A stretch of DNA of 64,000 nt, taken from contig NZ_KB849688.1 in NCBI RefSeq assembly GCF_000368785.1, positions 376,943 to 440,942 on the forward strand. Direction: 5' to 3'. The DNA is from Acinetobacter towneri DSM 14962 = CIP 107472 (GTDB taxonomy: Bacteria > Pseudomonadota > Gammaproteobacteria > Pseudomonadales > Moraxellaceae). Within the stretch, counting starts at the first letter, position 1. Each line of letters opens with the position of its first letter. The notes under the pieces are model-generated. The model did not search any database. It saw only the letters and a program-made list of their open reading frames with translations, and had not been told where the DNA came from. The position numbers and the translations under genes were made by a program. Below, one piece after another: positions 1 to 64,000 of the stretch.

Positions 1-2790
1 CAAACCAATGGTGGTAAGCAAGGCAATTTGGAAATAAATATCGTTCGGGAAACCTGCCAAATAGCTAAAAATAATATTTCCACCAATCCCTAAAGGAATG
101 GCGCTCATCACGGCTGTTGGAATACTCCAACTTTCATACAAGGCCGCAAGGCACAAGAAAATAAACCCGATGGAAACCAAATACAGTAACAAAGCCTGAT
201 TGCTAGACTGATTTTCTTCAAAAGACAACCCACTCCATGCCAAGTCAATGCCCTGCTGCTGTGCCACCATCTGTTCTAAATCACGCATCGCCTGCCCTGA
301 GCTATATCCTTCGGCAGTATCGGCTTCCATTTGCACGGCGCTATACCCCATAAAACGATTGACGACTTCTGGCCCACCGCTCCAACTGAGTTGAGCAAAC
401 TGGCTAAAAGGTACCATTTGATTTTGCTGACTGCGTACCGACCATTGATTCAAATCTTCAGGTTTACCACGAAATTCGGCATCACCCTGCATAATCACAC
501 GTTTAATTCGACCACGGTCAATAAAGTCGTTGATATAACTACCGCCCCAAGCTGCCGCTAAAGTGCTGTTAATCGCCGTTTGATTTAAACCTGCTGCCAT
601 CGCCTGTTTCTGATCAATCGTGACGTTTAGCTCTGCTTTTTCAGGATTGGCACGTTGATCTAAATTCTTAAAGCTTTGATATTGAGTGGCTTGCTGCTGC
701 AAATTTTGAAATTGCTGGGTTAAAAAATCACGTCCTGTACCATTCACATCTCGCATCCAAAACTCTAAGCCATCGGTTTGTCCCAAACCACGGACTGCCG
801 CGGGCATACCAATGGTAATTTGTGCATTGGGGTGCTGTCGAAAATGCTGCATGGCACGTTCACGAATGGCTTGTGCAGTATGTTGCTGCCCTTGACGCTC
901 ATCCCAATGTTTTAGCGCAATAAAACCCTGACCTAAATTCTGCCCTGTTCCTGAAAAATTACGTCCATAACGAATCATCACCAAATCGACATTATGGGCT
1001 TCATGCTGCATAAAGTATTCGCGTATGCTTTCGCCCACTTCACGACTTTTAGACAACGGCGCACCTTCCTGTAATTTAAATTGCACCGACAACATGCCCT
1101 GATCTTCATTAGGAATAAAACTGGTAGGTAGGGCACGGTAAAACAAAGCAAAAACCGTCAGTAAGCCTGCAAAAATAACCAGACAAATCGCTTTATGCTG
1201 AATCGTCCAGCCTGATAATTTGAGATAGTGTTGTTTTAAGCTTTCCAGTTTTTGATTAAACCAGATGGCCCATTGAGCAGGTTGTGAATTGGGTTTTAAA
1301 ATCAAAGCACACAAAGCAGGCGTTAAAATTAAGGCCACACCTAAAGACAGCGCCATCGCAGTCACTAAGGTGATAGAAAACTGGCGATAAATTACTCCAG
1401 TCGAACCACCAAAAAATGCCATTGGAATAAATACTGCGGTCAAAACCAAGGTAATGCCGACCAAAGCACCGCTAATTTCCTGCATAGATGCGATAGATGC
1501 CTGTTTAGCCGAGAGCTGCTGTTCGTGCATTAAACGCTCGACGTTTTCCACCACGACAATCGCATCATCCACCAATAAACCAATCGCTAAAACCAAAGCG
1601 AATAAGGTCAGCGTGTTAATACTTAGGCCAAAGAGTTGCAACACGGCCATAGTGCCTAAAATCACCACAGGCACGGTTACGGTAGGAATAAGCGTCGCGC
1701 GCCAGTTTTGTAAAAACAAGAACATCACGATGACAACTAAAATCACCGCTTCAATTAAAGTTTTCACCACTTCATTAATTGATTCCTGCACGAAGGGTGT
1801 GTTATCGCGTGGATAGACAATTTGGTAACCTTCGGGCAATTGTTGTTTTAAATGCTCAATTTGTTTTTGAATTAAGGCTGAAGTTTGTAACGCATTGGTA
1901 CCAGACGATAAAGAAATCCCCATCCCTGCCGATGGAAAACCATTAATGGTATTAAAGTTTTGATAATTTTCTGCACCAAGTTCAATACGTGCCACATCTT
2001 TTAAATAAACAAAGCCACCTGCCTGATCTGCTTTTAAAATAATATTTTCAAATTCTTCTACCGTTTTTAAGCGTGAACCTGAGGTGACTTTGGCATTGAG
2101 ATATTGTTCTTGTGCTGTGGGTAATTCACCAATTGCCCCTGCTGCAACTTGAGTATTTTGTGCCAATACCGCAGCACGTACATCACTTGGCATCAGCACA
2201 TATTGTTTTAACTTTATCGGATTCAGCCAAATCCGCATTGCATATTGCGCACCAAAAACATCGACCTCACCCACACCTTCAATGCGTGCCAACTCTTGCT
2301 CTAAATGACTCATCATATAGTCAGACAATGCAATATTGCTGCTTTTGCCTGTGGCATCGTACAGCCCAATGACCATGTGGGTATCACCCAATGATTTAAA
2401 GACATTTACCCCCTGACGTTGCACATCTTCAGGTAAGCGGTTAATTGCGCCATTAATCGCATTTTGTACCTGGACTTGTGCGGTATCGGGGTTGGTACCA
2501 TTTTCAAAGCTAATGCTGATGCGACTTCGTCCTGAAGAATCACTGCTAGAACTGAAATACAGTAAGTGATCTAAGCCTTTAATTTGCTGTTCCAAAACCT
2601 GTGTGACGCTTTCTTCAACAGTTTCTGCCGAAGCTCCTGTATACGTTGCGCTGACGGTGATACGAGGTGGTGCAATGTCTGGGTAGCGTTCTACAGGTAA
2701 ATTTAATACTGAAAAAATCCCCAGTGCCATCACCACAATGGCGAGCACACCTGCAAAAATAGGACGTTCAATAAAAAATTTAGACAGCAT
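1..2790 (-). CDS. RND-family multidrug efflux permease, C-terminus cut off by window edge
   Basis: Inner-membrane proton/drug antiporter of the HAE-1 (AcrB/MexB/AdeB) type, which works with a periplasmic adaptor and an outer-membrane channel. The first 930 codons are present; family members have about 1030-1050. The N-terminus carries the usual first transmembrane segment followed by a LPVERYPDIAPP motif. The paired proton-relay aspartates of TM4 are intact in GLLVDDAIVVVENVERLM (D408/D409, codons at 1564-1569), and FLCLAALYESWSIP of the second half is also present. The ATG at 2790 matches the family N-terminus, but its ribosome site is weak. No adaptor gene lies upstream, where the next gene is divergent, so any adaptor must be downstream of the permease or elsewhere. 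Substrate is not predictable. Confidence 0.93.
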   Translation of the reverse strand, partial: MLSKFFIERPIFAGVLAIVVMALGIFSVLNLPVERYPDIAPPRITVSATYTGASAETVEESVTQVLEQQIKGLDHLLYFSSSSDSSGRSRISISFENGTNPDTAQVQVQNAINGAINRLPEDVQRQGVNVFKSLGDTHMVIGLYDATGKSSNIALSDYMMSHLEQELARIEGVGEVDVFGAQYAMRIWLNPIKLKQYVLMPSDVRAAVLAQNTQVAAGAIGELPTAQEQYLNAKVTSGSRLKTVEEFENIILKADQAGGFVYLKDVARIELGAENYQNFNTINGFPSAGMGISLSSGTNALQTSALIQKQIEHLKQQLPEGYQIVYPRDNTPFVQESINEVVKTLIEAVILVVIVMFLFLQNWRATLIPTVTVPVVILGTMAVLQLFGLSINTLTLFALVLAIGLLVDDAIVVVENVERLMHEQQLSAKQASIASMQEISGALVGITLVLTAVFIPMAFFGGSTGVIYRQFSITLVTAMALSLGVALILTPALCALILKPNSQPAQWAIWFNQKLESLKQHYLKLSGWTIQHKAICLVIFAGLLTVFALFYRALPTSFIPNEDQGMLSVQFKLQEGAPLSKSREVGESIREYFMQHEAHNVDLVMIRYGRNFSGTGQNLGQGFIALKHWDERQGQQHTAQAIRERAMQHFRQHPNAQITIGMPAAVRGLGQTDGLEFWMRDVNGTGRDFLTQQFQNLQQQATQYQSFKNLDQRANPEKAELNVTIDQKQAMAAGLNQTAINSTLAAAWGGSYINDFIDRGRIKRVIMQGDAEFRGKPEDLNQWSVRSQQNQMVPFSQFAQLSWSGGPEVVNRFMGYSAVQMEADTAEGYSSGQAMRDLEQMVAQQQGIDLAWSGLSFEENQSSNQALLLYLVSIGFIFLCLAALYESWSIPTAVMSAIPLGIGGNIIFSYLAGFPNDIYFQIALLTTIGL

Positions 2791-3034
2791 AGAACAAGAT
2801 CACTTTCTGGTGGCGATTGGGCTTAAACACGCAATATTTTTCTTCAAATTAACATAGGCGAGTGGATCTTCCGTGACTGAAAATCAAAAAATTATACTTT
2901 TTCACAAAAATATTGTTTTTTCTTCATTTTTTCTCACAGATTTAAGCCCTTAACCTCCTCATTTTAGGATATGCAGCGACTCAGCCATGTTTTTATACTT
3001 TGTCTATAAACAACGAGATGACAAGGAAATCATG
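2791..3034. other. Divergent intergenic region, RND permease / lipoprotein
   Basis: AT-rich spacer that must hold the promoters of the leftward efflux permease and the rightward lipoprotein gene. I see T-rich tracts at about 2893-2935 but no operator that I can name. Confidence 0.5.
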
Positions 3035-4231
3035 ATGAAAAAAACGTTAATTTGCTTAGCCTTAGCAGGTTTACTCAGTGCATGTGGCGGGTCAGACAAT
3101 GATTCTGGTAGCAATCAGAATCCGCCACCGAGTTCAGCAACACAGATTGGTGTACTGACCGATGGCCCTGTAACTGGGGTTAAATATCTCAGAGCTTCGA
3201 GTTCAGGTGAAAGTATTGAAGGTATCACCAATGATAAAGGTGAGTTTGAATATGCTGAGGGTGATACTGTTCGCTTCTTTATTGGTGATGTGCAACTTGG
3301 TGAAGCCATTGAAGCTAAAGCACGTATTACCCCACTAGATTTGGCTGAAAGTGAAAATGCCCGTACCAACTTAATGGTATTTTTACAATCTTTAGATAGC
3401 GATGGCGACCATAGCAATGGAATTGAAATTACTGCAGACACTCAAACAGCCTTAACCGCTGTGAATATGAATTTCGAGCAAACACCCGCAGAGTTTTCAA
3501 CTACGTTTGTCAATGAAGTGATCCCTAAAACCGATATCCCACTAGATCGAATCGTGACACCTGAAAAAGCTGCAGAAAACTTCCAAGCCACTTTCTATAA
3601 AGATATTGCAGGCACTTGGGAAATTGGGCGTACTGAAAGCACTGCTGTTATATTACATATTTTACCAGACGGACGTTATGCGCTAGGTGAAGCAGATGTA
3701 GCTGATGAAACAGGGAAGTCTGGTATCGAAACAGGACGACTAAATTGGAATGCTTTAACTTCAGCGCTGAGCCCTGTGATCTCAGTAGATACTAATGGAG
3801 ACTACGGGCTTTCACATCCAGACAATGATGGTCATTACCGCCTAAGTTATAACGGTACAGATTTAGTGCTGACTGATGTAGGAAGTAATAGCACCTATAT
3901 TTTAACTAAAGTCAAACAATCATCAGGTTTAGTCGGCACTTGGCAATTTAATCAAACTCATTTATTTGCTTTCTTTGACACAGGATTCTATTTCTTGTTA
4001 GACACTGAAGGCGATGATGATTGCGCTAACCCAGGTATTGAATATGGCAAATATTCAATGACAGCCAATACACTTACCGCAACAGAAGTGTTATATGACA
4101 CCAACGATTGCGGTGGCTTACAAGACTCTTGGGATGGCAGTAAAGTGAATGCAACTTATAGCATCTCCGGAACAAGCCTAACCTTGCATCCGCAAGGCGA
4201 AGACTCTGTTACCCTACAACGTAGTAACTAA
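3035..4231 (+). CDS. Putative lipoprotein with repeated C-terminal strands, unknown function
   Basis: 398 residues. The N-terminus is a lipoprotein signal with lipobox LLSAC and lipidated Cys17, followed by a Gly/Asp/Ser/Asn-rich linker. Residues of about 38-95 resemble the widespread extracytoplasmic module with a DGPVTG...Y motif, a D.GEF.Y.EGDTV turn and an IGDVQLG ending. The C-terminal half has two related stretches, GTWEIGRTE...LPDGRY and GTWQFNQTH...FDTGFYFLL, suggesting a duplicated beta-barrel or lipocalin-like fold; that is inference. ATG 3035 is preferred because AAGGA lies 7 bases upstream; ATG 3032 is possible. No enzyme motif is visible. It ends in a terminator shared with the convergent regulator gene. 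Confidence 0.8.
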   Translation: MKKTLICLALAGLLSACGGSDNDSGSNQNPPPSSATQIGVLTDGPVTGVKYLRASSSGESIEGITNDKGEFEYAEGDTVRFFIGDVQLGEAIEAKARITPLDLAESENARTNLMVFLQSLDSDGDHSNGIEITADTQTALTAVNMNFEQTPAEFSTTFVNEVIPKTDIPLDRIVTPEKAAENFQATFYKDIAGTWEIGRTESTAVILHILPDGRYALGEADVADETGKSGIETGRLNWNALTSALSPVISVDTNGDYGLSHPDNDGHYRLSYNGTDLVLTDVGSNSTYILTKVKQSSGLVGTWQFNQTHLFAFFDTGFYFLLDTEGDDDCANPGIEYGKYSMTANTLTATEVLYDTNDCGGLQDSWDGSKVNATYSISGTSLTLHPQGEDSVTLQRSN

Positions 4232-4240
4232 ACATATTTT

Positions 4241-4271
4241 AAAGCTGCCTAAGCCAAACTTAGGCAGCTTT
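4241..4271. terminator. Bidirectional hairpin between convergent genes
   Basis: Perfect 13-bp inverted repeat AAAGCTGCCTAAG / CTTAGGCAGCTTT with a 5-base loop. It lies 9 bases after the lipoprotein stop codon and overlaps by two bases the stop codon of the opposing regulator. Confidence 0.8.
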
Positions 4272-5421
4272 AACCAATATGCTCAAAATGAATGGTACAA
4301 CCCATTAATAAATGCATAAGTTCAATTTGCGAGTTGCATTGGGTTTTTTCATAAATATTTTTAAAATAAGTGCGCACCGAACTGAGGGTAATCCCGCAAT
4401 GTTCCGCAATTTCTTCTAACTTATAACCATTCAACAACAACTCACACAACTCAAACTCACGTTTAGATAATTGATAAGCTTGCTGCAAATAGGCTTTAGA
4501 CAAGGCATAGTGCTGATGTTTATCGGTCAGAAATACCGCAATTTGATGTTGTCCTGCATTTTGATGCTGCATATTTTTTAATTTAGAACAAGGTACGATA
4601 GTCAGCATTAATTGTTGTCCTTTCGCATCTGACAAAGACAATACACCGCCTACATCTGCGTTTAATGCCGACTGTCCCAACAACGCTGAATGTAATAGTT
4701 GATCTAAACGACTTTGATCATAAGCATGGGTTTTTAATCGATTATACAAATCCAAATCTAAACATGAATCGTGTTCCAGCATGCTTTGAGCTAAAGGGTT
4801 TGAATAAGTCAAACTCAGCTGATGATCAAGCAAAATTACACCTGTTTTTAAATGATCGAGCACGCTATACAAACTTAAATTTTCTTGTTTAACCAAACTA
4901 AACTGACGATGGATTTGTAAAGCACGGCGTAAATGCACACCCAAATGCTTTAAAAAATCCAACTCTTTTTGTTGATACGGCGCTACATCTGGCGCACGGT
5001 GTAATCCCAAAACCGCCCAGCGATGTGAACCCTGATCGAGCAAAACAGCCGAGATATAACTAATTCCCGTCGGATTCAAACACCGTTCATAAAAGATATA
5101 TTCATCACTTTCAGGGTTTTCCCCATAATGCGATAAATCCGAGCTCGCTACTTGGCCCACACCTAAATTTTCCCACAATACTCGGTGTAACTGCATGTCA
5201 ATCACACGAATCCGCTCATCACGATAGGCATGCAAAGCTTCATCTGGAATATTGTGACTAAATAAAAAATCGTAACTTGGACTAAATTGATCTAAGGCAG
5301 TAAAAATGGCGGTTTTACTGTCTGTATATTGAACAATTTTTTCAATTACTTGCGGCCATAAATTCACATCTACAGCGGCATCATAAATACTGCCTATAAT
5401 TTCGTGTTCTCGGTTATCCAT
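4270..5421 (-). CDS. LuxR-type HTH transcriptional regulator
   Basis: 383 residues. The C-terminal LuxR/FixJ helix-turn-helix is clear: an LSKREFELCELLLNGYK stretch followed by EEIAEHCGITLSSVRTYFK and the KTQCNSQIEL tail. The roughly 320-residue N-terminal part is not an acyl-homoserine-lactone domain that I recognise; it contains a possible PAS-like segment (VLDHLKTGVILLDHQLSLTYSNPLAQ) before the HTH. The start at 5421 has AAGGGG 7 bases upstream; an in-frame start at 5454 has no comparable site. The gene stands alone, convergent with the lipoprotein gene and separated from groEL by a terminator. Its signal and targets cannot be read from sequence. Confidence 0.85.
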   Translation of the reverse strand: MDNREHEIIGSIYDAAVDVNLWPQVIEKIVQYTDSKTAIFTALDQFSPSYDFLFSHNIPDEALHAYRDERIRVIDMQLHRVLWENLGVGQVASSDLSHYGENPESDEYIFYERCLNPTGISYISAVLLDQGSHRWAVLGLHRAPDVAPYQQKELDFLKHLGVHLRRALQIHRQFSLVKQENLSLYSVLDHLKTGVILLDHQLSLTYSNPLAQSMLEHDSCLDLDLYNRLKTHAYDQSRLDQLLHSALLGQSALNADVGGVLSLSDAKGQQLMLTIVPCSKLKNMQHQNAGQHQIAVFLTDKHQHYALSKAYLQQAYQLSKREFELCELLLNGYKLEEIAEHCGITLSSVRTYFKNIYEKTQCNSQIELMHLLMGCTIHFEHIG

Positions 5422-5628
5422 TTTTATCCCCTTTATGCCTACTCCAATCTGCATTACATTTATTTAATCATTTGTTTTTCTTATTGTTCTAAAAAGAATA
5501 ATGAGTTTTATTCACAAAAAAAAGGAGTTTAGATACATATTACACATTTAATGTGTAAATAAAAAATAGCTAGGTGATTTTGTCTTTTCATGTGTGCAAT
5601 CTCTACATTACAAAAACTACGCCATAAA

Positions 5629-5660
5629 AAAAACCCCGTATCTGACGATACGAGGTTTTT
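5629..5660 (-). terminator. groESL terminator
   Basis: Hairpin of GTATC/GATAC plus flanking CC/GG pairs with one mismatch, 20 bases past the groEL stop codon. Read on the minus strand it ends in a run of T. Confidence 0.8.
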
Positions 5661-5681
5661 GAAGTTTGGGTACGCTGAGGT

Positions 5682-7334
<1,653 letters not shown>

Positions 7335-7375
7335 TTAAATAATGTTCAAATTTGCTTTGAATATGAGTTCTGAAC

Positions 7376-7666
7376 TTAGCCTTCAAGTACCGCTAAAATA
7401 TCAGACTCTTTCATAATTAGAAGTTCTTCACCGTCTACTTTAACTGTGGTGCCTGCATAAGTACCAAACAAGACTTTGTCGCCCACTTTTACGTCTAAAG
7501 CGCGTACGCCATTGTCTGTAATTTGACCATTCCCTACTGCAATCACTTCACCTTGGGCTGGTTTTTCTGCAGCAGAACCTGGAAGCAAGATACCGCCAGC
7601 TGTTTTTGTTTCTTCTTCAACACGACGAATAACTACGCGGTCATGTAATGGACGAATGTTGCTCAT
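7376..7666 (-). CDS. groES: Co-chaperonin GroES (Hsp10)
   Basis: Heptameric lid of the GroEL chamber. 96 residues, the usual length, starting [15 protein letters not shown]. The mobile loop ([20 protein letters not shown]) that docks on GroEL and the C-terminal [10 protein letters not shown] segment are both present. ATG 7666 has GGAG 6 bases upstream. First gene of the groESL operon, with a leader of about 90 bases after the sigma-32 promoter. Confidence 0.99.
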
Positions 7667-7762
7667 AAATAACTCCATTAGACTAAGTCAATGTATAGAT
7701 TCCTGATGACGACTTAATTATTCCTTTGGTCATCATCAAAATAAATTTTAGATGACACAGTT

Positions 7763-7788
7763 GTGGGGATGGAAAAAAACGCTTCAAG
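7763..7788 (-). promoter_or_regulatory. Sigma-32 (RpoH) heat-shock promoter of groESL
   Basis: Minus strand: CTTGAA at 7788-7783 preceded by CCC, a 14-base spacer, then CCCCAC at 7768-7763. This matches the RpoH consensus CTTGAA-N13-17-CCCCAT very well. Predicted transcript start is near 7757, some 90 bases before groES. Confidence 0.85.
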
Positions 7789-7851
7789 GGGAAAAGCTAA
7801 AAATTTTTCAATTTTTGTTGTTTTTTTAGACAAGTTGGCTAGATCGGTGAT

Positions 7852-8625
7852 TTATTCTGCATTTTGTTGCCACAACACAAATTGCTTTTTTTCAGCATCA
7901 AAAATGTAATGCTGCACATCACCATTGTTATACAATACATTTAAGCTATTCGGCATACCTTGATGCAAACGATATGAAATTGCAGTACCCGCATGAATAT
8001 CCAGCACAGGATGCGCTGCGCCTAAGGCATAAATTTGATTTAAGTCATATACTGCGGGTTGATGTAAATGCCCATGCAGCAAGGCATATAAACCATTTTT
8101 ACTCCACTGCTCTAAGGCAATTCGCCCCAACACTGGGCAATCTTTAATGCTGTGGCGATCATCTGGTGGTGTATAAAATGGTTGATGCGCCACCAAAATT
8201 TTAAACTTATTACTTGGCGCAACTTGTAGCAAAGCTTCAACTTCCTGAATTTGACTTAAAGAAATATGCCCGCGAGTATGAAAACGGCGTCGAATACTAT
8301 TTACGCCTATCAGATAAAAATGTTGCGTTTCCAACACACTTTCCATGCGCCCAAAAAACAACTGATACCGCGCAAACGGACTAAAAAAACGATTCCAAAG
8401 ATGATATAGCGGAATATCGTGATTTCCTGGCACAACCAAATACGGTAAATTCAAACTGTCTAAAAAATGCTTACAAGCATAAAACTGTGCATAGCGTGCA
8501 CGTTGGGTTAAATCACCACTGACCACAACCGCTTCCGGTCGCATACTTGCACACAGTTGTTGTACTGCCTGCATACAAGCCACATTTTCAGTGCCAAAGT
8601 GCAAATCAGACAGATGCAGCAGCAT
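7852..8625 (-). CDS. Calcineurin-type metallophosphoesterase (CpdA/Icc-like)
   Basis: 257 residues with the complete dinuclear-metal motif set in order: DLHFG near residue 7, GDLT near 37, GNHD near 68, HQPFY in the middle and HGHLH near 200. This architecture is shared by class III cyclic-nucleotide phosphodiesterases and UDP-2,3-diacylglucosamine hydrolases; I favour a CpdA-like enzyme but cannot settle the substrate. No signal peptide. The start overlaps the end of the upstream lipid-kinase gene by 20 bases, so the pair is probably co-transcribed and translationally coupled. Confidence 0.88.
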   Translation of the reverse strand: MLLHLSDLHFGTENVACMQAVQQLCASMRPEAVVVSGDLTQRARYAQFYACKHFLDSLNLPYLVVPGNHDIPLYHLWNRFFSPFARYQLFFGRMESVLETQHFYLIGVNSIRRRFHTRGHISLSQIQEVEALLQVAPSNKFKILVAHQPFYTPPDDRHSIKDCPVLGRIALEQWSKNGLYALLHGHLHQPAVYDLNQIYALGAAHPVLDIHAGTAISYRLHQGMPNSLNVLYNNGDVQHYIFDAEKKQFVLWQQNAE

Positions 8626-9544
8626 GCGGCACCTTAATCTTCAATGCATTTTTCAATACAGAAATACGCAGTGGTGGGCGCATTTTGACAATTTCTCCAT
8701 CAAGCGCCACGGTCAGTTGTTGGCGTTTACTATGAATGACCACCTGCTCTGCTGCAAAACTGTACATATCATTGGCTTGCTCAGCCTTCCCCTGAATTAA
8801 TTGCCACAGAATTTTAAATAAAGTCAATTTATCGGACTTTGCCACTGCAACACCTGCGACTTTGCCTGCTGCAGCAGCTTTGGCAATACGTAAATTCATT
8901 TCAGACAGTTGTAATTGATTATTCCCAAAGAAAATGAGCGGCGTTTTCAGCGGATAGCGCTTTGTATCGACCTCTATTTCTAATTTTAATTCTTTACGGT
9001 CACGCAGCAGTACATCTAAAGCCGAGGTATAGGCATGTAAAGGAAAGCGTCCTAAATAACGGTTATAACGCTCACGTTTTTGAATAAATAAAGGGTATAA
9101 ACCCAAACTGGCATTATTTAAATAGATGTGTTGATTGATTTGTGCCACATGCACAGCACGCGTACTGCCAGTTGCGATGACATGCGCTGCTTCAATTAAA
9201 TCTAGCGGAATATTCAGTAAGCGCGCCACATAATTAAACGTGCCCAAAGGCAAAATACCCATGGGGATAGATGTCCCTTTTAACTTTGCAGCAACCGCAT
9301 TTAAAGTACCATCTCCACCCGCTGCAACCACAACACCGCTTAACTGCGCTGCTTGATGCCGTGCTAACACCTGTTGCATCAGTTGATCAAAATTGGCGAT
9401 TTCACCCATTTCAAACAATTGGATTTCAAAACCATGCTGTGACAAAACATGCAACAGTTCTTCATATACACCTTCTTGCTGTGTGGCATGAAATCCTGAT
9501 TTTTGATTATAAATAAGAGATAAAGGCTGTAATGTTGTCGACAT
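8606..9544 (-). CDS. Diacylglycerol-kinase-family lipid kinase
   Basis: 312 residues with the DAGK catalytic signature: an NQKSG strand near the N-terminus, the nucleotide-binding GGDGTLNAVA loop around residue 80, and MGILPLGTFNYVARLL just after it. The C-terminal part ends in the usual beta-sandwich with a VALDGEIVKM strand. Relatives (YegS, DgkB, BmrU) phosphorylate lipid or sphingosine-like substrates in the cytoplasm. ATG 9544 is chosen; an in-frame TTG 9 bases upstream exists and neither has a strong ribosome site. It heads a two-gene unit with the metallophosphoesterase. Confidence 0.88.
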   Translation of the reverse strand: MSTTLQPLSLIYNQKSGFHATQQEGVYEELLHVLSQHGFEIQLFEMGEIANFDQLMQQVLARHQAAQLSGVVVAAGGDGTLNAVAAKLKGTSIPMGILPLGTFNYVARLLNIPLDLIEAAHVIATGSTRAVHVAQINQHIYLNNASLGLYPLFIQKRERYNRYLGRFPLHAYTSALDVLLRDRKELKLEIEVDTKRYPLKTPLIFFGNNQLQLSEMNLRIAKAAAAGKVAGVAVAKSDKLTLFKILWQLIQGKAEQANDMYSFAAEQVVIHSKRQQLTVALDGEIVKMRPPLRISVLKNALKIKVPHAAASV

Positions 9545-9961
9545 TTTCTTCAATCATTTTAAAGCTTTTGCTCTAATTTCAACCAATAGATGCAGAATGA
9601 AAAGCAGCTTTATGTAAAAATCGAATGACGACCATTCATTAAATCAATAATCATTCTTTATAAAATTTAAGATATAAGTACATGTTTTAATTAAAAATAA
9701 TTAAAATAAATAATGCCCATAATTTTTTTAAATAATGATAAATGGAACACAAAAAAGTTGTAAGCCCATGTTTCATATATGTTATTCATTATTTATATGG
9801 GTATTTTTCACATAAAGCTAAATCAAGCCTATGTCTTATTTTTTTTATGTTTTTGTGCTTTAATACAGCCACTTTTTTTTCATATTTCATCTGAACCATG
9901 TACCCCATCGTTCAGATTGTACTTTGTACACGATTTGTACACATTTAAGATAGGCCTCACC
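9545..9961. other. Divergent intergenic region, lipid kinase / pckG
   Basis: 417 bases, very AT-rich. It should hold the pckG promoter. The only structured signal I see is the TTGTAC repeat cluster at 9917-9941, listed separately. No RNA gene or terminator is visible. Confidence 0.6.
9917..9941. promoter_or_regulatory. TTGTAC repeats upstream of pckG, candidate operator
   Basis: TTGTAC occurs at 9917, 9924 and 9935. The last two sit in the palindromic hexamer TGTACA at 9925-9930 and 9936-9941, whose centres are 11 bases apart, about one helical turn. The site ends 20 bases before the pckG start, where a bound regulator could control gluconeogenesis. The regulator is unknown. Confidence 0.4.
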
Positions 9962-11791
9962 ATGACCCAAGTGAACGCACCAGAATTCGTTCGTCACCCT
10001 AAGCTTATTGCATGGGTTGAAGAAATTGCAAAGTTAACGAAACCAGCAAAAATTGAATGGTGTGACGGTAGCGCAGAAGAATATCAACGTCTAATCGACT
10101 TGATGATCGCTAACGGCACCATGCAAGCATTAAACCAAGAAAAACACCCTGGTTCGTACCTTGCAAATTCAGATCCTTCTGACGTTGCTCGTGTTGAAGA
10201 CCGTACTTACATCTGCTCTGAAAACAAAGAAGATGCTGGTGCGACGAACAACTGGGAAGCGCCAGCTGAAATGCGCGCTAAATTAAACGGTTTATTCGAC
10301 GGTTCAATGGCTGGTCGTACCATGTATGTGGTTCCATTCTCTATGGGCCCATTAGGTAGCCACATTGCTCACATCGGTATTGAATTAACTGACTCTCCTT
10401 ATGTTGCTGTCAGCATGTCTAAAATGGCTCGTATGGGTAAAGCTGTTTATGACGTATTGGGCACAGATGGCGAATTTGTTCCTTGCGTACACACTGTGGG
10501 CGCACCATTGGCTGAAGGCGAAAAAGACGTTGCTTGGCCATGTAACAAAGAAAAATACATTGTACATTATCCAGAAACTCGTGAAATCTGGTCGTATGGT
10601 TCTGGTTACGGCGGTAACGCATTATTGGGTAAAAAATGCTTAGCGCTTCGTATTGCTTCTGCAATGGGCCGTGAACAAGGCTGGTTAGCAGAACACATGC
10701 TTATTTTAGGCGTGACCAATCCACAAGGCGAAAAACACTACATCGCTGCAGCATTCCCTTCTGCATGTGGTAAAACCAACTTTGCGATGTTAATTCCACC
10801 TGCAGGTTACGAAGGCTGGAAAATTGAAACTGTAGGTGACGATATTGCTTGGATCAAACCAGGTGAAGATGGTCGCTTATATGCAATTAACCCAGAAGCT
10901 GGTTTCTTCGGTGTTGCTCCTGGTACAAACACCAAGACTAACCCGAACTGTATGGCAACTCTGCACAAAGACGTGATTTATACCAACGTTGCTGTGACTG
11001 ACAACGGCGAAGTATGGTGGGAAGGTCTATCTAAAGAAGTTCCTGCAAACCTAACCAACTGGAAAGGTCAACCACACACTGGCGCAGAAAAAGCAGCTCA
11101 TCCAAATGCGCGCTTCACTGTTGCAGCAGGTCAATGTCCTTCTATTGATGCTGACTGGGAAAATCCAGCAGGTGTTCCAATTTCAGCGTTCATCTTCGGT
11201 GGTCGTCGTGCAGACACAGTGCCTCTAATTTCAGAAGCATTTGACTGGGTAGATGGCGTATATAAAGCTGCAACGATGGGTTCTGAAACTACTGCAGCAG
11301 CCGTTGGTCAACAAGGTATTGTACGCCGCGACCCATTTGCAATGCTTCCATTTGCTGGTTACAACATGGCAGACTACTTCTCTCACTGGTTAGAAATGGG
11401 TGAGAAAGTTGGCGAAAAAGCAAAAGCTGCAGGCAACAAATTACCAGGTATTTACAACGTAAACTGGTTCCGTCGTGATGCAGAAGGCAACTTCGTATGG
11501 CCTGGTTTTGGTCAAAACATGCGTGTACTTGAGTGGATCATTGATCGTTGCGAAGGTCGTGCAGAAGCTGTTGAAACTCCAATTGGTTTTGTTCCAACGT
11601 ATGAGCAATTGAACTGGACTGGTTTAGATTTCTCTAAAGAGCAATTTGAAACTGTAACAGCGCAAGACAAAGAACAATGGATCAAAGAGTTAGAAAGCCA
11701 CACTGAGTTATTCAACAAACTTGGTGAGCGCTTACCTGCTGCATTGAAAGCACGTCAAGCTGCTTTACTTGAAGCGGTTAAGTCTGCGTAA
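9962..11791 (+). CDS. pckG: Phosphoenolpyruvate carboxykinase, GTP-dependent
   Basis: Converts oxaloacetate and GTP to PEP, GDP and CO2; first committed step of gluconeogenesis from TCA intermediates. 609 residues, typical for the GTP class (the ATP class is about 530). The P-loop with the mobile active-site Cys is present ([13 protein letters not shown]), as is the [13 protein letters not shown] motif typical of the GTP enzyme. ATG 9962 is the family start; an open frame extends upstream to 9779 but that extension is low-complexity and unconserved in kind. Monocistronic, closed by a strong terminator. The choice of a GTP enzyme fits a genome that also carries a sucCD-centred TCA block. Confidence 0.98.
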
Positions 11792-11807
11792 TTCAACGCT
11801 GATGACT

Positions 11808-11836
11808 AAAAAAAGGTCACTTCGGTGACCTTTTTT
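11808..11836 (+). terminator. pckG terminator
   Basis: GGTCAC-TTCG-GTGACC hairpin with A-run before and six T after. The UUCG loop makes it a very stable intrinsic terminator. Confidence 0.92.
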
Positions 11837-12073
11837 ATTGCCCTAATATTTTATGTGTTAAAAGCACCGAAATCCGCTCTTCAACAATCCCACCTGATGT
11901 GTAAATACTAAATAATACGAAGATTCAAGGTAAAAACATGACATCACAAGCACACGCTTATCAGCTCAAATATAGACAGCCTGCTACACCGCCAACAAAG
12001 CCATGCTTTGTCCTCTCAGCTATGGCATACTTAAAACAAGAATGAAATGACATCAAAAACATGGGACATGATC

Positions 12074-12520
12074 ATGAACAAAACCATGAAGAATACAATG
12101 ATTATTTTGGCTATGACGGGACTTGGGTTAGGTTTATCCGCTTGTCAAAGTTTGCCAGAGCAAAACGAGAATAGTTTTGTTGGCTATAAAGTCGAAAGCA
12201 AAACTGATCGCACTGCCGTATTGGCTTATACGCTTGCAGGACGTCAAAACCAACAGCGCGATGAAAGTAAATTACAGCGTGCCTGCCAAAAAGAACTTGG
12301 TGCGCATAAAACTTATCAATTGCGGATTTTAAGTATTAATGAAGTGGTGAATCCTGCAGCCAACCAACAAGACCCGTATGGTCGCCAACTTGGGCAAAGC
12401 CGCACCTCTATTGGCTTATCGAACACACCTGAGCTACATAGCAGTGAAAACTATGCTACACGTCAGGCCTTAGATGCTCGCCCAAGCACACTGCGCATTG
12501 TGCGTTATAGCTGCAATTAA
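12074..12520 (+). CDS. Small putative lipoprotein
   Basis: 148 residues. Signal sequence with lipobox LSAC (Cys24), then a mature part of about 125 residues with no recognised domain; two further Cys (RACQKE and the C-terminal YSCN) could form a disulfide in the periplasm. ATG 12074 has GGGA 7 bases upstream; an earlier in-frame ATG at 12047 would place eight charged or polar residues before the signal and has no good ribosome site. Function unknown. It is convergent with a methyltransferase gene. Confidence 0.75.
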   Translation: MNKTMKNTMIILAMTGLGLGLSACQSLPEQNENSFVGYKVESKTDRTAVLAYTLAGRQNQQRDESKLQRACQKELGAHKTYQLRILSINEVVNPAANQQDPYGRQLGQSRTSIGLSNTPELHSSENYATRQALDARPSTLRIVRYSCN

Positions 12521-12543
12521 TTCGCGCCACAAAACTGGCTTCC

Positions 12544-12574
12544 TATAAGACGTGATGAGTTATCGCGTCTTATA
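12544..12574. terminator. Weak hairpin between convergent genes
   Basis: 9-bp inverted repeat TATAAGACG / CGTCTTATA with a 13-base loop, overlapping the stop codon of the minus-strand methyltransferase. No clear T-run, so termination is uncertain. Confidence 0.35.
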
Positions 12575-13228
12575 AAAACTCACATTACGGAACTCTTTGG
12601 CTTCATCCAAATCTGGCCATGTGGTCGCGCTGCGTTCATCTATTTTTATATATTGTGGATGACTAAAGTTTTTCACTCGGCTGTCTGCCACCCAAACTTC
12701 TGGGGCGAACTTTAAGAACTCATCTAAAAAAAAGCGATTGCATTGATCATAAAGTACATCGGCAGCCAACAATACATCCACTTGTTCTGCTTTGTATAGA
12801 TCATCTAAATATTCAAGCACCACATCATTCAATTCAGCATTGGCTCGACAGGCTGCAAGGCTAATGGGGTCAATATCACAACAAATTACCCGTTTGGCAC
12901 CTGCCATTTTTGCAGCAATCGCCACCACGCCCGAACCTGCACCAAAGTCTAAAACGACTTTATTTTTTACTTGCTGCGGTTCTGCCAATAACCATTGCGC
13001 CATTGCAAGTCCTGAAGCCCAACAGAAAATCCAGTACGGCGTATCATTCCAAATACGACGAATCACTTCATCATCTAGCTTGTCGGTAGGAAATACTGGT
13101 GGAATAAGCCAAAGTGAAATAGGCGTTTCAGGCAATTGCTGTGCCAGTAATTCACAATTTGGAATTACATCATGTAAAGCATCTAAAAGATGTTCAGGGG
13201 CTTTAGGAAATTGAAAGGTACAGCTCAT
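12560..13228 (-). CDS. SAM-dependent methyltransferase (ETFB-lysine / nicotinamide-methylase-like)
   Basis: 222 residues. Rossmann-type class I methyltransferase with motif I VLDFGAGSGVVAIAA, followed by ICCDIDPISLAACRANAELN (acidic loop that binds the SAM ribose) and the post-motif LAADVLYD. That order and the ADVLYD motif are typical of the METTL20/nicotinamide-N-methylase-like family of protein-lysine methyltransferases. Target unknown. ATG 13228 gives the expected length. Stands alone on the minus strand. Confidence 0.85.
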   Translation of the reverse strand: MSCTFQFPKAPEHLLDALHDVIPNCELLAQQLPETPISLWLIPPVFPTDKLDDEVIRRIWNDTPYWIFCWASGLAMAQWLLAEPQQVKNKVVLDFGAGSGVVAIAAKMAGAKRVICCDIDPISLAACRANAELNDVVLEYLDDLYKAEQVDVLLAADVLYDQCNRFFLDEFLKFAPEVWVADSRVKNFSHPQYIKIDERSATTWPDLDEAKEFRNVSFYKTR

Positions 13229-13603
13229 TGGATTTTTATTCGTTCTAATTTAAAAAGTTCCCTCTGCTTTTTTAAAGGAGAGGGAGCATTCATTATTTTT
13301 ACAATAGACTTCTTGCGTTAGTCAAAATTTAAACAGCCCAAAGCTACATTTTATAAGGTTTTAGCTAATTCAATACCTAGGTAAAACGATACTTTCGCAA
13401 GAGATCTAATGAATTCCCCACTCTTTTTTAGGAGAGTTAGGGACAGAATTTTTAAGCCCTCATCCCAGCCTTCTCCCTGAGCCGTATACGGCGCAAGAGA
13501 AGGAGCATCCATTATTTTCACAATGAATTTCCCCTCTCCTGAGCAAAATTTAAAGCACTGCTTTTAAATTGAAGCGCAAGAGAGGGTTAGGGAGAGGTCT
13601 TCA
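13229..13603. repeat. Composite dispersed-repeat spacer upstream of the methyltransferase
   Basis: 375 bases without a gene. It contains three CT/GA-rich motifs of the CCCTCTCC...GGGAGAGG type (about 13258-13284, 13420-13442 and 13532-13598) and a near-identical 23-base direct repeat beginning GGAGCATYCATTATTTTY at 13283-13305 and 13502-13524 (21 of 23 match). A 104-bp block with imperfect terminal inverted repeats lies at 13305-13408. It looks like non-coding mobile or REP-like sequence. A further copy of the CT/GA motif occurs at 29861-29906. Confidence 0.7.
13305..13408. mobile_element. MITE-like remnant with terminal inverted repeats
   Basis: Left end TAGACTTCTTGCGTTAGT and the reverse complement of the right end, TAGATCTCTTGCGAAAGT, match at 14 of 18 positions. 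The block has no coding capacity. The CTTCTTGCG-type termini remind me of IS5-family ends, but I cannot confirm this and see no convincing target duplication. Confidence 0.45.
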
Positions 13604-14452
13604 TCAACCTAACGCTTTCTCAGCCGCTTCAACCGTTTGACGAATCAAAGTTGTAATGGTCATTGGGCCAACGCCACCTGGTACAGGCGTATATGCAGAA
13701 GCAATCTCTTCAATGCCTTGCAATTGGATATCACCAACACCACCGCCATCACGTGGATGGAAGCCTGCATCAACAACCACAGCGCCTGGTTTGATCCAGT
13801 CTTTTTGAATCAATTCAGCTTTACCAACCGCACCAACAATAATGTCCGCTTGTTTCACAAAACTTGCAAGATCTTGGGTACGTGAATGGCAAATGGTTAC
13901 TGTTGCATTGGCTTCAAGAAGCATCGCAGCCATTGGTTTACCTAAAATTGCCGAACGCCCCACAACAACGGCATGTTTGCCTGCAATTTCAATGTTTTTT
14001 TCTTTAAGAATGGTCATAATGCCTGCAGGTGTTGCAGAACCATATGCAGCTTCGCCCATTGCCATACGACCATAACCTAAACAGGTCACACCATCTACGT
14101 CTTTTGCAAGTGAAATCGCATCAAAACAAGCACGCTCATCAATTTGCGCAGGAACTGGGTGTTGCAACAAAATACCATGCACATCAGGATTGGCATTCAA
14201 TTTTTCAATTTCTGCCAATAATTGTTCTGTGGTGGTTTCTGTTGGCAATTCTACTTTTAAAGAATCCATGCCCACACGACGGCAAGCATTGCCCTTCATG
14301 CGTACATAAGTTGCAGATGCACCGTCATCACCGACCAAAATAGTCGCTAGAATTGGGGTACGACCTGATTTTGCTTTTAACGCTTCTACACGTGTTAACA
14401 GATCAGCTTCAATTTGTTTTGCCAATGCACGACCGTCTAAAATTAATGCCAC
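13604..14452 (-). CDS. folD: Bifunctional methylene-THF dehydrogenase / methenyl-THF cyclohydrolase FolD
   Basis: Interconverts 5,10-methylene-, methenyl- and 10-formyl-tetrahydrofolate with NADP, feeding purine and formyl-Met synthesis. 282 residues. Catalytic region [16 protein letters not shown] with Tyr and Lys in the expected places, GILLQHPVP, the dinucleotide-binding [13 protein letters not shown], and the C-terminal signature [11 protein letters not shown] are all intact. The start is the GTG at 14452: it gives the N-terminus [10 protein letters not shown] expected for the family and has GGAG 7 bases upstream. The open frame continues 10 codons further without a ribosome site. Confidence 0.97.
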
Positions 14453-14604
14453 GGCACATCTCCAAATGTTGATATGAATCAATTTTGCAAATAATACATG
14501 ATTATTTAGACTATTTTATTCTATATGTCGAATTAATGTGCATCTGCTCATTTAATAGTATTGTTTTTTTTTCAGAGCTTGCTAATATACGCATCACAAG
14601 ACGC

Positions 14605-14678
14605 GGCGGGGTGGCAGAGTGGTCATGCAGCGGACTGCAACTCCGTGGACGCCGGTTCGATTCCGACCTCCGCCTCCA
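14605..14678 (+). tRNA. tRNA-Cys (anticodon GCA)
   Basis: 74 nt including encoded CCA. Acceptor GGCGGGG pairs with CTCCGCC (one G-U). The anticodon loop reads CTGCAAC, and the T-arm carries GGTTCGATTCC. It lies 15 bases upstream of tRNA-Leu, so the two are probably co-transcribed. Confidence 0.97.
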
Positions 14679-14693
14679 ATCTTGTAAAACTAT

Positions 14694-14779
14694 GCCCGAG
14701 TGGTGAAATCGGTAGACACAGGGGATTTAAAATCCCCCGCCCTCAAAGCGTGCCAGTTCGAGTCTGGCCTCGGGCACCA
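14694..14779 (+). tRNA. tRNA-Leu (anticodon TAA), copy 1
   Basis: 86 nt with a long variable arm and encoded CCA, typical of class II tRNA-Leu. Acceptor GCCCGAG pairs with CTCGGGC; the anticodon loop contains TTTAAAA. Identical in sequence to the copy at 17676-17761. Confidence 0.97.
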
Positions 14780-14811
14780 TTTTAAAATAGATTAAAATGG
14801 TCCAAATAAAG

Positions 14812-14837
14812 AACCCAGCATTAAGCTGGTTTTTTTA
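14812..14837 (+). terminator. tRNA-Cys/tRNA-Leu terminator
   Basis: AACCCAGC-ATTAA-GCTGGTT hairpin followed by a T run. The same hairpin follows tRNA-Leu copy 2. Confidence 0.85.
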
Positions 14838-14888
14838 TGCCTAAATTTTAGGTTTTCCCCTCTTTATTCAATATTCAATGATGCCTCT

Positions 14889-15620
14889 ATGAACCCTAAA
14901 CAAGCGCTTCTTGATTTGCAGCAATTGCAACAACAATACCCTGCTGCATTTAAAAGAAATATTTTGTTTTATGGTTTTATTCAAAGCAAAGGCATGCTGG
15001 ATGATTGGAAAGAAATGATTCCATGGGTCTTGGCCTGCCTGATTTTTATTCCTATTTCAATCAGTCTGGCGCACGGGATTCAAAACTTTGCACCGCAGTA
15101 CGATGCCTTTCAAGCCAAGGCATTGGCGATTTTAGCCATCATGTTAGGTTTTATGCTGCTTCTACCTTATGTGTTGTATCAAATTAAACACAGTTCGGCA
15201 TCGTGGTATCAACTACAGCAACATGCCACCATAAAAATAGCAGTATTGATTCTGCTACAAGCGGTAAATTTCGCCTATTTTCAGAGTGCAATTCTGCAAG
15301 GGATTTTATTCTTTTTCTGCATCAGTTTTGGTTTTGTACGTTTCTATAAAGAGAATATGTTCCGTGACCACATAAGCCTTGAACAAAAATATTGCTTAAC
15401 GCAATTTCGCCGTGCTGCGTATTGGTCATATCGTCAAGCTGCTAAAATTCAATATCGGATGTATTTTTCCAATAAAAATAGCCCTCGTTTTGCCCAATTG
15501 AATCAGCAATATCAACATGCAATTCAGTTACATCAACAGATTATGCAGGCTGAGCAAGCCTTATGTAAAAGTATTAAATACATTGATTTAGACAGTTATA
15601 TTCAAGATAAACTGGATTAA
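14889..15620 (+). CDS. Hypothetical integral membrane protein
   Basis: 243 residues. Hydrophobic segments lie near residues 44-63, 80-100, 115-132 and 135-150, followed by a polar, Gln-rich C-terminal half with a basic stretch (YRQAAKIQYRMYF) and heptad-like Gln/Leu spacing that may form a coiled coil. The N-terminus (KQALLDLQQLQQQY) is also helix-rich. I do not recognise the family. It lies between two identical tRNA-Leu genes and is convergent with phoD, sharing its terminator. Confidence 0.7.
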   Translation: MNPKQALLDLQQLQQQYPAAFKRNILFYGFIQSKGMLDDWKEMIPWVLACLIFIPISISLAHGIQNFAPQYDAFQAKALAILAIMLGFMLLLPYVLYQIKHSSASWYQLQQHATIKIAVLILLQAVNFAYFQSAILQGILFFFCISFGFVRFYKENMFRDHISLEQKYCLTQFRRAAYWSYRQAAKIQYRMYFSNKNSPRFAQLNQQYQHAIQLHQQIMQAEQALCKSIKYIDLDSYIQDKLD

Positions 15621-15650
15621 AAATCATCTCTTTCATCCAACTTATCTATA

Positions 15651-15680
15651 AAAAAACCGAGCAACTTGAGCTCGGTTTTT
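15651..15680. terminator. Bidirectional terminator between the membrane-protein gene and phoD
   Basis: AACCGAGC / GCTCGGTT stem with A and T runs on both sides, 7-base loop. Confidence 0.88.
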
Positions 15681-15693
15681 AGAACATATAAAT

Positions 15694-17466
15694 TTAGGCC
15701 GATTTTGCAACATCGATGATTGGATTCAATTGAACATCGTAGGTCATTTGATGACTACGTGTTGAATCTATTTTATATTCACGTGCCTTCACCGTATCCA
15801 CAAACTTCCAATCGGCAACCACTTGCGCACGATCAAAAGTCACCGTTAAATAACCACGCTGATTTAAGTTGCAATAATCCAACTCATCAATCAGCAATTT
15901 AAAGGCATTCTCTAACTCTACCATTTCCGCTGCAGGCACATTTAAGTAATACTCAATTCCTGGCGATGATACGGAACTGGTCGCAAGCTCTACCCCAACC
16001 ACATGATTGCTATTTTGTGGATGTAAGCTGGATGCCCAAGCATTATGCGTATCACCCGCCAACACTACCGCTTTTTTGCCTAACTGTTGCAAGGTACCAT
16101 ACACAACTTCGCGCTCGTAGGCATAACCATCCCAGGCATCTAAGTTATAGGGTGCAACTGTACTCAAACGTGCTTTATCCATTGCTGATAGCGTAGGATC
16201 ACCAGCTTTTAAACGCATTTTCAGTGTGAGTAAATCAGCAATTTTTTGTTTAATCTGTGCAAGCGTTTCTACAGTAGCATTGCCACTGGTCACTTGTTCT
16301 AAAAGCAATAACAGCTCTTGTGGAATCAGTATTTTCGCCATCAACACTTGTTGAGCCAAAACATTCCAAGTAGCCTTAGACTGCCCCAACTGCTTTTGCA
16401 ACCATTCTCGTTGAACTCCACCCATCAATGTGCGTTGATCACTAAATAAATCTGCCTGAAATTTAGCAGCATCAATACCTTCTGCCGTCATATAGTTAGC
16501 ATAATCTAATTGCTTATGACGCGCCAAAATACGCGTATCCAGCATCATCAAATTCACCAAACCACCAAAATCAAACTGGCGATAAATATTCAAATGATCA
16601 TTTTCTGCAACTGGACGAATTGGCATCCACTCGAAATAAGCCTGTAATGCCGCAATTTTACGTTCTATAAAGCTGCCTTCACCTTCTTGATGATTATCTG
16701 CACCCGCTTCCCAAGTATCATTACTGAGTTCATGGTCATCCCAAATGACAATAAATGGATGGCGTTGGTGAGCAGTCTGCAAATCAGCATCGGTACGATA
16801 TAAAGCATAACGTTTACGATAATCATCTAACTTGATAATTTCTTTATCATTGTCTGCAGCAAAGGTACGTCCTAACTGTTTTGCATCGTCAGTCGCGTAG
16901 CCACCTTGTCCATATTCATAAATATAATCACCCAAGTGAATAATCACATCCAGATTGTTTTCCTGTGCCATTTCTTTATACACATGAAAATAACCTGCGG
17001 GATAGTTTGAGCAAGAACAGACCGCAAATTTCACTTGATCGCTGCGTTGTGGCAAGGTTTTGGTCTGTCCTATAGCAGAAACCGTATTACCAAAGCGGAA
17101 ACGGTAATAATATTTAGTCCCTGCCTGTAAACGATCTGCGTCCACTTTAACAGTAAAATCTTGCGCTGCGCTGGTTTGTACTTTGCCAGTATTTACCAAT
17201 TGCTTAAACGCCTCATCGCTGGCAATTTCCCAAACCACTTCAATGCATGCTGCCATGTCACTTGGCGTTACACGTGTCCATAAAATGATACGATCATGCA
17301 GCGGATCACCACTGGCGACACCATGCAAAAACTGCACCTTTAATGCATTTTCTGCTGTATTTTCATTGTCATCACCACATGCAGTTAATGCGACTGGCAA
17401 TGACAACGCCCCAAAACCAGCCAAACTTTTTTGAATCAGCTCTCGGCGAGTTAAGCGAATGTTCAT
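15694..17466 (-). CDS. phoD: PhoD-type alkaline phosphatase, Tat-exported
   Basis: Ca/Fe-dependent secreted phosphomonoesterase/diesterase that releases phosphate outside the cytoplasm. 590 residues. The N-terminus is a twin-arginine signal (LTRRELIQKSLAGFG) followed by a hydrophobic core ending LTACGDD, so the mature protein could also be lipidated at that Cys. A PhoD N-terminal beta-domain with HGVASGDPLHDRIILWTRV precedes the metallophosphatase core with CSCSNYPAGY, HLGDYIYEYG, WDDHE and GDTHN motifs. AAAGGA lies just ahead of ATG 17466. Monocistronic. I see no obvious Pho box. Confidence 0.93.
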   Translation of the reverse strand: MNIRLTRRELIQKSLAGFGALSLPVALTACGDDNENTAENALKVQFLHGVASGDPLHDRIILWTRVTPSDMAACIEVVWEIASDEAFKQLVNTGKVQTSAAQDFTVKVDADRLQAGTKYYYRFRFGNTVSAIGQTKTLPQRSDQVKFAVCSCSNYPAGYFHVYKEMAQENNLDVIIHLGDYIYEYGQGGYATDDAKQLGRTFAADNDKEIIKLDDYRKRYALYRTDADLQTAHQRHPFIVIWDDHELSNDTWEAGADNHQEGEGSFIERKIAALQAYFEWMPIRPVAENDHLNIYRQFDFGGLVNLMMLDTRILARHKQLDYANYMTAEGIDAAKFQADLFSDQRTLMGGVQREWLQKQLGQSKATWNVLAQQVLMAKILIPQELLLLLEQVTSGNATVETLAQIKQKIADLLTLKMRLKAGDPTLSAMDKARLSTVAPYNLDAWDGYAYEREVVYGTLQQLGKKAVVLAGDTHNAWASSLHPQNSNHVVGVELATSSVSSPGIEYYLNVPAAEMVELENAFKLLIDELDYCNLNQRGYLTVTFDRAQVVADWKFVDTVKAREYKIDSTRSHQMTYDVQLNPIIDVAKSA

Positions 17467-17637
17467 GAATATTCCTTTTATTTTTCTTGAGCGCTCAACA
17501 TAGAAATTTATGATTTCGCTTTGATCTCAAATTCATGAAATATTGATGACAAACAGCAGAAATATACTGCAAACCGAACTTTTTTCAAGCTAATAAGTTG
17601 AATTGATTGAAAAGAAAGCAATTGTAAATAAATTTAC

Positions 17638-17666
17638 TTGCCAAGATTTATTTCGTCCTCTATTAT
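17638..17666 (+). promoter_or_regulatory. Promoter of tRNA-Leu copy 2
   Basis: TTGCCA at 17638-17643 and TATTAT at 17661-17666, 17 bases apart, five of six matches to each sigma-70 hexamer; the tRNA begins 9 bases after the -10. Confidence 0.7.
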
Positions 17667-17675
17667 TGCGCACAT

Positions 17676-17761
17676 GCCCGAGTGGTGAAATCGGTAGACA
17701 CAGGGGATTTAAAATCCCCCGCCCTCAAAGCGTGCCAGTTCGAGTCTGGCCTCGGGCACCA
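17676..17761 (+). tRNA. tRNA-Leu (anticodon TAA), copy 2
   Basis: Identical over all 86 nt to the copy at 14694-14779, encoded CCA included. Similarity continues through the terminator but stops abruptly upstream of the tRNA, where this copy has its own promoter. Confidence 0.97.
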
Positions 17762-17802
17762 TTTTAATGAATCAAATCATTCAAATGGTGCAAATAAAGA
17801 AC

Positions 17803-17825
17803 TCCAGCATTAAGCTGGTTTTTTT
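17803..17825 (+). terminator. tRNA-Leu copy 2 terminator
   Basis: CCAGC-ATTAA-GCTGG stem plus T run; near-identical to the hairpin after copy 1. Confidence 0.82.
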
Positions 17826-17880
17826 ATGCCTAAAAAATATAATATTGAAAACGATAACACTTATGTTCCGATGATTTGAA

Positions 17881-18327
17881 ATGTCTCTACAACGCTTTAT
17901 CTTCTCTTTCAAATGGGTGATCTGTTTATGCTGCTTGCTCAGTTTTGCAAGCCATGCACAAAATCCCAGCCTTGAGTCAGCAACCGAATCCGTAAACCCA
18001 ATTGAAACTGATGCAGAATTTTATGATGTTTTTGCAGGAACATTGCAATATAAAAATCAAGAATTACAATTACGTCGTTGCAGCTTAGGCAACAATTTAT
18101 ATTTATTAAATTTCCAAAATCCTGAAGAAGAAAAGCAACTCAAAACTTTGCTGCAACAAAATACAAAGTTTTGGGTCAATTTAATTGCACAGCCGAATGA
18201 ACATAATGGGCTATATACGTTGAATGTTCGGGAAATTGCAGAACTACATACACAGCAAAGTTGCCATTTGGATGATGTTTTAGATGATTTATTGAATCAC
18301 CCATATATTAAAGCTGAAAGAGAGTGA
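17881..18327 (+). CDS. Small exported protein, unknown function
   Basis: 148 residues. An N-terminal signal peptide of about 26 residues ends in SFASHA before QNPSLES, so the protein is probably periplasmic. The mature part has two Cys (RRCSLG and QQSCHL) that could form a disulfide and a beta-strand-rich middle (LYLLNFQNPEEEKQLKTLL). I do not recognise a domain. The start is the ATG that gives the full signal; no strong Shine-Dalgarno is visible. It nearly abuts the convergent gene downstream. Confidence 0.68.
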   Translation: MSLQRFIFSFKWVICLCCLLSFASHAQNPSLESATESVNPIETDAEFYDVFAGTLQYKNQELQLRRCSLGNNLYLLNFQNPEEEKQLKTLLQQNTKFWVNLIAQPNEHNGLYTLNVREIAELHTQQSCHLDDVLDDLLNHPYIKAERE

Positions 18328-18331
18328 CCTA

Positions 18332-18646
18332 TCACCACTCTCTCGTTGCAATCAACTCTTCCATTTCAATCTCGAAATAGCCTTGATCTTGCAGCACCAT
18401 CATCATCGCCTCAGCAATATAATCTGCTGCGGTATCGTCCAAATCTGAATCCAGATCTTTAAATTGTGGTTTCATTTTATTAATGGCTTGCACGGTCTGA
18501 TCTGCAAAATGATAAATATCGGTTTCAGATAAATTGGATTTAGACACGTGTTTTGCAAACTGTTGAATCAGTTGTTTTAACTCAGCAACTAAAATATCAG
18601 GATAAAACTCATCATCAAACATCGGGAGAAGTAAATCTGCAAACAT
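18332..18646 (-). CDS. Small acidic protein, probably DUF5713 family
   Basis: 104 residues, soluble, acidic and helical. The pattern MFDDEFYPD...LV.ELK...FA near the start and a C-terminal ADYIAEAMMMVLQDQGYFEIEMEELIATREW resemble DUF5713 proteins as I recall them; function unknown. An in-frame TTG start lies 12 bases upstream, and neither start has a convincing ribosome site. Four bases separate its stop from that of the convergent exported-protein gene. Confidence 0.68.
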   Translation of the reverse strand: MFADLLLPMFDDEFYPDILVAELKQLIQQFAKHVSKSNLSETDIYHFADQTVQAINKMKPQFKDLDSDLDDTAADYIAEAMMMVLQDQGYFEIEMEELIATREW

Positions 18647-18736
18647 ACAAGCACTCAAAAATACAGAGATTCAAGCGTGCCTATATAGCATAAGCAAGGC
18701 TTTAATTCTAGCTTCGCCCCAATTTGCATACTGCGA

Positions 18737-19591
18737 TTAATTTGCCAACTGCATTGCTTGCCAGACTTTAATGGCGTCAGACATGGCTTTCACATCATGC
18801 GCACGCACCATACAAGCACCTTGCTGAATACTGAGTAAATGTGCCGCTACAGAACCAACTGCACGCTGTGTTGGCTCTGCCCCACCCAAAGCTTCACCAA
18901 TAAAGCGTTTACGGGACAATGCCGATAAAATTGGATACCCCATACCATTAAGTTGATGCAACTCATTTAACAATTTCAGATTCTGTTGTGCATTTTTCGC
19001 AAAACCAAAACCTGGATCAATCATGATATTTTCAGGCTTGACCCCTACCGCCAAAGCATCAGCGACACGTTGCTGCAATTCTGCAATCACATCTGCAGTG
19101 ACATCATCATATTGATCTAAATTGTTCATGGTGGTCGGTTCACCACGCATGTGCATAATAATCACGGGGATATTTAACTCAGCGGCTGTGTGCAACGCAT
19201 TGGGGCGGGTCAGCGCACGTACATCATTCCAGATATGCGCCCCTGCAGCTACGGCAGCACGAATCACTTCGGGCTGTGACGTATCAATCGAAAGTACCAC
19301 ATCATAAGCAGATAAGGCTTCTACCACAGGAACCACACGACGAATTTCTTCTTCTACACTCACAGGACTAGCTCCTGGACGTGTTGATTCGCCGCCAATA
19401 TCAATCACGGTTGCACCTTCTGCCATCATTTCCAAAGCACGCGCCACAGCAGCATCTTTTTCATTATGTCGCCCACCATCACTAAACGAGTCTGGTGTCA
19501 CATTTAGAATTCCCATCACATGCGGCTGAGATAAATCTAAACGCAAACGTCCACATTGCAATACACGTTTGGGTAATGGCATTAGCTGCAT
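18737..19591 (-). CDS. folP: Dihydropteroate synthase
   Basis: Condenses 6-hydroxymethyl-dihydropterin pyrophosphate with p-aminobenzoate; the target of sulfonamides. 284 residues, TIM barrel. Both family signatures are present: GILNVTPDSFSDGG near residue 28 and IGGESTRPGA near residue 66, plus the pterin-binding IDPGFGFAKN and the C-terminal RAHDV. ATG 19591 has AAGGAAG 6-7 bases upstream. It follows ftsH on the same strand, as in E. coli (ftsH-folP), but a terminator lies between them. Confidence 0.97.
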   Translation of the reverse strand: MQLMPLPKRVLQCGRLRLDLSQPHVMGILNVTPDSFSDGGRHNEKDAAVARALEMMAEGATVIDIGGESTRPGASPVSVEEEIRRVVPVVEALSAYDVVLSIDTSQPEVIRAAVAAGAHIWNDVRALTRPNALHTAAELNIPVIIMHMRGEPTTMNNLDQYDDVTADVIAELQQRVADALAVGVKPENIMIDPGFGFAKNAQQNLKLLNELHQLNGMGYPILSALSRKRFIGEALGGAEPTQRAVGSVAAHLLSIQQGACMVRAHDVKAMSDAIKVWQAMQLAN

Positions 19592-19716
19592 GCTGGTCTT
19601 CCTTTCAATTTGAAAAGCTTATTTTAACAAGGCTAATTTTAAAGATGTGGAATTCTTTTCGATGAGCGTCAACAGACCCTAATATTCCGGTCACAACTGC
19701 ACATAAACCACACGAA

Positions 19717-19750
19717 TAAAAAAAGAGCCTTTATACAAAGACTCTTTTTT
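19717..19750 (-). terminator. ftsH terminator
   Basis: Stem AAAAAAGAG.CTTT / AAAG.CTCTTTTTT with one mismatch, ending in T on both strands. It separates ftsH from folP. Confidence 0.82.
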
Positions 19751-19767
19751 AACATCATGTGAGCTGA

Positions 19768-21657
19768 TTAGCTCGCTGGTAATGGTGGCGGTGTGCTTGG
19801 ACCATCGGTTGGTGTTACATCAATCACAGGATTGTCTGCAATATACACCTTCGGTGGCTGTGGCTCACGACCTTCCATAATGTCACGGATTTGGTCACGA
19901 TCAATGGTTTCCCATTCCAACAATGCTTTTACCATTGCGTGGGCAATGTCTTGGTTATTTTCCAAAATATCGCGGGCAACTTTATATTGCTCATCAATAA
20001 TACGACGAACTTCAGCATCCACTTGTTGCTGGGTGGCTTCAGAAATGGTACGGCTGCCTAAACTACCCATGAATGATTGTTGTGTATCGTCTTCATAGAC
20101 CATTACGCCTAACTTGTCAGACATACCGTATTTGGTCACCATCGCACGTGCTAATTTAGTCGCACGCTCAAAGTCATTCGATGCACCTGTCGACATTTGA
20201 TTAATAAAGACTTCTTCTGCAATACGACCACCAAACAAGATAGACAAGTCGTTCAGCATTTTGTCTTTATAATGGCTAGTTTGGTCATGTTCAGGCAATT
20301 GCCATGTCACACCCAATGCCCAACCACGCGGCATAATCGTCACTTTATGCACAGGGTCTGTACCCGGCAGCATTTCAGCAACAATCGCATGACCTGCTTC
20401 ATGATAAGCCGTTGCACGACGTTCTTCTTCACGCAGCACCATCGACTTACGTTCAGGGCCCATATACAACTTATCTTTAGCATCTTCAAAGTCGTGCATA
20501 TCCACCGTATTTTTATTACGACGGGCAGCAAACAATGCAGCTTCATTCACAAGGTTCGCCAATTGCGCACCAGAGAAGCCTGGTGTACCACGTGCCAAGA
20601 CTTTGACATCTACACCTGTAACTGAAGGCAGTTTTTTCAAGTGAACATTCAGAATTTGCTCACGACCTTTAATGTCTGGCAAGCCAACCATTACTTGACG
20701 GTCAAAACGACCTGGACGCAATAAAGCTTTATCCAGTACATCGGCACGGTTTGTCGCAGCGATAACAATAATGCCTTCATTGCCTTCAAAACCATCCATT
20801 TCAACAAGCATTTGGTTAAGTGTTTGCTCACGTTCATCGTGACCACCACCTGTACCTGAACCACGGTGACGACCTACCGCATCAATCTCATCAATAAAGA
20901 TGATACATGGTGCATGGCGTTTAGCTTGCTCAAACATATCACGAACACGAGAAGCACCTACACCCACGAACATTTCAACGAAGTCAGAACCAGAAATGCT
21001 GAAGAATGGAACTTTGGCTTCGCCTGCAATGGCTTTCGCCAATAAGGTTTTACCTGTACCCGGTGGACCTACCATCAACACACCTTTAGGAATAGTTGCA
21101 CCTAAACGCTTGAATTTAGCAGGGTCTTTTAAGAAATCTACAATTTCAACCACTTCTTGTTTTGCTTCGTCACAACCTGCTACATCGGCAAATGTGACTT
21201 TAATTTGGTCTTCAGACAACATTTTGGCTTTAGATTTACCAAAGCTCATCGGGCCGTTTTTACCACCTGCACCGCCACCCATGTTGCGCATAAAGAACAT
21301 GAATAACAAAATGATTAAAAGTACAGGGAAACTTGCGATCAATAGTTGCATTAACAAACCTTGACGTTGAGGTGCAGTACCTTCAACAACAACGTTGTTT
21401 TTAATCAGATTCGGCATCAGTTCAGGGTCTTGAACTGCTGGACGAATGCTTTCAAAGGACGAGCCGTTGACTTTTTCGCCACTAATTCTTTCGCCATCAA
21501 TTGTGACTTGCTTAATTTGACCAGCATTCACCGCTGTAACGAACTCTGAATAGTTCATTGCAGTTGGCTTTTCACTGTTATTGATGTTGCTGAAAATTAG
21601 AATCAGCACACCAAGTATAATCAGCCACAATACGGCATTCTTGAAGAGATCGCTCAA
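19768..21657 (-). CDS. ftsH: ATP-dependent membrane zinc metalloprotease FtsH
   Basis: Membrane-anchored AAA+ protease that degrades misfolded membrane proteins and regulators. 629 residues. Transmembrane helices near residues 8-24 and 104-124 frame a periplasmic loop; then come Walker A GPPGTGKT, Walker [12 protein letters not shown], the pore [11 protein letters not shown] region and second region of homology, the zinc motif HEAGH and a Pro-rich C-terminal tail. The start is TTG 21657: the next in-frame ATG (residue 34) would delete the first membrane helix. GGAA lies about 8 bases upstream. Order rlmE-ftsH-folP is the common gammaproteobacterial one. Confidence 0.98.
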
Positions 21658-21793
21658 AGCTTTATTCCCATATCAATCTAATTTGATCATGCCCGTTACT
21701 GGGTGACCTTTCATTCAAAAAGCTGAAGATCAGCTAGACAATTCATTAAAAACGTACAAAATGCACAATTTTTAACGGCTTGGCAAGTAAACT

Positions 21794-22444
21794 TTATTTA
21801 GACGCTTTTTTACGTCCTTGTCCAATAAGGAATACTTCTTTGGAACGCGCGCGTGAAGCAGCGGGTTTTGCTGTCTTTAACACATCAAAACTGTCCACGA
21901 CCTGTTTACGAAATTCGTCAAATCCCGAACCTTGGAACACTTTGACCACAAACTGACCATTAGGTCCCAATACGCGATTGGCAAAATCGAGAGCCAACTC
22001 ACATAAGTAAATTTGACGCGGTTGATCTACAGCTTTATTACCTGATGTATTGGGGGCCATATCGGAAATTACAACGTCTACCGTGCGTCCGTTTAAAATA
22101 TTTAACAATTTTTCGAAAACTTCTTCTTCGCGGAAGTCACCTTGTAAAAAGGTCACATCTGGTAGTGCGTCCATTTCCAAAATATCGGAAGCGATCACCA
22201 AACCTTTGTCGCCGACAAGTTTCCCTGCGATTTGCGACCAACTACCCGGTGCTGCACCTAAGTCCACCACCGTCATGCCCGGTTTGATCAGTTTATATTT
22301 TTCTTGAATCTCAAGTAGTTTGTATGCAGCACGTGCACGATACCCTTCTTTTTGCGCTCTTTTCACAAAGGGATCATCTAGGTGCTCTCTCATCCACGCA
22401 CGACTACTTTTGGATAACTTTTGGTTGGTAATGCGTGTTGCCAT
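21794..22444 (-). CDS. rlmE: 23S rRNA (uridine-2552 2'-O) methyltransferase RlmE
   Basis: Heat-shock-induced in E. coli; methylates the ribose of U2552 in the large-subunit A loop. 216 residues. SAM-binding motif [16 protein letters not shown] and the catalytic K-D-K-E arrangement are readable: [20 protein letters not shown] and [11 protein letters not shown] 22444 gives the family-typical basic N-terminus. 136 bases upstream of ftsH on the same strand, and divergent from yhbY, as in many gammaproteobacteria. Confidence 0.97.
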
Positions 22445-22741
22445 AACTCTCTTAGTAACGAATAGCCATCTAAATTGCGATTGTACGTGAAAATTAGCAA
22501 GCTTGCAGTAGACATCTGTATCTAAATGCCAATAACTAACAAGTTTTTTCTATTAAATCCATAGCTTATTTCTGTACTGTGGCATAAAAAACCTCTCTCA
22601 TCACTAATGGATAAACCTAAGCAAATGTTCGATTTTGATATTTTTGCACTGCTGCATGTTCGCGGATTATTTGCATAGAATTTACAGCGTTTCAAATTGG
22701 CTTTTGTTATACTAAGCCGTTTTTAAAATTAGGTTATCTTT

Positions 22742-23065
22742 ATGGCGGCTCTCTCTATTCAGGAACGCAAGCGTTTACGTCAAATTGGTCATGCACTTAA
22801 CCCTGTAGTGATGGTTGGCGGTCAAGGTTTGACTGAAAATGTAATTGAAGAAACCAACCGTGCTTTAAACGATCACGAATTGATTAAAGTTAAAATTGGT
22901 GGTGAAGACCGTGAAGTACGTGCAGCTGTAATTACTGAAATTGCTGCAGCAACAGGTTCTGAAGTGGTACAAACAATTGGTAAAATTGCTTTGCTTTATA
23001 AAAAAGCAGCAAAACAAAATGCCAAGTTGTCAAATTTAGTTCGTCACGCTCATTTGTCTAACTAA
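22742..23065 (+). CDS. yhbY: Ribosome-associated CRM-domain RNA-binding protein YhbY
   Basis: 107 residues, one CRM (CRS1-YhbY) domain. The signature is plain: LRQIGHALNPVVMVGGQGLTENVIEE followed by DHELIKVKIGGEDRE. E. coli YhbY binds pre-50S particles. Usual length is about 97, so there is a short basic C-terminal extension. Divergent from rlmE, the usual neighbour. A gene for a DOMON-like protein starts 6 bases after its stop and is probably co-transcribed. Confidence 0.95.
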   Translation: MAALSIQERKRLRQIGHALNPVVMVGGQGLTENVIEETNRALNDHELIKVKIGGEDREVRAAVITEIAAATGSEVVQTIGKIALLYKKAAKQNAKLSNLVRHAHLSN

Positions 23066-23071
23066 GCTTAT

Positions 23072-23611
23072 ATGGCAAGTTACGAACTCAGCGCCTTTGA
23101 TCGTCAGTTTCAAGCGATTTCTTTGGTCGGTGCAATTGAACAACAAAGTCCGTTTAGCTTAAATGTAGGTTATTGGCTGCGTGATCCGAATCAGTGGGTC
23201 GAATGGCCTGCATTGGTGACTTCACATCCACGTCATGACTTTTTGTGGGAACAGACCTGCTTTGAAATTTTCATTGGCGTTAAGGGCGAAGATTTTTATC
23301 GTGAAATCAATCTCTCCCCTTCTCAAGCTTGGCAAGCCTATGCCTTTGAAGAATATCGTTATCCTGAGCAAATGCCACCTGTGGCCGCTTATGATATTGA
23401 GTTGAATCAGCTAAAACGTACGCATTACGGTTTAAATGTCAGTTTGGATTTAACCGAATTTATACTGAAACATAAACTGAAATGGACAGATTTGTTTATT
23501 GGGCTCACAGCTGTATTAAAAACCAGTCAGGGCGAGCAGTTTTATGCCATGCAACACAGCAGCCCTGCCGCCGATTTTCACAATAAGCGCGATTGGCTAC
23601 ATCAGTTCTAA
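23072..23611 (+). CDS. DOMON-like domain protein
   Basis: 179 residues, no signal peptide or membrane segment. Sequence rich in aromatic residues and beta strands, with LRDPNQWVEWP, LWEQTCFEIFIG, YREINLSPSQAWQAYAFEEYR and a C-terminal YAMQHSSPAADFH. This pattern (FWE.TC.E.F, Y.E.N.SPS..W..Y.F) is that of DOMON-like/CBM9-like proteins found in many gammaproteobacteria; ligand unknown. It begins 6 bases after yhbY and ends before a shared terminator. Confidence 0.72.
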   Translation: MASYELSAFDRQFQAISLVGAIEQQSPFSLNVGYWLRDPNQWVEWPALVTSHPRHDFLWEQTCFEIFIGVKGEDFYREINLSPSQAWQAYAFEEYRYPEQMPPVAAYDIELNQLKRTHYGLNVSLDLTEFILKHKLKWTDLFIGLTAVLKTSQGEQFYAMQHSSPAADFHNKRDWLHQF

Positions 23612-23673
23612 CTGTGATTAATAGTAGTTTAGATTGAAACAACTAGTTTTTGGTTTGAGCAAGAAATTTAAAT

Positions 23674-23707
23674 AAAAAAGTGAGGCGCATGACCTCACTT
23701 TTTTTTA
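23674..23707. terminator. Bidirectional terminator between convergent genes
   Basis: AAGTGAGG / CCTCACTT stem, 7-base loop, with A-run before and T-run after. Confidence 0.9.
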
Positions 23708-23736
23708 TGGCTGAATCAGCAACAGATTAAACTGGA

Positions 23737-24219
23737 TTATGCTTGATCAGTTTCATCATTAGTTTCAGTTTTTGATGGATTTACTTTTTTCCACGCTTCT
23801 AGTGTGTGCTCTTTAGAACGCTTAAACGTTTCAGCCAATTGGTCTTTGTGTTTCACTGAAATGCTGCTGACATCTTCTTTCAACTCTTTACCAAGTTTAG
23901 AAAGATCTTCAATAATTGCGCTAAATTCAGTTTTTACAAAGTCTTTTAATTCGCCCAAATCTTTAGGTGAACTGCCAAATTGTGCTTTTAAAGCTTCAAT
24001 TTTTTGCAACACATCTTGCTTTAACTGACCCAATTGCTCTTGCACGCTGGCATTGAGTTGTTTTGCTTCGGCTTGAAGTTTTTCTTGCGTTTCTGCAACC
24101 ACATCAAGCACCTGCTCTTTGGCATCATGCGTTACTTTTTCAAGCTTTTCAGCGCCTTCACTTACTGCTTTGATTGCACTGTTTTGTGGTTCAGTGGCTG
24201 ATTTATCTTGTTCAGTCAT
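23737..24219 (-). CDS. Amphipathic helical protein, phasin/apolipoprotein-like
   Basis: 160 residues, almost wholly charged and helical, with Lys/Glu and Leu/Val in heptad-like spacing (EKVTHDAKEQVLDVVAETQ, LGQLKQDVLQKIEALKAQF, LSKLGKELKEDVSSISVK). No signal peptide, no Cys, acidic tail. The composition is that of phasins and other long amphipathic or coiled-coil proteins that coat storage granules or bind membranes, but there is no family motif and no PHA gene nearby, so the role is open. Lies between a terminator and the carA leader, divergent from carA. Confidence 0.6.
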   Translation of the reverse strand: MTEQDKSATEPQNSAIKAVSEGAEKLEKVTHDAKEQVLDVVAETQEKLQAEAKQLNASVQEQLGQLKQDVLQKIEALKAQFGSSPKDLGELKDFVKTEFSAIIEDLSKLGKELKEDVSSISVKHKDQLAETFKRSKEHTLEAWKKVNPSKTETNDETDQA

Positions 24220-24392
24220 TCGCTTTTACCCAAGGTCGTTGTTGTTTATAAATTAAGCATAAGGCAATTTAGACTAAAATGGGTTTTGGATTGTCTAACA
24301 ATCGTAGATTGCTTACATTTGGACTACACGCTAAAACATAAACCTAGCAAAAAAAGCAAGTCTTTTATCTTACATATTCGTCAGATTCACAA

Positions 24393-24421
24393 TGGACTTT
24401 TGGCGAGCTCATGCGTATAAT
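24393..24421 (+). promoter_or_regulatory. Probable carAB promoter
   Basis: TGGACT at 24393-24398 (four of six) and a perfect TATAAT at 24416-24421, 17 bases apart. The transcript would start near 24428, immediately before the attenuator stem. Confidence 0.6.
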
Positions 24422-24435
24422 GCAATGTTAAGTTC

Positions 24436-24503
24436 AAGCGAGCAGACATAGGAGGGTAGGTTTAAATATTGACCTTCCTTTTTTTTCGTCTACTCGCTTT
24501 TTT
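24436..24503 (+). terminator. Nested double terminator (candidate attenuator) in the carA leader
   Basis: Outer stem AAGCGAGCAGAC (24436-24447) with GTCTACTCGCTT (24488-24499), one mismatch, then T to 24503. Inside it, GGAGGGT (24451-24457) pairs with ACCTTCC (24472-24478), directly followed by eight T (24479-24486). Both hairpins are therefore terminator-like. They lie 40 bases before the carA start, the position of an attenuator. Confidence 0.7.
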
Positions 24504-24546
24504 ACAGCCCTATTTTTGTGGTTTTAGTTCAGGAGCTTTGGTTTGA
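24469..24546 (+). CDS. Candidate 25-codon leader reading frame of carA
   Basis: TTG start at 24469 with AGG 8 bases and GGAGGG 12 bases upstream. The frame crosses both T-runs of the nested terminators, so it encodes several Phe/Leu ([15 protein letters not shown]), and ends in TGA at 24544-24546, overlapping the carA TTG start. A ribosome here would unfold the terminator and deliver translation to carA, the layout of pyrimidine-sensing leaders such as E. coli pyrBI. Hypothetical; the TTG start and absence of comparison limit confidence. Confidence 0.35.
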
Positions 24547-25682
24547 GCACCCCCGCCATTTTAGCCCTCGCCGACGGTACAATCTTTAAAGGTACGTCTA
24601 TCGGTGCAACGGGAAGCACGACTGGTGAAGTCGTTTTTAACACTGCCATGACTGGCTATCAAGAAATTTTGACCGACCCGAGTTATGCACAACAACTTGT
24701 GACTTTAACTTACCCACATATTGGGAACACTGGTTGCAATGATGAAGATGTTGAGTCAGGTCGAATTCATAAAGTATGGGCAAACGGTTTAATTATCCGT
24801 GATTTGCCTTTATTACACAGTAACTTCCGTTCTACTCAATCTTTAGGCGAATACTTACAACAACACAATGTTGTTGCAATTGCCGATATTGATACCCGTA
24901 AATTGACCCGTATTTTACGTTCCAAAGGTGCGCAAAACGGTTGTATTCTTGCTGGTGAAAATATCACTGAAGAAGAAGCAATTGCAAAAGCACGTGCATT
25001 TAGCGGCTTAAACGGCTTGGATCTTGCAAAAGTATGCTGCGACCCTGAAGGTTTTGAATGGACTGAAGGTTCATGGGAACTTGGCAAAGGCTTTACTCAA
25101 CCTGAACTTAAATATCATGTGGTTGCATACGATTACGGTGTCAAAACCAACATCCTGCGTATGCTCGCAGACCGCGGTTGCAAATTAACCGTTGTTCCTG
25201 CACAAACCCCTGCTGAAAAAGTCCTTGCGTTAAACCCAGATGGCATTTTCTTGTCAAATGGCCCTGGCGATCCTGCTGCATGTGACTACGCAATTGAAGC
25301 TGTAAAAACAATTGTAGAAACCACGAATATTCCTGTATTTGGTATCTGTTTAGGTCACCAAATTCTTGCACTTGCATCAGGTGCAAAAACAATGAAAATG
25401 CCGCACGGTCACCACGGCGCAAACCATCCTGTACAGAACTTAGAAACTGGTACAGTGATGATTACTTCTCAGAACCACGGCTTCGCGGTAGATGAAAGCA
25501 CCTTACCAAGCAATGTATGTTCAACGCATCGTTCATTGTTCGATGGCACAAACCAAGGTATTCATCGTACAGACAAGCCTGCATTTAGCTTCCAAGGTCA
25601 CCCAGAAGCAAGTTCAGGTCCACATGACTGCGCACTCTTGTTCGATCATTTCATCGAACTTATTGAAGCCGCTAAGAAGTAA
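24543..25682 (+). CDS. carA: Carbamoyl-phosphate synthase small subunit
   Basis: Glutaminase subunit that supplies ammonia to CarB for carbamoyl phosphate, used in both arginine and pyrimidine synthesis. 379 residues. The class I amidotransferase triad is intact: nucleophile in [12 protein letters not shown], His and Glu in [11 protein letters not shown]. The N-terminal CarA domain begins [14 protein letters not shown]. The start is TTG 24543, seven bases after AGGAG; the next in-frame ATG is far inside the domain. carB follows after 15 bases. Confidence 0.98.
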
Positions 25683-25697
25683 TTAAGGAGCGAAATA

Positions 25698-28600
25698 ATG
25701 CCTAAACGTACGGATATTAAAAGCATCTTAATTATTGGTGCTGGTCCTATTGTTATTGGTCAGGCTTGTGAGTTTGACTATTCTGGTGCTCAAGCATGTA
25801 AAGCGCTGCGTGAAGAAGGTTACCGCGTTATTTTGGTAAACTCGAACCCTGCGACCATCATGACTGACCCTGCAATGGCAGATGCAACTTATATCGAGCC
25901 AATCACTTGGCAGACTGTTGCAGCAATCATTGAAAAAGAACGTCCAGATGCAGTACTTCCGACCATGGGTGGTCAAACTGCATTGAACTGTGCGCTTGCA
26001 TTAGATGCCAACGGTATTTTAGCCAAATACAATGTTGAATTAATTGGTGCAACCAAAGACGCGATTGAAAAAGCCGAAGACCGTAAATTGTTTGATGAAG
26101 CAATGCGCAAAATTGGTCTTGAGTGTCCAAAAGCAGCAATTGCTGAATCTATGGAAGAAGCACTTGAGATTCAATCTCGCTTTGGCTTCCCTGTGATTAT
26201 TCGTCCATCATTCACCATGGGTGGTTCTGGTGGCGGTATCGCATATAACAAAGAAGAATTCCTTGAAATCTGTGAACGCGGTTTCGATCTTTCTCCAACC
26301 AAACAATTATTGATTGATGAATCACTTATTGGTTGGAAAGAATATGAGATGGAAGTTGTACGTGATAAAAACGACAACTGTATCATCGTATGTTCAATCG
26401 AAAACTTTGACCCAATGGGCGTGCACACTGGTGACTCAATCACCGTTGCTCCTGCGCAAACTTTGACGGACAAAGAATACCAATTGATGCGTAATGCATC
26501 TTTAGCGGTACTTCGTGAAATTGGTGTAGAAACAGGTGGTTCTAACGTTCAGTTCGGTATTTGCCCGAATACTGGTCGTATGGTTGTGATTGAGATGAAC
26601 CCACGTGTATCTCGTTCATCTGCACTTGCATCTAAAGCCACTGGTTTCCCAATTGCAAAAGTTGCAGCGAAATTGGCTGTGGGTTATACCCTTGATGAAC
26701 TGAAAAATGACATCACAGGCGGTACCACTCCTGCGGCATTTGAACCATCAATTGACTACGTTGTCACTAAAGTTCCACGTTTCAACTTTGAAAAGTTCCC
26801 GCAAGCAGACGCGACTTTAACCACACAGATGAAATCTGTAGGTGAAGTCATGGCAATTGGCCGTAATTTCCAAGAGTCTGTAAATAAAGCGCTTCGTGGT
26901 TTAGAAACTGGTGCGTGTGGTTTTGACGAACAAATTGAAGTGGGTGCTGAAGGCGCACGCGACAAAATTTTAGTTGAATTAAAAGTTCCAGGCCCTGAGC
27001 GTATTTGGTACGTGGCTGACGCATTCCGTCATGGCTTTAGCTTGGACGAGGTTTTTGAAGCGACCAAAATTGACCGTTGGTTCTTAATTCAAATTCAAGA
27101 CATCGTGAACACTGAAAATGAAATCAAAACTTTAGGTTTTGGTGATCTAAACGCTGACAACATCCGTTCGTTCAAACGTAAAGGTTTATCTGACCTACGT
27201 ATTGCGAACTTGATGGGTATTTCACAAAAGCAATTCCGTAAACACCGTTGGAACTTGGGCGTAACCCCAGTTTACAAACGTGTGGATACCTGTGCTGCAG
27301 AGTTTGAATCTGACACAGCATATATGTATTCAACTTACGATGAAGAGTGTGAATCAAATCCTTCAGCGAAAGACAAGATCATGGTGATTGGCGGTGGTCC
27401 AAACCGTATTGGTCAAGGTATCGAATTCGATTACTGCTGTGTACACGCTGCGCTTGCAATGCGTGAAGATGGTTTTGAGACCATCATGGTGAACTGTAAC
27501 CCTGAAACAGTATCTACCGATTACGACACTTCAGACCGTTTGTACTTTGAACCAATTACTTTGGAAGATGTACTTGAAATCGTACGTACTGAAAAGCCAA
27601 AAGGCATTATCGTACAGTACGGTGGTCAAACTCCATTGAAATTGGCACGCGCTTTAGAAGAGGCAGGTGCGCCAATTATTGGTACATCACCAGATGCAAT
27701 TGACCGTGCAGAAGACCGTGAGCGTTTCCAGCAAATGATTCAACGTCTGCAATTGCGTCAGCCTAACAACAGCATTGTAAAATCTGCTGAAGAAGGTATC
27801 GCAGAAGCAGCGAAAGTGGGTTACCCGCTCGTTGTTCGTCCATCTTATGTATTGGGTGGTCGTGCAATGGAAATCGTGTATAACGAAGAAGAATTGAAAC
27901 GCTACTTGCGTGATGCAGTTCAAGCATCTAACGATGCACCTGTACTGTTAGACCGTTTCTTGGATGATGCGATTGAAGTTGACGTAGACTGCGTATCTGA
28001 CGGTAAAGATGTGGTGATTGGCGGTATTATGCAGCACATCGAACAAGCAGGTATTCACTCTGGCGACTCAGCATGTTCAATTCCACCTTATTCATTGTCA
28101 GATGAAGTACAGGACGAAATGCGTCGTCAAACTGTTGCAATGGCAAAAGAGTTGGGCGTTATTGGTCTAATGAACGTACAGTTTGCAGTGAAAGGCAATG
28201 ACGTTTATATCTTGGAAGTGAACCCACGTGCATCACGTACTGTTCCGTTCGTTTCTAAGTGTATTGGCGAATCATTGGCTAAAGTTGCAGCACGTTGTAT
28301 GGCGGGTCAATCTTTAGAAGCTCAAGGCTTTACTAAAGAAATTATTCCGCAACACTTCTCTGTGAAAGAAGCTGTGTTCCCATTCAACAAGTTCCCTGGT
28401 GTAGACCCAGTGCTTGGGCCTGAGATGAAATCTACAGGTGAAGTCATGGGCGTAGGTAAAACTTTTGGTGAAGCATTCTATAAAGCTGTGCTAGGCTCGA
28501 ATGATCGCTTACCAGGAATCCCAACTGAAGGCGAAGTGAAACATGCATTCTTGTCTGTACGTGAGTCAGATAAACCGCATGTGGCGCGTATTGCAAAACA

Positions 28601-28928
28601 ATTGGCTGATTTTGGCTTCAAACTTGTTGCAACGGGTGGTACGCATAAAGTCATCACCGATGCAGGTATTGAGTGTGAACGTGTGAATAAAGTGACTGAA
28701 GGTCGCCCACACATTGTAGACCGCTTGAAAAATGGTGAGATTCACCTCATCATCAATACTTCTGAAGGCAAACAAGCTCAGCAGGATTCATTCTCAATCC
28801 GTCGTTCTGCATTGCAAGGTAAAGTGTATTACACCACGACCTTGAATGGCGCAGATGCTGTATGCCAAGCCTTAGCGATTAAATTACCAATGGATGTATA
28901 TCGCCTGCAAGATCTTACTGTAGGTTAA
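25698..28928 (+). CDS. carB: Carbamoyl-phosphate synthase large subunit
   Basis: Makes carbamoyl phosphate from bicarbonate, ammonia and two ATP. 1076 residues, full length. Two homologous synthetase halves start at [22 protein letters not shown] and at [20 protein letters not shown], each with an ATP-grasp domain ([12 protein letters not shown] and [12 protein letters not shown]). The last 140 residues form the MGS-like allosteric domain ([16 protein letters not shown]) that binds UMP and ornithine in E. coli. AAGGAG lies 9 bases before ATG 25698. Operon carA-carB, with greA downstream past a terminator. Confidence 0.99.
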
Positions 28929-28940
28929 TACATTTCAATA

Positions 28941-28974
28941 AAGTCCCGTCACCTTTCGGGTGGCGGGCTTTTTT
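28941..28974 (+). terminator. carAB terminator
   Basis: CCCG.CACC / GGTG.CGGG stem with TTTC loop, then six T. It separates carB from greA, so greA may be partly read-through or have its own promoter. Confidence 0.82.
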
Positions 28975-29010
28975 CATTTATAGACTTCAATATTTTTAAA
29001 GAGGGACAAC

Positions 29011-29487
29011 ATGCAACGTTATCCTATGACGCCTGAAGGTAAACACGCTTTAGAGCAAGAATTACAACAACTTAAATCGGTTGAACGTCCACGTATTACT
29101 GCAGCGATTGCAGAAGCGCGTGAACATGGCGATTTAAAAGAAAATGCTGAATACCATGCCGCACGTGAACAGCAAGGTTTCTGCGAAGGTCGTATCCAAG
29201 ACATCGAAGGTAAATTAGGCGCTTGCCAAGTAATTGATGTTAAAGAATTGGAACAAAACGGACGTGTGGTTTTTGGTGTGACTGTGACCATTGAAAACCT
29301 AGACACCGAAGAGCAAAAAACCTACAAAATTGTAGGTGATGATGAAGCTGATTTTAAAATCAATAAAATTTCAGTGAATTCGCCTATTGCACGCGGTTTG
29401 TTGGGCAAAAATGAAGGCGATGAAGCCAAAATTGTCACTCCGCAAGGCGAAGTGGAATATGAAATTGTGAATGTAGAATATCTTTAA
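29011..29487 (+). CDS. greA: Transcription elongation factor GreA
   Basis: Rescues backtracked RNA polymerase by stimulating transcript cleavage. 158 residues, usual length. N-terminal coiled coil ([20 protein letters not shown]...[20 protein letters not shown]) with the conserved acidic tip (DLKENAEY), then the FKBP-like C-terminal domain ending [15 protein letters not shown] lies 7 bases before ATG 29011. The carA-carB-greA order is known from pseudomonads. Confidence 0.98.
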
Positions 29488-29515
29488 GTTTTAATAAAGA
29501 TGACTACACGCGATG

Positions 29516-29536
29516 CCCCTCTTTGAGGGGTTTTTT
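29516..29536 (+). terminator. greA terminator
   Basis: CCCCTC-TTT-GAGGGG stem followed by six T. Confidence 0.92.
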
Positions 29537-29600
29537 ATTGCCTATAAATCATACAGCCGAGCTTATAGATTATACTGCGATAAAAATAGAGGAAAATAAG

Positions 29601-29813
29601 ATGGAAAATCGCATCATTCATGCATTTGTTTATGCGCTTTCTGGGGCTGTGTTAGGACTGATTTTAATTCCAGTCTGGGGACTCTTTATCAATACACAAA
29701 CCAGTCCTGTCAGTATCGTATTGGCATCATCACTCTTTTTTGCTATTTGGGGATTCTTATTTCCAAACAGTGTTAAAAATGTTTTTATGTATTTGTGGAA
29801 TTTTTTAAGATAG
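29601..29813 (+). CDS. Small two-helix membrane protein
   Basis: 70 residues. Two hydrophobic segments (about 6-30 and 38-58) joined by a short loop, no family I recognise. ATG 29601 follows AGGAAA by 7 bases; the open frame extends upstream to 29523 but overlaps the greA terminator, so the longer form is rejected. Stand-alone, between the greA terminator and a dispersed repeat. Confidence 0.6.
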   Translation: MENRIIHAFVYALSGAVLGLILIPVWGLFINTQTSPVSIVLASSLFFAIWGFLFPNSVKNVFMYLWNFLR

Positions 29814-29860
29814 ATACTTTAAGCTTTCAAATCACTAAAGTGTAGTGGTCAACTAATATT

Positions 29861-29906
29861 TTGAACATTCCCTCTCCTTCTAGGAAAGGGCTAGGGAGAG
29901 GTTCAA
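29861..29906. repeat. Dispersed CT/GA palindromic repeat
   Basis: TTGAAC (29861-29866) and CCTCTCC (29871-29877) are matched by GGAGAGG (29895-29901) and GTTCAA (29901-29906). The CCCTCTCC...AGGGAGAGG core is the same motif as in the spacer at 13229-13603, which marks it as a dispersed element. Confidence 0.65.
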
Positions 29907-29948
29907 AATTTCAGATATAATCCCCTCATCTCTCCACACGAAAAAACC

Positions 29949-30587
29949 ATGTCCGAAACGCTGATTAATTCCCCTGTTAAACACTGGTGCGAATTTGAGT
30001 TCATCTCCAAAACTGTGAAAAACCCCAACATCCACATCAAAGGCAATTACTCTTATTATTCAGCCTATTGGGATCAGGGTTTTGAACGTTGTGTGGTGCG
30101 TTATTTACATGACAAACCTGCAACAGCAGACAAGCCAATTGATCAATTACATATTGGCAATTTTGTCTGTTTTGGTGCGGAATGCGTGATTATGATGGGT
30201 GGCAATCAATTGCATCGCAGTGACTGGGTTTCGGCTTTTCCGTTTGATACTCGCAGTTTTGTTGCGGCAGGTGATACCACAATTGGCGATGGCTGCTGGA
30301 TTGGCAGTCGCGCCATGATTATGCAAGGTGTTGAACTAGGCGAAGGTGCAATTGTGGCGACAGGTGCAGTGGTTACGCAAGATGTACCGCCTTACGCTAT
30401 TGTGGCAGGTGTGCCTGCCAAAGTAATTAAATACCGCTTTAGTGAAACAGAGATTGCTCAACTTTTGGCGCTAAAACTGTATGATTTTGATGAAAAATAT
30501 TTACTGAAAATCCGCGAACAATTGCAGAGTAATGATGTCAATCAACTGATCGATTTTTTGACAAACATGCAAACAAAAAATGACTAA
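29949..30587 (+). CDS. CatB/Vat-like xenobiotic O-acetyltransferase family protein
   Basis: 212 residues, left-handed beta-helix acetyltransferase. The hexapeptide repeat region is clear (IGNFVCFGAECVIMMGG; TTIGDGCWIGSRAMIMQGVELGEGAIVATGAVV), followed by the family end VPPYAIVAGVPAKVIKYRF. The catalytic His sits in GGNQLHRSD. Members include type B chloramphenicol and streptogramin acetyltransferases but also many with unknown acceptors, so a resistance role must not be assumed. Stand-alone gene with a dispersed repeat just upstream. Confidence 0.85.
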   Translation: MSETLINSPVKHWCEFEFISKTVKNPNIHIKGNYSYYSAYWDQGFERCVVRYLHDKPATADKPIDQLHIGNFVCFGAECVIMMGGNQLHRSDWVSAFPFDTRSFVAAGDTTIGDGCWIGSRAMIMQGVELGEGAIVATGAVVTQDVPPYAIVAGVPAKVIKYRFSETEIAQLLALKLYDFDEKYLLKIREQLQSNDVNQLIDFLTNMQTKND

Positions 30588-30776
30588 AACTTTAGTTGAA
30601 TTGAAAGCACAGCTTCATAATTTCATGCTAAATTAAGGTGAAATAAGAACTTACAGCACTCAATTATCTTTATGAAATTACTGGGTTTTATTCTATATGA
30701 ATTCAGCGTAAGATAAGACAGGACTCAGAGCGAATATTTTATTAAAGTATTGAAATTACAATAAGGAGAAACACTC

Positions 30777-31217
30777 ATGGCTTACCAAAACATCCTCGTA
30801 CCAGTGGACGGTTCTGAAACTTCTTTTGCCGCTGTTGCAAAAGCTGCTGAACTTGCAAAAGCATTTGGTAGTAAAATCACTGTGGTACAAGTACTTACAC
30901 TTGACCCGTATATTGCTGCAGAATACATCACTGCAAACCAAACCAATGACTTGATTGAACGCGCTCGCGCTTCTATCGTAAAAACTTTAGAAGAAGCAAA
31001 GCAAAAATTCACTGAACAAGGTGTTGAAGCTGAAACTAAACTACTTGAAGGTCAAGTAATTGCACGCGAAATTACCAATGCTGCAAAAGACTTAAATGCT
31101 GACCTTATCGTGATTGGTTCACATGGCCGCACTGGCTTGAAAAAATTATTCTTAGGTAGCGTTGCGCAAAGCATCCTAAGTGAAGGTACAACACCTGTAT
31201 TGGTTGTACGTCAATAA
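30777..31217 (+). CDS. Universal stress protein, UspA family
   Basis: 146 residues, one Usp domain. N-terminal ILVPVDGSETSFAAVAKA and the C-terminal ATP-binding motif IGSHGRTGLKKLFLGSVAQSIL (G-x2-G-x9-G-S) are both intact, which suggests an ATP-binding type of Usp. AAGGAG lies 9 bases before ATG 30777, a strong site. Role in stress survival is a family-level inference. Confidence 0.94.
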   Translation: MAYQNILVPVDGSETSFAAVAKAAELAKAFGSKITVVQVLTLDPYIAAEYITANQTNDLIERARASIVKTLEEAKQKFTEQGVEAETKLLEGQVIAREITNAAKDLNADLIVIGSHGRTGLKKLFLGSVAQSILSEGTTPVLVVRQ

Positions 31218-31225
31218 GATTGCGT

Positions 31226-31253
31226 GTTCCTCATTTCTACGGAAGTGAGGAAC
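31226..31253 (+). terminator. Hairpin after the UspA gene
   Basis: 12-bp stem GTTCCTCATTTC / GAAGTGAGGAAC with one G-T pair and a TACG loop, 8 bases after the stop. Only a broken T-run follows, so termination may be weak. Confidence 0.55.
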
Positions 31254-31372
31254 TTCCCCTCTCATTTAGATTTCTTTGTTTGTTCTAAAATTTTTATTTG
31301 CAGCACTCTATTCAGCAAATTTTCTCAGTATCACCATATCTCAATATTAAACGCTCGATTTAGCAGCTCAGT

Positions 31373-31708
31373 TTAATTCTGCCATTGGTATTGTTTTAAA
31401 TTCACCTTTTCTGCAATTACCACAATCCCTTCTTCCTGTAATTTTAAAGTTTGTATATTTTCTCCTTGGGCGTTTAGTTTGCTTAGGCTAATTTTTCCTT
31501 GCGCATTAATCACCCGATGCCACGGCACAGTATGTTCTGCCGATAAATGCCTGAGGACATAACCGACCAAACGTGCATGTTTGGGCAGACCCGCTAGGCG
31601 TGCCACTTGCCCATAGGTCGCAACCTGACCTGCTGGAATCAAACACACCACGTTCAAAATCATGTGTGCTAATTCATCACTCGGTTTACGGCTTAACGTT
31701 GTTTGCAT
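31373..31708 (-). CDS. Alkyltransferase-like protein (ATL), MGMT family without the catalytic Cys
   Basis: 111 residues, resembling only the DNA-binding domain of O6-alkylguanine-DNA alkyltransferase. The motif read as PCHRV in active enzymes is PWHRV here (Trp63, codon 31520-31522), so the protein cannot accept an alkyl group. Such ATL proteins (E. coli YbaZ, S. pombe Atl1) bind O6-alkylguanine and hand it to nucleotide-excision repair. The DNA-binding IPAGQVATYGQVARLAGLP and RLVGYVLR segments are intact. No Ada-like domain attached. Confidence 0.9.
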   Translation of the reverse strand: MQTTLSRKPSDELAHMILNVVCLIPAGQVATYGQVARLAGLPKHARLVGYVLRHLSAEHTVPWHRVINAQGKISLSKLNAQGENIQTLKLQEEGIVVIAEKVNLKQYQWQN

Positions 31709-31736
31709 CTATCCACTCGCATTCATTTAGCCTATA

Positions 31737-31767
31737 AAAAAGGAGCGACTGGCAGCACTCCTTTTGT
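31737..31767 (-). terminator. Terminator of the ypfJ/DUF808 unit
   Basis: On the minus strand AAAAGGAG / CTCCTTTT stem with a 13-base loop, followed by T; 28 bases after the ypfJ stop. Confidence 0.8.
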
Positions 31768-31792
31768 TTATAAAACTTGATTTTTAAGTCAG

Positions 31793-32698
31793 TTAAATTG
31801 CGGCATTGAATGTATCACAATCACTGATCAAGCCTGATTTTAAGCCAGTCTGGAACCATTGTACGCGCTGTGCACTGGTACCATGCGTAAAGCTATCAGG
31901 CACGACTTGCCCACGTGCACGTTTTTGTAAATAGTCATCGCCAATTTTATGTGCCGCATCCATTGCTTCTTCAATATCACCTTGTTCGAGGAATTGAGTA
32001 CGTTGATGGTTATGATGCGCCCACACTCCCGATAAACAGTCCGCTTGTAATTCCTGACGTACCGAAAGCTGCTTACCCTGTACTTCGCTGACTTGCTGAC
32101 GTGCTTTATGCACTTGTTCTGAAATCCCTAAAATGGTCTGAATATGATGCCCAACTTCATGCGCCACCACATAGGCTTGAGCAAAATCGCCCGCCTGATC
32201 ATTTCGGCTTAATTCAGTCTGATTTTGTTCACCACCAATGCCCATTTGCTGACGCATGGCTTGGAAGAATGAAGTATCAATATATACTTTTTGATCGGCA
32301 GGACAATAAAATGGCCCCATTGCCGATTGTGCCATACCACAGCCAGAATTGACCACACCTGTAAATAACACCAGTTTAGGTGGTATATATTGGCTATTTA
32401 ACTGCTGCTGAAACACTTGTGACCACGTATCTTCTGTATCGGCCAAAACAGTGCCCACAAACTCCATCGCCTCTTGTTGTTCAGGAGTTGGATTATCTAA
32501 ACCTTTAGTTTCAGCACTTTGCGCATGTGAGGTGACTTGCTTGGTCGCTTGATAAGCCGATTGCGGATCGATGCCAAAGAACTTCCATGCAACAAAGGCC
32601 ACCACTAAGCCCAAAATACTGATACCGCCCGCTTTTGCTCCACCGCCACCACGGCGGTCTTCTACATTCGTGCTAACTCGACGACCTTTCCAACGCAT
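31793..32698 (-). CDS. ypfJ: YpfJ-family neutral zinc metallopeptidase-like protein
   Basis: 301 residues of the PF04228 type. N-terminal MRWKGRRVSTNVEDRRG is the family hallmark, then a single membrane anchor (about residues 26-42) and a zincin domain with VVAHEVGHHIQ and a downstream ELQADCLSGVWAHH that carries the third zinc ligand. Substrate unknown. ATG 32698 has AAGGA 8 bases upstream; an in-frame extension to 32782 overlaps the upstream gene and is rejected. It follows the DUF808 gene by 34 bases, likely one transcript. Confidence 0.9.
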   Translation of the reverse strand: MRWKGRRVSTNVEDRRGGGGAKAGGISILGLVVAFVAWKFFGIDPQSAYQATKQVTSHAQSAETKGLDNPTPEQQEAMEFVGTVLADTEDTWSQVFQQQLNSQYIPPKLVLFTGVVNSGCGMAQSAMGPFYCPADQKVYIDTSFFQAMRQQMGIGGEQNQTELSRNDQAGDFAQAYVVAHEVGHHIQTILGISEQVHKARQQVSEVQGKQLSVRQELQADCLSGVWAHHNHQRTQFLEQGDIEEAMDAAHKIGDDYLQKRARGQVVPDSFTHGTSAQRVQWFQTGLKSGLISDCDTFNAAI

Positions 32699-32732
32699 TA
32701 TTCTTATCCTTCTCTTAAACTCTGATAATAGA

Positions 32733-33659
32733 TTAAGCCGATTTAGACTTTGACCACACTTTTTGAACAAGTGCGACCACAATCACCACCAAGATGCCTG
32801 CCAAAATACCCACGACAAGGTTCATCAACATTGGCGTGACTGAACCTACAATACTGCCCATCGTTGGGATGTCTTGTACATACTCTACCGTATCTTCTGT
32901 GAAATGGTGCACAAAAGGAATAGCATGATTGATAATTCCTCCACCAACCAAGAACATCGCTGCAGTACCCACCACAGATAAAGTCTTCATTAAAATTGGA
33001 GCAAATGCCAGTAAACCACTCCCAATACGTTGTTTAAAATTGGCAGCTTGTTCTGTGAGGTATAAACCAATGTCATCAATTTTGACAATTAACGCAACGA
33101 ACCCATAGACACCCACCGTCATGGCAATCGCAATTAAACTTAATACTGTCACTTTGGTTAGAAAGCCTGCCGCAGCCACAGTCCCCAAAGAAATCACCAC
33201 AATTTCCGCCGATAAAATAAAGTCAGTACGCACAGCACCTTTAATTTTTTCGGTTTCATAAGCCGCAAGGTCTTGCTCAGTTTGAATTAGCTCAAGTTGC
33301 GCTTCTTTAGCCGTTTGGGCTTTTTTGTGTTGTAAGGTGTGCATGATTTTTTCCACACCTTCATAACTTAAAAATAGACCACCAACCACCAATAAAGGAT
33401 TGATTAACCACGGCGCAACGACACTAATTAATAACGCGAGCGGTACTAAAATTAGCTTATTGATGAATGAACCTTTAGCCACACGCCATACCACAGGCAA
33501 CTCACGCTCTGCACGTACACCACTGACTTGCTGCGCATTCAACGCCAAATCATCACCCAAAACCCCTGCGGTTTTTTTTGCAGCCATTTTGCTCATAACT
33601 GCCACATCATCTAAAACTGTTGCAATGTCATCTAATAAAAGTAATAAGCTGCTCGCCAT
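32733..33659 (-). CDS. DUF808 (YedI-like) inner-membrane protein
   Basis: 308 residues. The N-terminus [41 protein letters not shown] is diagnostic of DUF808/YedI. About five to six hydrophobic segments follow (near 73-100, 145-165, 168-190, 215-240, 275-300). No biochemical function is established for the family as far as I know. First gene of a two-gene unit with ypfJ. Confidence 0.88.
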
Positions 33660-33850
33660 TGCGTTGTTATCCTTATATGATTTTCAAGTTATTTTAAAAC
33701 TGAATTTATATAGGGTCTGTATTTACTTCATTAATTTTTACAGCAAATTCTATTCAACTCACTTAAGGAAGTGACATTGAAAAATGTTATGCCTTACAAT
33801 ATAGCAATTCATCGGTACAGAGATGTCGTAGATACGACTTGGAATAAAAA

Positions 33851-34864
33851 ATGAGTAATCAAGATAATCGTCCTGTGATTTTGACAGGCGATCGTCCAAC
33901 TGGACAACTACATTTAGGTCACTTTGTGGGTTCTTTACGTTCACGTGTAGGTTTACAAGACTCACATCATCAACATCTGTTACTTGCCGATGCTCAAGCC
34001 TTAACTGACAATGCCGATAACTTTGAAAAAGTCCGTCGTAATATTATTGAGGTAGCAACCGATTATTTAGCGGTGGGGATTGATCCAACAAAAACCACCA
34101 TTTGCGTGCAATCTTGCCTGCCTGCATTAAACGAACTCACCATGTTGTATTTAAACTTCGTGACTGTGGCACGTTTGGAGCGTAACCCAACCATTAAATC
34201 TGAAATTCAGATGCGTGGTTTTGAGCGTGATATTCCTGCAGGTTTCCTGTGCTACCCTGTAGCTCAAGCAGCCGATATTACTGCATTTAAAGCAACGGTC
34301 GTTCCTGTAGGTGAAGACCAAATTCCAATGATTGAACAGACCAATGAAATTGTGCGTCGGGTGAATCGTCAAATTGGTCATGACTTGCTACCTGAATGTC
34401 AGGCATTGTTGTCAAATGTCGGACGTTTACCTGGTTTTGATGGTAAAGCGAAAATGTCAAAATCACTGGGCAATACCATTGTGTTAGATGCCACAGACAA
34501 AGACATTAAAAAAGCTGTCAATGCAATGTACACCGACCCAAATCACCTGCGTATCGAAGACCCAGGTCAGGTTGAAGGCAACGTAGTATTTACTTATTTA
34601 GATGCCTTCGATACCAACAAAGAAGAACTTGAAGAACTGAAAGCGCATTATCGTCGTGGTGGTTTGGGCGATGGTACGGTGAAAAAGCGTTTGGAAGGCA
34701 TTCTAAAAGAATTGATTGGGCCGATCCGTGAACGTCGTATCGAACTTGCTAAAGATCCTGACTACATTATGGATATTTTGAAAACAGGCACCGACAAATG
34801 CCGTGATATTACCCAGCAAACTTTAGATGAAGTGAAAGCTGGCTTGGGTGTATTCCGCTTCTAA
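33851..34864 (+). CDS. trpS: Tryptophanyl-tRNA synthetase
   Basis: Charges tRNA-Trp. 337 residues, class Ic Rossmann fold. The HIGH-type motif is TGQLHLGHFVGS and the KMSKS loop reads AKMSKSLGNTI, both intact. Activation-site residues in GFLCYPVAQAADI and PVGEDQIPMIEQTNEIVRR are as expected. ATG 33851 follows a GGAATA stretch, a weak ribosome site. Monocistronic, with a strong terminator and no visible T-box or leader attenuator. Confidence 0.98.
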   Translation: MSNQDNRPVILTGDRPTGQLHLGHFVGSLRSRVGLQDSHHQHLLLADAQALTDNADNFEKVRRNIIEVATDYLAVGIDPTKTTICVQSCLPALNELTMLYLNFVTVARLERNPTIKSEIQMRGFERDIPAGFLCYPVAQAADITAFKATVVPVGEDQIPMIEQTNEIVRRVNRQIGHDLLPECQALLSNVGRLPGFDGKAKMSKSLGNTIVLDATDKDIKKAVNAMYTDPNHLRIEDPGQVEGNVVFTYLDAFDTNKEELEELKAHYRRGGLGDGTVKKRLEGILKELIGPIRERRIELAKDPDYIMDILKTGTDKCRDITQQTLDEVKAGLGVFRF

Positions 34865-34888
34865 GCATTTTGTAGATACAAATATTTT

Positions 34889-34922
34889 AAAGTCTCTTAT
34901 TCACATGAATAAGAGACTTTTT
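34889..34922 (+). terminator. trpS terminator
   Basis: 15-bp perfect stem AAAGTCTCTTATTCA / TGAATAAGAGACTTT with a short loop and a brief T-run. Confidence 0.88.
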
Positions 34923-34976
34923 ATTTGAGTGAAAAATCAACATAAGATGACGTGATTCACAAAAAACACTTATTAC

Positions 34977-34999
34977 TTACGTGATTTAACATCACGTAA
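34977..34999. repeat. Perfect inverted repeat
   Basis: TTACGTGA-TTTAACA-TCACGTAA, 8-bp arms and 7-base spacer. Could be a dimer binding site controlling the small RNA candidate just downstream, or a hairpin in a longer transcript. Confidence 0.6.
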
Positions 35000-35039
35000 C
35001 CTGAATACTGCGGATTAGTATTTCTTCTCAGTTTAGTAT

Positions 35040-35153
35040 ACTTACATGCTTTAGGAGTAATCCTAATTTCATAACATTTCTCCGTTATCGAAGCTGTGAA
35101 AGCAGATTCGTTTTCATACGCAATGATCACCCCAATCATTGCGTATTTTTTTT
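35040..35153 (+). ncRNA. Candidate small RNA with its own intrinsic terminator
   Basis: A 12-bp stem ATACGCAATGAT / ATCATTGCGTAT (35116-35127, 35135-35146) with a 7-base loop and eight T is a strong plus-strand terminator, yet no plus-strand CDS precedes it after the trpS terminator. Upstream lie a TTAGGA-GTAA-TCCTAA hairpin (about 35051-35066) and a CGAAGCT...AGC...TTCG stem-loop. A -10-like TATACT sits at about 35037-35042. The 5' end is uncertain. Confidence 0.5.
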
Positions 35154-35402
35154 ATTTGAATCAGCTGTTTATACAGCTTGTTCAACAATAAAAAATCATT
35201 TCCCTAGATGCAAAAACTACTTGAACGGCTTTGTCGCACAAAGATTTCATAACTATATGATTTAAAAGTTTTGATTATTTTTTGATACAAAATTAAATTT
35301 ATTTAAATCAGATGCTTACATATTTATGCAACAAAGCAATACCAAATTAACTCTTATCATATACTTTATCTCTCAAATGTGGCTAATTTTTCAGCATAAA
35401 AA

Positions 35403-35422
35403 AATCCCCAATATTGGGGATT
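35403..35422 (-). terminator. sucD terminator
   Basis: Palindrome AATCCCCA..TGGGGATT followed on the minus strand by seven T; 36 bases after the sucD stop. Confidence 0.88.
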
Positions 35423-35458
35423 GAGCGCAGAATAAAATCAAGCTCTTCAAAATTTGAC

Positions 35459-36352
35459 TTATTTAAGCAAATCCTGATCTTTTAAGACTTGCCACATGGT
35501 AGAACCCAGTTCTGCAGGGCTACGGGTATAAGCAATTCCAGCACGCTCAAAGGCTGCAAATTTTTCTTCCGCAGTGCCTTTACCGCCTGAAATAATTGCA
35601 CCCGCATGTCCCATACGCTTACCTTTAGGTGCCGTCACTCCTGCAATATAACCCACCACAGGTTTGCTGACATTCGACTGGATATATTCCGCAGCCTCTT
35701 CTTCTGCTGTACCACCAATTTCACCAATCATAATAATCGCATCGGTATCTGGGTCGTCTTGGAACAGTTTTAAAGCATCAATTTGGTTCATACCTGGAAT
35801 CGGGTCACCACCAATCCCGATACAGGTCGATTGCCCTAAACCTAATTTGGTGGTTTGTGCCACAGCTTCATAGGTCAAAGTACCTGAACGTGAAATAATG
35901 CCAATTCGTCCTGGTTGATGAATATGCCCTGGCATGATGCCAATTTTACATTCACCTGGTGTAATCACACCTGGGCAGTTTGGTCCCACCAAACGTGTAC
36001 CATTGCCATTGGTTTCTAAATAACGCTTGGCTTTGAGCATGTCGATGGTTGGCACACCTTCCGTAATCACCACAATCAAACCTACTCCAGAATCGACTGC
36101 TTCTACAATCGAATCTAAAACAAACGGTGCAGGCACATAAATCACCGATGCATCTGCACCTGTTTCACGTACAGCTTCTTTCATGGTGTTAAATACAGGT
36201 AATTCCAAATGGGTTTGACCACCTTTTCCTGGCGTTACCCCACCCACCACTTTAGTTCCATAATCAAGTGCTTGTGCTGAGTGAAAAGTACCATTTTTAC
36301 CAGTGAAACCTTGTACCAATACTTTGGTGTCTTTATTAATTAATACGCTCAT
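35459..36352 (-). CDS. sucD: Succinyl-CoA synthetase alpha subunit
   Basis: With SucC converts succinyl-CoA to succinate with substrate-level formation of ATP or GTP. 297 residues. CoA-binding [11 protein letters not shown] near residue 16, and the phosphohistidine site [20 protein letters not shown] near the C-terminus, are intact. Starts 11 bases after sucC with GGAG upstream of the ATG, so the two are one transcript. Confidence 0.99.
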
Positions 36353-36363
36353 CCTGATTCTCC

Positions 36364-37530
36364 TTAAGCTTTCACTGCAGCAACAATTTTTTCTGCGGCA
36401 TCAGATAAGCCGTTTGCAGAAATAAGTTTTAATCCTGATTCATCGAGTAATTTTGCACCAAGTTCCGAGTTGTTCCCTTCTAGGCGAACCACTACAGGTA
36501 CCGTCACATTTACTTCCTGAACCGCTGCAATAATTGCTTCCGCAATCATGTCACAACGTACAATTCCACCAAAAATATTAATCAGTACGCCTTTAACCGA
36601 GTGATCTGCCAAAATAATTTTAAAGGCTTCAATTACGCGTTCTTTGGTTGCACCACCACCTACATCCAAGAAGTTCGCAGGCTGACCACCATAGAGTTTA
36701 ATAATATCCATAGTTGCCATTGCTAAACCTGCACCATTCACCATACAACCGATATTGCCTTCTAAAGCAACATAGTTCAGGTCAAATTCTGATGCACGCA
36801 ATTCACGTTCATTTTCTTGTGTTTTATCGCGCAGTGCCAAGACTTCAGGCAAACGATACTGCGCATTGGAATCAATACCGACTTTGGCATCGACACATAA
36901 AATGTCGCCATTTTCACGTACAGACAATGGGTTAATTTCAAATAAGGCAAAATCATTGTCGATAAATGCCTGATAAGCCGCTGTCATAATCTTCACAAAC
37001 TGCGTGATTTGACTGTCTTTGAGTTTTAATGCAAAAGCCACTTCACGTGCCTGAAATGGCAATAAACCCACTAAAGGATCAACTTCTACTTTAATAATTT
37101 TTTCTGGGGTTTCTTCTGCCACTTTCTCAATTTCAACACCACCTTCAGTAGATGCCATAAAAGTGACGCGACGGCTAGAACGATCTACCACTGCACCCAA
37201 ATACAGTTCACGCTCTACAGGATAAACATCTTCAGCCACTAAAATACTGTTTACAGGCTGACCATAGGCATCGGTTTGATAGGTGACCAAACGTGTTCCA
37301 AGAATTTGGTTGGCATAGTCTGCTGCTTCTTGTGCAGATTTTACGACCTTCACGCCGCCCGCTTTACCGCGACCACCTGCATGCACCTGAGCTTTCATCA
37401 CTGCAAATTTACCGCCCAGTTGCTCGAAAGCTTGCACGGCTTCTACGGCTGTAGTTGCCAAAATGCCTTCTTGTACTGGCATACCATATTTTTTTAATAG
37501 CGCTTTTGCTTGATACTCATGTAGATTCAT
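36364..37530 (-). CDS. sucC: Succinyl-CoA synthetase beta subunit
   Basis: 388 residues: N-terminal ATP-grasp domain ([37 protein letters not shown]) and C-terminal CoA-ligase domain with the FLDVGGGA loop and [10 protein letters not shown]. Nucleotide specificity cannot be read safely. AAAGG precedes the ATG by 8 bases. It is separated from lpd upstream by 174 bases that include a terminator, so sucCD may have a separate promoter. Confidence 0.99.
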
Positions 37531-37672
37531 TGACTAACCTTTTACTACTTCTTTTATTCAGTTATCACCACCAATATCAAACCTGCGTTTTAATATTGCT
37601 TTCCTTGTGTGGTGTTTTTCCTATGCTCTTTACTTTTAGATGATTATTCCCATAAATACAACCATCAAATGC

Positions 37673-37700
37673 AAAAAGAGCGGCCTAAGCCGCTCTTTTT
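37673..37700 (-). terminator. lpd terminator inside the suc cluster
   Basis: GAGCGGC-CTAA-GCCGCTC stem with five A before and five T after. It stands between lpd and sucC although both lie on the same strand. Confidence 0.9.
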
Positions 37701-37704
37701 AGTT

Positions 37705-39192
<1,488 letters not shown>

Positions 39193-39198
39193 TTAGAA

Positions 39199-40413
39199 TT
39201 AAAGGTCAAGGATGAGTTTAGCTGGCTCTTCTAACAATTCTTTGATTGTTACAAGGAAACCTACAGCTTCTTTACCATCAATTAAACGGTGGTCATAAGA
39301 AAGCGCTAAGTACATCATTGGCAAGATTTCAACTTGACCATTTACCGCCATAGGACGCTCTTGGATTTTGTGCATGCCCAAAATTGCAGTTTGTGGCGTG
39401 TTTAGAATTGGTGTAGATAACAATGAACCGAAAGTACCACCGTTAGTAATGGTGAATGTACCGCCAGTCATATCTTCAATACCTAGCTTACCGTCACGTG
39501 CTTTATAAGCATAGTCACGAATACCGTTTTCTACTTCAGCGTAGTTCATGCGGTCTGTATCACGTAATACAGGAACCACTAAACCACGGTCAGAAGAAAC
39601 CGCAACACCGATGTCGTAGTAACCGTGATATACGATGTCTTCGCCATCAATAGAAGCGTTTACTGCTGGGTAACGTTTCAATGCTTCAGTTGCAGCTTTC
39701 ACGAAGAAAGACATAAAGCCTAAACGTGCACCATGACGTTTTTCAAATGCGTCTTTGTATTGTGCACGCATTTCCATGATTGGCTTCATGTTCACTTCGT
39801 TGAATGTTGTCAACATTGCAGTTTCTTGAGTCGCTGCAAGTAAACGCTCTGCAACACGCTTACGTAAACGTGTCATAGGAACACGTTTCTCGATACGCTC
39901 ACCTACCGCAACGCTTAATGGCGCAGCTGCAGCAGCAGGTTTAGCTTGATGATTTGCAACATCTTCTTTAGTGATACGACCACCACGACCTGTACCAGAA
40001 ACGTCTGCAGCATTGATACCTGTTTCAGTCAACGCTTTACGTACTGCTGGTGCTTGGTCAGCAACTGGTTGTGCACGCTCAACAACTGGCGCAGCGCCTG
40101 CTTCAGTTTTCGCCGCAGCTTGCTCTACTTGTGCTTCAGACTGAACTGCTTGAGTTTGAGCAGCGCCAGAAACAGCACCCGCTTCAAATTGAGCAATTAC
40201 TTCGTCAGAAAGAACTGTATCGCCTTCGTTTTTGATGATTGCAGAGATTGTGCCATCAGCAGGAGCGACTACTTCCAAAACAACTTTATCGGTTTCAATA
40301 TCACAGATCACTTCATCACGTGAAACTGCTTCACCTGGTTGTTTGTGCCAAGTTGCAATCGTACCGTCTGCAACTGACTCTGGAAATACCGGTGCTTTAA
40401 TTTCGGTTGCCAT
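39199..40413 (-). CDS. sucB: 2-Oxoglutarate dehydrogenase E2 (dihydrolipoyl succinyltransferase)
   Basis: Core of the OGDH complex; transfers succinyl from E1 to CoA. 404 residues. One N-terminal lipoyl domain with Lys in [12 protein letters not shown], an Ala/Gln/Glu-rich linker, the E3/E1-binding domain ([29 protein letters not shown]), then the catalytic domain with [16 protein letters not shown]. Sixteen bases downstream of sucA with a good AGGAG site. Confidence 0.99.
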
Positions 40414-40429
40414 TACTTCGAATCTCCTG

Positions 40430-43264
40430 TTATTCAGCTACGATCGCAAGCGCGTCATTGATGAGCTGAGCTTGTTGTTTTGCATGCAAATATGGTGAAC
40501 CACACGCTGGTGCTGCAGATGCTTCACGACCCGCATAACTAATGCGAATCTGTTTACCAGTTTTCATTACGTCATCATATAAACGTGGCGCGATGAATAA
40601 CCAAGCACCTTGGTTCTTCGGCTCTTCTTGAGTCCAAACTAATTCTTTTACGTTTGGATAAGAAGCAAGAACTTCAGCAAGACGTTGTTCTGGATATGGG
40701 TACAACTGTTCAATACGAACAATTGCAGTATTGTTCAATACTAATTCACGACGCTTTTCAAGCAAGTCGTAATACACTTTACCACCACACAATACCAAAC
40801 GCGTCACGTCTGATTTGTTGATGTTGTCAATTTCATCAATCACAGTCTGGAATGTACCAGTTGCAAGCTCATCAAGGTTAGACACTGCTAACTTGTGACG
40901 AAGTAAAGACTTCGGCGACATGATGATCATTGGCTTACGGATTGGACGAATCGCCTGACGACGTAAAGCGTGGAAAATCTGTGCAGGTGTTGTTGGTGTC
41001 ATCACTTGCATGTTTTCTTCCGCACAAAGCTGTAAGAAACGCTCTAAACGTGCAGATGAGTGCTCAGGACCTTGACCTTCAAAACCGTGTGGAAGAAGCA
41101 TCGTTAAACCACACACACGCTCCCACTTGGTTTCGCCAGATGAAATGAACTGGTCGATTACCACTTGAGCACAGTTGGCAAAGTCACCGAATTGTGCTTC
41201 CCAAATAATCAAGCTCTTTGGAAGGGTCGTCGCATAACCATATTCAAATGCCAATACTGCCATTTCAGACAATAATGAGTCGTAGATTGCAACGCGTGGT
41301 TGGTTCTCTTTGATGTGGCAAAGTGGAATATAAGTTTTACCATCGACTTGGTTATGCAGTTTTGCATGACGGTGCGAGAAAGTACCACGACCAACGTCTT
41401 CACCAGTCAAACGAACAAGGTAACCCTCATCCAACAAAGATGCGTAAGCTAAAGTTTCAGCTGCACCCCAGTTTAGTGGCATTTCACCTGTTTGCATTTT
41501 CAAGCGATCGTCAATCACTTTGGCAACTTGGCGCTGCATCACGAAACCTTCTGGAAGTTTACGCATGGTTTGACCAAGTTCTTTCAAACGCTCGATAGGG
41601 AAAGTTGTATCCCAAACGTCTGTATAGTCGTGACCCAAGTATGGCGACCAATCTACAAACATTTTGGTATTTGGCTCAAGTACCAATGCGTTCGCAACGT
41701 GATTACCCGCTTCTAAATCTGCGCGGTAATCTTCAATCATTTGATCTGCTGCTGCGCGATCCAACACACCTTCTTGCACCAATTGGTCAGCATACAAAGT
41801 ACGTGTAGTGGTCTTTTTGTTGATCACTTGATACATCATTGGCTGAGTTGCTGCAGGTTCATCAGCTTCGTTGTGACCACGACGACGGTAGCAGAACAAA
41901 TCAATCACAACGTCTTTACGGAATGTATGACGGAAATCGTGTGCCAATTGAGATACAAAAATCACCGCTTCAGGATCATCGCCATTCACGTGGAAAATTG
42001 GCGCCTGAATCATTTTTGCAATGTCAGTACAGTATTCAGTAGAACGTGCGTCACGTGGGTCAGATGTTGTGAAACCAACTTGGTTGTTAATCACAATGTG
42101 AACTGTACCACCTACGGTATAACCGCGAGTTTGTGACATTTGGAAGGTTTCTTGGTTAACACCTTGACCTGCAAATGCGGCATCACCGTGAACGATTAAT
42201 GGCAATACATCATCACCACCAATGTCTTTACGACGTACTTGGCGCGCACGTACAGAACCCTCAACCACAGGTCCAACAATTTCTAAGTGCGATGGGTTAA
42301 ACGCAAGTGCCAAGTGCACTTCACCACCCGGAGTCATCACGTTAGATGAGAAACCTTGGTGATATTTTACGTCGCCAGAACCTTTTTTATGCAAGCTCTT
42401 ACCTTCGAACTCACCAAATAGGTCTGCAGGGTTTTTACCCATGATGTTCACAAGCAGGTTCAAACGACCACGGTGTGGCATGCCAATCACGACTTCTTTA
42501 CAGCCAACAGCACCCGCACGTTGAATGATTTCATTCACCATAGGGATAAATGATTCACCGCCTTCTACACCAAAGCGTTTCGCACCAACGTATTTATTAC
42601 CTAGATATTTTTCTAGACCCTCAGCTGCTGTTAAGCGTTCAAGAACGTGTTTCTTTTGATCTGCAGTAAATGTGAACTTACCACGTGCGCTTTCTAAGCG
42701 TTGTTGAATCCAGCGTCTTTCTTTGGTATCAACAATGTGCATGTATTCTGCACCAATTGAACCGCAGTAGATCGCCTGCATGGCATCAACCATTTCGCCT
42801 AGTGTTGCTTCAGACTTACCAATTTCCAAATTACCTGTATGGAAAACAGTATCTAAATCAGACTTGGTTAAACCATGTGCAGCAAGATCAAGATCTGGCA
42901 CGTCTTCACGTTTTGCCAAACCTAGTGGATCTAATTTTGCTTTTTGGTGACCACGGTTACGGTAAGCAGCAATCAGTTGCAACACGCCAATTTGACGTTG
43001 TTCATGTTCAGAACTCACTGAACCTTGAACAATGGCTTGAACGCGATTTGAATTACGACCTAATAAAAGGAATTGCTCACGTACATTACTGTGTGGTTGA
43101 TCACCCTTCGGGAATTTATCGAAATATTCGCGCCAATCAGCACCGACTGATTCCGGTGACGTCAAATAATGCTCGTAAAGTTCTTCAATATACGCTGCAC
43201 TATCAGCGGAAAGTTCAGTGTCAAGACGCAGTGCGTCAGCAACTTCTTGCATTTGTGGACCCAT
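40430..43264 (-). CDS. sucA: 2-Oxoglutarate dehydrogenase E1
   Basis: Thiamine-diphosphate decarboxylase of the OGDH complex. 944 residues. N-terminal E2-binding segment ([27 protein letters not shown]), the ThDP/active-site stretch [31 protein letters not shown], and the C-terminal transketolase-like domain with [19 protein letters not shown]. The start is ambiguous: ATG 43264 has AGGA too close, while ATG 43252 (MQEVADAL) lies 12 bases downstream with a looser site. First gene of sucAB-lpd, behind an 871-base upstream region. Confidence 0.98.
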
Positions 43265-43320
43265 TTCCTATTGCAAAAACATTTTCCAGGATGCTTTTTA
43301 AGCAAAACCCATGATTGATA

Positions 43321-43403
43321 ATGTCAAATTGGTAACATGACATTAGTCCCCAGTTGACATATGTCATGAGGCGTTATCACTACATTAGGAAAACCCAATG
43401 TCA
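43321..43403. promoter_or_regulatory. TGACAT repeat cluster upstream of sucA
   Basis: Five copies of the hexamer: ATGTCA 43321-43326, TGACAT 43338-43343, the 12-base palindrome TGACATATGTCA 43355-43366, and ATGTCA 43398-43403. The first three starts are 17 bases apart. Candidate operator for the suc operon; regulator unknown. Confidence 0.4.
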
Positions 43404-44088
43404 TTTATGAATCATAACGCCCTCATTGGCATCATCACTCATTTATATACTCGACCCAAGCCGAGCAATTTTTTGCAAAATCGTTTTAGAAAAAATAAGT
43501 GCTCAGTCTTAGCTTTTCTAATACGACTTTTCTGCAATAGTCCTGATTTAATAACACATCATTTGCACTTAAAATGTTGATAAAATGTACAAAAATTCAA
43601 CATTTTTCAGATATAGTCATTTGTTAATCGTAACATGATCTCAGAAATGCAATTGATTTTTTTGACACATACCTCCTATAAATTGGCGAAATACACTGAT
43701 TCTATTTTCATCTAACATATGGTGCTTTATTTAAAAAACAGATGCAATTTAGACCAAAGTCCAACACCGCTATTTCAGATAAAATAAAAGAGAGCACATC
43801 TCTCAATCTGCCCTCTCACTTACACGTTACATGATAACATCTAAAAATAAATATTGCAGCTAAACTTGGCATTTGCCCATGCTTTACAACAAAATAGCAG
43901 CACTGGATTACAATTGTGTGCAACTTTAGTCGGCTAAATGCTGTTTTTGTCTATTTATCCAACAGTTATACCTAAAAAATATCAAATACTCACTTTTTAA
44001 TCACTTCTTTGCATGCAACATTTTTCATTTATGTACTCATCAAAAACAAGCAACTTATCACACGACTTTTATCGTAATTTTGGCACAA

Positions 44089-44116
44089 AAAAAAGCACAC
44101 CTAGGTGTGCTTTTTT
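44089..44116 (-). terminator. sdhCDAB terminator
   Basis: 13-bp stem AAAAAAGCACACC / GGTGTGCTTTTTT, 20 bases after the sdhB stop. Confidence 0.92.
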
Positions 44117-44135
44117 CAACTGATCACGCAGTCTA

Positions 44136-44846
44136 TTAGCCAGCCATATCTAAAAGCATGTTACGGATGTGACCGATTGCTTTAGTTGGGTTCAAGCCTT
44201 TAGGACATACAGATACACAGTTCATAATACCTTTACAACGGAACAAAGAGAATGGATCGTCAAGACGAGCCAAACGCTCTTGAGTTGCAGTATCACGCGA
44301 ATCGATAATGAAACGATATGCATTCAACAACGCTGAAGGACCCAAGAACTTGTCTGGGTTCCACCAGAATGATGGGCATGAAGTTGAACAACATGCACAA
44401 AGAATACATTCATACAAACCATCAAGATGCTCACGCTCTTCTTGAGATTGTAAACGCTCTTTTGGTGGCGCAGGTTGGTTGTTGATCAAGAACGGATGAA
44501 TCTTGTTATACTGATCGTAGAACTGATTCATGTCTACAACCAAGTCTTTAATTACAGGAAGACCCGGAAGTGGACGAATTGTGATCACTTCTGGTAAATC
44601 GTTTAGGTTCCAAAGACACGCTAAACCGTTTTTACCATTGATGTTTACACCATCAGAACCACAAATACCTTCACGACATGAACGACGGAATGTCAAAGAT
44701 TCGTCTTGTACTTTCAATTCAAGAAGTGCATCAAGCAACATACGGTGCTTATCAGTCAATTCAAGCTTAAAAGTTTGCATGTACGGTGCTTTATCCTTAT
44801 CAGGATCGTAGCGGTAGATATTAAATGTACGAGTACCTCTACTCAT
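44136..44846 (-). CDS. sdhB: Succinate dehydrogenase iron-sulfur subunit
   Basis: Carries electrons from FAD to quinone in complex II. 236 residues. All cluster ligands are visible: [2Fe-2S] in [22 protein letters not shown], [4Fe-4S] in [12 protein letters not shown], and [3Fe-4S] in [17 protein letters not shown]. Fourteen bases after sdhA with GGGAGAAG upstream of the ATG. Last gene of the operon. Confidence 0.99.
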
Positions 44847-44860
44847 CTTACTTCTCCCAA

Positions 44861-46759
44861 TTAGAATGTACGTGGTTTAGGTGGAATAGCAGCTACAGTA
44901 AGCGGCTTGTAACGTACTGGTTTGTACTCAAGACGGTTATCTGTAGAGAACCATAAAGTATGCTTCATCCACTCATCATCACGACGACCATAAGAATAAG
45001 TTGGGTGATCTGGTGGTAACTCAAAGTCTACAACCGTATGCGCACCACGACATTCTTTACGTGCAGCAGCTGAGATTAGTGTCGCTTTAGCAACTTCATA
45101 CAAGTTTTCAACTTCTAATGCTTCTACACGTGCAGTGTTGAATACTTTAGATTTGTCTTTCAAATGAATGTTGCGAACACGTGGCTCAAGCGCAAGAATT
45201 TGTTTCACACCTTCATCAAGCAATGCTGAAGTACGGAATACACCTGCGTGGTCTTGAACGATGTTACGAATTGCATCAGCAACTTCTTGAGCGTTTTCAC
45301 CTGAAGTCGATTCGTCAAGTTTACGAATACGGTTCACAGTATTTTCAAGTACAGTTGTTGGAAGTGGTTCGTACTCACCATCATGTTGCTTAGTCACATA
45401 CTCAATGATGTGTTGACCAGCAGCCTTACCAAATACAACCAAGTCAAGCAATGAGTTTGTACCTAAACGGTTTGCACCGTGTACAGATACACATGAACAC
45501 TCACCAATTGCATAGAAACCTTTTACTGGTTTAGCAAAGTCACGGTCACCCGCGTTGGTTGTATATGTATCAGTTTCTGCGTTGTAGTTCGCAACCAACT
45601 CTTGAGTTTCACGGCTTTCTGGAACAACCACTTGACCATGAATATTGGTTGGAATACCACCCATTTGGTAATGGATTGTAGGCACAACAGGAATTGGCTC
45701 TTTAGTACAGTCAACGTTCGCGAATTTCTTACCAATCTCAAATACAGATGGAAGACGCTTCATGATTGTGTCTGCACCTAAGTGCGTCATATCAAGCAAG
45801 ATGTAGTCTTTGTTTGGACCACAACCACGACCTTCTTTAATTTCTTGGTCCATAGAACGTGATACGAAGTCACGTGGCGCCAAGTCTTTCAAAGTTGGTG
45901 CATAACGCTCCATGAACGGTTCGCCTGAATCGTTACGAAGGATACCACCCTCACCACGACAGCCTTCCGTTAACAATACGCCCGCGCCCGCAACACCTGT
46001 TGGGTGGAACTGCCAGAATTCCATATCTTGTAATGGAATACCTGCACGCGCAGCCATACCAAGACCGTCACCAGTGTTGATATATGCGTTTGTAGATGCA
46101 CGGTACACACGACCTGCACCACCTGTAGCAAACAATGTCGCTTTCGCTTGGAATACTGCGATTTTACCTGTTTCTTGGTCAATTGCAGTCACACCTAGTA
46201 CATCGCCAGCTTCGTTACGGATCAAATCAAGAGCAATCCATTCTACGAAGAATTGAGTGCCCATTTTCACGTTGCTTTGATAAAGCGTGTGAAGAAGTGC
46301 GTGACCTGTACGGTCAGCTGCAGCACATGCACGTGGAACCGCTTTTTCACCGTAGTTTGCAGAGTGACCACCGAATGGACGTTGGTAAATTGTACCGTCT
46401 GCGTTACGGTCAAATGGCATACCCAAGTGTTCTAATTCATAAACCACTTGTGGCGCTTCACGCGTCATGAATTCAATCGCGTCTTGGTCGCCCAACCAGT
46501 CAGAACCTTTTACTGTGTCGTAAAAGTGGTAGTGCCAGTTATCTTCTTGCATGTTACCAAGAGATGCACCAATACCACCCTGCGCTGCAACAGTGTGTGA
46601 ACGTGTAGGGAATACTTTGGTCAATACCGCAACTTTCAAACCTGCTTGAGCAAGTTGGTAAGATGCACGCATACCTGAACCACCACCACCAACGATGACT
46701 GCGTCAAAGAATTGGTGTGGAATATTTGTATAATCTTCTTTAGGGTTAATCGCGCCCAT
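44861..46759 (-). CDS. sdhA: Succinate dehydrogenase flavoprotein subunit
   Basis: Oxidises succinate to fumarate. 632 residues, slightly longer than E. coli SdhA (588), with a tail ending [14 protein letters not shown]. Dinucleotide fold [13 protein letters not shown], the covalent FAD His in [11 protein letters not shown], the substrate-binding [21 protein letters not shown], and the [18 protein letters not shown] motif are intact. Starts 12 bases after sdhD. Confidence 0.99.
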
Positions 46760-46771
46760 GATATTTTCCTA

Positions 46772-47137
46772 TCAATTCGCCCAGAAAATCTGGATTGCCC
46801 AGATTGCGTATGCAAAAACAGCAATAATCACTGCTGAAGTCAGCACTAGGCGTAAACCTGAAGCTGAAGGACCCATTTGACGAGTAGTCACATAGTCAGT
46901 GAATACTTGCCACATACCGATCCAAGCATGTGCAACAAGAGATAAGACTGCCAATAAAGACATAATCTTCATTGGTAATGTCATCATAAAGCCGTACCAC
47001 TGTTCAAAGTTGAATCCACCGTTAAGAAGAATCCAACCAAATACCACAACGGTATAAACAGCAAGAACAACAGCACTAATACGTTGGATAAACCAATCGC
47101 GAGAACCTGAACCCGTTAAACCTGTAGCACTTTTCAT
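46772..47137 (-). CDS. sdhD: Succinate dehydrogenase membrane anchor subunit
   Basis: 121 residues with three transmembrane helices (about 20-42, 55-78, 95-118). The heme/quinone region FTDYVTTRQMG follows the second helix, with the haem His in VAHAWIGMWQ. ATG 47137 shares one base with the sdhC stop (TAATG), indicating translational coupling; an in-frame ATG 15 bases upstream would lie inside sdhC. Confidence 0.95.
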   Translation of the reverse strand: MKSATGLTGSGSRDWFIQRISAVVLAVYTVVVFGWILLNGGFNFEQWYGFMMTLPMKIMSLLAVLSLVAHAWIGMWQVFTDYVTTRQMGPSASGLRLVLTSAVIIAVFAYAIWAIQIFWAN

Positions 47138-47535
47138 TAGATTACAATCCATACAAATGCTGCAACGATACCGATAGCAGACAAGATCAATGAAATAGTA
47201 GCTGCAATGCGACCACTTTGCAGTTCTTCTGCAAAACCAAGGTCAGCAAGTAAGTGCTTAACACCAGCAATGAAGTGATAGATTAAGCCGGCTACAAATA
47301 CCCATACGATAAAGCGCACAAAGAAACCGTTAAAAATTTCTTGAACTTGAGCAAAACCTTCAGGTGAAGACAAAGACTTGTCTAACAACCATAAAAGTAC
47401 CGGTACGAGTAAAAATACGATGACACCAGAAAGACGGTGTAGAATTGATGCAATAGCCACGGGCGATTTTAAGTTTACTTCTAAAACTTGACCCATGGAC
47501 AAATTGACAGGTCTGTTGCTTTTCACAGCGGGCAT
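47137..47535 (-). CDS. sdhC: Succinate dehydrogenase cytochrome b556 subunit
   Basis: Large membrane anchor that binds heme b and ubiquinone. 132 residues with three transmembrane helices; RPVNLSM at residue 8, SILHRLSGV (quinone/heme region), and the heme His in YHFIAGVKHLLADLG. The start at 47535 aligns with E. coli SdhC, where the same RPVNL motif sits near residue 9, although the ribosome site is poor. An in-frame ATG at 47610 has AAGG at 6 bases but would add 25 residues encoded across two hairpins. Confidence 0.93.
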   Translation of the reverse strand: MPAVKSNRPVNLSMGQVLEVNLKSPVAIASILHRLSGVIVFLLVPVLLWLLDKSLSSPEGFAQVQEIFNGFFVRFIVWVFVAGLIYHFIAGVKHLLADLGFAEELQSGRIAATISLILSAIGIVAAFVWIVI

Positions 47536-47546
47536 CCTGTAAGTAA

Positions 47547-47624
47547 AAACTCCATCCGGAGTTTGTTGGAATAAATTCGAAGGAAAGCTGGCATTGTTAG
47601 GCAAATTCATGCCTAACCTTAAAA
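47547..47624 (-). promoter_or_regulatory. Two hairpins ahead of sdhC
   Basis: AAACTCC-GGAT-GGAGTTT at about 47548-47566 and GTTAGGC-8-GCCTAAC at about 47598-47619 on the minus strand. The second encloses the alternative ATG 47610 in its loop. They may form a structured leader of the sdh mRNA. Confidence 0.4.
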
Positions 47625-48689
47625 CGACACTGAATTATAAAACGTCAACTGTTAAAATACAAACAACTCTACTCGGCTTTTTGGCTAAAAAACCCTTAAA
47701 TAAGAATCATTAACAAGTATAAAGACAAACCAATTACCATCCACAACCACACAATCAAACATAAATCTATGTTTTTAAATAAATTATTAAAGTGAAAACT
47801 CTTGATGACACAACCAGTGGCTTTAGAATATTTAGACTAAAGATAAATTTGTACTTTGTTTTTCAGATGTTCTTCGGGTTTTCACATACTTATATATAAG
47901 TAGCAGCACTATATATGTGTGTACTCCACTGTTTGCAGCAATTTACAACCACAACACAAGACTCTTAGATCCAGACAGCCCATCACTTTGCTTTGGTCAA
48001 GGTACACCTGATCATGGATTAAACTTTAATGTCGGCACATACCTCAATCTATTTATACAACTTATATTTACTTTAAACACCACACCTAAATAAATATTAA
48101 AAATGATAATCATCATGCGAATGAATGACTTATCCAGTATTTTTTGTATCTGTATGGATAAATAACCACACTTTATTCACAAAGATTTCGTCATTTCTTA
48201 ATCAAAATATGATGGGTTATGGCTATTTTCAGGAGTTTAATCAGTCATTTTTTGATCAATCAATATCGAATTTAAATACCAGACTCACTGCCTATTCCAA
48301 CTAATCTGACTACCCTACCGTGTATATAAAAACGTGTAAGTTATGAGAATTAGATAAATTTAAGTATTGGACTGAATCCTACCAAAGAAATAGCACACCA
48401 AAACCAGCATTTAAAATTGCTTACAATTAATCCGTATTGATGATTTTTTTCTGCACATCCGACAAATTTTGACTTATGATACGGCGGCTGTGCTGTGATT
48501 TTATTGATTTTTTTACTGGAATTTTTTCGACTTTTTCTATAAATAGTCGTCTGCTTAATCCATAAGTATAATTGACAAAATTTCAGTACTCTCTAATCTT
48601 AGAGCTAATTTTTAATCCGTCTGACTTGCGCATTAAAAGATTGATACTTCGAGTCAGATCAACATTCACCAGGACAGGAGATCTATTGA
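47611..48689. other. Divergent control region between sdhCDAB and gltA
   Basis: 1079 bases, very AT-rich, without a credible CDS. It must hold promoters for both sdh and gltA. Visible signals: a 14-base palindrome ACTTATATATAAGT (47888-47901) and a Fur-box-like site at 48099-48117. No terminator-ended RNA is apparent. Confidence 0.6.
48099..48117. promoter_or_regulatory. Fur-box-like sequence
   Basis: Matches the 19-base Fur consensus at 15 positions, with the core ATGATAATCAT intact. It lies about midway between sdhC and gltA. TCA enzymes rich in iron are often Fur-linked, directly or through a small RNA; here that is inference. Confidence 0.35.
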
Positions 48690-49964
48690 ATGTCTGAAGC
48701 AACTGGCAAAAAAGCCGTATTACAGCTTGATGGAAAAGAAATTGAATTACCAATTTACAGCGGCACATTAGGCCCAGATGTAATTGACGTTAAGGATGTG
48801 TTGGCGGCAGGTCACTTTACTTTTGATCCTGGTTTTATGGCAACAGCGTCTTGCGAGTCTAAAATTACGTTCATTGACGGTAACAAAGGTATTCTTTTAC
48901 ACCGTGGTTACCCAATTGACCAATTAGCGACTAAAGCTGACTACTTAGAAACTTGCTACTTATTATTAAATGGTGAGCTTCCAACTGCAGAACAAAAAGC
49001 TGATTTTGACGCTAAAGTTCGCAACCACACTATGGTTCACGACCAAGTAAAACGTTTCTATAACGGTTTCCGTCGTGACGCTCACCCTATGGCAATCATG
49101 GTAGGTGTTGTTGGTGCGTTATCTGCGTTCTATCACAACAACTTAGACATCGAAGATGTTAACCACCGTGAAATCACAGCGATTCGTTTAATCGCGAAGA
49201 TTCCTACTTTAGCGGCTTGGAGCTACAAGTACACTGTTGGTCAACCATTTGTTTACCCACGTAACGACTTAAGCTACGCAGAAAACTTCTTGTACATGAT
49301 GTTTGCTACACCAGCAGACCGTGATTACAAAGTAAACCCTGTTCACGCTCGCGCAATGGATCGTATCTTCACGCTTCACGCTGACCACGAACAAAACGCG
49401 TCTACTTCAACTGTACGTTTAGCAGGTTCTACCGGCGCTAACCCATACGCATGTATCTCTGCAGGTATTTCTGCACTTTGGGGTCCTGCTCACGGTGGTG
49501 CGAACGAAGCTGTTCTTAAGATGCTTGATGAAATCGGCTCTGTAGAACACGTTGCTGAGTTCATGGAAAAAGTGAAGACTAAAGAAGTTAAACTTATGGG
49601 CTTTGGTCACCGCGTTTATAAAAACCATGACCCACGTGCGACTGTAATGAAGCAAACTTGTGACGAAGTACTTAACGACTTAGGTATCAACGATCCACAA
49701 CTTGCACTTGCAATGGAACTTGAGCGTATTGCGTTATCTGATGAATACTTCATCAAGCGTAACTTATACCCTAACGTAGACTTCTACTCAGGTATCATCC
49801 TTAAAGCGATTGGTATCCCAACAGAAATGTTTACTGTAATTTTCGCACTTGCACGTACAGTTGGTTGGATCAGCCACTGGTTAGAAATGCACAGCGGTCC
49901 TTACAAAATCGGTCGTCCTCGTCAGCTTTACACTGGCCACACTCAACGCGACATCAACCGTTAA
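48690..49964 (+). CDS. gltA: Citrate synthase, type II
   Basis: Condenses oxaloacetate and acetyl-CoA. 424 residues, the length of the NADH-sensitive hexameric type of Gram-negatives. Catalytic His in [16 protein letters not shown], His and Arg in [14 protein letters not shown], and Asp in [12 protein letters not shown] are intact. AGGAG lies 9 bases before ATG 48690. Divergent from sdhCDAB and followed by a strong terminator. Confidence 0.99.
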
Positions 49965-49999
49965 TTCGGTCTGCGTTGTAGCGTGTAAAACGACACGAC

Positions 50000-50026
50000 A
50001 AAAAAACCACCTTCGGGTGGTTTTTT
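50000..50026 (+). terminator. gltA terminator
   Basis: ACCACC-TTCG-GGTGGT stem with A-run before and six T after. Confidence 0.93.
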
Positions 50027-50159
50027 ATTGCTTTTATTTAGCCGATAAAACTCGTTACTGCTTTACTTATTCCAAACAACCACCAAGCCACAAAATAAAA
50101 TTTAGATCATTGCAGATTTAGGCTATATTTTTGATGTCAGCTACTTACAACTCATTTCT

Positions 50160-50675
50160 ATGCTACAACTGCATTTATTCATTCTCAGCTTATTGATGCG
50201 ACTGCTCAAACTAGATCAGTTTAGATGTCGAAGCCTAACTGCAATGGAAATACAGTTGTGCCAATCTGTGTTTGGCAATCTGATTGACTACAGCCAAGTC
50301 AAAGTCATGAACCATCCTTATTTGCCTTGGCAGCCACAGCACATTTTTATGGCCCCCTGTGGCTATATTCATGTGCGTAATCGGCATTATCTAGCCGACT
50401 ACAGCCAAGCACACCGTGGCTATCAAGCGATCTTTATTCATGAGATGGCGCACATTTTACAGCATCAACATCACATCAATGTCTTACTGCGTGGTGCGGT
50501 ATTGCAAACCGCGTATTTTTTGAGTTTTAAGCGTTACAATCCATATCATTATCGCTTAATTGAAGCGAAACCTTTTTTTGCTTACAACATTGAGCAACAA
50601 GGTGAAATTGCCAAAGATATTTTTCTTAAAAAAATAGACAATATTATTTTAAACAGCCCGCACCGCTCGACTTAG
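50160..50675 (+). CDS. Zincin-like (HExxH) protein of unknown role
   Basis: 171 residues. A hydrophobic N-terminus (LQLHLFILSLLMRLL) could be an uncleaved anchor. The motif IFIHEMAHILQHQHH is an HExxH zinc-binding signature, and a downstream EQQGEIAKDIF supplies a Glu where zincins usually have the third ligand. Similar HE..H...Q / EQQ.E...D patterns occur in small metallopeptidase domains associated with Rhs/VgrG and other contact-dependent toxins, but there is no such system or immunity-like gene next door. No clear ribosome site. Stand-alone. Confidence 0.65.
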   Translation: MLQLHLFILSLLMRLLKLDQFRCRSLTAMEIQLCQSVFGNLIDYSQVKVMNHPYLPWQPQHIFMAPCGYIHVRNRHYLADYSQAHRGYQAIFIHEMAHILQHQHHINVLLRGAVLQTAYFLSFKRYNPYHYRLIEAKPFFAYNIEQQGEIAKDIFLKKIDNIILNSPHRST

Positions 50676-51030
50676 CTCACTCATCTTGGTACATGCTTAT
50701 TTCACGAAAAACACATGCATCATACAACCTAAAAATATAATGCTTTTCAAATAAATAGCATAAAAATTCTGTCACATTTCAATGATATTCTTGCAGACAA
50801 GACAATAAAGTGTATTCGATGCTAGCATCTATTCTAAATTAAGATAAAATAGCAAAAGTCTCCATTTTTGCACTGCAAAATAAGATCTTTATCTGTTAGA
50901 TAATAAATGGTTTTTATTTGTGCCTTTCGGCAGTCGTTTAATCCACAATACACTACGCTGAAATTTTTATAACAATAATCATCAGCCACTTACGTGTATT
51001 CTACACCTATAGGAATAGGACTTAATTTAA
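50676..51030. other. Intergenic region upstream of nadE
   Basis: 355 bases. The 12-base palindrome GATGCTAGCATC lies at 50818-50829. Otherwise AT-rich sequence that should carry the nadE promoter; I see no RNA gene. Confidence 0.5.
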
Positions 51031-52656
51031 ATGAAATCTTTTAAAATTGCCCTTGCACAGTTCTCTCCACACATTGGCAATCTCGAAGCAAACGCGCAAA
51101 AAATGCTTGAACAAGCAAATGAAGCGAAAAAACAACATGCAGATTTGATTATTTTTCCTGAACTTTCAATTTTGGGCTACCCTGCAGAAGATTTATTACT
51201 GCGCCCAAGCTTGAATCAACGCACACAACAAGCATTTGAACAATTACGTGAAATTAAAGATATTGTTTTAGTTTTCGGCTTTGTCAATGAAACTGAAGAT
51301 GGTCAGCGCTTTAACTCGGCTGCCGTCATGAAAGATGGCAACATCTTAGGTATTTACAACAAGCAAAATTTACCAAATTATGCTGTATTTGATGAAAAAC
51401 GCTATTTTGATGAAGGTCATCAACACTTAGTTTTTGAATACCTTGGTCATAAATTTGGCGTTTTGATTTGCGAAGATTTATGGTCTTTGCCAACCGTGCA
51501 GCAATTGGCACAGTTGAATGTAGAAACTGCATTGGTCTTGAACGCATCGCCTTATGAAGTGGGTAAACCGCAGCATCGTGTACAGACCATGACCGAACTG
51601 GCAAAACAATTACATCTCAATGTGGTGTATGTAAACCAAGTTGGCGGTCAAGATGATTTAATCTTCGATGGTACGAGCTTTGTGATTAACCAAGCAGGCA
51701 ATGTTGCATTACAAGCCCCAACCTACCAAGAAGGTTTATTCTACGCAGAATATGACGCTGCACAGAAGCACTTTAAAACTGCCGAAATTAGCCCAGCTTT
51801 AGACACCCTTGCAGAAATCTATCAAGGTTTAGTGCTCGCAACCCGTGACTACGTGCAACGCTCTGGCTTCCCTGGTGTAATTCTTGGCTTGTCGGGCGGA
51901 ATTGATTCAGCGCTCACTCTTGCTATTGCGGTTGATGCAATTGGTGCAGATAAGGTACAAGCGGTAATGATGCCGTACACTTATACCGCGCAAATTAGTG
52001 TGGAAGATGCTGCAGAGCAAGCCAAAACTTTAGGCGTGACTTTTGGTATTGCTGAAATTCACCCGATCGTAAATAGCTTTATGCAAACGCTGTATCCTTT
52101 CTTTGGTAACAGCCCTAGCGACACCACAGAAGAAAATTTACAAGCTCGTGCACGCGGCACAATCTTAATGGGTCTGTCGAATAAGTTTGGTAACCTCGTG
52201 CTTTCTACAGGTAACAAATCTGAGTTAGCAGTTGGTTACTGCACGCTTTATGGCGATATGGTCGGTGGTTATGCGGTACTCAAAGATGTGTACAAAACCA
52301 TTGTGTTTGAATTGGCAAAATACCGTAACAGCATCGCTGATACTCCTGTGATTCCTGAACGTGTAATTACCCGCCCACCTTCAGCAGAATTACGTCCTGA
52401 CCAAAAAGACCAAGATTCTTTACCACCATACGAAGTGCTCGATGCGATTTTGTATGCGTATATTGAAGAAGATCAGAGCCAAGAAGACATCATTAGCAAA
52501 GGCTTTGAACGCGCGATGGTCGAGAAAGTCATTCAATTGGTTGATCGCAACGAGTACAAGCGTCGCCAAGGTGCATTAGGACCACGTATTAGTTCACGCG
52601 CTTTTGGTCGTGAACGTCGCTATCCGCTCGTCAATGGTTGGAAAGCAGGGATTTAA
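51031..52656 (+). CDS. nadE: Glutamine-dependent NAD+ synthetase
   Basis: Last step of NAD synthesis: amidates deamido-NAD using glutamine. 541 residues. N-terminal nitrilase-type glutaminase with the Glu-Lys-Cys triad readable (IIFPELSILGY; YNKQNLPNY; GVLICEDLWS), then the synthetase domain with the PP-loop LGLSGGIDSALTLAIA and the LSTGNKSELAVGYCT motif. The fused glutaminase means it does not depend on free ammonia. Closed by a strong terminator. Confidence 0.98.
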   Translation: MKSFKIALAQFSPHIGNLEANAQKMLEQANEAKKQHADLIIFPELSILGYPAEDLLLRPSLNQRTQQAFEQLREIKDIVLVFGFVNETEDGQRFNSAAVMKDGNILGIYNKQNLPNYAVFDEKRYFDEGHQHLVFEYLGHKFGVLICEDLWSLPTVQQLAQLNVETALVLNASPYEVGKPQHRVQTMTELAKQLHLNVVYVNQVGGQDDLIFDGTSFVINQAGNVALQAPTYQEGLFYAEYDAAQKHFKTAEISPALDTLAEIYQGLVLATRDYVQRSGFPGVILGLSGGIDSALTLAIAVDAIGADKVQAVMMPYTYTAQISVEDAAEQAKTLGVTFGIAEIHPIVNSFMQTLYPFFGNSPSDTTEENLQARARGTILMGLSNKFGNLVLSTGNKSELAVGYCTLYGDMVGGYAVLKDVYKTIVFELAKYRNSIADTPVIPERVITRPPSAELRPDQKDQDSLPPYEVLDAILYAYIEEDQSQEDIISKGFERAMVEKVIQLVDRNEYKRRQGALGPRISSRAFGRERRYPLVNGWKAGI

Positions 52657-52684
52657 CGCTAAAGCATTGCTTAAACAAAGATAT

Positions 52685-52713
52685 AAAAAACCAAGCTACG
52701 GCTTGGTTTTTTT
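52685..52713 (+). terminator. nadE terminator
   Basis: ACCAAGC-TACG-GCTTGGT stem with A-run and seven T. Confidence 0.92.
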
Positions 52714-52762
52714 GTACCTGCCATTAAACCAATGCTGCAAAAAGTAGCCTAAAATTTTGACA

Positions 52763-52794
52763 TAAAAAAAGACCAAGCTGAGAGCTTAGTCTAT
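52763..52794 (-). terminator. tRNA-Met copy 1 terminator
   Basis: Minus strand AGACTAAGCT / AGCTTGGTCT stem (one G-T) followed by seven T, just past the tRNA 3' end. Confidence 0.85.
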
Positions 52795-52799
52795 AAAAA

Positions 52800-52876
52800 T
52801 GGTGGCTATGACGGGACTTGAACCTGTGACCCCCGCATTATGAGTGCGGTGCTCTAACCAACTGAGCTACATAGCC
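52800..52876 (-). tRNA. tRNA-Met (anticodon CAT), copy 1
   Basis: 77 nt with encoded CCA. Acceptor GGCTATG / CATAGCC, D-arm GCTCAGTTGGTTAGAGC, anticodon loop CTCATAA, T-loop GTTCAAGTC. Elongator-type; a lysidine-modified tRNA-Ile2 also reads CAT in its gene, but the overall sequence fits tRNA-Met. Own promoter at 52892-52920. Confidence 0.95.
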
Positions 52877-52891
52877 ATAAACTGTGTGCGC

Positions 52892-52920
52892 ATTATCTAA
52901 ACTTAGCCCTGCATCGTCAA
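52892..52920 (-). promoter_or_regulatory. Promoter of tRNA-Met copy 1
   Basis: Minus strand TTGACG (52920-52915), 17-base spacer, GATAAT (52897-52892). Five of six matches to each sigma-70 hexamer. Confidence 0.8.
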
Positions 52921-53069
52921 GTATTTTAATTTACAAACGCTCACAGTTTAAGCAAAAACAGTGCAATTTGTTTAATTTTAATCAAATTACTATTTTCTTA
53001 CGGAGATTCTTAAATATTTGCAGCAAAATCTATATCAAGTCACACAGAAAAAAGAGAATAAATTCAACC

Positions 53070-53483
53070 ATGATCTTGAAGTCTATAATACTGAGTAGCC
53101 TTGTTGTTGGCTTAAGTTCCTGCGCTTTGGTTTCACCTATTTTTGTAGATTACAACGGTGTACGGCGTGATGTTGCGCAATTTATTAATTCTAAAATGAG
53201 TTATAGCATCGCAGACCGACGTGTCTTGGTTGCTTATGCCAAAGGGCAGCAAAAGATTTTAACGGCACATCAACTCAATGCTGCAGCGCAGCAACAACTG
53301 GCTTATGAGCGTGCTGTAGGGCGTTATTGTGCATCACAACACATTTCGCTAAAAAAATTAAATCAGGTCGATGCCAAAATTTTTGCTCACTCTGATCAAC
53401 AAGCCAATTGGCAACAGATTCAAAACCTACAAATGCAGATTCAACTAGATACAGCTCAAATAGATTGCACAAATAAATTTTAA
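53070..53483 (+). CDS. Small putative lipoprotein between tRNA-Met copies
   Basis: 137 residues. Signal with lipobox GLSSC (Cys18). The mature protein is Gln-rich and helical, with two further Cys (GRYCASQ and the C-terminal DCTNKF). No recognised domain. ATG 53070 is chosen because it begins the lipoprotein signal; the open frame extends 62 codons upstream across the tRNA promoter, which is not credible. It lies between two tRNA-Met genes on the opposite strand. Confidence 0.72.
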   Translation: MILKSIILSSLVVGLSSCALVSPIFVDYNGVRRDVAQFINSKMSYSIADRRVLVAYAKGQQKILTAHQLNAAAQQQLAYERAVGRYCASQHISLKKLNQVDAKIFAHSDQQANWQQIQNLQMQIQLDTAQIDCTNKF

Positions 53484-53485
53484 AC

Positions 53486-53515
53486 AAAAAAAGACCACGT
53501 TAGTGAACGTGGTCT
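53486..53515 (-). terminator. tRNA-Met copy 2 terminator
   Basis: AGACCACGT / ACGTGGTCT stem; T-run on the minus strand. Also 3 bases after the lipoprotein stop, so it may serve both strands. Confidence 0.85.
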
Positions 53516-53521
53516 GAAAAA

Positions 53522-53598
53522 TGGTGGCTATGACGGGACTTGAACCTGTGACCCCCGCATTATGAGTGCGGTGCTCTAACCAACTGAGCTACATAGCC
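53522..53598 (-). tRNA. tRNA-Met (anticodon CAT), copy 2
   Basis: 77 nt, identical to copy 1. The sequence between the -10 element and the tRNA is also nearly identical in the two copies. Confidence 0.95.
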
Positions 53599-53613
53599 AA
53601 AAACTGTGCGCGC

Positions 53614-53642
53614 ATTATCTGCTGTAATCTAGGCAACGTCAA
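53614..53642 (-). promoter_or_regulatory. Promoter of tRNA-Met copy 2
   Basis: Minus strand TTGACG (53642-53637), 17-base spacer, GATAAT (53619-53614); same hexamers and spacing as copy 1 with a different spacer sequence. Confidence 0.8.
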
Positions 53643-53673
53643 GCCTTATCACGCATCAATTGCTTAAAATTTG

Positions 53674-54050
<377 letters not shown>

Positions 54051-54076
54051 AAGGCGCATCTTAGCAAAATTATAAG

Positions 54077-54340
54077 TTAATTGCTTGCGCTTTTTTGAGC
54101 AATCAGTTTTTTATATTTTTCCAGCAATTGTTCCTGTGTTTCTACATGCTCTGGATCGAGCGGAATACAATCGACTGGGCAAAATAACTGACACTGCGGC
54201 TGCTCGTGATGTCCTACACATTCAGTACATAATGCTGGATTAATCTCATAAATCAGCTCACCCATATAAATTGCCTCATTTGGGCATACAGGTTCACAGA
54301 CATCACAGTTAATACATTCATCGGTAATATATAAAGACAC
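54077..54340 (-). CDS. 4Fe-4S ferredoxin, YfhL type
   Basis: 87 residues with two cluster motifs: CINCDVCEPVCP, and CTECVGHHEQPQCQLFCP where an insert separates the second and third Cys, typical of YfhL/Alvin-type 2[4Fe-4S] ferredoxins. The start is GTG 54340 (VSLYITDEC), with AAGG 8 bases upstream; an in-frame extension into coaD is rejected. One base separates its start from the coaD stop, so the two are translationally coupled, a common order in gammaproteobacteria. Confidence 0.93.
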   Translation of the reverse strand: MSLYITDECINCDVCEPVCPNEAIYMGELIYEINPALCTECVGHHEQPQCQLFCPVDCIPLDPEHVETQEQLLEKYKKLIAQKSASN

Positions 54341-54341
54341 G

Positions 54342-54836
<495 letters not shown>

Positions 54837-55012
54837 TTATGCTCTAGTTGGTTTTGTCAAAGTTAGTTTAACAAATACAAAAAATTTTAGTGAACTAAAG
54901 TCTACCAAATTATGAAATATCAAAGCAGTTTAGCCAACAGTTGTGATGATTTTGATTTGTCAGCAAGCCTTGGTTTGAGGCACAATAGTCATAAGTTTGG
55001 AAGTAATTGAAT

Positions 55013-55489
55013 ATGGCGAAGCTAACTGTAGTTAAAAAAAATACGGGCGGAACAATTGCACAGAATAAACGTGCACGCCACGATTATTTTATTGAAGAAA
55101 AATTTGAAGCAGGACTTTCTTTGCAAGGTTGGGAAGTCAAATCTTTGCGCGCAGGACGTATGACTATTACCGAAAGTTATATCCTGTTTCGTGACAATGA
55201 AGCCTTTTTATTTGGTGCACAAATTCAACCACTCTTGTCGGCTTCAACGCATGTAGTGCCTGAAGCGACCCGTACCCGCAAACTCTTACTTTCACGACGT
55301 GAAATTGAAAAGTTGATGGGTGCAGTCAATCAAAAAGGTTATTCTTGCGTACCTTTAGCATGTTATTGGAAAGGCCCTTTAGCGAAGCTTGAAATTGCTT
55401 TGGTGAAAGGTAAACAATTGCACGATAAACGCGCTTCTGAAAAAGACCGCGATTGGCAGCGTGATAAAGCACGTTTGATGCACAAATAA
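55013..55489 (+). CDS. smpB: tmRNA-binding protein SmpB
   Basis: Escorts tmRNA to stalled ribosomes in trans-translation. 158 residues, usual length. N-terminal [33 protein letters not shown] and the basic C-terminal tail [23 protein letters not shown], which reads the empty mRNA channel, are present. ATG 55013 has GGAAG 9 bases upstream. No ssrA gene is visible in this window. Confidence 0.98.
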
Positions 55490-55507
55490 TTTTGCACATT
55501 CCGCCCA

Positions 55508-55543
55508 TAAAAAATGCTCGAGATCAACATCGAGCATTTTTTA
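55508..55543. terminator. Bidirectional terminator after smpB
   Basis: AAAAAATGCTCG / CGAGCATTTTTT stem with a 10-base loop, between convergent genes. Confidence 0.9.
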
Positions 55544-55567
55544 TGGAAGTTGTAAAACTAAAAATGC

Positions 55568-56137
55568 TTAGTCTTTAAGTTTTAATTCCACCAAATATTT
55601 ACCAAATTTGACTGCAGTTTCCAAATCACCTTCGGGTGGCGTAACTTCAACACTGGCATTATCAGACTGCGTCATTAAACCCAAAAAGCTCGACATGCGG
55701 TTAATATCGTGTGGACTACGCCCTGTCGGCATAAACGGTAAACCTGACCACAACATGCCATGCTGCATCGCAAATAAATTAATTTGTTGCAGCACCGCCA
55801 GTTTATCGCCACTTAAACCACCGCCATTGGTAAAACCTGCCGCCAGTTTGCCCTGCCAAGTTCTGGCCAACCAACGCTTAGACGATTGCTCCATAAACTG
55901 TTTTAAAGCCGAAGTAATGCTGCCCATATAAGTTGGACAGCCCATAATGATAATATCGGCTTGATCTAGGCTATCCCATTCAATTTCAGCCACATCCATC
56001 AAAGTCACCTGAGCATCCATTTGCGCAGCACCTTGTGCAATATGCTGTGCCACCTTAGCAGTATGACCATAAGGACTGTGATAAACCACCGCCACACGAA
56101 TAGCAGCGCAAGAAGATGTTGAATGAGTCACTGACAT
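55568..56137 (-). CDS. WrbA-like flavodoxin-family NAD(P)H oxidoreductase
   Basis: 189 residues. FMN-binding start VAVVYHSPYGHTAKVAQHIAQGA, then IIMGCPTYMGSITSALKQFME and KLAAGFTNGGGLSGDKLAVLQQI, the standard flavodoxin-like phosphate, isoalloxazine and third loop elements. Related to WrbA-type quinone reductases or NADPH-dependent FMN reductases; substrate not assignable. ATG 56137 is chosen; ribosome site weak. Follows pgeF by 39 bases on the same strand. Confidence 0.82.
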   Translation of the reverse strand: MSVTHSTSSCAAIRVAVVYHSPYGHTAKVAQHIAQGAAQMDAQVTLMDVAEIEWDSLDQADIIIMGCPTYMGSITSALKQFMEQSSKRWLARTWQGKLAAGFTNGGGLSGDKLAVLQQINLFAMQHGMLWSGLPFMPTGRSPHDINRMSSFLGLMTQSDNASVEVTPPEGDLETAVKFGKYLVELKLKD

Positions 56138-56176
56138 GAGAATGTTTAAAACCAAATAATTAAGTCAAGTTTAACA

Positions 56177-56920
56177 CTAAGCCTGCATAAACACGAATGT
56201 TGCCATACGTCCTGTACGTGCTTGACGGCGGTAAGAATAGTAATCATCGGCTTGTTGATACGAGCACTGATCACCGCCCAAGACCGTTGTAACACCATGC
56301 TGCTGCAAAATAAAACGCGCGATCGCATACAAGTCAGTAAGATATTTACCTTGCTGCTGCCCTGCAATAAAAGCCGTGTCTAATTCAGGATATTTATCGC
56401 AAAATGCCTGTTTCACCTCAGCCCCAACTTCAAAACACGGCTGACTAATAGCCGCACCCAACCACGCCCATGTTGGAGCACTTTGCATTTCGACGATGGT
56501 GTTTTCGATAATACCGTTGGCAAGACCACGCCAGCCTGCATGCAGATTCGCAACCTCAGTGCCTTCGGCATTGCCCAAAACCACAGGTAAACAGTCTGCG
56601 GTCATCATCATTAAAGCATGCGCTTTACGCTGAGTGACCAAACCATCGCCTTCTAAAGCTTCACAAGTGATTTGCTCATTAATGGTCTGACACAACACGC
56701 TATGTGTTTGCGTCATCCACGTCATTTTATCGACCCCATATTCAGCAAACTCTGCCAGTAAACTCATACGATGCTGCTGCACACGCCATGCATCATCCTG
56801 CACATGCAGCGCCAGATTAAAACCAGATACATCGGCACAGTCTGTCGCTAAAGCTTGCACATGTTGTATGCGGGTTTGCCCAACATACACACCTGCAGGT
56901 AATCCTTGAACAAATTGCAT
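56177..56920 (-). CDS. pgeF: PgeF/YfiH peptidoglycan editing factor (laccase-domain protein)
   Basis: 247 residues, multicopper-oxidoreductase-like YfiH fold. Diagnostic motifs: WMTQTHS, MMMTADCLPVVLG and VANLHAGWRGLANGI (His/Cys zinc-binding site). In E. coli the family prevents misincorporation of amino acids into peptidoglycan precursors. 71 bases downstream of rluD on the same strand, the usual order rluD-yfiH. Confidence 0.94.
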   Translation of the reverse strand: MQFVQGLPAGVYVGQTRIQHVQALATDCADVSGFNLALHVQDDAWRVQQHRMSLLAEFAEYGVDKMTWMTQTHSVLCQTINEQITCEALEGDGLVTQRKAHALMMMTADCLPVVLGNAEGTEVANLHAGWRGLANGIIENTIVEMQSAPTWAWLGAAISQPCFEVGAEVKQAFCDKYPELDTAFIAGQQQGKYLTDLYAIARFILQQHGVTTVLGGDQCSYQQADDYYSYRRQARTGRMATFVFMQA

Positions 56921-56991
56921 AAATCTATCCTTAGTCGTTTTCTGGCATTGCCGTATCTGAGTTGATCTTGTTAATGCTGTCTATGCAACAA

Positions 56992-58044
56992 TTAATAGGC
57001 AGCATTTTCACTGCGTAACACGTCTACCAATTGTTTAAAGTCTTCAGGCCACGGCGCTTCAAACATCATTTCTTCTTGAGTACGTGGATGCACCAAACCG
57101 AGTTTGACGGCATGTAAGGCCTGACGTTTAAAGTTACGCAAGGTATCGTTTAATAATGCCGATGCGCCTGCTGGCACACGTACACGTGGCGTATAAACAG
57201 GATCGCCAACCAAACCATAACCAATATAACTTAGATGCACACGAATTTGATGAGTACGTCCAGTTTCCAAACGCGCCTGAACACGAGTGAAATGCTGAAA
57301 GCGTTCTTTAACATTGTAATGTGTGACGGCGTCTTTGCCGCCCGGCAAAACAGCCATTTTCACTCGATCTACAGGATGGCGTTTAATCGGCTCATCGACA
57401 GTGCCTCCCGCAATCATGTTGCCGTACACCACCAAGTCGTATAAACGATAAACTGACTTTTTCGCCAGTTGCTTGGTCAAGGCAAACTGTGCTTCCAGAT
57501 TTTTGGCAACCACCAGCAAACCCGAAGTATCTTTATCAATACGATGCACCAAACCTGCACGAGTTAACTCTGCCGATTTTGGATAATGATGCAGCAAGGC
57601 ATTTACCAGAGTTCCAGAGCTATTTCCCGCCCCCGGATGCACCACCATGCCCACAGGTTTATTAATCACCATGATGTCATCATCTTCATAAATAATATCC
57701 AGTGGAATATCTTCAGGCAGGCTGCGGGTTTGCGCTTCAAGCTCGACTTCTAGGGTAAGAAGCTCATCACCTTCACACTTATATTTAGGTTTGACCGTGT
57801 TACCATTTACCAACAAATGACCGTCTTTGAGCCACTGTTTTAGCTTTTCACGTGAAAATTCACTCCAAATGATGGCTGCAACTTGGTCGATGCGTAGTCC
57901 TAAGTGGCTGTCATCCAATTGAAATTGCAACGATAAACGTGTTGCAGTTGAGTCTGAAGTATGGTTATCTGCATCCTCAGCATCTTCAAGTAAATTGAAC
58001 TCAGTTTCAGGTAAATTGGAATGGGTAGATTGTGCTTGACTCAT
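56992..58044 (-). CDS. rluD: 23S rRNA pseudouridine synthase RluD
   Basis: Makes pseudouridines 1911, 1915 and 1917 of helix 69. 350 residues, about 25 longer than E. coli RluD through an acidic N-terminal extension (NLLEDAEDADNHTSD). S4-like domain near residues 45-105, then the catalytic Asp in GLVHRIDKDTSGLLVVAK and the C-terminal ETGRTHQIRVHLSYIGYGLVGDPVY. Divergent from bamD, as in E. coli (yfiO-rluD). Confidence 0.97.
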   Translation of the reverse strand: MSQAQSTHSNLPETEFNLLEDAEDADNHTSDSTATRLSLQFQLDDSHLGLRIDQVAAIIWSEFSREKLKQWLKDGHLLVNGNTVKPKYKCEGDELLTLEVELEAQTRSLPEDIPLDIIYEDDDIMVINKPVGMVVHPGAGNSSGTLVNALLHHYPKSAELTRAGLVHRIDKDTSGLLVVAKNLEAQFALTKQLAKKSVYRLYDLVVYGNMIAGGTVDEPIKRHPVDRVKMAVLPGGKDAVTHYNVKERFQHFTRVQARLETGRTHQIRVHLSYIGYGLVGDPVYTPRVRVPAGASALLNDTLRNFKRQALHAVKLGLVHPRTQEEMMFEAPWPEDFKQLVDVLRSENAAY

Positions 58045-58115
58045 TTGCTCATTCAGACAAAAGTGGTTTAATAGCGCAATTGTAGCTCATTGCCCGTATT
58101 AACAGAGGAATTTTT

Positions 58116-59096
58116 ATGTCGCTACCACGTTATAAAATAACAATGCTTGCTCTTTCACTCGGCGTTGCGTCTGCAATTGTGGGCTGTAGCAGCAATCCAA
58201 AAAAAGAAGTGGTCGATACTGGTCCGCAATCTAGCGAACAGGTTTATATTGAAAAAGCAGAAAAAGCACTGGATCGTGGTCAATACACCGATGCCGTTAA
58301 GCATCTTGAAGCTTTAGAAACCTATTATCCAACGGGTGATTATGCGCAGCAAGCGCAGCTTGAATTGTTGTATGCAAAATTCCAGCAAAAAGATTATGAA
58401 GGCGCAATTGCTGTTGCAGATCGTTTTATCCGCATGAACCCGCAGCATCCTAAAGCCGATTATGCCTACTATGTACGGGGTGTGGCGAATATGGAACAAA
58501 ACTATGATGGTTTGTTGCGTTATACCTCGCTCAAGCAATCACACCGTGATGTTAGCTATTTAAAACTGGCCTATCAAAACTTTGTCGATTTTATCCGTCG
58601 CTATCCATCAAGCACTTATGCGGTAGATGCTGCACAGCGCATGCAGTTTATTGGTCAGGAACTGGCGGAAGCCGAAATGAATGCGGCACGTTATAACATT
58701 AAACGTAAAGCATGGGTGGCTGCAGTAGAGCGTTCATTGTGGGTAGTTGAGCATTATCCGCAAACTCCGCAAATTCCAGAAGCATTGGCAACGGTGGCTT
58801 ATGGTTATGGCAAACTGGGCGATCAAGCCACAGCTCAGCAATATATTGATGTGTTGAAACTGAACTATCCAAATTTGGTTAAAGCAGATGGTAGCGTGAA
58901 TTTACGTGCTGCCCGTCATGACGCAAGCTGGATTAACCGTGCAACTTTGGGTATTTTCGGACGTGAAGCGCAAAGCAGCACCGAAGCACAACAGTCAGAT
59001 ACTAAAGCACAAGCAGAGCCATCACGCAGCCTCACCAACCGTTTGAGTTTTGGCTTGCTCGATCGTCCAAAATCTCAAAACGACAGCACTGAATAA
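58116..59096 (+). CDS. bamD: Outer-membrane assembly lipoprotein BamD
   Basis: Essential lipoprotein of the BAM complex that inserts beta-barrel proteins. 326 residues, longer than E. coli BamD (245) through a polar C-terminal tail. Signal with lipobox IVGC (Cys24), then five TPR-like repeats: EKAEKALDRGQYTDAVKHL, AQLELLYAKFQQKDYEGAI, ADYAYYVRGVANMEQ and so on. Divergent from rluD and closed by a terminator. Confidence 0.96.
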   Translation: MSLPRYKITMLALSLGVASAIVGCSSNPKKEVVDTGPQSSEQVYIEKAEKALDRGQYTDAVKHLEALETYYPTGDYAQQAQLELLYAKFQQKDYEGAIAVADRFIRMNPQHPKADYAYYVRGVANMEQNYDGLLRYTSLKQSHRDVSYLKLAYQNFVDFIRRYPSSTYAVDAAQRMQFIGQELAEAEMNAARYNIKRKAWVAAVERSLWVVEHYPQTPQIPEALATVAYGYGKLGDQATAQQYIDVLKLNYPNLVKADGSVNLRAARHDASWINRATLGIFGREAQSSTEAQQSDTKAQAEPSRSLTNRLSFGLLDRPKSQNDSTE

Positions 59097-59131
59097 AACC
59101 ATTCCGACTGATTTTTCAGTTTTGAAAAATG

Positions 59132-59162
59132 CAAAGGGCAAGTTATGATACTTGCCCTTTGT
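59132..59162 (+). terminator. bamD terminator
   Basis: CAAAGGGCAAG / CTTGCCCTTTG stem with an 8-base loop and a short T-rich tail. Confidence 0.85.
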
Positions 59163-59215
59163 TCTTTTATGGGCTTGTTTCCTGTCCTAGAAAAAGATAC
59201 AAAAGAGAATACTCA

Positions 59216-59281
59216 TTGAGTCAATCAGCACAGTCTGATGTATTCAACCTGTTCGGCGAACCTTTCACTACCAAGAGATAA
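59216..59281 (+). CDS. Possible 21-codon small reading frame before dnaG
   Basis: TTG start at 59216 with AAGAGAA upstream, encoding SQSAQSDVFNLFGEPFTTKR, stop 13 bases before the dnaG ATG. It is in a different frame from dnaG. It may be an upstream peptide coupled to dnaG or chance; no evidence beyond position and ribosome site. Confidence 0.25.
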   Translation: MSQSAQSDVFNLFGEPFTTKR

Positions 59282-59294
59282 CAGACAAAACCGT

Positions 59295-61250
59295 ATGGCC
59301 ATTCCACAGCACACGATTGATCAAATTTTAGATCGCACTGATATTGTCGATCTGATTAGTCAGCGCGTGAAATTAAAAAAAACTGGTCGTACCTATTCGG
59401 GCTGCTGCCCGTTCCATCAGGAAAAAACCCCGTCTTTTCACGTTTACCGTGACAAGCAGTATTATCATTGCTTTGGCTGTCAGGCAAATGGTAACGCCAT
59501 CCGTTTTTTAATGGATATTGATAACCGCAATTTTGTAGATGTCATGAAAGACTTGGCCAGTCAAACAGGCATCGAACTCCCAAAAGATCAGCACGACAAT
59601 AAAAAACTCTCTTATAAACGTGAAGCCAAAAAGCCAACATCGATAGCTCAACCCAAGCCAACAGCAAAAGACCAGAATGAAACTTCTGCAGTTCAAACCA
59701 CATCAAGCGAACATGCTTTTGATGCTACAGGCATCGACTTTGATCCTTTTGCCGAGTTTCAAAGTACTGAATACGCAAACTCGGAATTTCAAAACAATGC
59801 CGACCCGTTTGCAGGTTTTGAGCAATGGGACACCATGCAGGACACACCTGCACAAGAAGGCAACTTATACGACTTGCTAGAAAATATAGCGCAATATTAT
59901 GAGCAGCAATTGCCGCACAGCCCTGCCGCGCAACAGTATTTTCAAAAACGTGGTTTAACCGCACAAACCTTGCAGTTTTGGCGCTTGGGTTACGCACCCG
60001 AAGATTGGCAGCATTTAGAAAAAGCCTTTCCGCAAGACATTGCAGGTTTAAAACTGCTAGGCTTAATTCGTACCAGTGACAAGGGACGTGACTTCGATTT
60101 ATTACGTGATCGGGTGATTTTTCCAATCCGTGACAGCAAAGGACGTGTGGTCGGCTTTGGTGGTCGCGCACTTAATGATGAAATCAAACCCAAATACATC
60201 AACTCGCCCGATTCGGAAGTGTTTCATAAAAACCAATTGCTCTATGGTTTATATGAAGGACGCAAACAAAAAGCCCAAGATTATTTAATGGTCGAAGGCT
60301 ATATGGATGTGATTGCCTTGCAGCAATACGGCATTCATGGTGCTGTAGCGACACTCGGTACAGCCAGTAATACCGATCATTTAAACATTCTATTCCGCCA
60401 AAACAACCGCATTACCATCGCGTTTGATGGCGATGCCGCAGGTCAAAAAGCCGCACGTCGTACACTGGAAATTGCACTGCCTTTGCTCAATGATGGACGT
60501 GAACTGAAGTTCTTTGTTTTACCCAATGAGCACGACCCTGACTCACTTATTCGTCGTGAAGGCATCGAAAATTTCCGACGTTTATTAGATCAAGCACCTT
60601 TGCTATCAGATTTTGTCTTTGCGCATCTCACCCAAAACCATAATATCAGTACCCCTGAAGGCAAAAGTCAGGTCATGGGTGAACTGCGGCAGTTGACCGA
60701 ACTTTTGCCCAAAACGGGTTCTTATCGCTATTTGCTGCAACAGTTTTTCCGTGAAAAGTTAGGCTTTAACCGTAAATGGCAGGCACAGACCAATAACGAT
60801 GCATCTTTGAGTTTTAGCACCAAAGTCGATGCCGAAGAATATGTGATTGCGATTCTAATCAATCACCCGTATTTGTATATTCACTTTGAACCGTTACGTG
60901 CGCTGATTCCAAATGATCATCTGCTACACCAAATCTTAAATATTTTAAATACTATTTTTGATGATCTACCCGATGATCCTGAACAAGCCAAATATTATAT
61001 TTTGGGTGCATGCTCAGCGTATCACTATGAATTACAGCGCATTTTACAACAAGCCAATGTCAGTGATTACACGACTTCTCCTGAACACGTCGATAAATTG
61101 GCGCAGGATTTTTCGACCAAATTGCAATACGACTGTTTACAGCAAAAAATTCGCTCCAAAAAATTCAGCAGTATTGAAGAAATGAAGCGATTGAAACATC
61201 AAATTTATGAAATTGATAAAAAAAGATCGCTGACCTTGTTAGAGGAATAA
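59295..61250 (+). CDS. dnaG: DNA primase DnaG
   Basis: Makes RNA primers at the fork. 651 residues. N-terminal CHC2 zinc domain with ligands in CCPFH (C38, H41) and CFGC (C59, C62); TOPRIM catalytic core with VEGYMDVIALQQYG and AFDGDAAGQKAARR; C-terminal DnaB-interacting domain from about residue 510. Between zinc domain and core is a roughly 75-residue polar insertion (residues 98-188) absent from E. coli DnaG, containing two DPFAxF motifs 20 residues apart. ATG 59295 is the family start; the ribosome site is weak, typical of this low-level protein. Confidence 0.97.
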   Translation: MAIPQHTIDQILDRTDIVDLISQRVKLKKTGRTYSGCCPFHQEKTPSFHVYRDKQYYHCFGCQANGNAIRFLMDIDNRNFVDVMKDLASQTGIELPKDQHDNKKLSYKREAKKPTSIAQPKPTAKDQNETSAVQTTSSEHAFDATGIDFDPFAEFQSTEYANSEFQNNADPFAGFEQWDTMQDTPAQEGNLYDLLENIAQYYEQQLPHSPAAQQYFQKRGLTAQTLQFWRLGYAPEDWQHLEKAFPQDIAGLKLLGLIRTSDKGRDFDLLRDRVIFPIRDSKGRVVGFGGRALNDEIKPKYINSPDSEVFHKNQLLYGLYEGRKQKAQDYLMVEGYMDVIALQQYGIHGAVATLGTASNTDHLNILFRQNNRITIAFDGDAAGQKAARRTLEIALPLLNDGRELKFFVLPNEHDPDSLIRREGIENFRRLLDQAPLLSDFVFAHLTQNHNISTPEGKSQVMGELRQLTELLPKTGSYRYLLQQFFREKLGFNRKWQAQTNNDASLSFSTKVDAEEYVIAILINHPYLYIHFEPLRALIPNDHLLHQILNILNTIFDDLPDDPEQAKYYILGACSAYHYELQRILQQANVSDYTTSPEHVDKLAQDFSTKLQYDCLQQKIRSKKFSSIEEMKRLKHQIYEIDKKRSLTLLEE

Positions 61251-61318
61251 GCGATCTGGTCTGATTAGATTAAGTTTGTATCGTCAAAAATCTTTTTTGT
61301 AAATCACGTTAATCTTAC

Positions 61319-62593
61319 TTATTTGCGACGACGTTTGGCAGTCGCTGCTAAATTTTCCTGCATAAACTCAAAACATTCAGGCTCATCACCTTTGGCTGCT
61401 TCACGCAATAAAATAGAAGTTGGATGCAGCAGTTTTTGGGTTAAACGATAGGAAAATTCTTGCATAACTTGTGCAGCATCTTCACCTTTGGCAATACGCG
61501 CCATCGCCAAATTTAATTCTTCCTGACGCAAGCTTTCGCCATGTTCACGGTAAGCATGAATGGTCGCACCTGCTTGCTGAACTTTTTGATGGGTCACCAA
61601 CTCAGTCACAAGCTGATTGACCATTAGCTCTGCTTCCACAGCCGCCTGACGACGCTGCGCCAAGTTTTCATCAATCACGCTTTGCAGGTCATCGACCCCG
61701 TACAAATACACGCCATCCAAATTTTCAATTTTAGGATCAATATCACGTGGTACGGCCAAATCGACCAACAACATTTGCTGATAGCGACGTTTCTTTAACG
61801 CTGCTTTCACTTCAGGATAAGCAATCACCTGATGCAAACTACCCGTACAGCTTGAAATTACATCAGCGCGGTGTAAATTGGCTGCTAACTGATCAAATTC
61901 AATAATTTCAACTTCAACCCGATGCGCAATTTCTTGTGCCAAAGTTTCGGCGCGGGCGCGGGTACGGTTACAAATTAAAATTTTAGCGACGCCCATCTCA
62001 GCTAAATGCTTCGCTACAAGGCTATTCATTTCGCCTGCTGCCACCACCATCACGGTTAGTTTTTCAGGATGGCTAAATACTTGTAACGCCAGTTGCGCAA
62101 CCGCATAACCCATAGACACGGCATGGCTGCCTACGGCAGTTTCTGAACGTACCCGTTTGGCAGCATAAAACGCATATTCAAAAATTCGGTTGAGTTGTTG
62201 CGAAACCGTATGTGAGTCTTTGGCTAAAGACAGCGCAGTTTTGACCTGACCTAAAATTTGCGGCTCACCCAACATGAGTGAATCTAGCCCACTGGCTACG
62301 CGCATTAAATGCGACACCGCCTGTGCATTTTCATAACGATAAACATGACGACTCAATTGCTTCGCATCAATACCATTGACGTGTGCAAGCCAATCCAACA
62401 CCTGTTCTGGATGTTCAGACATGGCGTAGACTTCGGTACGGTTGCAGGTAGACACCACCACCAAATCATTCAGTTCGGGATGTTGGCTTTGCTCAGCAAG
62501 TAAGGCACTTAACTTTTCTGGGTTAAATGCAATTTGCTCGCGCAACTCTACAGAGGCGGTTTGATGGTTGACACCCAATGCAAAGAAAGACAT
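61319..62593 (-). CDS. hemA: Glutamyl-tRNA reductase
   Basis: First step of C5 heme synthesis: reduces Glu-tRNA to glutamate-1-semialdehyde with NADPH. 424 residues. Catalytic Cys in [12 protein letters not shown], substrate loop [13 protein letters not shown], nucleotide-binding domain ([19 protein letters not shown]) and the C-terminal dimerisation helix. Divergent from a TPR protein gene, an arrangement shared with pseudomonads. Confidence 0.98.
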
Positions 62594-62671
62594 ATCAGAT
62601 CATCATTTCGCTAAATTTATGCTATTGTGCAATAACGGTGTCATAAAAAGCATTACTTGGATCAAGAAAAA

Positions 62672-64000
62672 TTGCGTCAAACAAATAGCCGACCATACGG
62701 CGCGACAATTAAGCAATATTCTACCACATTCTTACTGGTCGGTAGCATGGCTTCAGTTGCTCATCTTAGAGCATCTGAAGAAATTTATCATGCAAATTCA
62801 AATTATAATGCGGTAAAACAAACCATGGTGGCAGAATTTGCCTTGGCTTATGGCGATATTCCAACTGCATTACACAACTACACGGTCTTGGCAATTAAGA
62901 ACAATTCGACTTCCATTAAACAACGCGCCCTGAATATTGCCATTGAACAAAATGACCTACGTGCCGCATTAGATATTGCAACACATTGGGTGGTACAAGA
63001 ACCATCCGATGTCCCTGCACTGTTTTATTTGGCGCACATTGCACTCAAAGCGCATGAATATGACTTGGCTGCAGAAACCTTAGATAAAATTCTAAATATT
63101 GATGCCACGGCTGACTTAGAACAAATTTTGGCGGGAATTTCCCCTGAATCTGTAGAAGACCGTGAATTTCTGATTCAAGCCCTGCGCACCAGCAAAGCCA
63201 AAGACAATCCATCTATTTTGGTATTGATTGCAGGTTTAAAAGCGCAAAATGGACAATATCAAGCCGCGCTCGACACCATTAACAGAGCGTTGCGCAAACG
63301 CCCGAAAGTCACTGGCTATATTTTAATGAAAGCCAATTTGTTGAGCGTACTTGGCAATGAAGAAGAAACGGCAGCTTGGTATGCAAAATCTAGCCGTAAG
63401 CACAACAATAACTTTGAAGTCCGTTTAGCCGAAGCCAAATATCTGGTCAAAAAAAATGAAGCAACTTTGGCGCTAACAAAACTAGAAGCTATTTTAAAAA
63501 AATGGCCTACGGAAGATGAAGCTTTATTTATTGCAGGTTTGACCAGTATTGACTTAAAACAATACGAAAAAGCTGAAAAATATTTAGTAGAGTTGCGCTA
63601 TTCAGCCCAATATCAAAACGAAGCCTATTTCTATTTGGCAGTCAATGCCGAGCGTAAACAGCACTTTGAAACAGCCAAAGCCTATTATCGTTTGGTGGAT
63701 GGTAGCCTATATACCGTTTCACGTCGCAACATGATCAGTATTTTTGCCCAGCAAGATAAACTGAATGATGCACTGCGCTTTTTAACGCAGGAACGGGTCA
63801 ATTATCCGCAGCATGCCAGTTTTTTATATCAGGCACAGGCCGATATTTTAAAACGCATGGACAATAAAAAAGCAGCTCTGCGTTTGTTAGATGAAGCCAT
63901 CAAAAACCTGCCCGATGATCCTGACCTGATCTATTCAGAAGTCTTACTGCTCGATGCACATCAGGAAAAAGACAAACTGGATCAACTGCTCACCAAGTTA
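62672..64000 (+). CDS. Tetratricopeptide-repeat protein, cut by window edge
   Basis: 443 codons to the edge, no stop. Start uncertain: TTG 62672 gives a membrane or export segment (STTFLLVGSMASVAHL), while ATG 62747 would truncate it. Helical repeat sequence throughout, with readable TPR-like units such as YDLAAETLDKILNIDA, GQYQAALDTINRALRKRP, EKAEKYLVELRYSAQ and ETAKAYYRLVDGS. In pseudomonads a TPR protein occupies the same place, divergent from hemA and upstream of lolB and ispE; those genes are expected just beyond this window. Confidence 0.88.
   Translation, partial: MRQTNSRPYGATIKQYSTTFLLVGSMASVAHLRASEEIYHANSNYNAVKQTMVAEFALAYGDIPTALHNYTVLAIKNNSTSIKQRALNIAIEQNDLRAALDIATHWVVQEPSDVPALFYLAHIALKAHEYDLAAETLDKILNIDATADLEQILAGISPESVEDREFLIQALRTSKAKDNPSILVLIAGLKAQNGQYQAALDTINRALRKRPKVTGYILMKANLLSVLGNEEETAAWYAKSSRKHNNNFEVRLAEAKYLVKKNEATLALTKLEAILKKWPTEDEALFIAGLTSIDLKQYEKAEKYLVELRYSAQYQNEAYFYLAVNAERKQHFETAKAYYRLVDGSLYTVSRRNMISIFAQQDKLNDALRFLTQERVNYPQHASFLYQAQADILKRMDNKKAALRLLDEAIKNLPDDPDLIYSEVLLLDAHQEKDKLDQLLTKL

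Follow-up and report, generated by a model that had tools for sequence, protein, structure and literature searches.

What transcript ends at a strong terminator that has no gene in front of it? This question is raised by the window (the whole 64,000-nt stretch of Acinetobacter towneri DSM 14962 DNA analysed here) in the interval between trpS (33851-34864, plus strand) and sucD (35459-36352, minus strand), the names of which, like those of sucC and sucB, were confirmed by NCBIfam.

The orphan terminator and its RNA family

An earlier note on this DNA had claimed a strong plus-strand terminator in the interval between the trpS terminator and sucD, and such a terminator is indeed present. The terminator scan placed the stem of trpS's own terminator at 34889-34920 (plus strand) and a terminator-like site belonging to sucD at 35422-35403 (minus strand). 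The orphan stem, at 35116-35146, has 12 pairs, four of them G-C, and a 7-nt loop, and ends in a run of eight T (35146-35153), the first of which doubles as the last base of the stem. Over both strands of 34000-36500 there are eight terminator-like sites, versus 1.9 ± 1.5 in shuffled sequences. The absence of a plus-strand gene ahead of the terminator holds for ORFs of at least 30 aa, none of which ends before it; the only plus-strand ORF of this size that touches the terminator is a 31-aa frame (35096-35191) running through it. The two hairpins that had been placed ahead of the terminator can both fold, at 35051-35056/35061-35066 and at 35089-35110.

The identity of the RNA came from the Rfam covariance search, in which the Aar family (RF02375) matched 34975-35160 on the plus strand with 103.7 bits (E 6.4e-15; gathering score 60), the match covering all 191 model positions. 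That is, judging from its sequence, the orphan terminator is the 3′ end of Aar, an sRNA already known from Acinetobacter. The note's proposal of a small RNA of about 110 nt is borne out (the predicted size is about 100-110 nt), but its description of the RNA as undescribed fails because of the Aar match: publications on the A. baumannii RNA include Northern blots and in-line probing, and describe its targets and its association with Hfq. Giving it this name avoids a known sRNA being taken for a new one, and makes the published work usable at once. The locus is an orthologue of RF02375, the published seed, the two 3′ hairpins and the size all being present in the window. It has in common with the family the genus, the place after trpS, the seed, the two 3′ hairpins and the terminator loop CACCCCA, and differs from it in carrying G instead of U after CUCC, in a lineage-specific stem around the seed and in a Rfam 5′ stem that does not form. 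What may be new is a single regulatory lead, a conserved triple DNA repeat ahead of the putative promoter. We hold with high confidence that the locus is an aar gene, a reading that includes, as proposals, A. baumannii-type action and an OmpR-family switch. A DNA search found aar to be single-copy in its own genome. Sub-threshold Rfam matches to the same stretch (IR_84, MIR828, Yfr10, L10_leader and AbsR25) were taken as chance. Elsewhere in the window, Rfam identified an ordinary RNase P RNA (53672-54049, 333.4 bits) and five equally ordinary tRNA genes (at 14605-14776, 17676-17758, 52803-52876 and 53525-53598).

Matches to RF02375 were obtained in 141 of the 149 Acinetobacter genomes at E ≤ 0.001, 129 of them above the cut-off, and in none of 14 control genomes. 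In a draw of 149 genomes from the bacterial family, 36 matched, all of which belong to one of the 16 genera sampled, so that the restriction to Acinetobacter holds. Among the eight genomes of the genus that gave no match, trpS was found in seven, and five of these seven trpS loci are followed by an aar-like terminator with a C-rich loop (by a loose pattern), suggesting that some of the absences may reflect divergence. Furthermore, of 80 named loci chosen by TrpS, 76 had a terminator of the aar type no more than 420 nt from trpS, and in 65 of these 76 the repeats were present as well. Comparison of TrpS puts Acinetobacter sp. UBA801 (100%) and A. towneri 5-2Ac02 (99%) nearest among the named genomes. 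The alignment used below has 141 rows, one from the window and 140 from other loci, the eight non-matching genomes being left out; pair counts are based on 139 distinct rows, after two of the 141 that are identical over 34975-35160 had been dropped.

Structure and extent of the RNA

From the RF02375 match, the conserved -10 element and the seed numbering, Aar is predicted here to be a transcript of about 102-108 nt within 35046-35153 (plus strand), starting at 35046-35052. The RNA at 35046-35154 folds with a minimum free energy of -29.1 kcal/mol (z -4.5 vs mononucleotide shuffles). Its predicted elements are, from the 5′ side, a hairpin UUAGGA-GUAA-UCCUAA (35051-35066) in the minimum-energy fold, a lineage-specific stem AUAAC/GUUAU (35071-35088) whose 8-nt loop holds AUUUCUCC and which occurs in both of two equal-energy folds, a conserved hairpin CGAA-CUG...CAG-UUCG (35089-35110) and the intrinsic terminator with its CACCCCA loop and T run (35116-35153). 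The earlier note had suggested a covariance search of a three-hairpin structure across Acinetobacter, and covariation supports the last two elements. In the 139 rows, 90.8% of the cells of the conserved hairpin are paired (85.2% in shuffles), with 39 compensatory cells vs 9.2 ± 2.5, and for the terminator the values are 96.6% (94.5% in shuffles) and 32 compensatory cells vs 3.6 ± 1.8. The 5′ hairpin is left without covariation (56.4% paired vs 56.9% in shuffles, in a gappy region where the test on the 139 rows is weak), which is in line with in-line probing of A. baumannii Aar, where the predicted 5′ hairpin was absent and the 5′ end was single-stranded to nucleotide 38, followed by two hairpins (PMC11472050). 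Structure and position are kept within Acinetobacter.

There are two estimates of the start. The seed CUCC is nucleotides 29-32 in A. baumannii numbering (PMC11472050), which sets +1 at 35052, and the conserved -10 element at 35034-35039 suggests a start at about 35046. Counting from the seed makes the A. nosocomialis Aar exactly 103 nt long, with TAATAT just upstream. The -10 element is TAGTAT in the window, a form seen in six of the 141 loci; TATTAT is the commonest (44 loci), followed by TAATAT (22), TACTAT (19) and TATGAT (13), with other forms making up the rest, while A at the second position and T at the sixth are found in 141 of 141 loci. A generic sigma-70 scan detected no plus-strand promoter near the feature, and the promoter emerges from the alignment only.

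This placement bears on the 5′ boundary of the Rfam model. Its first ~71 positions (window 34975-35045) look like promoter and repeat DNA rather than RNA, and the boundary may need correction. The transcript could instead be the longer form known from A. baylyi, with the 5′ third, repeats included, being RNA folded as in the Rfam model. Aar was first described in 2010 (Schilling) in A. baylyi as a 181-nt RNA (cited in PMC11472050), the model spans 191 positions and its 5′ part adds to the score, and the compensatory cells of the Rfam 5′ stem (153) exceed those of shuffles (114 ± 13), although slid versions of the stem reach 132. Against this, only 6 of the 14 pairs of the stem are standard in the window, and over the 139 rows 44.4% of its cells are paired, compared with 41.9% for shuffles and 30-40% for slid controls. 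The outer helix, of which five pairs were tested, reaches 37.4%, vs 34.3% in shuffles and 33-51% when slid. Moreover, the conserved -10 element lies inside the stretch, and Northern blots give A. baumannii Aar a length of about 100 nt, that of strain AB5075 being a 103-nt RNA (PMC11472050). We consider the longer form unlikely, and take the Rfam 5′ stem as a flaw of the model boundary and not as a defining feature because the A. baumannii RNA has its start downstream of this stem. If the shorter transcript is correct, the first third of RF02375 would be promoter DNA and not RNA, and a wrong 5′ boundary would lead automated annotation throughout the genus to place the aar start upstream of its true position by about 70 nt.

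Even less probable is a reading in which the terminator is reached by read-through from trpS, the element being a trpS 3′ UTR or a 3′-derived RNA. In its favour, 132 of the 140 other aar loci have trpS upstream of them and in the same orientation, at a median distance of 105.5 nt from the start of the Rfam match. However, trpS has its own terminator, the conserved -10 element follows that terminator, eight of the 140 loci have no trpS hit alongside, and Aar is called independently transcribed in an mBio paper (PMC12802169). The idea that the feature is a small-protein gene or a chance hairpin is very improbable. In its favour is a 60-aa minus-strand frame over 34957-35139; against it are the compensatory changes of the two 3′ hairpins in the 139 rows and the RNA family match, which already makes this reading unlikely. 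The note had allowed that the place beside sucCD could be chance, and we agree that this neighbourhood is incidental, because sucD is near only 28 of the 140 aar loci (within fetched flanks of 1500 nt for 30 loci and 600 nt for 110) whereas trpS is near 132. At two loci fetched after trpS, L266 (A. baumannii ACIN00150) and L275 (A. guillouiae), there is no Aar match and another gene follows trpS, so that aar has moved or is missing there.

Seed and predicted targets

The seed region consists of nine nucleotides at 35076-35084, corresponding to A. baumannii positions 25-33, with the core CUCC at 35080-35083. Positions 35076-35083 are predicted to be unpaired with a probability of at least 0.99, so that the core lies in an unpaired stretch. 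CTCC occurs in the aligned seed columns in 104 of the 141 rows and anywhere in the 5′ stretch in 127. The base after CUCC is U in 119 of the 129 rows that have a letter there, and G in two, namely the window (G35084) and its near relative L097. Since G35084 begins GUUAU, it allows the stem AUAAC/GUUAU to form, in which case the CUCC seed sits in the loop. By number, G35084 is A. baumannii position 33. A U33A change in A. baumannii abolishes carO repression, which a compensatory change restores (PMC12802169), and this weighs against the carO reading here; the same source places the U33A site 'immediately upstream' of the seed, whereas the numbering puts it after CUCC. The locus with the top RF02375 score (L001, 189.3 bits) has CTAC in place of CTCC and forms a weak Aar-carO duplex (-12.7).

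In A. baumannii, Aar, also known as sRNA21, binds the mRNAs of carO and bfnH as well as two others, and changing the seed relieves repression (PMC11472050). It is a prominent Hfq-bound RNA that becomes scarcer on Hfq depletion, and it represses carO and rsuA (PMC12802169). A further paper confirms carO repression, which amounted to about 10% in A. baumannii itself and to about 77% in E. coli (PMC12646401). The window RNA resembles this Aar in its CUCC seed and its size of about 100 nt, and its own genome, as in A. baumannii, has a carO gene with a GAGGAG Shine-Dalgarno sequence; it differs in base 33 and in the upstream sequence, except for the repeats and the -10 element.

The carO gene of the genome was located with a CarO sequence as the query and then named by NCBIfam (NF038067, 420.6 bits, cut-off 300). 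Its start region is GAGGAGAAACACAATG, and its ribosome-binding site, GAGGAGAAA, forms seven contiguous pairs with the Aar seed. The duplex has an energy of -27.1 kcal/mol, calculated, as for all duplexes here, without charging intramolecular structure; this was matched by 4 of 1000 plain shuffles and by 20 of 1000 in which the Shine-Dalgarno sequence was kept. Three of 44 other start regions of the same genome pair with Aar at least as strongly as carO. We then compared 31 genomes, that is, the window's own and 30 picked among aar carriers, with the wrong start region being used for one of them (G140, the carO start of which was not found). Over these genomes the mean z was -1.93, with z < -2 in 13, and the native Aar-carO pair was stronger than the average non-native pair in 17 of 31, indicating no clear co-variation. 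These two counts suggest that the pairing is largely generic Shine-Dalgarno pairing. Pairing of Aar with carO is plausible here, and would be mostly what any GGAG site yields. The start region of sucB (40374-40453, minus strand) pairs with Aar more strongly than carO does (-30.2 kcal/mol), and was rejected as a target since relatives do not share this pairing (z < -2 in 2 of 31 genomes). At the scale of the whole genome, the pattern complementary to the seed is not enriched, with five matches (one being aar itself) vs 20 for the reversed pattern.

By extension from A. baumannii, Aar would have a promoter of its own that is used under stress and in stationary phase, and the RNA would be stabilised by Hfq. 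Its single-stranded CUCC region would pair with the Shine-Dalgarno sequences of targets, carO above all, and so probably keep ribosomes from starting on mRNAs of outer-membrane proteins. In A. baumannii, Aar is up in stationary phase, osmotic shock, iron limitation and temperature shift (PMC11472050).

A triple repeat upstream of the putative promoter

Upstream of the -35 position, at 34976-35000 on the plus strand, lie three direct repeats with a spacing of 10 bp, CTTAC, TTAAC and GTAAC in the window and TTAAC in the genus consensus, which we regard from their conservation as a probable activator operator. The -35 position itself, at 35011-35016 by column counts, appears weak (CGGATT here, ATGAA- in the consensus). 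The AC cores of the repeats are present in 139, 137 and 132 of the 141 loci, and all three in 130. The pattern WAC (W = T/A) occurs three times at 10-bp spacing in 123 of the 141 upstream stretches, compared with a mean of 1.07 and a maximum of 6 in shuffles, and in none of the 141 downstream stretches. At other spacings, 22 of 141 stretches have the pattern at 8 bp and 0-3 at 7, 9, 11, 12, 13 or 14 bp. We read the repeats and the conserved -10 element as promoter DNA with a candidate activator operator. Within the window's own genome the repeat pattern is not enriched, with 41 matches at up to three mismatches vs 155 for the reversed pattern, and aar's own site reaches the genome pattern only with three mismatches. 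No regulon can be read from these matches because the reversed pattern outnumbers the repeat pattern.

A 10-bp repeat alone does not name a regulator, and OmpR or BfmR could be candidates. OmpR-family regulators use direct repeats at such spacing, and a study of BfmR reportedly describes a motif of direct repeats as well as control of sRNAs. In the proposed switch, a response regulator of the OmpR family, either OmpR or BfmR, would activate aar from the three TTAAC-type repeats, which sit just upstream of the weak -35 element. Extended to the whole of Acinetobacter, that is, to one ancient aar promoter whose triple TTAAC operator would be bound by an envelope-stress regulator such as OmpR or BfmR, this proposal, made from sequence conservation, seems to us evenly poised between right and wrong. 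If true, A. baylyi and A. baumannii would share a common regulator, a matter that a 2024 paper asked about, and Aar would be the genus counterpart of the OmpR-controlled porin sRNAs. The enterobacterial OmrA/OmrB and MicF, OmpR-activated or envelope-stress sRNAs, pair at the starts of outer-membrane protein mRNAs; Aar works alike, possibly with an OmpR-type regulator, and is likened to them by mode of action and not as a member.

In the open-licence literature searched, no regulator of aar and no promoter repeat is named, and PMC11472050 makes no mention of a repeat, operator, palindrome, OmpR, BfmR or Rfam. The same source states that the aar promoter regions of A. baylyi and A. baumannii differ, and presents reporter work on BaeR, AdeR and GacS, of which the last two had small effects. 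Both candidate regulators have counterparts in the window's own genome, which encodes nine proteins with an OmpR-type DNA-binding domain, among them OmpR (NF007005, 426.8 bits, cut-off 331) as well as a regulator resembling BfmR, whose best named match is PDB 5hm6 'BfmR' (E 7.4e-77).
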